Positions 1 to 36,712 of a DNA stretch of 36,712 bases are shown in pieces. Source of the DNA: Aquificaceae bacterium (GTDB lineage Bacteria > Aquificota > Aquificia > Aquificales > Aquificaceae). The notes under the pieces were generated by a model, which saw nothing but the letters and a program-made list of their open reading frames with translations, had not been told where the DNA came from and did not search any database. The DNA lies in contig JANXBA010000001.1 in assembly GCA_025062075.1 (NCBI GenBank), positions 1 through 36,712 on the forward strand. The letters run 5' to 3'. Every line of letters begins with the position of its first letter. Within the stretch, counting starts at the first letter, position 1. Made by a program: the position numbers and the translations under genes.

Positions 1-2024
1 TCCAGCTGGTTAGGGTTAGGCTCTCCCACAAAGTGCTTGTCTCCGTTCTTGCCCCTCCAACCCGCTAAAGCTCCCACTCCCGGTCTTATCTGCCAGTTTA
101 TTAGAAAGTCCTTAAAGTCTTTGTATTTCCTTGAGCCGTCGGGGTTTAGGAAGGCTGGGAGTTTTAACCTCCAGCCCAGCTCCACCATCACATCGCCCCA
201 GCCCTTCACATCGTAGCCGTTAGCTACTGGGTCTATTATGGGATGTCTGAGAGCGTCCACAGGACCGTCTACTGCAGAAGGTGGTCTGTCAAGCAAAGAA
301 AGGGCAAACCACTGCTCAAGGTAGGTAGCATCAGGAAAGACCAAGTCTGAGTAGGCTACCTGCTCGCTGTAGAAGGCATCTATGGTTATAACCTTCGGGA
401 TTACGTAGTTACCCGCAGGGTCTGTGGCGGTAAGGGCTTGTATTATGTAAGGAATGTTTTGAGAAGAGTTCCAAGCCATGTTAGCCATGTAAATCATCAA
501 AACCTCAATACCGTAAGGGTTCTGCTCGTAAGCGGCGGGTATGACGTTGTGTATAAGACCGTGGGCGGTAAGGGGAAACCACCAGCTGTATGCGTGGTCT
601 ATTCTCACAGGATTGCCCTTCTCATCCACCAAAAGGTCGTCGGGGTTTTGAGGATAGCCCAAGTGTGGTCCCGGATAGACTTCGCCGTATTTTATGGCAT
701 CTGGTCTTGTTATCTTGTAAGGCTTTGGAAGGTCTTCTATGTGTTTAGGATAGGGTGGTTTGTTCAAAAAGCCTCCGGGCACATCCACTACGCCCAGCAT
801 CATCATAAGAAGAAAGACCGTCCTCGCACTCTGAAAGCCGTTGGTGTGAGAAGCTACCCCTCGCATCATGTGAAAAGACACAGGTCTTCCTATAACCTTT
901 CTGTGCTTTCTTCCCCAAACGTCGGTCCACTCTATGGGTAGCTCTATGGGATGATACAGAGCGATAGTGCCCATCTCTTTAGCTATCCTCTCTATATCCT
1001 TTGCGGGTATGCCGGTTATCTTTTCTACTTTCTCTGGGCTGTAGTCTTTTACCAGCCTCTCTGCGAATATGTCACAGGCGGGTCTTACTCTGTAGCCCTC
1101 TGGTGTGGTAAACTCACCTATAAATGCTGGTTCAAGACCATCCGGCACTATTCTGTCTGCGGGCTTGAAAGACTGAGACTTTTTGTCATAGACCGTGGGT
1201 TTTCCTTCTTCGTTTCTGTAAAACAGACCATCCTTTGAGGTACCGGGTGCTTGAATTACCAACCAAGGTGCGTTCGTGTATTCTTTCAAAAAGTCCCAGT
1301 TTACAAGGTTGTATTTAAACAGCGCGTGCATTATGCCCATAAAGAAGGCGCCGTCCGTGCCCGGCTTTATAGGCACCCACTCGTCCGCTACCGCACCGTA
1401 GCCCCAACGCACTGGGTTTACCACCACAAACTTACCGCCTTTTCTTTTCATTTCCTGAATGCCCAGCTTGAAGGGGTTGGAAGAGTGGTCCTCCGCCACG
1501 CCTATGAGCATAAAGTACTTGGTGTTTTCAAAGTCCGCCTCACCAAACTCCCAGAAGGAACCACCTATGGAATAAAGCCCTGACGCAGCTATGTTTACGG
1601 AGCAAAATCCTCCGTGCGCCGCCCAGTTTACGGTGCCGAGCTGAGAGGCAAACCAGCTGTTTATCTGCTGCATCTGGTCTCTACCGGTGAAGAAGGCTAT
1701 CTTCTGGGGTCCCTTTTTTCTGGCCTCTTCCAGCCACTGAGCAGCAATCTGAAAGGCTTCTTCCCACTCTATTTCCTTGAACTGGCCTGAACCTCTTGGT
1801 CCAACTCTCAGAAGGGGCTTTCTGAGCCTTGCAGGGCTATACTCTTTCATTATTCCGGAAGAGCCCTTAGCACACAGGACGCCTCTGTTGGTGGGATGGT
1901 CGTCGTTGCCCTTGATGTAGGTAACCTTGTTGTTTCTAACATATACTTCTATACCGCACCTGCAGGCACACATGTAGCAGGTGCTGTATGCCTTGCGGTC
2001 ATAAAAGCTACCACCTATCTCCAT
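1..2024 (-). CDS. soeA: Molybdopterin oxidoreductase, SoeA-like cytoplasmic sulfite dehydrogenase subunit A (3' end cut by window)
   Basis: Catalytic subunit of a DMSO-reductase-family enzyme, most like SoeA, which oxidises sulfite to sulfate in the cytoplasm and passes electrons to quinone through iron-sulfur (SoeB) and membrane (SoeC) subunits. About 674 residues are visible; the C-terminus lies beyond base 1. The N-terminus carries the 4Fe-4S motif C16-x2-C19-x3-C23-x27-C51, with an additional Cys at 21. The segment around AAHGGFCSVN (C141, a plausible Mo ligand) and GVAEDHSSNPFKLG resembles SoeA as I remember it. There is no twin-arginine signal peptide, which argues against the periplasmic PhsA/PsrA/TtrA relatives. 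Start ATG 2024 is set by AGGAGG at 2031-2036. The SoeA assignment within the superfamily is inference; a formate-dehydrogenase-like role is the alternative. Confidence 0.8.
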   Translation of the reverse strand, partial: MEIGGSFYDRKAYSTCYMCACRCGIEVYVRNNKVTYIKGNDDHPTNRGVLCAKGSSGIMKEYSPARLRKPLLRVGPRGSGQFKEIEWEEAFQIAAQWLEEARKKGPQKIAFFTGRDQMQQINSWFASQLGTVNWAAHGGFCSVNIAASGLYSIGGSFWEFGEADFENTKYFMLIGVAEDHSSNPFKLGIQEMKRKGGKFVVVNPVRWGYGAVADEWVPIKPGTDGAFFMGIMHALFKYNLVNWDFLKEYTNAPWLVIQAPGTSKDGLFYRNEEGKPTVYDKKSQSFKPADRIVPDGLEPAFIGEFTTPEGYRVRPACDIFAERLVKDYSPEKVEKITGIPAKDIERIAKEMGTIALYHPIELPIEWTDVWGRKHRKVIGRPVSFHMMRGVASHTNGFQSARTVFLLMMMLGVVDVPGGFLNKPPYPKHIEDLPKPYKITRPDAIKYGEVYPGPHLGYPQNPDDLLVDEKGNPVRIDHAYSWWFPLTAHGLIHNVIPAAYEQNPYGIEVLMIYMANMAWNSSQNIPYIIQALTATDPAGNYVIPKVITIDAFYSEQVAYSDLVFPDATYLEQWFALSLLDRPPSAVDGPVDALRHPIIDPVANGYDVKGWGDVMVELGWRLKLPAFLNPDGSRKYKDFKDFLINWQIRPGVGALAGWRGKNGDKHFVGEPNPNQL

Positions 2025-2083
2025 GTTAGGCCTCCTACCGCATATAAGATATGGCTCAGCCTGTGAGGCGGACTTTCAATTTT

Positions 2084-2089
2084 ATTATA
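2084..2089 (-). promoter_or_regulatory. Candidate -10 element upstream of soeA
   Basis: TATAAT on the minus strand within the 90-base gap between the upstream membrane-protein gene and soeA. It would give a leader of about 50 nt containing the soeA ribosome site. No convincing -35 lies 17 bp upstream, so soeA may also be read from the upstream gene. Confidence 0.35.
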
Positions 2090-2114
2090 AGTTTATAAGC
2101 AACACTCATTGATG

Positions 2115-3329
2115 TCATAAAGGTGGCTTATACCCACTACGCAGGTACTCGCCCACGGTGAGGGCGAAGTAGGTCAGAAGCCAAGCAAGTATCGCCAGGG
2201 CAACGGGGATGAACACTATGGTAACGAAGGCCAGAACCGCTAAGGTAACTCCAACTGTGAGCACGAGCCACAGATACATGGCAAGCTTAAAGTACTTGTT
2301 GCTAAAGGCATCTTGGAAGCCCTTTGGTGTAAAGGGAAAGAAGGCGGCCATAAAGCCAGCCTTGAAGTCAAGACCCTCCAGTACGGTTCTTGCGTAAACA
2401 AGTGGTAGCGTATAAAGGTAGTACAGGAACACGAGCACCAAGACCAGCACAAGCGCAAGCATAGAAGAAACCACGCCGGACCACTCCCCGTATTCTTGAT
2501 GGTCTTTCATGGCGAAGTCGCTGATAAGGCCGAGCCCACCGAAAAGAAGGGCAAGAGCGACTAAGATTATAAGGCCCACCAAAAGCAGAACGACCCCACC
2601 CACGTAAATGCCCAAGGCAGGGACGAAGTAGTCCCACAGCTTGGAAAACTGCAAAGGATTTCTTCTGCTTTGTCCGCTTGCGTAGTGAACCGCCATATAC
2701 AAGATGCCCAAGTACGAGTAAAGACCAGAAAGAATGCTAAAGAAAAAACCAAGAATTGGAACTGCGGACAGAACTGCGATAAACAACCACAGGAACATGT
2801 ATGCAGAGAAAAAGCCCACGTTTTTCTTCAAAAGTTGCCAGCTGTTGGAAAAAAGCTGTGCGTCGTCCTCAGAACTGCCAACGGAAGGCACCCCTTCGTA
2901 AACCACCCTAAAGCTGAAAAAGGGGTAGGTTTGTTGGTGTTTTAGTATGGTCTTTGCCTTCTCTTCATCGACTTCTACTAACACTTCCTCGCCTTTCATA
3001 AACTGCTCTTTGCAATTTTCTAATCCAAAACCTATCAGGCCTGAGAGTATGCTACAAGCAAGGTTTGGAGAAACGTCTTTACCGACCAAGGCTACGACTA
3101 ACCGCACCTTGCCTACATTTTCAACCAAGTCAACAGACATAAAACCGTACCTTTTAGTAGCCTGCTTTAGCTTTTCATAACTTTCTGCGTCAAGCTCCAA
3201 CTCAAGAAATCCCTTTTCTTTTAAGACGCTTTCGCAGTTTTCTGGAAGAAAACCAAGAATACCAAAGACTAACTTACACAGAAAATCCAAAGGAACATCC
3301 TCTGAAGTAGGCTTTAGTTTCACCTTCAC
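2115..3329 (-). CDS. Membrane protein with two tandem N-terminal L7/L12-CTD-like domains
   Basis: A 404-residue protein I cannot name. Residues 1-70 and 74-142 are an internal duplication. Both copies have a Cys near the start, a LGF/IGF-x2-ENC segment, an acidic strand with LELD or VEVD, and a closing aromatic strand (YGFMSVDL, YPFFSFRV). The pattern GFGLENCK followed by VEVDEEKAKTIL resembles the C-terminal domain of ribosomal protein L7/L12 (ClpS/L7-L12 fold); this is inference. From about residue 165 to the end there are roughly six hydrophobic membrane segments, loosely like uncharacterised DUF975/DUF4013-type proteins. Start is GTG 3329 with a G-rich but weak ribosome site, 17 nt after a good -10. 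It lies upstream of soeA on the same strand, but nothing shows a shared function. Confidence 0.75.
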   Translation of the reverse strand: MKVKLKPTSEDVPLDFLCKLVFGILGFLPENCESVLKEKGFLELELDAESYEKLKQATKRYGFMSVDLVENVGKVRLVVALVGKDVSPNLACSILSGLIGFGLENCKEQFMKGEEVLVEVDEEKAKTILKHQQTYPFFSFRVVYEGVPSVGSSEDDAQLFSNSWQLLKKNVGFFSAYMFLWLFIAVLSAVPILGFFFSILSGLYSYLGILYMAVHYASGQSRRNPLQFSKLWDYFVPALGIYVGGVVLLLVGLIILVALALLFGGLGLISDFAMKDHQEYGEWSGVVSSMLALVLVLVLVFLYYLYTLPLVYARTVLEGLDFKAGFMAAFFPFTPKGFQDAFSNKYFKLAMYLWLVLTVGVTLAVLAFVTIVFIPVALAILAWLLTYFALTVGEYLRSGYKPPL

Positions 3330-3346
3330 GTCCGCCCCCCTGTCTA

Positions 3347-3375
3347 ATTTTAGCCTATCCCGATTACAGGGTCAA
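3347..3375 (-). promoter_or_regulatory. Sigma-70 promoter for the duplicated-domain membrane protein
   Basis: On the minus strand TTGACC (3375-3370), a 17-bp spacer and TAAAAT (3352-3347). Initiation is predicted near 3340, about 11 nt before the GTG start at 3329. It is divergent from, and close to, the candidate promoter of the SAM synthetase gene. Confidence 0.7.
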
Positions 3376-3392
3376 GGAGGTTGCTCGTGTGA

Positions 3393-3412
3393 TATACTTT
3401 TGTTGCAGGAGG
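3393..3412 (+). promoter_or_regulatory. Candidate -10 and ribosome site of SAM synthetase
   Basis: TATACT at 3393-3398 is followed after 8 nt by AGGAGG at 3407-3412, 6 nt before GTG 3419. If used, the leader would be only about 14 nt. No clear -35 is seen. The ribosome site decides the start at 3419. Confidence 0.45.
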
Positions 3413-3418
3413 TTTGCG

Positions 3419-4618
3419 GTGGCTAATGTGGTCATCACCCCTATAACCTTCAAACCCACCTACGAGCTGGAAGCGGAGATAGTGGAGCGAAAAGGGATTG
3501 GACATCCTGATACGATTTGCGACTATTTGTCGGAGAACCTGTCTCGGGAGCTCTGCACTTGGTACTTGAAAGAGTACGGTGCAGTGATGCACCACAACGT
3601 AGACAAGGCACTGTTGGTAGGTGGCGTGGCCAGGGCGGAGTTCGGAGGTGGTCAGGTGATAGAGCCCATAGAAATCTATCTGGTAGGCAGAGCCACCCTA
3701 GAAAAGGGGAGCAAAAGGCTGGATGCCCACGAGCTGGCGGTAGAGACCACCAAAAAGTGGTTGAGAGAAAACCTACGGAACCTTGACGTGGAAAACCATG
3801 TAAGAATTCACACGAAGATAAAGCCGGGAAGCAAAGACTTGGTGGAGCTCTTTGAGAGGTTTAAAGACGGAGAGGTGCCTCTGGCGAACGACACCTCCTT
3901 TGGAGTGGGTTACGCCCCTCTGGACTCCCTCGAGAGGGCAGTCTTCGAGGCGGAGAGGTTTCTCAACTCAGAGGACATGAAAAGAGAGCATCCTGAAGTG
4001 GGTGAAGACGTAAAGGTCATGGGCGTTCGCATAGGAGACAAGTTCAGGCTCACCATAGCCCTTGCCTTCGTAGGCAAGTACGTAAAAGACTTGGAGGACT
4101 ACTTCCACAAAAAGCAGGAGATTCACCACAAAGTAAAGCAGAGAATAGAAGGCCTCATAGGTCAGCAGGTGGAGGTTTTCATAAACACCGCAGACAGCAG
4201 GGAGCGAGCCTCCGTCTACCTCACTGTTACTGGCACCTCCGCAGAGCAGGGCGACGACGGGCAAGTAGGCAGAGGCAACAGGGTAAACGGCCTCATCACA
4301 CCCTACAGACCCATGAGTCTTGAGGCTGCGGCGGGCAAAAACCCCATATCTCACATAGGCAAGATATACAACCGCGTGGCTAACCTCATAGCCCAACGGG
4401 TGGTCCAAGAGGTAGAGGAGGTGGAAGAGGCCTACTGCTACATCGTCTCTCAGATAGGTAAGCCCATAAACGAGCCACAGGTGCTGGATGTTAGCGTAAG
4501 AAGCAGAAAGAGCTTAGAGCTCCTCCGGGAACCTCTCAAGAAGATAGCGGAGGAGGAGCTGGAGAAGATGCCCGAAGTTTGGAAGGGCTTTGTGAGCGGT
4601 CTCTACTCGGTAGCCTAA
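3419..4618 (+). CDS. mat: Archaeal-type S-adenosylmethionine synthetase (methionine adenosyltransferase)
   Basis: Makes S-adenosylmethionine from methionine and ATP in the cytoplasm. The protein is about 399 residues, the usual length of the archaeal MAT family, and is not the bacterial MetK type. Family motifs include GIGHPDTICD near the N-terminus, an FGGGQVIEP segment, TSFGVGYAPL and a C-terminal ISQIGKPINEP stretch. An upstream in-frame ATG at 3389 exists, but GTG 3419 is chosen because AGGAGG sits 6 nt before it and because the family starts near the VVITPITF strand. It is divergent from the membrane-protein gene and followed 18 nt later by nuoA. Archaeal MAT in a bacterium is rare and is a lineage clue. 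Confidence 0.93.
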   Translation: MANVVITPITFKPTYELEAEIVERKGIGHPDTICDYLSENLSRELCTWYLKEYGAVMHHNVDKALLVGGVARAEFGGGQVIEPIEIYLVGRATLEKGSKRLDAHELAVETTKKWLRENLRNLDVENHVRIHTKIKPGSKDLVELFERFKDGEVPLANDTSFGVGYAPLDSLERAVFEAERFLNSEDMKREHPEVGEDVKVMGVRIGDKFRLTIALAFVGKYVKDLEDYFHKKQEIHHKVKQRIEGLIGQQVEVFINTADSRERASVYLTVTGTSAEQGDDGQVGRGNRVNGLITPYRPMSLEAAAGKNPISHIGKIYNRVANLIAQRVVQEVEEVEEAYCYIVSQIGKPINEPQVLDVSVRSRKSLELLREPLKKIAEEELEKMPEVWKGFVSGLYSVA

Positions 4619-4624
4619 GGGTGG

Positions 4625-4630
4625 TAGAAT
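4625..4630 (+). promoter_or_regulatory. Candidate -10 for leaderless nuoA transcript
   Basis: TAGAAT lies in the 18-base gap after the SAM synthetase stop and ends 6 nt before the nuoA ATG. There is no Shine-Dalgarno sequence. No recognisable -35 was found, so promoter activity is inferred from position only. Confidence 0.4.
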
Positions 4631-4636
4631 AAGAAC

Positions 4637-4993
4637 ATGGAGTACTTGGGCATTTTGCTCTTCTTTTTTGTAGCAGTCTTTGTAGGGCTGGCTTTTAGCT
4701 TTCTCAACGACCTTCTGGGGCCCAGAACTCGAGAAAAGTTGGAGGGCTACCCCTACGAGTGCGGAGTTCCCCTTTATGACCCGGAGGCCAGAGGCGTCTT
4801 CAAGCAGGGCTATTACCTCTTGGGCATATCCCTGATACTCTTTGACGTGGAGGTGGCCTTTCTCTTTCCCTGGGTGGTGGTCTTTGAAGAGGTAGGTCTT
4901 TACGGTTTGGTGGGTGCTTTGCTGTTTATATTCATACTTACGCTGGGGCTTGCCTACGAGTGGAAGAAGGGAGCTCTCAGGTGGCAGATGTGA
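4637..4993 (+). CDS. nuoA: NADH-quinone oxidoreductase subunit A
   Basis: A small membrane subunit of respiratory complex I located at the junction of the peripheral and membrane arms. At 118 residues it has the normal length, with three hydrophobic helices. Conserved features are YPYECGVP with the loop Cys and the FDVEVAFLFPW segment in the second helix with its acidic residues. No nuoB or other complex I gene flanks it: SAM synthetase is upstream and a cytochrome gene on the other strand ends 3 bases downstream. This detached location is unlike the usual nuoA-N cluster. It may pair with genes elsewhere or be one of several paralogues. Confidence 0.93.
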   Translation: MEYLGILLFFFVAVFVGLAFSFLNDLLGPRTREKLEGYPYECGVPLYDPEARGVFKQGYYLLGISLILFDVEVAFLFPWVVVFEEVGLYGLVGALLFIFILTLGLAYEWKKGALRWQM

Positions 4994-4996
4994 GAG

Positions 4997-5245
4997 CTAC
5001 TTGACCCCTGCCAGCCACTTGCTTACCAGCTCTATCTCCAGCTCAGACAGGCCTTGTCCCCAAGGGCATCTCTTTGCCAACTCTGCCACCGCTTGCGGTT
5101 TGCCCTTGTACTTCTCTTTCAAGTACTTAAGAGGTTTTCTATCTTTCTCCGTGTGGCATCCCATACAGGAGTTTTTAAAGATTATCTCACCCTCAGAGGA
5201 AAGGGCAAAGCCCGTGAGCAGGAGTAAAGTTGCGAGCTTTCTCAT
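4997..5245 (-). CDS. Small secreted c-type cytochrome with unusual distal-ligand region
   Basis: An 82-residue mono-haem cytochrome c. Residues 1-16 form a short export signal, and C27-M-G-C30-H31 is the haem attachment motif, so the mature protein is about 65 residues and periplasmic. In small class I cytochromes a Met-Pro pair precedes a final helix starting Ser-x-x-Glu. Here that place holds C60-P61-W62 ahead of LSELEIELVSKWL, and the only Met residues are M1 and M28 (inside the haem motif). The distal ligand is therefore probably not Met; Cys60 is a candidate. The ATG has AGGAGG 6 nt upstream. It probably carries electrons between the quinol side and a terminal oxidase. The partner is unknown. 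Confidence 0.8.
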   Translation of the reverse strand: MRKLATLLLLTGFALSSEGEIIFKNSCMGCHTEKDRKPLKYLKEKYKGKPQAVAELAKRCPWGQGLSELEIELVSKWLAGVK

Positions 5246-5258
5246 GTCCGTCCTCCTG

Positions 5259-5264
5259 TAAAAT
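5259..5264 (+). promoter_or_regulatory. Candidate -10 for leaderless coaE transcript
   Basis: TAAAAT ends 8 nt before the GTG start of coaE, and no Shine-Dalgarno sequence intervenes. A -35 is not evident. The promoter would lie in the gap between the divergent cytochrome gene and coaE. Confidence 0.45.
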
Positions 5265-5272
5265 TTCTCTCA

Positions 5273-5893
5273 GTGTTAAAGATAGCCCTAACTGGGAATT
5301 TGGGCTCAGGAAAGTCAACCGTCGGCACCTTTCTACGGGAGGCGGGCTTTCGGGTGCTGGACGCAGACAAGATAATAAGGAGTTTTTACCAGGAGCGGGG
5401 AGAAGTCTACCAAAAGGTGGTGCAAGTCTTCGGCGGAGAAGTTCTGGACGAGGAGGGAAACATCGACAGAAAAAAACTCGCTCGCATAGTCTTTGAGCAT
5501 CAGGACAAGCTCAAGCTGTTGGAGGAAATAACCCACGGAGCTCTGTATCGCAGACTGGCGGAGGAATTCGCCAAAGACTCAGAGAGCTCCGTAGTGGTAG
5601 TGGAGGCAAGCCTCTTTATCGAAAAGGGAACTCACAGGGACTATCATGCCACCTTGCTCGTGTATGCTCCGTACGAGCTGTGCAGGGAGAGGGCTCTGGC
5701 CTCTGGTTACGACCCACAGGACTTTGAAAGACGCTGGAGAAGACAGATGCCCCCCGAGGAGAAGCTCAAGCACGCCACCTTCGTAGTCAGCAACACCGAC
5801 AGTGTGGAGAGGTTGCGGGAAAAAGTCCGCCACCTGGCCCGGGTCCTTAGGAACTGGGTAGAGTTTCAAAACATAGCCCCACGCAGGTCTTAG
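5273..5893 (+). CDS. coaE: Dephospho-CoA kinase
   Basis: Catalyses the last step of coenzyme A synthesis, ATP-dependent phosphorylation of the 3'-hydroxyl of dephospho-CoA. The 206-residue protein begins with the P-loop GNLGSGKST at residues 8-16, followed by the family motif VLDADKI. It also has a lid region with the RRWRRQMPPEEK segment, and VVSNTDS near the C-terminus as in other CoaE proteins. The start is GTG 5273, because the P-loop of this family lies within the first 15 residues. No ribosome site precedes it, but a -10-like TAAAAT ends 8 nt upstream. It is divergent from the cytochrome gene and is the last gene before the strong promoter at 5907. Confidence 0.93.
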   Translation: MLKIALTGNLGSGKSTVGTFLREAGFRVLDADKIIRSFYQERGEVYQKVVQVFGGEVLDEEGNIDRKKLARIVFEHQDKLKLLEEITHGALYRRLAEEFAKDSESSVVVVEASLFIEKGTHRDYHATLLVYAPYELCRERALASGYDPQDFERRWRRQMPPEEKLKHATFVVSNTDSVERLREKVRHLARVLRNWVEFQNIAPRRS

Positions 5894-5906
5894 GTCCGAG
5901 ACCCCC

Positions 5907-5966
5907 TTGACAGGGAAGGAGGAGTTATTTAAAATTGCAATCTAATTTCAATTTTTAAAAAGGAGG
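5907..5966 (+). promoter_or_regulatory. Strong sigma-70 promoter, leader inverted repeat and ribosome site for the DUF2325 gene
   Basis: TTGACA (5907-5912), 17 bp, TAAAAT (5930-5935). The leader then carries AGGAGG at 5961-5966, 6 nt before ATG 5972. Between -10 and the ribosome site lie inverted repeats: TTGCAAT (5935-5941) against ATTTCAA (5945-5951), nested in TTAAAATTG (5929-5937) against CAATTTTTAA (5949-5958). The position suits a repressor operator; the regulator is unknown. Confidence 0.75.
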
Positions 5967-5971
5967 TACCC

Positions 5972-6274
5972 ATGAAACTCCTCGTCTTAGGGGGTCATGA
6001 TAGGATGAAGGCAAGAGTGAAAGAGCTCTCAAAGCGTTACGGTGTGAACATAAGTTTCATAAATCAGGAAACACAGCAAAACATCGACAATGCCCTTGCC
6101 TGCGCAGACTGGGTCATTGTTTTTACCAGCTTGGTGGGACACAACATGGTAAAGCTGGCAAAGAGCTACGCCAAAGAAAAGTGCATCTTCTGTCACTCCC
6201 ACGGCGTCTGCTCCTTGGAGAGGGAGATAAAAAGGCTCTTGAAGCACTACGATAGCCCTACAGGAGAAGACTGA
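5972..6274 (+). CDS. DUF2325 domain protein, Cys/His-rich
   Basis: A 100-residue soluble protein matching the small DUF2325 family by pattern: an opening beta strand LLVLGGHDR, a helix, a central strand DWVIVFTSLVGHNM, and a third strand with CIFCHSHGVC. The Cys and His residues (two Cys, two His and one further Cys within ten residues) suggest metal or redox sensing, but the function of this family is not established. CIFCH resembles a haem c motif, yet no export signal exists, so haem attachment is unlikely. It has its own strong promoter and ribosome site and precedes znuA-znuC by 20 bases, so a role in metal handling is a reasonable guess from context. Confidence 0.75.
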   Translation: MKLLVLGGHDRMKARVKELSKRYGVNISFINQETQQNIDNALACADWVIVFTSLVGHNMVKLAKSYAKEKCIFCHSHGVCSLEREIKRLLKHYDSPTGED

Positions 6275-6280
6275 AAATTT

Positions 6281-6286
6281 TAAAAT
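6281..6286 (+). promoter_or_regulatory. Candidate -10 for leaderless znuA transcript
   Basis: TAAAAT ends 8 nt before the znuA ATG at 6295, and no ribosome site is present. A good -35 is not visible. Read-through from the DUF2325 promoter is also possible. Confidence 0.4.
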
Positions 6287-6294
6287 CTAACGGT

Positions 6295-7134
6295 ATGCTG
6301 GCGGTGCTGGTCCTACTTCTGATGGTCGTGGGAGCAGGCCTGAACGCTCCCAGGGGTTTGCTTCTTGCTTCCACCTACCCCGTGTACTACCCCCTTAAGT
6401 ACCTGGCAGAGGGCAGGTTTGAGGTAGACCTTCTGGTAAAGACGCCCGCAGACCCACACCACTACGAGTTAAAGCCAGAAGACCTCAGAAAGCTCCGGCA
6501 TGCCAGTGCCTTTGTGTACTTGGGAGTGGAGGGTTGGGAAAGGCAGTTGGCAAGCAGGGCAACGAAGGCTTTACCTTTGCACAGAGGAATAAACTTTTTG
6601 AAGGTTGGCAGGCACCAGGACCCTCACGTGTGGCTCTCGCCCAAAGCCTACCAAGCCCTTGTAGAGAACCTAACACAGACTCTGATAGACCTTGACCGGG
6701 CAGGTGAGGGGCACTACAGGAAAAAGGGCGAGGAGTTTCTAAAAGGTCTCAGGCTCTTGGAAGAGGACTATAGAAAAGTGCTCTCCACCTGTCAGGACAG
6801 AGTGCTTGTGACCACTCATCTGTCTACTGCCTATCTGGGCAGGGACTACGGGCTTGAAGTGGTGGGCCTGAGGGGGGTCCACGCGGAGGAAGAGCCCAGA
6901 CCCTCAGAGGTGAAGAAGATGGCGGAGAAGATAAAACAGGCCAGAGTGAAGACTCTCTTCCACGAAAAGGGCCACGAGGAGAAGCTGGCCAGAAGGCTTG
7001 CGGAGGAGGTAGGAGCAAAGGTTTTGCCCCTGAACACCTCTCTCTTTCCTGAGGAGAAAGGAGACGACTACTTTTCCATCATGAGAAGAAACCTAAAGAG
7101 GCTGGCGGAGGGGCTCCATTGCCAGACAAAGTGA
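6295..7134 (+). CDS. znuA: Zinc/manganese ABC transporter, substrate-binding protein (ZnuA/TroA family)
   Basis: Periplasmic metal-binding component of a cluster A-I ABC importer. The 279-residue protein starts with a hydrophobic export signal. Candidate metal ligands are the His in TPADPHHYELKP, the His in QDPHVWLSP, the His in VTTHLSTAYLG and a late Asp in GDDYFSIM, which is the standard four-ligand arrangement. The His-rich loop typical of zinc-specific ZnuA is absent, so manganese specificity cannot be excluded. The gene overlaps znuC by 16 bases, showing co-expression. It follows the DUF2325 gene. The start ATG 6295 fits the signal peptide and lies 8 nt after a -10-like hexamer. Confidence 0.88.
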   Translation: MLAVLVLLLMVVGAGLNAPRGLLLASTYPVYYPLKYLAEGRFEVDLLVKTPADPHHYELKPEDLRKLRHASAFVYLGVEGWERQLASRATKALPLHRGINFLKVGRHQDPHVWLSPKAYQALVENLTQTLIDLDRAGEGHYRKKGEEFLKGLRLLEEDYRKVLSTCQDRVLVTTHLSTAYLGRDYGLEVVGLRGVHAEEEPRPSEVKKMAEKIKQARVKTLFHEKGHEEKLARRLAEEVGAKVLPLNTSLFPEEKGDDYFSIMRRNLKRLAEGLHCQTK

Positions 7135-7766
7135 TAGAAGTGAAGGACTTACGCTTTCGCTACAGGGAGGAAGAGCCCCTTATAGAGGGGCTCAGCTTTG
7201 AGGTCTTCAGAGGTGAGTTTTTTGGCATTATGGGACCTAACGGTGCAGGCAAAAGCACCCTTCTTAAGCTCTTGCTTGGCTTCCTAAAGCCGAGAGAAGG
7301 TCAGGTAAAGCTCTTTGGAAAAAGCGTAGGTTATGTGCCACAACGCTTCTCTGTGGAGAGGGCCTTCACGGGGAGCGTGCAGGAGCTCCTGCGGGCGGTC
7401 GCACCTAAGGAAAAGGTAGGCTGGGTCATCGCCTTCTTGCACCTGGAAAACCTCCTCAAGAGACCTTTCATAAAGCTCTCAGGTGGCGAACAGCAGAAGG
7501 TCCTCCTGGCCATGGCCCTTGCCACGAACCCAGAGCTCTTGCTTCTGGACGAGCCCACCGCAGGGCTTGACATTCACGCTCAGACGCACATAGAAGAGGT
7601 ACTCAAAGAGTTGGCCAAAGACCGCACGGTAGTAGTGGTCTCCCACGACCTTGGGTTTATTCTAAGAAACGCAGACCGCATCCTATGTTTAGGTGCGCCC
7701 TTCTGCCGAGTCATAAGGCCTTCAGAGTTCAACAGCGTGATGAGAGAGCTCTACCGCCTGCACTAA
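7119..7766 (+). CDS. znuC: Zinc/manganese ABC transporter, ATP-binding protein
   Basis: Cytoplasmic ATPase that powers the ZnuA-type metal importer. The 215 residues include Walker A GPNGAGKST, Q-loop VPQRFSV, signature LSGGEQQK and Walker B LLLLDEPTAGLD, followed by VVSHD with the switch His. The start is TTG 7119 because GGAGG (7107-7111) lies 7 nt before it; GTG 7131, which overlaps the znuA stop, is the alternative. The expected next gene, the permease znuB, is missing: the 3' end runs 4 bases into the oppositely oriented dinG gene. The permease must be encoded elsewhere, or this ATPase serves another membrane partner. Confidence 0.9.
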   Translation: MPDKVIEVKDLRFRYREEEPLIEGLSFEVFRGEFFGIMGPNGAGKSTLLKLLLGFLKPREGQVKLFGKSVGYVPQRFSVERAFTGSVQELLRAVAPKEKVGWVIAFLHLENLLKRPFIKLSGGEQQKVLLAMALATNPELLLLDEPTAGLDIHAQTHIEEVLKELAKDRTVVVVSHDLGFILRNADRILCLGAPFCRVIRPSEFNSVMRELYRLH

Positions 7767-9661
7767 AGAGTCTTGGAGACTACCCTTATGCCCAGCTCTT
7801 CCAGAGCTCTAAGAAACTCCCTGAACTTGTATATCCTCCTGTCGCACAGAATGATGGTACCTGCATCTTCTTTGCTTCTCATGAGCCTACCTACGCCCTG
7901 CCGGAACTTGATTAGGGCCTTTCTCTTCTGGTACTCAAAGGGGTCAAGACCGAGGGAACGCAGAAACCTGATGCGGTGGAAGGTGATAGGCTCTTCAGGG
8001 TTTTCAAAGGGTAGCTTGGACATGAGTATTCCCTTTTCTCCCTTTATGTCCACGCCAAACCAAAGGCTGTCAAGCCCTATAAGGGCCTTTAGCTTGCCCT
8101 CAGAAAGGGCCTTTACCAGGACGGAAAGGTTGTCTTCACCTTGGAAGGCAACTCCCTCTTCCTTCTCAAAGAGCTCCATGTGTTCTTTGTTGGTCAGCAG
8201 GACGAGAACCTTGGGGTAAAGACTTCTCAGGTATGCGTAGGCATGCTTTAGACACTCCTTCCAACTGTCCTTCTCTTGAGGGTTTGCTCTGTAGACCAGA
8301 AAGTTTACCCTGTGGTAAGGGAAGGTGTGCTCTAAGCTGTAGTACTCCCCTTCAAGACCTAAGGTCTGCCTTATGTCCTCCTGGTCCACGGTGGCGGAGG
8401 TAATTATGACCGCCTTGTAGTCTTTGAAGTCCACGTGCCCTGCGGGAAACACGGGGAAAAGGTGAATCCAGTAATTAAAAGTGCCCATTCTCTTGCTGAA
8501 CTTCCTGCCTACCAGATAGCCAAATCCCTGTTGCTCCTCCTTCATGTGTCTGTGAAACTCTTTCAACTTCTGGAGCTTCTTCTTTAGGAGCTCGTAACTT
8601 TTGATTTTTTTAATCCACCTTTCCTCTTCTGGGGACGGCTCTTCGTAGCTTGCCTTCAGCTCCGAGTATCTGTGCCAATCTACGAGCCCGTTCTTGAGCA
8701 CGTACTCCTTGAACTTGGTGCTCACGAAGAGGTTACCCTCCAAAAAGTCGCGCAACTCCGACAGAAGAGTCTCCCTTATACTTTCGTAGTAAGAAAGCAG
8801 GGGGGAGAGTATGCTCCTTTCAAAGTCTTCCGCATAGGGCCTGAGGCTATTCACTGGAAGCTCCTCCTGACCATTGCTGAAGAGGCCCTCAAAGTTTCTC
8901 CTGAAGAACTCCTCTGCCTCCAGGTTGGCTTCCTTGAGAAATTCCAACACCTTACCCATGACTTCCACTCTTACGAAGTAGAGAGAGATGCCTGCGGTAA
9001 GACTGCTGGTGATGTACTTGTCCAGCTCATGGGCCTCGTCGATGACCAGCACTCTCTCCTGAGGGTCCTCAAAGTCCTTTAGGCTAAGCAGGGCGTGGTT
9101 GACTACGAGTATGTCCGCAGATTTTTCAAGCCTTTTGAGCCTACCCCAGTAGTAGCACTCCTGTCTGTATCTGCACATGTTCCTGTACTGGGGGGTGCAG
9201 TAGTCCTCCTCCACGCGAAGCTTTTCTTTGAGCTCGGGCTCTACGTTTACGAACTCAAAGTCCCCGTCCCAAGTGCCTTCTACCGCCATCTGGAGCTCTG
9301 CGGGCAACTTCTCCACGGGCGTGTCGTAGTACCTGTCAAGACACAGGTAGTTGCTCTTGCCCTTTAGGACCAAGTAGCTCAACTCCTTGCCGTAGAGGTA
9401 AGAGTAGTAAGACCTTAGGGTCTCTATGTCCTTTCTCAGTTGCTCCTGCAGGAGCTTGGTGCCCGTGGATACTATGGCCTTCTGTCTGGTCTCCATCAGG
9501 GGGATAAGGTAGCCGTAGGTCTTGCCCGTGCCCGTAGGTGCTTGAACTATCTTTACTGTGTTGTCGCCCTCTTCTATGGCGGAAAGGACTATCTGGAAGA
9601 ACTCCTCCTGAGCTTTTCTCCTCTCCAGACCTTTCTTAAGCAGAAACTGGTATATCTGCAC
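7763..9661 (-). CDS. dinG: DinG/XPD-family iron-sulfur DNA helicase
   Basis: A superfamily 2 helicase of the Rad3/XPD/DinG group, thought to unwind damaged DNA, R-loops or forked DNA with 5'-3' polarity. The 632-residue protein has Walker A APTGTGKT (residues 41-48), a DEAH box at 208-211, and four Cys (107, 155, 163, 169) between them spaced as in the 4Fe-4S domain of XPD and DinG. Motif VI appears as RQGVGRLMRS near the C-terminus. It has no exonuclease domain. The start is GTG 9661, 24 bases after the 3' end of tRNA-Asp, and the ribosome site is weak. It probably belongs to one transcript with perR, the dehydratase and tRNA-Asp. Its 3' end overlaps znuC by 4 bases. Confidence 0.88.
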   Translation of the reverse strand: MQIYQFLLKKGLERRKAQEEFFQIVLSAIEEGDNTVKIVQAPTGTGKTYGYLIPLMETRQKAIVSTGTKLLQEQLRKDIETLRSYYSYLYGKELSYLVLKGKSNYLCLDRYYDTPVEKLPAELQMAVEGTWDGDFEFVNVEPELKEKLRVEEDYCTPQYRNMCRYRQECYYWGRLKRLEKSADILVVNHALLSLKDFEDPQERVLVIDEAHELDKYITSSLTAGISLYFVRVEVMGKVLEFLKEANLEAEEFFRRNFEGLFSNGQEELPVNSLRPYAEDFERSILSPLLSYYESIRETLLSELRDFLEGNLFVSTKFKEYVLKNGLVDWHRYSELKASYEEPSPEEERWIKKIKSYELLKKKLQKLKEFHRHMKEEQQGFGYLVGRKFSKRMGTFNYWIHLFPVFPAGHVDFKDYKAVIITSATVDQEDIRQTLGLEGEYYSLEHTFPYHRVNFLVYRANPQEKDSWKECLKHAYAYLRSLYPKVLVLLTNKEHMELFEKEEGVAFQGEDNLSVLVKALSEGKLKALIGLDSLWFGVDIKGEKGILMSKLPFENPEEPITFHRIRFLRSLGLDPFEYQKRKALIKFRQGVGRLMRSKEDAGTIILCDRRIYKFREFLRALEELGIRVVSKTL

Positions 9662-9684
9662 TCTTAGAAGTTTAACATCAAAGG

Positions 9685-9762
9685 TGGCGGAGCCGACGGG
9701 ACTTGAACCCGCGCCCTCCGGCTTGACAGGCCGGCGTTCTGACCGGGCTGAACTACGGCTCC
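9685..9762 (-). tRNA. tRNA-Asp (anticodon GTC)
   Basis: On the minus strand a 78-nt cloverleaf: acceptor GGAGCCG pairs with CGGCTCC, discriminator G, and an encoded CCA. The anticodon arm is CCGGC-CTGTCAA-GCCGG, giving GTC. The T loop is GGTTCAAGTCC-like. It lies 8 bases after the dehydratase stop and 24 bases before dinG, so it must be cut out of a protein-coding transcript. Confidence 0.97.
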
Positions 9763-9770
9763 TAACAGGT

Positions 9771-10097
9771 TTATGTATTATACCACCTTTTGGCCAGGAG
9801 GGAGAGGACTTTTTCTATCTCCCGGGCCAGCTCCACATCTCTGTGGGTAACTCCTCCCGCCTCGTGGGTGGTGAGCTTTATCAGAAGCCTTTTGTAGCCT
9901 ACTTCCACTTCTGGGTGGTGCCAGTGGACCTCCGCCAAGCCTGCCAAGGTGTTGAAGACAAAAACGGTCTCTCTCCAGCTTTTGGTGCGGTATTCTCTGA
10001 AAAGATAGTTTTCTCCAAATCCCCACTCAGGCAGGTCTTTGAGGGCCTCTTGAATCTCTTCCCTTGAGTAAACTCTCAGTTCTCTTTCGCCTGACAT
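9771..10097 (-). CDS. phhB: Pterin-4a-carbinolamine dehydratase
   Basis: Dehydrates 4a-hydroxytetrahydropterin, recycling the pterin cofactor of aromatic amino acid hydroxylases; in bacteria without such hydroxylases its role is unclear, and a link to molybdopterin synthesis has been suggested. With start ATG 10097 the protein is 108 residues, the normal size. The active-site motif is H58-x-H60-H61-P62 followed by the conserved THEAGGVTHRDVELA helix. The longer in-frame start at 10208 would run deep inside perR and is rejected. The chosen start overlaps the perR end by 22 bases, consistent with translational coupling, although the ribosome site is weak. tRNA-Asp follows directly. Confidence 0.88.
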   Translation of the reverse strand: MSGERELRVYSREEIQEALKDLPEWGFGENYLFREYRTKSWRETVFVFNTLAGLAEVHWHHPEVEVGYKRLLIKLTTHEAGGVTHRDVELAREIEKVLSLLAKRWYNT

Positions 10098-10504
10098 ACT
10101 GGACACACTCCGTAGATGTGTAAGGAGTACTTGTGAACGCGATAGCCCTGTATGTTGGTAGGCGGAGTCCAATCCAGGCAGAACTCCACGTCCCTTATTG
10201 CTCCGCACTGGACGCAGATAAGGTGGTGGTGGTCGCTGGTGTTGGCATCGTAGCGCACAGAACTACCCCAGTAAGCAACCTTTCTGATAAGGCCCAACTC
10301 TTCAAGGGTCTCTACCGTCCTATAGACGGTGGCCAGGGAAACGAAGGGGTATTTTTTCTTCACCTCGTTGTATATGTCCTCTACGGTAGGGTGATCTTCT
10401 CTGGTTAGAAGCACCTCGTAGACCGCCACTCTCTGGGGCGTTATCTTCAGCCCCGAGTGCCTGCACGCCTCTATAAACTGGCCTAACTTTTTCTTTCGGT
10501 CCAT
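10076..10504 (-). CDS. perR: Fur-family metalloregulator, PerR-like
   Basis: Dimeric winged-helix repressor using a regulatory metal and structural zinc. Numbered from ATG 10504 (142 residues), the sensing ligands match B. subtilis PerR shifted by one: H38, D86, H92, H94 and D105. An Asp rather than Glu at the last position is the feature of peroxide-sensing PerR. Structural zinc sites are C97-x2-C100 and C134-x2-C137. The DNA-binding helix lies around VSLATVYRTVETL. GTG 10510 is an alternative start, but the -10 hexamer of an excellent promoter ends 8 nt before ATG 10504, so the transcript probably begins at or near this ATG. A Fur-type palindrome sits in its own promoter, suggesting autoregulation. 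Fur or Zur specificity cannot be excluded. Confidence 0.88.
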   Translation of the reverse strand: MDRKKKLGQFIEACRHSGLKITPQRVAVYEVLLTREDHPTVEDIYNEVKKKYPFVSLATVYRTVETLEELGLIRKVAYWGSSVRYDANTSDHHHLICVQCGAIRDVEFCLDWTPPTNIQGYRVHKYSLHIYGVCPVCQAKEN

Positions 10505-10512
10505 AGACACAT

Positions 10513-10541
10513 AATATAACCAATCTGCTAATGATTTTCAA
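10513..10541 (-). promoter_or_regulatory. perR promoter with overlapping Fur/PerR box
   Basis: Minus strand TTGAAA (10541-10536), 17 bp, TATATT (10518-10513). Inside it at 10526-10540 the 15-mer reads TGAAAATCATTAGCA, which fits the 7-1-7 Fur consensus TGATAATnATTATCA at 12 of 14 defined positions and the PerR consensus at 10 of 14. A bound repressor would cover the spacer and -35. The predicted start of transcription coincides with the ATG at 10504. Confidence 0.72.
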
Positions 10542-10573
10542 TATAGATTACAACCTGAAAGGAGCCCAGTGAG

Positions 10574-10579
10574 TAAAAT
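10574..10579 (+). promoter_or_regulatory. Candidate -10 for leaderless pgsA-like transcript
   Basis: TAAAAT ends 8 nt before ATG 10588 with no ribosome site between. The -35 is weak. It is divergent from the perR promoter, so a repressor at 10526-10540 could influence both genes. Confidence 0.45.
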
Positions 10580-10587
10580 AACTTTCC

Positions 10588-11082
10588 ATGCTTCCGGTCT
10601 TGGTGACCCTTTTCAGACTTCTCTTAGTGCTACCCACTCTGTACCTTCTCTCAGAAGGCGAAGACCTGCTTGCGGGTCTTCTGGTCCTACTGGCGGGAGT
10701 CTCCGACTGGCTGGACGGAGAGATTGCGAGAAGAAACCGGTGGGAGAGCAGAGTGGGCTCCCTTCTTGACCCGTTCGTGGACAAAGTTTTTGTCCTTTCG
10801 GTGCTCTCCTACTTCTTGTATACGCAGAGAGTAGGGCTTGCACCCTTCGTGCTACTTCTTTTCAGGGAGCTCTCCGTGTCCTTTCTTAGAAGCCTGTCCG
10901 TGGAGAGGGGCTACCACATGCCCGCCTCTTACCTGGGCAAGACTAAGGCTTTTTTCGAGTTCCTGACTATCCTTTCTCTGTGCTTTGACTACGGTCCTGC
11001 GAACCTTCTTCTGTGGACGTCCGTGCTTTTGGCCTACGTCTCCATGTACGACTACCTGATACGCTACCTCTCCCACAGGTAG
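10588..11082 (+). CDS. pgsA: CDP-alcohol phosphatidyltransferase (PgsA-like)
   Basis: Integral membrane enzyme transferring a phosphatidyl group from CDP-diacylglycerol to an alcohol. The 164 residues contain the signature D-G-x2-A-R-x8-G-x3-D-x3-D, seen in LDGEIARRNRWESRVGSLLDP and continuing to FVDK, which binds metal and CDP. About five or six hydrophobic helices follow. The best-known bacterial member of this size is phosphatidylglycerophosphate synthase; given ino1 1.1 kb away, a phosphatidylinositol-phosphate synthase is a possible alternative. The start ATG 10588 lies 8 nt after a -10-like hexamer and has no ribosome site. Its 3' end faces gcvH with a 21-base gap and no terminator hairpin. 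Confidence 0.85.
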   Translation: MLPVLVTLFRLLLVLPTLYLLSEGEDLLAGLLVLLAGVSDWLDGEIARRNRWESRVGSLLDPFVDKVFVLSVLSYFLYTQRVGLAPFVLLLFRELSVSFLRSLSVERGYHMPASYLGKTKAFFEFLTILSLCFDYGPANLLLWTSVLLAYVSMYDYLIRYLSHR

Positions 11083-11103
11083 AGCTCCAGGCGTTAAAGA
11101 CCT

Positions 11104-11628
11104 TTACCTTTCTCTCTCTTCGTAGCCCAGCTCCTCTTCTGGAATGGCCTCAAGGGACTCCTCCAAGCGCTCCTCTTCTTCCAAAGTTCCCAGGTTTATG
11201 GTTTCCCCCGTCTCCTCTTTTATCACTTCCACTAAAAGTTGGGCGTAGTCCTCTGCGGGCATTAGGTCTTCTACTTCCATAGGGTCTGAGAGTTCTATTA
11301 CCGCCAGCCAGCCCTCCTCGTAAGGGGACTCGTTGAGAAGATGGGGCTCGTCTTCCAAGGCTTCGTTGACTTCCACCACCGTGCCGGAGAGAGGAGCGTA
11401 TACGGGGGAGACATTCTTGACGGACTCTACGCTTGCCAGCACATCCCCGCTCTCGTACTGCTCACCCACCTGAGGAAGGTCCACATAGACCACATCTCCC
11501 AGCTCCTTCTGAGCGTAGTCGGTTATGCCTATCCATGCCCTGTTGCCCCTTACCAGAGCCCACTCGTGGTCTTTGGTGTAGTACCTGTCTCTTTTTACCA
11601 AGTAACTACCTACCACAAGGTCTTCCAT
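11104..11628 (-). CDS. gcvH: Glycine cleavage system H protein with long acidic C-terminal extension
   Basis: Lipoyl carrier protein that shuttles the aminomethyl group between the P and T proteins of the glycine cleavage system. The lipoyl-lysine is K71 in SVESVKNVSP. The GITDYAQKELGDVVYVDLP start and the EALEDEPHLLNESPYEEGW segment are classic GcvH rather than the divergent LbpA of the sulfur-oxidising Hdr system. The protein is 174 residues against about 128 normally: roughly 45 extra C-terminal residues are very acidic (EEEERLEE, PEEELGYEE). AGGAGG lies 7 nt before ATG 11628. No other glycine cleavage gene is nearby. It is 12 bases downstream of an unknown gene, probably in one transcript. 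Confidence 0.9.
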   Translation of the reverse strand: MEDLVVGSYLVKRDRYYTKDHEWALVRGNRAWIGITDYAQKELGDVVYVDLPQVGEQYESGDVLASVESVKNVSPVYAPLSGTVVEVNEALEDEPHLLNESPYEEGWLAVIELSDPMEVEDLMPAEDYAQLLVEVIKEETGETINLGTLEEEERLEESLEAIPEEELGYEERER

Positions 11629-11640
11629 AAGCCAACCTCC

Positions 11641-12123
11641 TTAGAGGGTTTCGTACTGTATGCCGTAGTCTCTTTTGACCTGCTCCGCCACCGAGGAGAG
11701 GTCCCTTTCCTCCGGAAGAAGCGCTTCCATCGTCCTTATAAAGTAGTCAAGGTCTATGAGTCTGAGAAGGGCCAAACCCTCCCACTTGCCGTTGAGAGTG
11801 TAAAGAAGGTTTTTTCTCCTTTTGCTGACGAACTCTTTGAGCTTTTCCAAGCTTATTATCTTGGAAGGGTCAAGAACTAGCACGTCGTTGCCCCTGAGCT
11901 TTCTCAGGCCCTTGTAAAGCCCGTAGAGAAAGGTCCCCTTGTCGTTTCTTATGAATATCAGGTCAGGAAAGCGGTCTATAAAGTCCTTCATCTCCGTGGT
12001 TATGACCGCGTAGAGACTGTCCGGACCTATGAGTTTTTTCAGGTAGTTGACTTTTTCGCTGACCTTCTGCAAAAGGTCGTTGTCCTCCAAAAGCTTAGAA
12101 TAGAGGATTATCAAGACCTTCAT
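11641..12123 (-). CDS. Uncharacterised 160-residue protein, possible degenerate GT-A/nucleotidyltransferase fold
   Basis: I do not recognise the family with certainty. The sequence opens with an alternating hydrophobic strand (KVLIILYS). A central segment LIFIRNDKGTFLYGLYKGL followed by GNDVLVLDPSKI resembles the core of MobA-like or CobY-like nucleotidyltransferases and small glycosyltransferases, where the Gly-Leu-x-x-Gly-Leu helix precedes a strand ending in Asp. The N-terminal nucleotide-binding loop G-x-G-x-R is not visible, so catalytic activity is doubtful. No signal peptide or membrane segment. It is divergent from ino1, sharing a palindromic -10 region, and precedes gcvH by 12 bases. 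A link to inositol metabolism would be speculation. Confidence 0.6.
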   Translation of the reverse strand: MKVLIILYSKLLEDNDLLQKVSEKVNYLKKLIGPDSLYAVITTEMKDFIDRFPDLIFIRNDKGTFLYGLYKGLRKLRGNDVLVLDPSKIISLEKLKEFVSKRRKNLLYTLNGKWEGLALLRLIDLDYFIRTMEALLPEERDLSSVAEQVKRDYGIQYETL

Positions 12124-12126
12124 CCT

Positions 12127-12142
12127 GCTATAATATTATAGC
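12127..12142. promoter_or_regulatory. Palindrome giving back-to-back -10 elements for ino1 and the divergent gene
   Basis: GCTATAATATTATAGC is a perfect 16-bp palindrome. It places TATAAT on the plus strand at 12129-12134 (toward ino1) and TATAAT on the minus strand at 12140-12135 (toward the 160-residue protein, 11 nt before its ATG). Transcription in the two directions must compete. ino1 has a ribosome site GGAGG at 12150-12154. Confidence 0.6.
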
Positions 12143-12159
12143 TTTTTGCGGAGGTCAGA

Positions 12160-13260
12160 ATGTCAAAAATAAGAATAGCGATAGCAGGCGTTGGCAACTG
12201 TGCCAGCAGTCTCGTTCAGGGTATTCACTACTACGCCAAGCGCAGGGAAGGTGTAAGCGGGCTCATGTTTGAAGACATAGGTGGTTACAAGCCTTGGGAC
12301 ATTCAGGTGGTAGCTGCTTGGGACATTGACGCCAGAAAGGTAGGCAAAGACCTCTCGGAGGCCATCTTCTCCCCACCTAACTGCACCGCGGTTTTTGAGC
12401 CGGAGGTGCCGACCACCGGCGTGGTGGTAAGGAAGGGCAAGGTGCTGGACGGTTACGCAAGCCACATGGCCAACTACCCTCCTGAGAGGAGCTTCGTCCT
12501 GTCGGAGGAGAAAGAAGACGAGCTGGAGGACGTGGTGAGCGTTCTGAAAGAGACAGGTGCGGACGTGCTGGTCAACTACGTGCCGGTGGGCTCGGAGGAG
12601 GCGGCCCGCTTTTACGCCACCGCCTGCCTCAAGGCGGGGGTGTCCTTCGTAAACGGCATGCCTACCTTTATCGTCTCAGACCCCAGCTGGGCGGAGAAGT
12701 TTGAGAAAGAGGGCATACCGGTAGTGGGAGACGACATAAAGTCTCAGTTAGGTGCCACCATACTCCACAGGACGCTGGTGCAACTCTTCAACGACAGGGG
12801 CGTCAAGATTGACAGGACTTACCAGCTTAACTTCGGGGGCAACACGGACTTCCTGAACATGTTGGAAAGAAGCAGGCTCAAAACCAAGAAGGTTTCTAAG
12901 ACGGAGGCGGTCTCCTCTTTAGTGCCCTACTCCATGGACCAATTTGACATTCACATAGGGCCTTCCGACTGGGTGCCTTGGCTAAAGGACAGGAAGGTGG
13001 CCTACATACGCCTGGAGGGTAGGCTGTTCGGAGACGTGCCCATGTACGTGGAGGCAAAGCTGGAAGTTGAAGACTCTCCCAACAGTGCAGGCTCTATGAT
13101 TGACGCCATAAGGTGCTGTAAGCTTGCTCGGGACAGGGGTATAGGCGGACCGCTCTACTCTATAAGTGCCTACACCATGAAGCACCCTCCCATCCAGTAC
13201 CCTGACTGGCAAGCAAGAAAGATGGTGGAAGAGTTCCTGCGTGGAGAAAGAGAGAGGTAA
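12160..13260 (+). CDS. ino1: myo-Inositol-1-phosphate synthase
   Basis: NAD-dependent isomerisation of glucose 6-phosphate to 1L-myo-inositol 1-phosphate, the committed step to inositol lipids or the thermophile solute di-myo-inositol phosphate. The 366-residue length matches the short archaeal and actinobacterial forms. Visible motifs are the Rossmann start [45 protein letters not shown] and [12 protein letters not shown] with [11 protein letters not shown], which provide NAD and substrate contacts. Start ATG 12160 has GGAGG six bases upstream. It overlaps waaA by 20 bases and begins the long plus-strand run. Product use is not shown here, but the nearby CDP-alcohol transferase makes inositol phospholipid a candidate. 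Confidence 0.93.
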
Positions 13261-14293
13261 GGTCTGGGTTCACTTAGCCAGCGTGGGGGAGTTCAACACC
13301 GCAAGACCTATACTCAGAGAGCTCTACTCACGCCACCATGTGGTGCTTACCTACTTTTCCTTCAGAGCTAAGGAGTACTTAAAGTCTCAGCAGGGCAAGG
13401 GCTACTTTCACGAGCTTTACCGCCTGCCACCAGATGTGCCCCTTCTGATGAAGTTCTTTGAAAAGAAGGTAGAGCCAGAGGCTATACTTATCTTTGAAAG
13501 AGAGCTCTGGCCTTCTCTCCTGCTCTTTACCAGAGCTCCAAAGGTCTGGCTAAACGCCTACGCCAAGGGCAGGTTTTTGGAGAGTTTTCTCTCGCGACGC
13601 TTTTGCCTGATAGTGGCCAGAAGGGAAGAGGACGCAGAGACATTCAGGAGGTACTCCTGCAGGAAGGTCCTGACCTGCGGAAACCTGAAGTTCGCTCTGG
13701 AAGAGCCGTCCCCTACGCACCTGAAGGTGGAAGGCTCTAAGCTCGTGGTGGCGGGAAGTACCCACCCCGGAGAGGAGGAACTCCTTTTAGAGGCCTTCCG
13801 CAAGCTCAGAGTAGAGTTTCCTGACCTCAGGCTGATAGTCGCCCCAAGACACGTAAGCAGGGCCACGCAGGTAGCAGAGCTCTTCAAAGCCTTTCGGGTG
13901 TCCCTGAGAAGCAAGGAAGAGGAGGACTGGGATGTGCTGGTGGTGGACACGCTGGGAGAGCTCTTTTCTCTGTACGCTCACGCCCGTGTTGCGGTGGTGG
14001 GAGGAACCTTCGTGCCCGTAGGAGGGCACAACCTGCTTGAACCTGCCTACTTTGGCAAGCCCGTGCTCTACGGCCCTTACACCCACAAGGTAGAAGACCT
14101 GAGAAGCTTTGTGGAGAGCAGGAGCATGGGCTTCTGCGTCAGAGACCCTTCTGAGCTCTACGAGAGACTGCACGGGCTTCTTGCGGAGGAGTTTCTCACG
14201 GAGTTCTCTCTCAAAGAGCACTCCCAGGAGGTGCTAAGGTGCTACCTTCGGGCTTTGGAGGAGTTTTGGTCTGACTGCGTTAAAATAGTGTGA
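13241..14293 (+). CDS. waaA: 3-deoxy-D-manno-octulosonic acid (Kdo) transferase
   Basis: Transfers Kdo from CMP-Kdo to lipid A precursor at the inner face of the cytoplasmic membrane. The 350-residue GT30-type enzyme closely follows my memory of monofunctional Aquifex aeolicus WaaA: the catalytic Glu is E17 in HLASVGEF, and the segments [54 protein letters not shown] and [11 protein letters not shown] are characteristic. It lacks the longer N-terminal membrane helix of enterobacterial enzymes, as the Aquifex protein does. The start is GTG 13241 inside the ino1 end; no better in-frame canonical start lies just upstream. Indicates a lipopolysaccharide-bearing outer membrane. Confidence 0.92.
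14281..14286 (+). promoter_or_regulatory. Candidate -10 for near-leaderless secD transcript
   Basis: TAAAAT overlaps the last codons of waaA and ends 10 nt before the secD ATG. No Shine-Dalgarno sequence and no good -35 are seen. Confidence 0.35.
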
Positions 14294-14296
14294 CCT

Positions 14297-15811
14297 ATGA
14301 AAGACCTAAGGTTAAACCTCCTGCTCCTTTTGGTTCTCATCCTGCTGTCCGTAGGAGTAGTGCTCTTCAGACCTGTAAACTTAGGCCTTGACCTGCGGGG
14401 CGGTATATCCATGGTAGTCCAGCCCGACATAAACTACAGCTTAGAGCAGGAGTACGACCGATACGCCAAGGACATAGAGACCAAGCTAAGACAGGAGGGC
14501 ATAAAACTCCTTGAAGTCATGCCCTCCAAAGAGGGCATAAAAGTGGAACTGGTGGAAGAGGAAGACTACGAGAAGCTCACCAAGTTATTGGAGAGGGACT
14601 TTCCCAGGTTCACCCCTCTACGGAGGGAAAAGGGAGAGGTGCTTTTAAGGCTCAAGGAGACGGAGGTGGACCAGCTCAGGAGCGGTGTACTCAGCCAGAC
14701 CATGGAGGTGCTAAGAAAGAGAATAGATGAGCTGGGCATAGTCCAGCCGGTCATTACGCGCATAGGCACTGACCGCATACTGGTGGAGTTGCCCGGCGTG
14801 TTGGACCTCCAGAGGGCAAAGTCCATCGTGGGAAGGACCGCACTGCTGGAGCTCAAGCTAGTGGTGGAGAGCGGACCCAAGGAGGTCCTTCAGGAGAAGT
14901 TAGGAAGGGACTACGAGCTCCTCTCCGACCAGAGAGGGGAAGAGTGGTTTCTCTTGGAGAAGGTGCCCGTCATCACCGGAGCGGACCTGAAGACCGCCTA
15001 CACTACCACCGACGAGTTTGGCATGCCTGCGGTGGGCTTTGAGCTTACCGACAGAGGTTCAAGGCTTTTTGCTCAGTCCACGGAGCAGAACGTAGGAAGG
15101 AGGTTGGCCATAGTCTTGGACAAGAAGGTGGTCTCCGCCCCCGTCATAAGAAGCAGGATAAGCGACAGGGGACAGATATCTGGAAACTTCACGCCGGAGG
15201 AGGCCAAAGAGCTCGCCATCGTGCTAAGGGCAGGTGCCTTGCCAACGCGCGTGGACTTTCTCCAGGAGACGGTGGTGGGGCCCTCCTTGGGCAGGGACGC
15301 CATAGAGCAAGGCATGAAGGCGGGCATTGCAGGCTTCGCCCTTCTGGTGTTTTTGCTCCTCCTGCGCTACAAGACCGCAGGGCTGTCCGCCACCTTCTGC
15401 ATCCTTTTGAACGCTCTCATGCTCTGGGCAGGCCTGGCACTTCTGGGAGGCACTCTCACCTTGCCGGGTATTGCGGGCATCATTCTCAACATGGGCATTG
15501 CGGTGGACTCCAACGTGCTGATTTTTGAAAGGGTCAGGGAGGAGCTCCAACTCGGCAACAGCCTCCGGAAGGCCATAGAGCTGGGCTACAGGAGGACCCT
15601 GAGTGCGGTCTGGGACACCCACATAACCCTTCTGGTGGCAGCCCTTATTCTCTTTCAGTTTGGCTCCGGGCCAGTCAAGGGCTTTGCCACCACTCTAACC
15701 GTGGGCACCATAGCCTCCTTTGTCTCAAACGTGTACTTTGCCAAGGTGCTTCTTGAGCTCCTGAGTAAGCTAAGGCTCTTCAGGGTACTTCATAAGGAAA
15801 CTTTCCGATAA
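14297..15811 (+). CDS. secD: Protein translocase subunit SecD
   Basis: Membrane component that uses the proton motive force to pull secretory proteins out of the SecYEG channel on the periplasmic side. The 504 residues contain an N-terminal membrane helix, the motif GLDLRGG at 30-36, a large periplasmic P1 domain with [12 protein letters not shown], then five C-terminal helices of the RND type including the [36 protein letters not shown] and [19 protein letters not shown] segments. secF, usually the next gene, is absent here: mtnA follows 5 bases later. yajC is also in the window, but 15 kb away. Confidence 0.96.
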
Positions 15812-15816
15812 GGGGG

Positions 15817-16782
15817 ATGCAAGTAAAGGCCTTTCGCTGGATGGGGGACAGGCTTCTGCTTTTGGACCAAAGAGAGCTCCCTGCGAGAGAGGTTTGGCTT
15901 GAACTCAAAGACTACAGACAGGTGGCCTCCGCCATAAAGGGCATGGCGGTGAGGGGTGCGCCCGCCATAGGTTGTGTGGCCGCCTACGGCTTCCTTCTCG
16001 GAGTAAGGGCAGGAGAGCCCCCCTCTCTGGTCTTTGAAACCCTGAAAAACACCAGACCCACCGCCTACAATCTGTTCTGGGCTCTAAACAGGCTCTGGAG
16101 AGCTCTGGAGGAGGGCAGGGACATAGAGAAAGAGGCCCTGTCCATAGAGGAGGAGGACTACAGGGCAAACAGAAGGATGGGAGAGATAGGTCAAGAGCTC
16201 ATACCAAAGGGGGCTCGGGTGCTGACCCACTGCAACACCGGCGCACTGGCTACCGCAGGGTGGGGCACAGCCTTGGGGGTGATAAGGTCCGCCCACCTCT
16301 CGGGCAAAGAGGTGTTCGTCTGGGTGGACGAGACCAGGCCCTACCTACAAGGGTCCAGGCTTACCGCCTGGGAGCTTCTAAAGGAAGGCATACCTCACAA
16401 GGTAATCACCGACTCCACCGCAGGTTTTCTCATGAGAAAGGGTCTGGTGGACTGCGTAGTGGTAGGAGCGGACAGGATAACCAGAGACTACTTCGTGGCC
16501 AACAAGATAGGCACTTACGCTCTTTCTGTGCTTGCCAAGGCCCACCGCATACCTTTCTACGTGGTGGCACCAAGCTCTACCTTTGACCCCAACTCCTACG
16601 GGGAGGAGAGCATAAGCATAGAAGAGAGAAGTCAGGAGGAGGTCAAACGGGTAAAGGACACGCCCGTAGCCCCAGAAGGGTCGCCCGCCCTCCACCTTGC
16701 CTTTGACATCACTCCTCCTGAAAACATAACCGCCATCATAAGCGAGAAAGGTATAATATGGCCGAGCCGCCAAGGCGGTTAG
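15817..16782 (+). CDS. mtnA: Methylthioribose-1-phosphate isomerase
   Basis: Converts 5-methylthioribose 1-phosphate to the ribulose form in the methionine salvage pathway, which recycles the methylthioadenosine left after polyamine synthesis from SAM. The 321-residue protein has the conserved segment [13 protein letters not shown], the catalytic Cys139 in [10 protein letters not shown] and catalytic Asp219 in VVGADRI, as in B. subtilis MtnA. Eukaryotic eIF2B-like paralogues share the fold but lack this set. Start ATG 15817 is preceded by a G-rich stretch that is too close for an ideal ribosome site, so coupling to secD is likely. No other salvage gene is adjacent. Confidence 0.93.
16752..16757 (+). 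promoter_or_regulatory. Candidate internal -10 for lolC
   Basis: TATAAT inside the end of mtnA, giving a predicted leader of about 26 nt before ATG 16790. The leader contains a tight inverted repeat CCGCC-AA-GGCGG at 16767-16778. No -35 is apparent. Confidence 0.3.
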
Positions 16783-16789
16783 AAACCCC

Positions 16790-17953
16790 ATGAGACCTCT
16801 CCTAAAGCTGTCCCTGCGATACCTCTTTTCAGGTAGAGGGTCCACCAAGGTGGTCTCGCTGATTGCTCTGATGAGCGTCTCTCTAAGCGTGAGCGCTCTT
16901 CTTCTCACTATGGGGGTCTTTGCAGGCTTCCAGCAGGCCCTGAAGGAAAAAATCCTCTCCGCCTCGCCTCACCTGATAGTCAGCACTCTCAACCCAGAGC
17001 TGTCCCAGAAAGAGGAGGCTCTCGAAGGTCTCAAACAGGTAGACAGAGCTTACAGGGTGGTTATCTACCAGGGGTTTATTTCCAAAGAGGGGAGAATCTC
17101 CAGCGTCAGCGTGAAGGCTCTTGAGCAGGAGGACATAAAAGGTCTCTACGGCTTGGAGCTGAGAGAGGGAATAGCCATGGGTAGGGGTCTCTCTGAAGTG
17201 TTGGGTCTGAGGGAGGGTGAGGAAGTGCTTCTTGTGTCCCCAATGGGAAGCAGGACGCCCTTTGGCTTTCTGCCCAGAGCTCGCCCCTTTTTGCTGGAGG
17301 GCACCTTTGAAAAGGGCGTCTTTGACCAGGACTACGCTACCGTGGTCATGAGCTTGGAAAAGGCGCAGGAGTTCTTCGGGGAGAGCTACAGCTTGGCGGG
17401 CTACGAGGTCTACCTCAAGGAGCCCTACAAAGCCCAAGAAGTGAGGAAAGAGGTAGAAGCCCTCCTGGGCGAGGGGGCGCTGGTACGCTCTTGGATAGAC
17501 CTAAACAAGCCCCTCTTTAACGCCTTGGAGCTGGAAAAGGTGGGGATATTCTTCGTCCTCTTGCTCATGGTGCTGGTCGCCTCCTTCAACATAACCAGCC
17601 TTCTTTTCATGAAGGCAAGGGACAAGCTCAGGGACGTTGCGGTGCTCAGGACCTTCGGGCTAAGAAGGGGACAGGTAGTTCTAGTGTTTGTTCTTCAGGG
17701 GTTCATTCTGGGTCTGGCTGGCACCGTTCTTGGACTTTTGCTCTCCGGCGTGGGGGGCTACCTGATAAACAGGTTCAAGCTCGTAAGGGTCCCTGCGGAC
17801 GTCTACCTCATGGACCACGTGCCCGTGCACTTTGAGGCGGGCGACCTGCTCCTTACCGTGATTGGAGCTCTTGTGCTGTCCTTGCTGGCGAGCCTGCTAC
17901 CCGCCTACAGGGCAAGCACAGAGAGCGTAGTCTCCGTCCTGAGAAATGAGTAG
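16790..17953 (+). CDS. lolC: Lipoprotein-releasing ABC transporter permease (LolC/LolE family)
   Basis: Inner-membrane component of the Lol system that lifts mature outer-membrane lipoproteins from the inner membrane and hands them to LolA. The 387-residue protein has the classic layout: one N-terminal helix with SLIALMSVSLSVSALLLTMGVFAGFQ, a periplasmic domain of about 200 residues, then three C-terminal helices with VASFNITSLLFMKARDKLRDVAVLRTFGLRRGQ. Only one permease gene is present next to lolD, so the complex is either a homodimer (LolF-like) or uses a partner from elsewhere. It overlaps lolD by 8 bases. Start ATG 16790 has no clear ribosome site. Confidence 0.88.
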   Translation: MRPLLKLSLRYLFSGRGSTKVVSLIALMSVSLSVSALLLTMGVFAGFQQALKEKILSASPHLIVSTLNPELSQKEEALEGLKQVDRAYRVVIYQGFISKEGRISSVSVKALEQEDIKGLYGLELREGIAMGRGLSEVLGLREGEEVLLVSPMGSRTPFGFLPRARPFLLEGTFEKGVFDQDYATVVMSLEKAQEFFGESYSLAGYEVYLKEPYKAQEVRKEVEALLGEGALVRSWIDLNKPLFNALELEKVGIFFVLLLMVLVASFNITSLLFMKARDKLRDVAVLRTFGLRRGQVVLVFVLQGFILGLAGTVLGLLLSGVGGYLINRFKLVRVPADVYLMDHVPVHFEAGDLLLTVIGALVLSLLASLLPAYRASTESVVSVLRNE

Positions 17954-18597
17954 CATCCTAAGAGCGGTAAACCTGAGAAAGGTCTACCCCAACGGCGTAG
18001 AGGCTCTCAAGGGCGTAAGCGTTGAGGTCGCCGAGGGCGAGGTGGTAGGGCTCATGGGACCCTCCGGCTCCGGCAAGAGCTCTCTACTGCACCTCGTGGC
18101 GGGCCTTGAAAAGCCCACCGAGGGAGAGATATACCTGCTGGGAAAGAGCCTGACCCAGATGAGTGAGAAAGAGCTGGCAGAGCTCCGCCAGAAGCACATC
18201 GGCTTTGTCTTCCAGTTTTACTACCTTCTGGAGGACTTCAGCGTGCTTGAAAACCTGACCATCGTCGGTGAGTTGGCGGGCATAAGAGGGTCAAGGGAGA
18301 GGGCCCTGGAGATTTTGGAGTATCTTAGGCTCACCCACAGGCTCAAGCACAGGCCCAGTCAGCTCTCTGGCGGGGAACAGCAGAGGGTAGCCATAGGCAG
18401 GGCCCTTATGCTCCAGCCTAGCCTTCTGCTGGCGGACGAGCCCACGGGAAACCTTGACCTGGCGGAGGCCCACCGAATTTTTGAGCTCTTCCTCCAGCTG
18501 AGAGAAGAGAGAGGCCTTAGCCTTTTGGTGGCTACCCACAACGAGGAGCTGAAAGTCTACTTTGACCGCCTGTACAGGCTAAAGGATGGGGAGCTAG

Positions 18598-18602
<5 letters not shown>
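17946..18602 (+). CDS. lolD: Lipoprotein-releasing ABC transporter ATP-binding protein
   Basis: Cytoplasmic ATPase of the Lol lipoprotein-release complex, belonging to the LolD/MacB/FtsE group. The 218 residues include Walker A GPSGSGKSS, Q-loop FVFQFYYLLEDFSVLENL, signature LSGGEQQR, Walker B SLLLADEPTGNLD and the switch His in VATHNEE. The start ATG lies inside the lolC end (8-base overlap), as expected for a subunit made in step with its permease. MacB-type drug or toxin exporters have similar ATPases, but the adjacent permease is of the LolC/E type. The stop is 12 bases before gap, whose candidate -10 lies within the last lolD codons. Confidence 0.92.
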
Positions 18603-19653
<1,051 letters not shown>

Positions 19654-19655
19654 TA

Positions 19656-19728
19656 CGGGGTGTAGCTCAGGTGGCAGAGCGTTGGCTTTGGGAGCCAAAG
19701 GTCGCAGGTTCAAGTCCTGCCACCCCGA
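19656..19728 (+). tRNA. tRNA-Pro (anticodon TGG)
   Basis: 73-nt cloverleaf. Acceptor CGGGGTG pairs with CACCCCG, discriminator A. The anticodon arm TTGGC-TTTGGGA-GCCAA gives TGG. CCA is not encoded: the next base begins tRNA-Arg. Confidence 0.97.
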
Positions 19729-19802
19729 GGGTCCGTAGCTCAGCTGGACAGAGCAAGGGATTTCTAATCCCTAGGTCGGGGGTTCGAGTCCCTCCGGACC
19801 CG
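19729..19802 (+). tRNA. tRNA-Arg (anticodon TCT)
   Basis: 74-nt cloverleaf abutting tRNA-Pro with no spacer. Acceptor GGGTCCG pairs with CGGACCC, discriminator G. The anticodon arm AGGGA-TTTCTAA-TCCCT gives TCT. CCA is not encoded, and the bioH reading frame begins directly after it. Confidence 0.97.
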
Positions 19803-19805
19803 CTC

Positions 19806-20414
19806 CTGTTCCTACACGGCTGGGGCTTCAGCTCCAAGGTCTTCAAAGCTAGCCACCCGATAGACCTTCCCTTTCACGGCAGGAGCTCCCTCTCTTACAG
19901 AGGCCTGTGGTGGTTGGCCAGAGAGCTCTCCCTAAGAGCTCTTCCCGGCAGTCTTCTCCTTGGCTGGTCTATGGGGGCAAGCCTCGCCCTCATGATGGCC
20001 TATCTGCACCCCAAGAGGTTCAAGGGGCTGGTGCTGGTGGGGGCTTCCGCGTGCTTTGGCTGTTTTTGGCCGGAGAAAAACCTGCGTGGCTTTCTTCTGA
20101 GACTGGAAAAAGAGGGCGAGGGCTTTGTAAAGAGGTTCAGAAGCCTTGCCTACCCAAAGCCCTTTGAGGACAGGCTTGAACTAAAGGGAGCCAAGCTCCT
20201 TCTCAAGGACTACATGAGGTTAGACCTTAGGCCAGTCGTGCCCTACATAAAGCAAAGGGTAGCACTCCTGCACGGAAGCAAAGACCCCGTGGTGCCCTTC
20301 TCCTCCGCCCTGGCCCTTTACAACTTGCTGAAGGACGCTAAATTAATAGTCTTTCCGGGAGGACACTTTCCAGAGGATGAGAGTCTTGTCCTTGAGGTTC
20401 TCCAGAGCCTGTAG
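19806..20414 (+). CDS. bioH: BioH-like alpha/beta hydrolase (pimeloyl-ACP methyl ester esterase), no canonical start
   Basis: Removes the methyl group that BioC adds, releasing pimeloyl-ACP for biotin synthesis. About 203 residues: the oxyanion-hole motif FLHGWGFS comes first, followed by the nucleophile Ser in LLGWSMGAS, the catalytic Asp in GSKDPVVPF and His in PGGHFPEDE. Identity is supported by the overlapping bioC. No ATG, GTG or TTG exists in frame between the tRNA-Arg end and the HGWG motif. The nearest canonical codon is GTG 19671, inside tRNA-Pro, which would translate both tRNAs. I mark CTG 19806 as a provisional start; CTC 19803 or an error in the sequence are alternatives. RNase processing at the tRNA-Arg 3' end would leave a leaderless message. 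Confidence 0.72.
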   Translation: MFLHGWGFSSKVFKASHPIDLPFHGRSSLSYRGLWWLARELSLRALPGSLLLGWSMGASLALMMAYLHPKRFKGLVLVGASACFGCFWPEKNLRGFLLRLEKEGEGFVKRFRSLAYPKPFEDRLELKGAKLLLKDYMRLDLRPVVPYIKQRVALLHGSKDPVVPFSSALALYNLLKDAKLIVFPGGHFPEDESLVLEVLQSL

Positions 20415-21033
20415 GAGCTACGAGGACTGGGCCGTTCCCCAGCGGTTCACAGGCGAGAAGCTAAAGAGCTTAGAAAAGGTAGAAGGGTTGGTCTTAGACC
20501 TGGGCTGTGGCACGGGCCTTGTCAGCGAAGGTCTGGAAAAGGTAGTCGGACTGGACATAGCCTACGGGATGGCAAGAGCCTACAGAGAAAAGTTCCGCAG
20601 GGCGGTCCTCGGCGACGCCCACAGCCTACCTTTTAAGAGCAAGAGCTTTGATTTTGTGCTGAGCAACTTCGCCCTGCACTGGACTCAGTTAGACAGGAGC
20701 ATACCGGAGGCTCTCCGCGTCTGCAGGGGTCTTTTTCTGTGTGCCATGCCCGTGGAAGGTAGCCTCCCAGAGCTGGGCTTTCCCTTCCCCCGAGTGGAAA
20801 AAATAGGAGCTCTGCTGGAAAAGATGGCAAAGCTCAGGGCCTTCTTTTTAGAAGAGGTGCCCATACCTTTTGAAGGCTGGGACCTTCTGAGGTTTTTCCA
20901 CTACACGGGCACCTCCTACAACCCCCTGCTCGGAGATGGTATAATCTCAAGAAAGAGGATTGAAAATATGATTAAGCGGATTGACAAGCCTGCCTTCAGA
21001 GTCCTATTCTTTTCCTGTGAGGCAAAAGGATGA
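20377..21033 (+). CDS. bioC: Malonyl-ACP O-methyltransferase
   Basis: SAM-dependent methylation of the malonyl-ACP free carboxyl, which lets the fatty acid pathway build pimeloyl-ACP for biotin. The 218-residue class I methyltransferase starts with the BioC hallmark FSRACRSYEDWAVPQR, followed by motif I VLDLGCGTGLVSE, an acidic strand end VVGLDIAYGM, DAHSLPFKSKSFDFVLSNFALHW and an EALRVCRG helix. It overlaps the bioH end by 38 bases. Start ATG 20377 is tentative because the SR motif lies only eight residues in, and no clear ribosome site is seen. Its stop overlaps an ATG, but the protease start is placed slightly downstream. Confidence 0.88.
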   Translation: MRVLSLRFSRACRSYEDWAVPQRFTGEKLKSLEKVEGLVLDLGCGTGLVSEGLEKVVGLDIAYGMARAYREKFRRAVLGDAHSLPFKSKSFDFVLSNFALHWTQLDRSIPEALRVCRGLFLCAMPVEGSLPELGFPFPRVEKIGALLEKMAKLRAFFLEEVPIPFEGWDLLRFFHYTGTSYNPLLGDGIISRKRIENMIKRIDKPAFRVLFFSCEAKG

Positions 21034-21044
21034 GGAGGCTGAAG

Positions 21045-22436
21045 ATGGCAATCCCTTTCCTGAGCTTTCTTCTTATCCTTTCGCTTTTCCTCGGCTGTAA
21101 AGCCCAGTCGGTTCAGGGGTCTGTCTCCTCATCCTCGGTTGCCCAGAGACCCGTCCTGTCCTCCAACGCCCTTTCGCAGTTTGAGCAGGAGCTGACCCGT
21201 CTGGTGGAGATGGTCTCGCCCTCCGTGGTTACTATCTTTGCCAGCCAGGAGATGTGGGGCACGGAGATACCCTTCTTTCAGCTACCTCCTCAGGAGAGAA
21301 GGTCTTTAGGCTCTGGCGTGATTATCGACCACAAGAGGGGCAAGTTTTACATCCTCACTAACAGCCATGTGGTGCAGAACGCAAGGGCAATCAGGGTGAG
21401 GTTTGACAAGCAAACGGAGAAACGGGCCAAGCTAGTGGGAACCGACCCAAAGACAGACGTGGCGGTCATAGAGGTGGACGACAAGGACATACCCAACCCC
21501 CAGAACAGAGTAGCAAAGCTGGGGGACTCAGACAACCTTAAGGTAGGTCAGCTGGTTATAGCCATAGGCAATCCCTACGGGCTTGAAAGGACGGTCACCG
21601 TGGGCGTCATATCCGCCCTGCGCCGAGCCATAGGCATTACCCAGTACGAGAGCTTTATACAGACGGACGCAGCCATAAACCCAGGCAACTCCGGTGGACC
21701 TCTAGTGAACATAAAGGGTGAGGTCATAGGCGTGAACACAGCCATACTGGCGGAGGGTCAAGGTCTGGGCTTTGCCATACCTATAAACTTGGCCCGTTGG
21801 GTGGCAGACCAGCTCATAGAAAAGGGTAGAGTGGTCAGAGGCTGGCTTGGCGTGGTCATACAGGATGTCACTCCAGATATGGCGGAGAGCGTAGGCGTAA
21901 GGGAAGGCGTAATCATATCCCAGATAATGCAGGGAAGCCCTGCGGAGAAGGGAGGTCTCAGAGTAGGAGACATCGTAGTAGAGCTAGACGGGCAGAAGGT
22001 CTCAGAGGTCAGGGACTTGCAGTTCAGAATAATGAGGACAGAGCCGGGCAAAGAAGTCAACCTAAAGGTCGTCAGGGAAGGTAAGGAGGTCAGCCTACGC
22101 ATAAGGGTGGGCGAGATGCCCGAAGACAGACGCGTAGGTGAGCTAGAGCAGGGGCAGGCTGAGCTCGGCCTCGTTCTAAGAGACCTGAGCCCAGAAGAGG
22201 AGAGGAGGGTAGGACAGAAGGGTGTGCTGGTGGTCAGGGTAGTTCCTAACAGCTTAGGCATGCAAAGTGGCCTCCTTCCGGGAGACGTGATTCTTCAGGT
22301 GGGCAACCGACCTGTGTCCAGCGTGAAGGAGTTTCAGGAGAGCATAGAGCTCCTCAGACAGGCAAACAGGGAGAGCGCCCTTCTGCTGGTGATGAGGAGA
22401 GGAAGCAACCTCTTTCTGGTGCTGAAACTGAGGTGA
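21045..22436 (+). CDS. degQ: HtrA/DegQ-type serine protease with two PDZ domains, probable lipoprotein
   Basis: Envelope quality-control protease that degrades misfolded periplasmic proteins. Start ATG 21045 is preferred over ATG 21030 because AGGAGG (21033-21038) lies 6 nt upstream, giving 463 residues. The N-terminus has a hydrophobic signal ending FLGC18, suggesting lipid attachment. The catalytic triad is H108 (NSHVV), D138 (KTDVAV) and S216 (GNSGGP). Two PDZ domains follow, the first around GWLGVVIQDV to VGDIVVELDGQ, the second beginning near AELGLVLRDL with LLPGDVILQVGN. It may be anchored in the inner or outer membrane; the Lol genes upstream fit lipoprotein trafficking. It lies directly after bioC and 4 bases before the sigma factor gene. 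Confidence 0.92.
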   Translation: MAIPFLSFLLILSLFLGCKAQSVQGSVSSSSVAQRPVLSSNALSQFEQELTRLVEMVSPSVVTIFASQEMWGTEIPFFQLPPQERRSLGSGVIIDHKRGKFYILTNSHVVQNARAIRVRFDKQTEKRAKLVGTDPKTDVAVIEVDDKDIPNPQNRVAKLGDSDNLKVGQLVIAIGNPYGLERTVTVGVISALRRAIGITQYESFIQTDAAINPGNSGGPLVNIKGEVIGVNTAILAEGQGLGFAIPINLARWVADQLIEKGRVVRGWLGVVIQDVTPDMAESVGVREGVIISQIMQGSPAEKGGLRVGDIVVELDGQKVSEVRDLQFRIMRTEPGKEVNLKVVREGKEVSLRIRVGEMPEDRRVGELEQGQAELGLVLRDLSPEEERRVGQKGVLVVRVVPNSLGMQSGLLPGDVILQVGNRPVSSVKEFQESIELLRQANRESALLLVMRRGSNLFLVLKLR

Positions 22437-22440
22437 GCGG

Positions 22441-23373
22441 ATGATACCCGACACGGAGCAGGAGATAATAAACCAGTATCTCAAGAAGGTCTCCAAAATT
22501 CCCCTCCTTACGCCCGAAGAGGAGAAGGAGGTGGCCAGGAGGGCCAAGGAGGGAGACCCGCAGGCCTTCAGGAGGTTGGTGGAGTCCAACCTCCGTTTCG
22601 TGATAAGCATCGCCAAGCAGTACTTAGGTTACGGGCTTCCTCTGTCGGAGCTCATAGCGGCGGGCAACCACGGTCTGATAGAGGCGGCAAAGAGGTTTGA
22701 CCCAGACCGAGGGGTCAAGTTCATATCCTACGCGGTCTGGTGGATTCGCCAGGCCATTATGCAGACTCTGTCCCAGCAAACAGGTGCGGTGCGCATACCC
22801 ATAAAGCAGTCTCACCTGATAAACCGTATAAGCAGTATATACAGCAGGCTTTACAAGGAGTTAGAGAGAGAGCCAAGCCCGGAGGAGATAGCCTACGAGT
22901 ACAGCCGTGAGGTGCTCCACAAGGAGCTGGAAAAAGAGCTCGGCAGAGAACCCAAAGAAGAGGAGGTGAAAAAAAGGATAAAAAAGGAGGGCTACAGAAT
23001 AAGCCCCGAAGAGGTGGAAAAGTGCCTACAGCTCTGCAGAATTCCACTGTCTCTGGATGCACCGGTGGGAGAGAACGAAGACACCCACTTCGTGGACTTT
23101 CTGAGCCAGCACGGCACCGCGGACGTGGAGGAGAGAATCATCAGCGAAGTATTGGAAAAAGAGATACGAGAACTCTTAGACCGGCTACCTGAGAAAGAAA
23201 GAAGGGTCATTGAGCTTCGCTTCGGTCTGAGGGGTGAAGAGCCAAGAACTCTGAGGGAGATAGGCGACATCCTGCAGATATCCCGAGAGAGGGTGCGCCA
23301 GCTGGAGACCAGGGCTTTGAGAAAGCTCAGAAACATGGCCATGAAAAGGCACCTAAAAGACTTTCTGAGCTGA
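22441..23373 (+). CDS. RNA polymerase sigma factor, group-2 sigma-70 type, with insertion in region 3
   Basis: Directs RNA polymerase to promoters. At 310 residues it has no region 1.1 and is shorter than a primary RpoD. Region 1.2 appears as INQYLKKVSKIPLLTPEEE, and region 2 as NLRFVISIAKQYLGYGLPLSELIAAGN to FISYAVWWIRQAI, with residues similar to housekeeping sigmas. Region 4 is LPEKERRVIELRFGL to SRERVRQLETRALRKL. Residues about 155-187 form an extra charged helical block inside region 3 (KELEKELGREPKEEEVKK part). It is probably a stationary-phase or stress sigma such as an RpoS/SigB-like group 2 factor. TruB begins on its stop codon (TGATG). Confidence 0.88.
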   Translation: MIPDTEQEIINQYLKKVSKIPLLTPEEEKEVARRAKEGDPQAFRRLVESNLRFVISIAKQYLGYGLPLSELIAAGNHGLIEAAKRFDPDRGVKFISYAVWWIRQAIMQTLSQQTGAVRIPIKQSHLINRISSIYSRLYKELEREPSPEEIAYEYSREVLHKELEKELGREPKEEEVKKRIKKEGYRISPEEVEKCLQLCRIPLSLDAPVGENEDTHFVDFLSQHGTADVEERIISEVLEKEIRELLDRLPEKERRVIELRFGLRGEEPRTLREIGDILQISRERVRQLETRALRKLRNMAMKRHLKDFLS

Positions 23374-24236
23374 TGCTTACGGGGCTTCTGCTGGTGGACA
23401 AGCCCTCGGGCATAAGCTCCATGGAGGTGGTGGAGGGCATAAAAAGAAAGTTCGGTCTAAAGGCGGGGCACGCAGGCACCCTTGACCCCATAGCCACAGG
23501 GCTCTTGCTCGTGCTCGTGGGGGAGGCCACCAAGTTCTCCCAGTTTTTCTTGGGGCTGGACAAGGCCTACACCACCAGGGCCAAGCTGGGCGAGACCACC
23601 GACACCTACGATGCGGAGGGTAAAGTACTGGAAACTAAAGCGGTGGATGTCTCCTGTCAGGAGGTGGAAAGGGCCCTAGAAAAGTTCAGGGGCAGAATCC
23701 TGCAGACTCCTCCCCCCTTCTCCGCAAAGCGCGTAGGAGGAAAAAGGGCCTACCAGCTTGCCAGGAAGGGGCTAAAGGTGGAGGTAAAACCCGTGCAAGT
23801 GGAGGTTTACAGGGCTCAGATGCTCTCCTGTCAGCTCCCCTACGTGGAGCTCCTTTTTGAGGTATCTTCGGGGACTTACGTGAGGAGTCTGGTGCACGAG
23901 CTTGGTCAGGAGCTCTCCTGCGGTGCCCACGTGGTGGAGCTCAGAAGGGTAAGGGTGGGCAAGTTCACCCTTTCCATGGCGGTGGAGTACGAGCGACTGC
24001 TATCTTTGCAAGACCTAAGAGGTCTCCTCCTGTCTCTGGGAGAGGCCTTAGACTTTCTGCCTGCGGTGAGCCTGAGCTCGGAGTTGGCTTCAAGAGTAAG
24101 ACACGGAGCCTTCGTAAAGTTGAAAAAGCCTGCGGAGAAGACCTTCGTCAGGCTTTACTGCGACGGAGTTTTCATGGGCGTGGGGCTCTTGGAGCAGGAC
24201 AAGCTAAAGCCCTACCGGCTCATGCAAGGGCTTTGA
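23373..24236 (+). CDS. truB: tRNA pseudouridine-55 synthase
   Basis: Isomerises U55 in the T loop of all tRNAs to pseudouridine. The 287-residue protein has the opening [13 protein letters not shown], the catalytic Asp38 in [12 protein letters not shown], the [20 protein letters not shown] segment and [13 protein letters not shown], all family markers. A C-terminal PUA-like stretch from about residue 230 ([13 protein letters not shown]) completes it. The ATG shares one base with the sigma factor stop, so translation is coupled. The 3' end overlaps prfA, on the other strand, by 17 bases. Confidence 0.96.
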
Positions 24237-25292
24237 GTTTTTCCTCTATGTGATGCTCCATGAGGGCTTGCAGGAGCTCCTCCAACTTGCCCTGGAGCAC
24301 CTCTTGGAGCTTGTAGAGGGTGAGGTTTATGCGATGGTCGGTGACCCTGTTCTGCGGAAAGTTGTAGGTCCTTATCTTCTCGCTCCTTTCTCCGGCCCCC
24401 ACCTGCTGTCTTCTCTCGCGGGCTATCTCCTCCTCTTTCTGCCTTTCGTAGTAGTCTCTGAGCCTGGCGTAGAGAATCTTCAGAGCTTTTTGCCGGTTTT
24501 GGAACTGTGACCTCTCGTCCTGACAGGAGACGCTTATGCCCGTGGGTAGGTGGGTTATGCGCACCGCAGTCTCGGTGGTGTTCACGTACTGACCTCCCGC
24601 ACCGCTTGCCCTGAAGGTCTCCACCTTTAGGTCTTTTGGGTCTATGTGCACCTCCGTCTCGTCGCTCTCCGGAAGGACGGCCACCGTGGCCGTGGAGGTG
24701 TGGATTCTTCCGCTTGCTTCAGTTATGGGCACCCTCTGAACCCTGTGGACACCGCTCTCAAACTTAAGCCAGGAGTAGACTCCCGCTCCTTCTATCAGGA
24801 CTATAACTTCCTTGTAACCGCCGAGCCCCGTCCTGTTGGCGGAGAGCAGGTTAAAGCGCCAGCCCTTTTCCTCTGCGTACTTCTGGTACATGTGCAGGAG
24901 GTCCGCCACGAAGAGGGCCGCCTCCTCGCCACCCACTCCCGCCCTTATCTCTAATATCACGTTCCTGTCGTCTCTTGGGTCTTTAGGCAGGAGTAAAAAC
25001 CTCAGGTTTTTCTCCGCTCTTTGAAGTTCTTTGGTAAGCCGATCAACCTCCTCGGAGGCGAGCTCCCTGAGCTCTTCGCTTTTCAGGAGTTCTCTTGCCT
25101 GCTGGAGCTCTGAAAGGAGGCTTTTGTACTCCTCGTAGCCCTTGTAGAGCTCTTCTATCTCTTTTAGCTCCTTGCCCAGCTGGGTGAGCTTTGCCCTGTC
25201 GGAGACCACCTCCGAACTGCTCAGCTTGTACTGGAGTTCTAAGTACCTCTGCTCTACCTGCTTTAGCTTTTCTTCCAGCTCGGGGCTTAGCA

Positions 25293-25293
<1 letters not shown>
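24220..25293 (-). CDS. prfA: Peptide chain release factor 1
   Basis: Recognises UAA and UAG stop codons and triggers peptidyl-tRNA hydrolysis. The 357-residue protein carries the GGQ motif at 233-235 ([23 protein letters not shown] region). The stop-reading tripeptide is P-I-T at 189-191 in the [14 protein letters not shown] segment, the position of P-A/V-T in RF1 and not SPF of RF2. The N-terminal half is a coiled helical domain rich in Glu and Lys. ATG 25293 overlaps the rpmE stop by one base. It is the last gene of the alaS-rpmE-prfA translation group. Confidence 0.96.
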
Positions 25294-28091
<2,798 letters not shown>

Positions 28092-28111
<20 letters not shown>

Positions 28112-30566
28112 TTTCCCGCCTAAGCTCTTGGAGCAGCTCCTCAGAGTTCTTGCCTTCGGGGCTGATGGGCTTTCCAAAAGCCACTCTGATTTTATAGGGC
28201 TTTGGCAGGCGGTCTCTGAAGGACAAGGAGCGGTAAGTGCCCTGCAGGGCTACGGGCACGACGGGCACGGAGAGCTCTTTGCTCAGCACGGCCACACCCT
28301 TACGGAAGGGCAAAAGCCTGCCGTCTCTGGTCCTTGCCCCCTCTGGGAAGATGACTACTGCCTTACCCAGCCTGAGCGCACCGGCGGTCTTCTGCAGGGA
28401 CTCCAGTAGCCTGCGGTTCAGGTTTACCGTGATAACGTGGGCAAGCCTTGCGAAGAGAGAGGTAACCGGGTTGCGAAAGTACTCCTCCGCACCCAGAAAG
28501 TAGGTCTTCCCGGCCAGAGAAGAGGGCAGGGCGGAGGCCAGCACAAACCCATCCAAGTAGCTGGCGTGGTTGGGGGCCAAGATAAAGGGCGGTTCGGGAA
28601 GGTTTTCCACCCCCACCACCTCCAGGCGGTTGTAGAGCTTAAAAAGAAGCCTCAGAAAGAGCCTGCCCGCCTGAAAAACAGAAGGGTGCTCCTCCAGCCC
28701 ATAGGGCTGGGCCTTTAGGAGAATGTCCTTCCAGCTACTTTCGGAGAGCTCTACCTTCTCCCTTCTTTCCACGACAAGGCCTACGAGCTCCTTCAGCGTG
28801 GGGTGGGCGATAAGGTCCTCCTCGCTGAGAGCCAAGCCAAAGGTTGTTTCCACAAAGCTCAGAAATTCCACCTTGCCTAGGGAGTCCAAGCCTAAGTCCA
28901 GCTCCAAGTGGTGACTGCCCTTCGGCCTTTTGCCTGTGAGCCTCTGAAGGTAAGAGACTATCAGCTGACCCTCTTGGGTCTCCAAAAGAGGCTCTGACTC
29001 CTCTTCCTCTGTGGCGGTCTGGGTAGAGCGGTAGAGCTCGGGCAGTAAAAACCTTTTAACCTTGCCAAGGCGCGTCTTTGGGAGCTCCTCCTTCAGGAGC
29101 TTAAAGCCCGTTATCCTCTTCCAGTCGGGCAGGCGCTGGTTTACCCTGTCCACCACCTGCCAGCGCAGGAACTCCTCCACGTTCAGCACGCCCCTCTGCT
29201 GGAGCGCCTCCATGTCTGGCAGGAGCAGAGCCCTGACAGAGCCCTCCACCTCCAGAACCGCGGCCTCTTTCAGGTAAGGACCTTCTCTGAGAAGGAGCGC
29301 CTCTATCTCCTCCGGGTTTACCTTTTTGCCGTCTGCAAGAACCAGCACCTCTTTTTTTCTGCCCGTGATATATAGGTAGCCCTCCGAGTCTACGTATCCC
29401 AAGTCCCCGGTCATGAACCAGCCCTCGGAGAAGGCCTTCTGCGTCTCCTGGGGCTTTTTGTAGTAGCCCTGCATCACGTTGACGCCCCTGACCAGCACCT
29501 CCCCGTCTGGGGCTATCTTCACATAGACCTCCTCTATGGGCAGGCCTACCGAGCCCAGCTTGGGCTTTTGGGGTGGGTTGAAGGAGACTATGGGTGAGGT
29601 CTCTGTAAGCCCGTAGCCCTCCAAAAAAATAAAGCCCAGCCTGCTCATGTCGGAGGCCACCTCCAGGGGCAGTTTAGCACCACCGCTCACCAGAAACCTG
29701 AGCCTTCCCCCAAAGGCCTCGTGAACCCTTCTGAAGAGTAGTCTCCGCAGGGCGGGGCTGATATAGGGCGAGAGGTGGAAAAGAGCTCTGCCTACGGGGT
29801 TTGCCATCACCTTTTCCATGACCCGCTGGTGCAGGAGCTGGTAAAGCCTTGGCACTCCCACCAGTATGGTGACCCGGTGCTCCCTGAGCGCCCTCAGGAG
29901 CTCTTCTGAGCTCAACCTCTCAAGAAAGACCACGGTGGCCCCCAAGTAGAGAGGCACCAAAAGGGTGACCATGAGGGGGTAAGAGTGGTGGAAGGGCAGG
30001 AGGGCAACGGTTATGTCCTCCCTGCTTGCCACGCCCACCTTCTCTATGGCCCTTATGTTGGAGAGCAGGTTTTTAAAGCTCAGCATGACGCCCTTTGGAG
30101 CTCCCGTGGTGCCAGAGGTGTAGAGAATGAGGGCGGTCTCCTTGAGGTCTCTGGTCATCGCCTTGCCGTAGGGCCTTGGTAGCTCAAGCCGGTCAAAGTT
30201 GTAAAAGAGCACGCTCTGGTCTGACTTTTCTACCGCCTCCCTGCAGGCTTGCTCTGTCTGGTCGGAGCAGAACAGGACCGCCGGCTCGGTCTCCTTGATG
30301 ACGTAAAGGAGCTCCTGCGCTGAGGACATAAAGTCCACGGGCACTACTACCGCGCCCCTGTGCCAAGAGCCGTAGAGGGCGTAGACCCACTCGGGCCTGT
30401 TCTCCGCGCACAGCAAAACCCTCTCCCCGGGCAGGACCTCCACTAAGCTGGCAAAGCGGGATACTTTCTCTATGAGCTCACCGTAGCTTATGCGTTGGTC
30501 GCCCTTTATGAGGGCGGTCTTGCGGTGGTCTTTCAGCTCAGGTAGGACTGCCCCTTCCTCCGCCAA
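28092..30566 (-). CDS. Three-domain fusion: acyl-ACP/CoA synthetase, acyl carrier protein, PlsC-type acyltransferase
   Basis: An 824-residue enzyme that appears to activate fatty acids, hold them on a built-in carrier and transfer them to lysophospholipid. Residues 1-510 are an AMP-forming ligase with YTSGTTGAPKG (149-159), YGLTETSP and TGDLGY. Residues about 535-600 are an acyl carrier domain with the phosphopantetheine Ser562 in DLGLDSLGKVEF. Residues about 640-824 are an acyltransferase with NHASYLD (666-672) and FPEGARTRDG (740-749). E. coli Aas has the acyltransferase first, then the ligase, and no carrier, so the order here is reversed. The start is TTG 30566, 4 bases after yajC; the ribosome site is poor and the start is uncertain. 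Likely role: phospholipid repair or recycling of acyl chains at the inner membrane. Confidence 0.88.
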
Positions 30567-30570
30567 TATT

Positions 30571-30906
30571 TTAATCTTTTTTCTCCTCCTCTTTCTGGCT
30601 TGGCTGGTAGTGGGATATGGCCTCTTTGGTGAAGGTGATGCGAGTGTTGGCGTCCACTTTGAGGGTTACCGTCTGGTCTCCTATCTCCACCACCGTGCCC
30701 CACACTCCGCCTGCAGTTACCACCTTGTCTCCTTTTTTGAGGTTGGCAAGAAACTGCTGGTGCCTTTTTCTGGCTTTGCTCTGGGGTCTTATGAGCAGGA
30801 AGTAAAAGAGGGCGAAAAGGGCTACGAAGAAGATAAGCTGAAAGAGAAGAGCTCCCGCCGGGCTTGCCCCGTGCCCCGTCTGCTGAGCGAAGGCTAAGTC
30901 TATCAT
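30571..30906 (-). CDS. yajC: Preprotein translocase accessory subunit YajC
   Basis: Small membrane protein that joins SecD-SecF in the holotranslocon. The 111 residues comprise a short N-terminal segment, one hydrophobic helix (LLFQLIFFVALFALFYFLLI), then RPQSKARKRHQQFLANLKKGDKV as the family signature and a small cytoplasmic beta domain with TAGGVWGTVVEI. It is not next to secD, as it is in many bacteria. ATG 30906 lies 7 nt after TATAAT preceded by TG-x, so it is another likely leaderless start. Confidence 0.94.
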   Translation of the reverse strand: MIDLAFAQQTGHGASPAGALLFQLIFFVALFALFYFLLIRPQSKARKRHQQFLANLKKGDKVVTAGGVWGTVVEIGDQTVTLKVDANTRITFTKEAISHYQPSQKEEEKKD

Positions 30907-30913
30907 AGGCTCT

Positions 30914-30922
30914 ATTATAGCA
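30914..30922 (-). promoter_or_regulatory. Extended -10 for leaderless yajC transcript
   Basis: Minus strand TGCTATAAT: the TATAAT hexamer at 30919-30914 with the extended TG-x. It overlaps the end of the upstream lipoprotein gene and ends 7 nt before the yajC ATG. No -35 is needed for an extended -10 promoter, and none is seen. Confidence 0.6.
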
Positions 30923-31415
30923 CGAGCTCAAAGTTGACGGGCCTGCCCTCTGGGTCTCTCACCTCAAAGAGAAGTCCGCAGCCCTCGGGCTGACTGCCCA
31001 CTTTGCCCAGCACCTGCCCTTTCACTACCCTTTCGCCCACCTTTACCATCAAGCGCTCCGCCTTGCCGTAGACAAAAACGAGGTCTTCCTCCCCTCGCAC
31101 CATGACCACCCACCCGTAGCCCTTTATGTCGTCACCTGCGTAGAGCACCTTACCCTCACCCACCGAGCGGAAAAACTCCCCGCAGGCGGTCGTTATGTGA
31201 TAGCCCCTCTCCGTGCGAACCGCCCTGCCTCTGACCGGCGAAGGAACGCGCAAGCTCCCCTCCCTTTTCTGAACCTGCTTGGGAGGACTTTCCTGTTTCT
31301 GGACCTGAGGAGGCGGCTTTTGGACCTTCTGCGCGGGAGCCCTGTCCCTTATCTCTATGTGCACTATACCGCAGGAGCTAATAAAGATAAACAAAAGGAG
31401 GCTCAAAGGCTTCAT
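30915..31415 (-). CDS. Lipoprotein with degenerate M23 (LytM) domain
   Basis: A 166-residue envelope protein. The hydrophobic signal ends FISSC15, a lipobox, so it should be lipid-anchored. A Pro/Gln/Lys linker with three VQK-containing repeats follows. The C-terminal domain has the M23 fold pattern (VGEGKVLYAGDDIKGYGWVVMV, VKVGERVVKGQVLGKVG, LLFEVRDPEGRPVNF). The catalytic HxH of active enzymes is replaced by G-L-L, and the first zinc-ligand region has also changed, so it should not cut peptidoglycan. Such inactive domains (NlpD, EnvC) activate cell-wall amidases; that role is inferred. ATG 31415 overlaps the nnrD/E end by 38 bases, and a TATAAT ends 10 nt upstream. Confidence 0.8.
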   Translation of the reverse strand: MKPLSLLLFIFISSCGIVHIEIRDRAPAQKVQKPPPQVQKQESPPKQVQKREGSLRVPSPVRGRAVRTERGYHITTACGEFFRSVGEGKVLYAGDDIKGYGWVVMVRGEEDLVFVYGKAERLMVKVGERVVKGQVLGKVGSQPEGCGLLFEVRDPEGRPVNFELVL

Positions 31416-32901
31416 TCTCCATAAGATTATAGGCCTGCGGTATTGCCTCTACAAGGTCAAGGGCTCTGAGGCTCTCCTTGTGCTTTTCCTTCTGGGCTAC
31501 TTCGCCCGCAAGCCCGTGGAGAAAGACCCCCAGCTTGAGGGCCTCCTCTATGGGCAGGCCCCTGCCTAAGAGGGCCAGGAGCACCCCCGCCAGCACGTCC
31601 CCCACACCACCCTTTGCCATGGCAGGCGTTCCTCTCACCGACAGGAAGGCCTTTCCCTCCGGCGTGGCAACCACGGTCCTTGAGGACTTGAGCACCAGAT
31701 AGCACCTGTATTTGAGCGCAAACTCAACCGCCACCTCCGTGAGGTTTTCCCTTATGTAGTCCTTGTCTGCCCCGGTCAACCTCTGAAACTCGCCCACGTG
31801 GGGCGTGAGCACCGTAGGGTGTTCCCTGCCTTTCAGGAGCTCCACCCCCAAGTCCGCCAGATTGTTCAGGGCGTCCGCATCCAGAAGGAGCGGTCTATTT
31901 AGCCCTCTCAAGAGCTCCTTTACGACCTGCTGGCCCTCCTCGTAGCGGTCCATGCCCATGCCCACCGCCACCGCGGAGAACTTCTCCTGCAGGAGGAGCA
32001 CCTCTCTGGCACCTTCTCGGGAGAGCCTTTCTCCACCCCGCAGGGGTATTTTCATCTCCTCCACGAGAGAGGCCTCCACCGCAGGGAGCAGGAGCTCCGG
32101 CACGCCCACGCTTACGAGCCCAGCCCCAGTCCGAGTGCAGGCCCTTGCGCTCATGATTACCGCGCCCGTCTTTCCCCTGCTGGCACCCACCACCAGCACG
32201 TGCCCCATGGTCCCCTTGTGGGCGTCCGGAGGTCTGTGGGGAGGAAAAACCCTCAGGAGGAGCTCTCTCTTTACCCCTTGGGCAAGCCACGTGGGTATGC
32301 CCACGTTTGCCACGTAGAGCTTACCGCACTTTAGACTGGCAGGGTGCAGCAGGTGACAGAGCTTGGGAAACTGAAAGCTTACCGTCAGGCTTGCCCTCAC
32401 CGAGGGCTCAAAGCTTTTGCCCGAGTCCGCGGAAAGGCCCGAAGGCAGGTCCACCGACACCACTGGAAGCCCGCTGTTGTTGACAAACTCTATCCACCTT
32501 CTTGCCTCCCCCGTGGCAGGGGGTCTAAAGCCAGTGCCCAAAAGGGCGTCCACCACGAGCTCGTACTGGCTTGGGTCTGCCTCCCTGAGAGCCCTCAGAC
32601 CGAGTCTTTCCAAGATTTTCAGCTGCACCAGCGCATCTCCCTTGAGCTCCTCTCCCATAGCCAGCAGGTAGTCCACCTTGTAACCCAAAAGGTGCAGGTG
32701 CCTTGCCACCACGAGGCCGTCCCCCCCGTTGTTGCCCCTGCCTGCTACCACCAGCACGCGCCTGACCTTTGGAAACTCCCTTCTTATGGCCTCCACCACC
32801 GAAAGTCCTGCCTTCTCCATGAGAAGAAGGGAAGGGATGCACAGCTCCTCGGTTGTCTTCCTGTCTATCTCCTGCATTTCTCGGGACTTGAGCACCTTCA
32901 T
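31378..32901 (-). CDS. nnrD/nnrE: Bifunctional NAD(P)H-hydrate epimerase / ADP-dependent dehydratase
   Basis: Repairs NADH and NADPH hydrates, which form spontaneously and faster at high temperature: the N-terminal YjeF epimerase interconverts R and S forms and the C-terminal kinase-like domain dehydrates the S form using ADP. With start ATG 32901 the protein is 507 residues. The N-terminal domain shows VVAGRGNNGGDGLVVARHL; the C-terminal half has KGTMGHVLVVGAS, DADALNNLAD, LTPHVGEF and the catalytic Asp in AKGGVGDVLAG. The longer in-frame GTG start at 32949 is rejected because a TATACT -10 ends 7 nt before ATG 32901 and because the family begins near the KSREMQEIDR helix. It is divergent from the emrB gene. 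Confidence 0.93.
   Translation of the reverse strand: MKVLKSREMQEIDRKTTEELCIPSLLLMEKAGLSVVEAIRREFPKVRRVLVVAGRGNNGGDGLVVARHLHLLGYKVDYLLAMGEELKGDALVQLKILERLGLRALREADPSQYELVVDALLGTGFRPPATGEARRWIEFVNNSGLPVVSVDLPSGLSADSGKSFEPSVRASLTVSFQFPKLCHLLHPASLKCGKLYVANVGIPTWLAQGVKRELLLRVFPPHRPPDAHKGTMGHVLVVGASRGKTGAVIMSARACTRTGAGLVSVGVPELLLPAVEASLVEEMKIPLRGGERLSREGAREVLLLQEKFSAVAVGMGMDRYEEGQQVVKELLRGLNRPLLLDADALNNLADLGVELLKGREHPTVLTPHVGEFQRLTGADKDYIRENLTEVAVEFALKYRCYLVLKSSRTVVATPEGKAFLSVRGTPAMAKGGVGDVLAGVLLALLGRGLPIEEALKLGVFLHGLAGEVAQKEKHKESLRALDLVEAIPQAYNLMENEAFEPPFVYLY
31426..31431 (-). promoter_or_regulatory. Candidate internal -10 for the M23 lipoprotein
   Basis: Minus strand TATAAT inside the end of nnrD/E, 10 nt before ATG 31415; TTGTAG is 17 bp further upstream (31454-31449) as a poor -35. 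No well-placed Shine-Dalgarno sequence: GGAG is only 2 nt from the ATG. Confidence 0.4.
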
Positions 32902-32916
32902 TGGGTTTAGTATACT
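32888..32916 (+). promoter_or_regulatory. emrB promoter, leaderless, with shared palindromic -10
   Basis: TTGAGC (32888-32893), 17 bp, TATACT (32911-32916), ending 9 nt before GTG 32926. The 8-bp palindrome AGTATACT at 32909-32916 also supplies TATACT on the minus strand (32914-32909), 7 nt before the nnrD/E ATG. The two genes therefore share overlapping, divergent -10 elements. Confidence 0.65.
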
Positions 32917-32925
32917 TAAGCCTGA

Positions 32926-34464
32926 GTGACGCAGGAAGAGCCCCTCCACAAAAGTCTGACCGCCTCAGAACAGGTTCTTGTCACCGTGTCCCTCATGCTT
33001 GGGGTTTTCATGGCCATACTGGACACCACCATCGTGGACATAGTGGTGCCAAAGATGATGGCGCCTCTTAGCACGGACCTTTATGGCGTCCAGTGGGTGA
33101 TAACCTCCTACATGACCTCCGCCGCAACAGCCATCCTGCTGGTGGAGTGGCTGGAGAGCAAGGTAGGACTAAAGCGCGTCTTTCTGGCCGGGCTGTTCTT
33201 GTTTACCGTGGCTTCTTTCTTCTGCGGGCAGGCCCAGTCCTTGGAGTGGATGATAACCGCCCGCACCGTGCAGGGCTTTGGTGAGTCCCTTATAGTGGTG
33301 AGCGCGGAGGCCATGCTCTTCTCCGCCTACGCGCCCGAGAAGAGAGGCCTTGCCATGGGCATCTACGGGCTCGGGGTGAGCTTTGCACCCGCCTTGGGTC
33401 CCACCTTGGGGGGCTGGATAACCGAGCACATAGACTGGCGATGGATTTTCTACATAAACCTGCCAGTAGGGCTTTTCAACTTCACCCTCGCCCTTTTCTT
33501 TCTCAAGGACTACAGACCCCCTCACAAGGTAAGGCTGAACTTCGTCTCCTACTTTTTTATCTCGATGGCTACCGTGAGCCTTCTGGTCGTCCTGTCTCGG
33601 GGTCAGAAGGAGGGCTGGTTTGCCAGCGACTTTATCCTCCGCCTGAGCCTGCTCTCCGCCTTTTCTTTTATGCTCTTCTTGCTATCAGAACTCCTCTCCA
33701 AGGAAAAGCTCATAGACCCTGCGATTCTGAAGGTAAAGGAGTTCCTGCTTGCCTTCTGGGTATACTGCTTCGTGCTTGGCTTTTCCATGTATCAGGTCTT
33801 CTACCTTATACCCCTCTACTTTGAAAGGTTAAAGGGTTATACCACGCTTCAGACGGGGCTGGCCATCTTGCCCATGGCCCTTGCCATAGGTCTTCTCTCC
33901 CCGGTGGCAGGCATCCTGTCTGACAAGAGGTCTCCCAAGATTGCCCTGTACATAGCCACCTTCCTGTATCTGAGCGTAAACTTACTGCTTTTGCCCGAGC
34001 TTAACTACTTTACGCCGAAGCACACCGCAGTGCTTTACTTGACGCTCATGGGGGCGGGCATGGGCTTTTTCTTTGCACCCGTTACCCAGCTGGCGCTGAA
34101 AAAGTTAGGCGATAAAACCACGCTGGGCGTGAGCCTTATGCACTACATAAGGTTCGTAGGCGGGTCCTTTGGGACTGCCTTGGCCACCAACGACCTGCAG
34201 AGGTTCACCGCAGAGAACCTTCAAAGGACGACGGAAATACAGAACCGGCCTTGGCTTGAGTGGCAACTTCAGGAGTTTTCTCTTTATCTCCATCAGGCTC
34301 AGGAGAAGGCTACCGTGCTCCTTTACCAACTGCAAAACCTCTATGCACTCTCCGACGCCTTTGGTCTGACCTTATTCGTGGCAGGCATGTGGGCACTGCT
34401 AGGTAGCGTGCCAGTGCTCTTTTTGCTACTCAAAGACGCAATCTGTTACATTAAACGGAGGTAG
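32926..34464 (+). CDS. emrB: DHA2-family multidrug transporter (EmrB/QacA type)
   Basis: Inner-membrane major facilitator antiporter that exports drugs or metabolites using the proton gradient. The 512 residues form about 14 hydrophobic helices, the DHA2 number. Motifs include FMAILDTTIVDIVVPKM in the first helix (Asp33), ARTVQGFGESLIVVSA in the fourth and APALGPTLGGWITEHIDWRWIFYINLPVG in the fifth (motif C and the antiporter signature). The last helices surround an extended loop of about 60 residues. No EmrA adaptor gene is adjacent, so the outer-membrane path is unknown. Start GTG 32926 is decided by the -10 element 9 nt upstream; no ribosome site. Confidence 0.88.
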   Translation: MTQEEPLHKSLTASEQVLVTVSLMLGVFMAILDTTIVDIVVPKMMAPLSTDLYGVQWVITSYMTSAATAILLVEWLESKVGLKRVFLAGLFLFTVASFFCGQAQSLEWMITARTVQGFGESLIVVSAEAMLFSAYAPEKRGLAMGIYGLGVSFAPALGPTLGGWITEHIDWRWIFYINLPVGLFNFTLALFFLKDYRPPHKVRLNFVSYFFISMATVSLLVVLSRGQKEGWFASDFILRLSLLSAFSFMLFLLSELLSKEKLIDPAILKVKEFLLAFWVYCFVLGFSMYQVFYLIPLYFERLKGYTTLQTGLAILPMALAIGLLSPVAGILSDKRSPKIALYIATFLYLSVNLLLLPELNYFTPKHTAVLYLTLMGAGMGFFFAPVTQLALKKLGDKTTLGVSLMHYIRFVGGSFGTALATNDLQRFTAENLQRTTEIQNRPWLEWQLQEFSLYLHQAQEKATVLLYQLQNLYALSDAFGLTLFVAGMWALLGSVPVLFLLLKDAICYIKRR

Positions 34465-34495
34465 AGGTCAGAGTAGGCTTTAGGTCTCTCAGCTT

Positions 34496-34501
34496 TATAA
34501 T
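34496..34501 (+). promoter_or_regulatory. Candidate -10 for leaderless transcript of the secreted unknown protein
   Basis: TATAAT ends 8 nt before GTG 34510, with no Shine-Dalgarno sequence. A convincing -35 is not visible in the 45-base gap after emrB. Confidence 0.5.
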
Positions 34502-34509
34502 CTTTCTCC

Positions 34510-34956
34510 GTGTTCTGGCTGTTGCTTGTGATGCTTTTCTCCTATACTCTTGCTCTTGATTGCTCTCTCCTGAAGGTTCGTTATGGAGCTCTAAAACAGG
34601 ACATGCTCTACGAAGACCTACTGAGAGAGGCGGAGGTTCTCATGGGCCGAGCTTGTGAGGCAGGGGACCAGAAGGCCCTAAGGTCTGCGGACAGGGTTCT
34701 TCTGGCTTTAGAGAACATCAGGTCTCCTGAGAGTTTTGGGAGAGACAGGTTGGTTGCCAGCAAAAGACTTAAAAGAGCTTCTCTTCTGCTTAACGAGACG
34801 CGCAAGCACTCAAGGAGCTATCCCCAGCTTTTTGCTTACCAGCTCCTCTTTTATCAAGTGGCCCGCGAAAACTACCGCGTAGGCGACTACGAGTACGCCC
34901 TAAAGTACTCCGCCGCCTCCTACTACTTGGGCAGGGCCATCGTGGAGCTAAGATGA
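34510..34956 (+). CDS. Uncharacterised secreted helical protein
   Basis: I do not recognise this 148-residue protein. Residues 1-16 form a clear export signal (WLLLVMLFSYTLA followed by LDC). The mature part is predicted almost wholly helical with regularly spaced Leu and Ala and charged faces. A Tyr-rich end (VARENYRVGDYEYALKYS, then AASYYLGRAI) looks like a single TPR-type helical hairpin. A Cys is at residue 18 and another at about 49. The start GTG 34510 follows a -10 element by 8 nt. Its stop overlaps the trmI start (ATGA), suggesting joint expression with that tRNA methyltransferase, though a periplasmic protein and a cytoplasmic enzyme need not be functionally linked. Confidence 0.6.
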   Translation: MFWLLLVMLFSYTLALDCSLLKVRYGALKQDMLYEDLLREAEVLMGRACEAGDQKALRSADRVLLALENIRSPESFGRDRLVASKRLKRASLLLNETRKHSRSYPQLFAYQLLFYQVARENYRVGDYEYALKYSAASYYLGRAIVELR

Positions 34957-35693
34957 GCTTTCAGGAAGGCGACTTTGTGCTGATTGTGGCCGGGGATAGA
35001 AAGTATCTCAGACGTCTGACGAAGGACTTTAGCCTCAACTTTAAAGACAAGCTCCTAAAGTTAGAGCACGTGCTGGGCAAGAGTGCGGGTCAAGAGGTGA
35101 ACGGCTTTTGCCTTCTTAAGCCCACGCTGGAAGACTTAATCCTGCTCGGCTTTGAAAGAAAGACCCAAATAGTCTACCCAAAGGACAGCTTTTACGTAGC
35201 TTTCAAGTTGGGGCTCTCTTCGCAGAGTAGGCTCTTGGAGTTTGGCGTGGGGAGCGGGGCTTCCACTGCGGTCTTTTCCAGCTTGGCGGGCGAGGTGTGG
35301 GCCTACGAGGTGCGTCAAGACTTTTGCAAGTTAGCCAAAAAGAACTGGGACAAATTCGGCCTTTGCCAAAACGTGCGTCTTGAGAACGTAGACTTTAAAG
35401 AGGCCCAAGTGGAGGAGGACTTTTTTGACTGCGCCTTCGTGGACGTGAAGGACCCAGCACCTTACATGGAGAAGGTCTGGCGAGCTCTAAAGTCCGGGGC
35501 AACCTTTGCCAGCCTTATGCCTACTGCCAACCAAGTGGCCCAGCTCCTGAAGGTGATGGAGCCCCTCTTCTGCGCGGTGGAGGTGCTGGAGGTGCTCCAC
35601 AGGGGCTACAAGGCAAACCCGGAGCGACTGAGACCTCAAGACACCATGGTGGCCCATACGGGCTATCTGGTCTTTGCCAGAAAGAGAACATAA
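34953..35693 (+). CDS. trmI: tRNA (adenine-58-N1)-methyltransferase
   Basis: SAM-dependent methylation of A58 in the T loop; in thermophiles this modification stabilises tRNA at high temperature. The 246-residue protein has the small N-terminal beta domain (FQEGDFVLIV), the linker with IVYPKDSFYVAFKLGL, motif I LLEFGVGSGASTAVFS, an acidic strand end AYEVRQDF, motif IV FDCAFVDVKDP and a C-terminal VFARK strand. The ATGA overlap couples it to the preceding secreted protein gene. Its 3' end overlaps rsmG, on the other strand, by 31 bases. Confidence 0.92.
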   Translation: MSFQEGDFVLIVAGDRKYLRRLTKDFSLNFKDKLLKLEHVLGKSAGQEVNGFCLLKPTLEDLILLGFERKTQIVYPKDSFYVAFKLGLSSQSRLLEFGVGSGASTAVFSSLAGEVWAYEVRQDFCKLAKKNWDKFGLCQNVRLENVDFKEAQVEEDFFDCAFVDVKDPAPYMEKVWRALKSGATFASLMPTANQVAQLLKVMEPLFCAVEVLEVLHRGYKANPERLRPQDTMVAHTGYLVFARKRT

Positions 35694-36262
35694 CTCTGTA
35701 TGTCGGGTAAGTCTATCTTGCAGTAGTCGTAGTCTCCTTCTGGCTCCCTGCCCTTCATCACCAGCAGGTACTTCTCTGAGAGCCCCTCCATCAGAGGAAT
35801 AACCTCTTCCAGTCTGCCCAGAGCTCTGGACACTACCACCGTGAACTTCTCCTGCACCTTCTGTGCCTCTTTGCACAGGACTCGGTAGGGTATGCCCAAC
35901 CTTACGCGTAGGTACTCCAGAAAAGAGCACTTCTTGGCCACCGCCTCTATCAAAGTTAGCTCTAAGCGCTCTCCGTAGTATATCTTCAGTGGCACGCCAG
36001 GAAAGCCTGCGCCGGTGCCCACGTCGCACAGAGAGAGCCCTTCTACCTTCACGCCCTTCTCTCTAAGGCACAGGCTCAGGGAGACCGAGTCCAAAAAGTG
36101 CCTGACCACTATGTCCTTGTCCTCTCTTACTCCAGTTAGGTTGTGCACCCTGTTCCACCGCTTCAATTCCTGCAGGTAAAGGGCAAAAAGACGGACCTGC
36201 TCCTCCGAGAGCTCTATGCGGTTTCTAAGAAAGGTTTCTCTTATGAGCGTTTCAGGAGAAAT
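35663..36262 (-). CDS. rsmG: 16S rRNA (guanine-527-N7)-methyltransferase, apparent non-canonical start
   Basis: Methylates G527 of 16S rRNA in the 530 loop using SAM. The body is unambiguous: ELKRWNRVHNLTGVREDKDIVVRHFLDS, motif I CDVGTGAGFPGVPLKI, EAVAKKCSFLEYL and VVSRALGRLEEV. The first canonical codon, TTG 36166, would cut off the conserved N-terminal helix IELSEEQVRLFALYLQEL, which is encoded in frame just upstream. Between an upstream in-frame stop and TTG 36166 there is no ATG, GTG or TTG. ATT at 36262-36260 has a GAGG about 7 nt upstream and gives about 199 residues, the usual length, so I mark it provisionally; a sequence error is the alternative. The start lies inside the SCO1 gene end. 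Confidence 0.78.
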   Translation of the reverse strand: MSPETLIRETFLRNRIELSEEQVRLFALYLQELKRWNRVHNLTGVREDKDIVVRHFLDSVSLSLCLREKGVKVEGLSLCDVGTGAGFPGVPLKIYYGERLELTLIEAVAKKCSFLEYLRVRLGIPYRVLCKEAQKVQEKFTVVVSRALGRLEEVIPLMEGLSEKYLLVMKGREPEGDYDYCKIDLPDIQSYVLFLAKTR

Positions 36263-36712
36263 CTTATGTCCTCTGCTATTTTTTCTGGGTCCTGCTTAGA
36301 CTGGGTGTAGAGCACCTTTATGCGGTTGTCGGGAGTTATGAGGTAGATGGTGGCGGTGTGGTCCACCAAGTAGCCGGCCGCCGACCCTCCTTCAACTTTT
36401 CTGTAGTAAGCTTTATACTCCTGGGCAGTCTTTTTTATCTCCTCCTTAGAGCCCGTCAGCCCTACGAAGGTGGGGTGGAAGTAGGGCACGTAACCCCTTA
36501 GCACCTCAAGAGTGTCCCTCTCAGGGTCCACGCTGACGAAGAGCACTTGCACCCTGCTTGCCTCCTCCTTGAGGCTTTTCATGACCTTGGCCATGGTGTC
36601 TAAGGCTGCAGGGCACACGTCTGGGCAGTTAGTGTAGCCAAAGAAGAGAAGCACTATCTTACCTTGGGCGGTGTACTGAGAGAGCTCAACCTTTCTGCCC
36701 GTGTGGTCCGTC
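36241..36712 (-). CDS. SCO1/SenC copper chaperone (5' end cut by window)
   Basis: Thioredoxin-fold protein that delivers copper to the CuA or related site of cytochrome c oxidase and keeps its cysteines reduced. Coding continues upstream beyond base 36712: visible residues begin TDHTGRKVELSQYTAQGK before the core. Copper ligands are the two Cys of NCPDVCPAA and the His of LVDHTATIYLI, which is the full family set. The C-terminal end is complete (RFLLKRS). A GTG at 36654 could be mistaken for a start, but it lies inside the conserved KIVLLFFGYTNCPDVC strand. The signal or anchor segment is outside the window. It overlaps the start region of rsmG. Confidence 0.92.
   Translation of the reverse strand, partial: TDHTGRKVELSQYTAQGKIVLLFFGYTNCPDVCPAALDTMAKVMKSLKEEASRVQVLFVSVDPERDTLEVLRGYVPYFHPTFVGLTGSKEEIKKTAQEYKAYYRKVEGGSAAGYLVDHTATIYLITPDNRIKVLYTQSKQDPEKIAEDIRFLLKRS

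Follow-up and report, generated by a model that had tools for sequence, protein, structure and literature searches.

Two N-terminal domains with a predicted ClpS/L12-type fold on a six-helix membrane protein of some Aquificota

The stretch of DNA analysed here (the window) comprises 36,712 nucleotides and is the entire contig C7 of a 1.25 Mb genome that is 99.7% complete. On its minus strand, at positions 2115 to 3329 and exactly where the original prediction had placed it, lies a gene for a membrane protein of 404 amino acids, defined by the ORF call together with homologues, whose GTG start falls in the same alignment column as the ATG of the homologue L003. The protein opens with repeat 1 (residues 1-73, positions 3111 to 3329, minus strand) and repeat 2 (residues 74-146, positions 2892 to 3110, minus strand), and continues, in the AlphaFold2 model, with an amphipathic helix and a six-helix membrane part (residues 154-397, positions 2139 to 2870, minus strand). 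Its neighbours are the 5' part (674 aa) of a SoeA-like molybdopterin oxidoreductase gene, cut by the contig end (positions 3 to 2024, minus strand), and a divergent gene at 3389 to 4615 that encodes an AdoMet synthetase of Pfam PF01941, which we take to be the archaeal type. A Pfam scan of the 404-aa protein returned nothing over cut-off, and a PDB sequence search gave four weak matches up to E 10, none of them relevant. In NCBIfam, residues 160-386 weakly match the BPSS1780 family (NF041043) at E 8e-7 and 28.5 bits versus a cut-off of 90, and 0/136 genomes of the phylum score above NCBI's curated cut-off for this family.

The N-terminal tandem repeats are almost certainly a real duplication. 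The ungapped alignment of residues 1-73 with 74-146 pairs two units of 73 amino acids, and their Smith-Waterman score is 74, versus a shuffled mean of 24.7 (sd 4.8) with 0/2000 shuffles as high. The other two-repeat homologues (L002, L003 and L004) give repeat-versus-repeat scores of 83, 70 and 67, again with 0/2000 shuffles as high in each case, and the profile-profile comparison of the four first with the four second repeats yields a probability of 98% and an E of 8e-15. The shuffled self-comparison and the profile comparison thus bear out the visible duplication that had been noticed at the N-terminus, although a recount gives the region 146 rather than 142 residues. A phylogeny calculated from 18 copies of the domain groups the four second repeats in one clade with support of 100/97, that of L004 being a long branch. 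The first repeats are not monophyletic: on a midpoint root, used for display, that of G035 comes next to the second repeats (91/90). G040 has a single domain, which sits in an open fork with first repeats and single domains. The simplest account, we infer, has one duplication before the split of genus g1, to which the window belongs, from genus g6, and a loss in G040.

A domain profile built from 19 rows (A3) finds 22 copies in 16/136 phylum genomes at E below 1e-20, the next match being at E 0.003, and 22/22 copies sit in frames of this membrane-protein family, some of which are truncated at a contig end or interrupted by a break in the frame. Across the genomes of the phylum that were searched, the domain is restricted to the family. 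Carriers are 4/14 genomes of g1, 2/7 of g2, 9/17 of g3 and 1/1 of g6, with 0 in other genera, and two repeats occur in 4/16 carrier genomes (G000, G038, G041 and G035). The window protein itself matches 28/136 phylum genomes at E 0.01, several by chance, and profile A1 matches 30/136 at E 0.001; among these family members are relatives with the membrane part only, found in family f5 and a few genomes of f1, so that the domain either was acquired by its carriers or was lost in those relatives. Judged by eye from the translations, the weak A3 matches in G053, G054 and G055 (glycosyltransferase-like) and G114 (FliF-like), and the weak window-protein matches L021 and L024, were dismissed as chance. 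A contig search beyond the phylum with the window protein found nothing, and none was found in the viral contigs searched. The same search with the g3 alignment A2 returned 10 loci, 10/10 of them in records named as Aquificaceae or Aquificota MAGs, which answers the suggested search for the architecture across Aquificota; the A2 patterns derive from close g3 rows, and distant relatives outside the phylum may therefore exist. In seven g3 genes (L007-L010, L012, L013 and L029), a -10-like stretch, TAGAATTT or similar, lies no more than about 15 bases upstream of the start, as would be seen with leaderless messages.

The repeats probably adopt a ClpS/L12-type fold, as judged from structure prediction. 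The AlphaFold2 model of repeat 2, built with an alignment of 19 rows, reaches a pLDDT of 90.8 and a pTM of 0.76 and shows a strand at 2-9, helices at 16-27 and 34-39, a strand at 44-49, a helix at 50-58 and a strand at 66-73; the full-length model (pLDDT 88, pTM 0.63) gives both repeats the same element order, which we take to be that of ClpS and the L7/L12 C-terminal domain (CTD), beta-alpha(2)-beta-alpha-beta. With a second structural aligner, ranks 1 to 23 among the 50 matches listed for repeat 2 are all ClpS (many structures from about five species). Their Z values run from 8.1 down to 6.9, which the aligner grades as middling, and the alignments cover 72-73 of the 74 residues; rank 24 is an unrelated protein at Z 6.5. 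Best scores of 7-8 are, by the aligner's own warning, usual for models without a clear match, a range that common arrangements also reach. Foldseek places ClpS2 first (E 0.012), a designed minibinder second (E 0.026) and an L7/L12 CTD (2zjq_5) seventh (E 0.051), with RRMs and a pro-carboxypeptidase domain interspersed with ClpS among the next-ranked matches, and gives no match at E 0.001. For the whole model, the second aligner finds ClpS at Z 8.0 on repeat 2 and L12 (3j9y_7) at Z 5.5, and Foldseek alone lists RRM proteins first and ClpS at rank 22. Repeat 1 has no ClpS among the matches listed for the whole model, where each entry is shown once, at its best, and its best listed match is PBP2 at Z 6.2; its fold is accordingly assigned only by the element order in the model. 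The proposed likeness to the L7/L12 CTD or ClpS therefore holds as an element order for both repeats and, in the models, as a structural resemblance to ClpS for repeat 2.

At the level of sequence profiles, the Pfam models for ClpS (PF02617) and L12 (PF00542) do not match the window protein up to E 10, nor 19 family members up to E 1. The domain profile against the ClpS profile gives 0.43% and 0.56%, neither significant, the latter in an alignment that spans both from end to end and keeps register apart from a gap where ClpS helix 2 ends, and against L12 it gives 2.3% and 1.6%, again not significant, over 11-12 columns out of register; reversed controls lie at 0.09-0.14%. Profile comparison does not point to descent of the domain from ClpS; since the test is insensitive, with ClpS and L12 themselves reaching only 1.4% and 3.4% and the target profiles being narrow, it could miss a common descent with ClpS/L12. 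The idea that the repeats recruit translation GTPases in the manner of the L12 stalk, one of the roles first proposed for them, could draw on the L12 structural matches above, on raw profile scores slightly higher to L12 than to ClpS (2.3% versus 0.4% and 1.6% versus 0.6%) and on the single-domain rows, which reach 5.5% and E 0.007 against the L12 profile. However, the L12 profile alignments span 11-13 columns out of register, the GFGLENCK turn occurs only in the window's repeat 2 among the 19 domain rows, ClpS fits the fold better, and an ordinary L12 is present in 60/61 genomes, and we regard such a role as very improbable.

An adaptor function would fit the better structural match. Anchored in the membrane, the twin domains might, where a lineage has no ClpS, deliver substrates in or near the membrane to a Clp unfoldase: ClpS is absent in 29/29 genomes of family f1 searched, including 4 of the 16 carriers, and present in 10/61 phylum genomes, all of family f2, and Clp_N proteins are found in 132/136 genomes, including the window's own. 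However, the His that we take to form the N-degron pocket of ClpS, located between helix 2 and strand 2 and visible as IH or VH in the ClpS sequences compared, aligns to the gap in the domain-ClpS profile alignment, and none of the 19 domain rows has a conserved His in this stretch (one row has an unaligned H). In addition to the missing PF02617 match, the domain occurs in just 16 of the 136 genomes while nearly all have Clp_N, and no Clp gene was recognised adjoining the membrane-protein gene. An adaptor of this kind is hence improbable, and we give equally little weight to the more specific scenario that in some Aquificaceae a duplicated ClpS-fold membrane adaptor has taken the place of soluble ClpS and supplies a Clp unfoldase with such substrates, a cysteine pair in some genera and an aromatic pair in another adjusting its contact face. 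As proposed originally, recruitment of ribosome-associated GTPases or protease adaptors finds no support in Pfam, in the profiles, in a conserved His or in the turn motif.

The window protein has exactly four cysteines, which fall in matching columns of the two repeats: Cys18 (3276 to 3278) and Cys32 (3234 to 3236) in repeat 1, and Cys92 (3054 to 3056) and Cys106 (3012 to 3014) in repeat 2, all on the minus strand. Across the 19 domain rows, the two places are C/C in 11/19 and F or Y at both in 8/19, with 0 mixed, and three further copies (L092, L115 and L116) are Y/Y; thus, the cysteines at matching positions, as first noted, are real but not universal in the domain. As the F/Y rows are all from genus g3, the joint change between C/C and F/Y may be a single event. 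That both places change together fits a contact or a shared patch, and the helix 1/helix 2 face carrying the pair could be the contact face of the domain; the Cys pair might form a disulfide or a metal site.

The about six membrane helices proposed to follow the repeats are confirmed in the full-length AlphaFold2 model, in which a helix at residues 154-169 precedes six long helices beyond residue 170. The best structural matches of residues 147-404 are CysZ, with Z 10.8 (199 residues, 4.5 A) and 9.2, PNS1 with 10.0 and CTL1 with 9.6, and for helical models a Z under about 13 may mean just a common helical arrangement. In our preferred reading, this is a polytopic inner-membrane protein whose core would adopt a CysZ or choline-transporter-like (CTL/PNS1) arrangement. 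A sequence comparison with E. coli CysZ was null (0.10% versus 0.17% for the reversed control), and the EI24 profile (PF07264) scores over cut-off in 0/136 phylum genomes, with none in the window's own genome; a family member (L006) matches it at E 0.0016, under cut-off, and EI24 matches to L136, L138 and L142 were dropped as chance, these being CdsA-like by eye from their translations. Identity to the window protein is 128/233 in the membrane part versus 31/70 and 31/73 in the repeats for G041, 90/229 versus 24/73 and 26/72 for G038, 76/231 versus 22/73 and 24/72 for G035, and 80/226 versus 27/64 in repeat 1 for G040, and the membrane part thus appears only modestly better conserved than the repeats. 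For the four two-repeat rows, loop charges agree with an N-in/C-in orientation, which suggests that both ends of the protein lie in the cytoplasm; in the g3 rows they are unclear.

In g1, the membrane-protein gene lies about 90 bases before a gene for a 947-aa molybdopterin oxidoreductase on the same strand in 4/4 carriers, namely the window, G038, G040 and G041 (in G041 the contig ends inside the oxidoreductase gene). The oxidoreductase is matched in 56/64 family genomes at E 1e-30, the weakest matches, with 33-35% identity, probably being other molybdoenzymes. In G036, G037 and others, the oxidoreductase gene is followed by small genes and then by genes for an Fe-S protein of 232 aa and a membrane protein of 336 aa. 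Compared with NCBIfam, the large subunit comes closest to PhsA, far under cut-off, and the Fe-S protein to NrfC, under cut-off, and the 336-aa protein has no match; we read this gene set as a possible SoeABC. SoeABC has been described in Aquifex aeolicus, in an account that hypothesises its catalytic subunits to be on the inner side (PMC8076601). Here one could speculate that the membrane protein is a CysZ-like sulfate or sulfite conduit, gated by the repeats and acting as partner of a SoeABC-like enzyme that makes sulfate in the cytoplasm, and the CysZ matches, the gene order in g1, the placement of the Aquifex enzyme and the EI24 match of L006 are supportive of this. However, CTL/PNS1 match equally well at Z values that a common helical arrangement may reach, and a likeness between CysZ and PNS1 at DALI Z 9.7 is itself called hard to reconcile with shared function in a 2026 paper (PMC13160678). 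In addition, the sulfate site of CysZ is described as containing the Arg of a GLR motif (PMC5967866), a counterpart of which, placed by eye, is absent in 13/13 domain-bearing rows, and the comparison with E. coli CysZ was null. The gene has other neighbours in g2, g3 and g6, and in G036, G037 and G045 an epimerase gene adjoins the enzyme gene without the membrane-protein gene that G038 and G040 have between them. We therefore consider the conduit unlikely.

An alignment of 8 genomes of the genus, of which four carry the membrane-protein gene and four lack it, shows the DNA upstream of the enzyme gene to be conserved in 8/8. Two imperfect palindromes close to TATAAG-N5-CTTATA precede the molybdoenzyme gene at window positions 2094-2110 and 2116-2132; they are spaced by 22 bases, and the second overlaps the stop codon of the membrane-protein gene. 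Both are conserved in the 8/8 same-genus genomes and partly in other genera. The window has 2 matches to the palindrome versus 0.19 expected, with 1/100 shuffles having as many, and the genome 31 versus 11 control matches, and these sites are a possible operator of the SoeA-like gene. The C-terminal YK[PS]xL that the four carriers share is explained by an overlap of the first TATAAG site with the stop and final codons of their membrane-protein gene. The molybdoenzyme gene is present twice in the genome (window 3-2024 and G000:C13:31344-34172); each copy lies at the end of a contig, and their DNA is 87% identical over 2016 bases.

In g3 (G009, G010, G023 and G020) the order is instead DHH phosphoesterase, endonuclease IV-like gene, membrane-protein gene and ARMT1-like phosphatase, and in all four the start of the ARMT1-like damage-control phosphatase gene overlaps the stop of the membrane-protein gene (L122, L123, L127 and L128); these families were tested in G009 and assigned by N-terminus in the others, and in G012 ORF calling kept overlapping frames. 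In G004 (L125:3172-3789), the membrane-protein gene overlaps the start of a gene for a 206-aa membrane protein without family match, perhaps a membrane-only relative. When the gene neighbourhoods were inspected, as suggested, in the window and L118-L128, no gene of the ribosomal stalk or of the Clp system was recognised immediately next to the membrane-protein gene; judged by eye, G038 and G040 have a RimM-like gene at a distance of some kb, and in G041 a GrpE-like gene is next and a LepA-like gene next-but-two, an arrangement not kept elsewhere. Neighbours thus differ between genera, and no single pathway follows from gene context.

Given that the domains are doubled in one lineage, absent in membrane-only relatives and cytoplasmic by charge, they fit docking or regulatory modules. 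We tentatively propose that a six-helix core, which also occurs without extra domains in other Aquificota, carries one ClpS/L12-CTD-fold domain at its N-terminus, that a single duplication made two in the g1 and g6 lineage, and that the twin cytoplasmic domains might dock a protein partner and thereby tether or gate the membrane domain, a role we rate at somewhat less than an even chance. Less probable, and rather doubtful, is a plain accessory membrane protein whose repeats are structural, serving oligomerisation or stability and binding no partner: the patchy occurrence (16/136), divergent sequences and differing neighbours would suit it, and L12/ClpS domains have been called multimerising (PMC7159879), but four genomes from two genera retain the duplicated copy with its Cys pair. 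Lacking the parts by which ClpS and L12 work, the domains leave the role of the protein a guess, for which docking or gating is our preferred reading.

The proteins best known for the ClpS/L12 fold are a soluble adaptor of proteases and the stalk protein of the ribosome. Repeat 2 resembles ClpS in predicted fold over nearly its full length, while the window's repeats differ from ClpS in being tandem and membrane-bound, without a profile match or a conserved His at the ClpS place; with L7/L12 they share the strand and helix order, but the protein has neither a profile match nor the L12 N-terminal part, and the turn motif is not kept. The membrane part is like CysZ/EI24 and CTL1/PNS1 in structural matches of Z 9.2-10.8 over residues 147-404, but has extra domains and, with regard to CysZ/EI24, neither sequence support nor the sulfate-site Arg, and its weak match to BPSS1780 stays far under cut-off. 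No described protein had been thought to share this layout, and among the papers listed by the literature searches none has a tandem ClpS/L12 domain on a polytopic six-helix protein; a membrane-tethered ClpS-L7/L12 domain is, however, already in print, in a protein described as having a single TM, an HTH and one such domain in its cytoplasmic part and as coupled to a Lipocone gene (PMC12419801). That protein shares the cytoplasmic placement of the domain and differs, by description rather than by sequence, in its one TM, one domain, HTH and other context. By prediction, then, the ClpS/L12 fold occurs twice in a six-helix membrane protein, so far only in some Aquificota, and if the twin domains bind a partner, this would be a modest and experimentally accessible example of a docking fold transferred to a CysZ/CTL-like membrane domain, a type over whose function there is published disagreement (PMC13160678).
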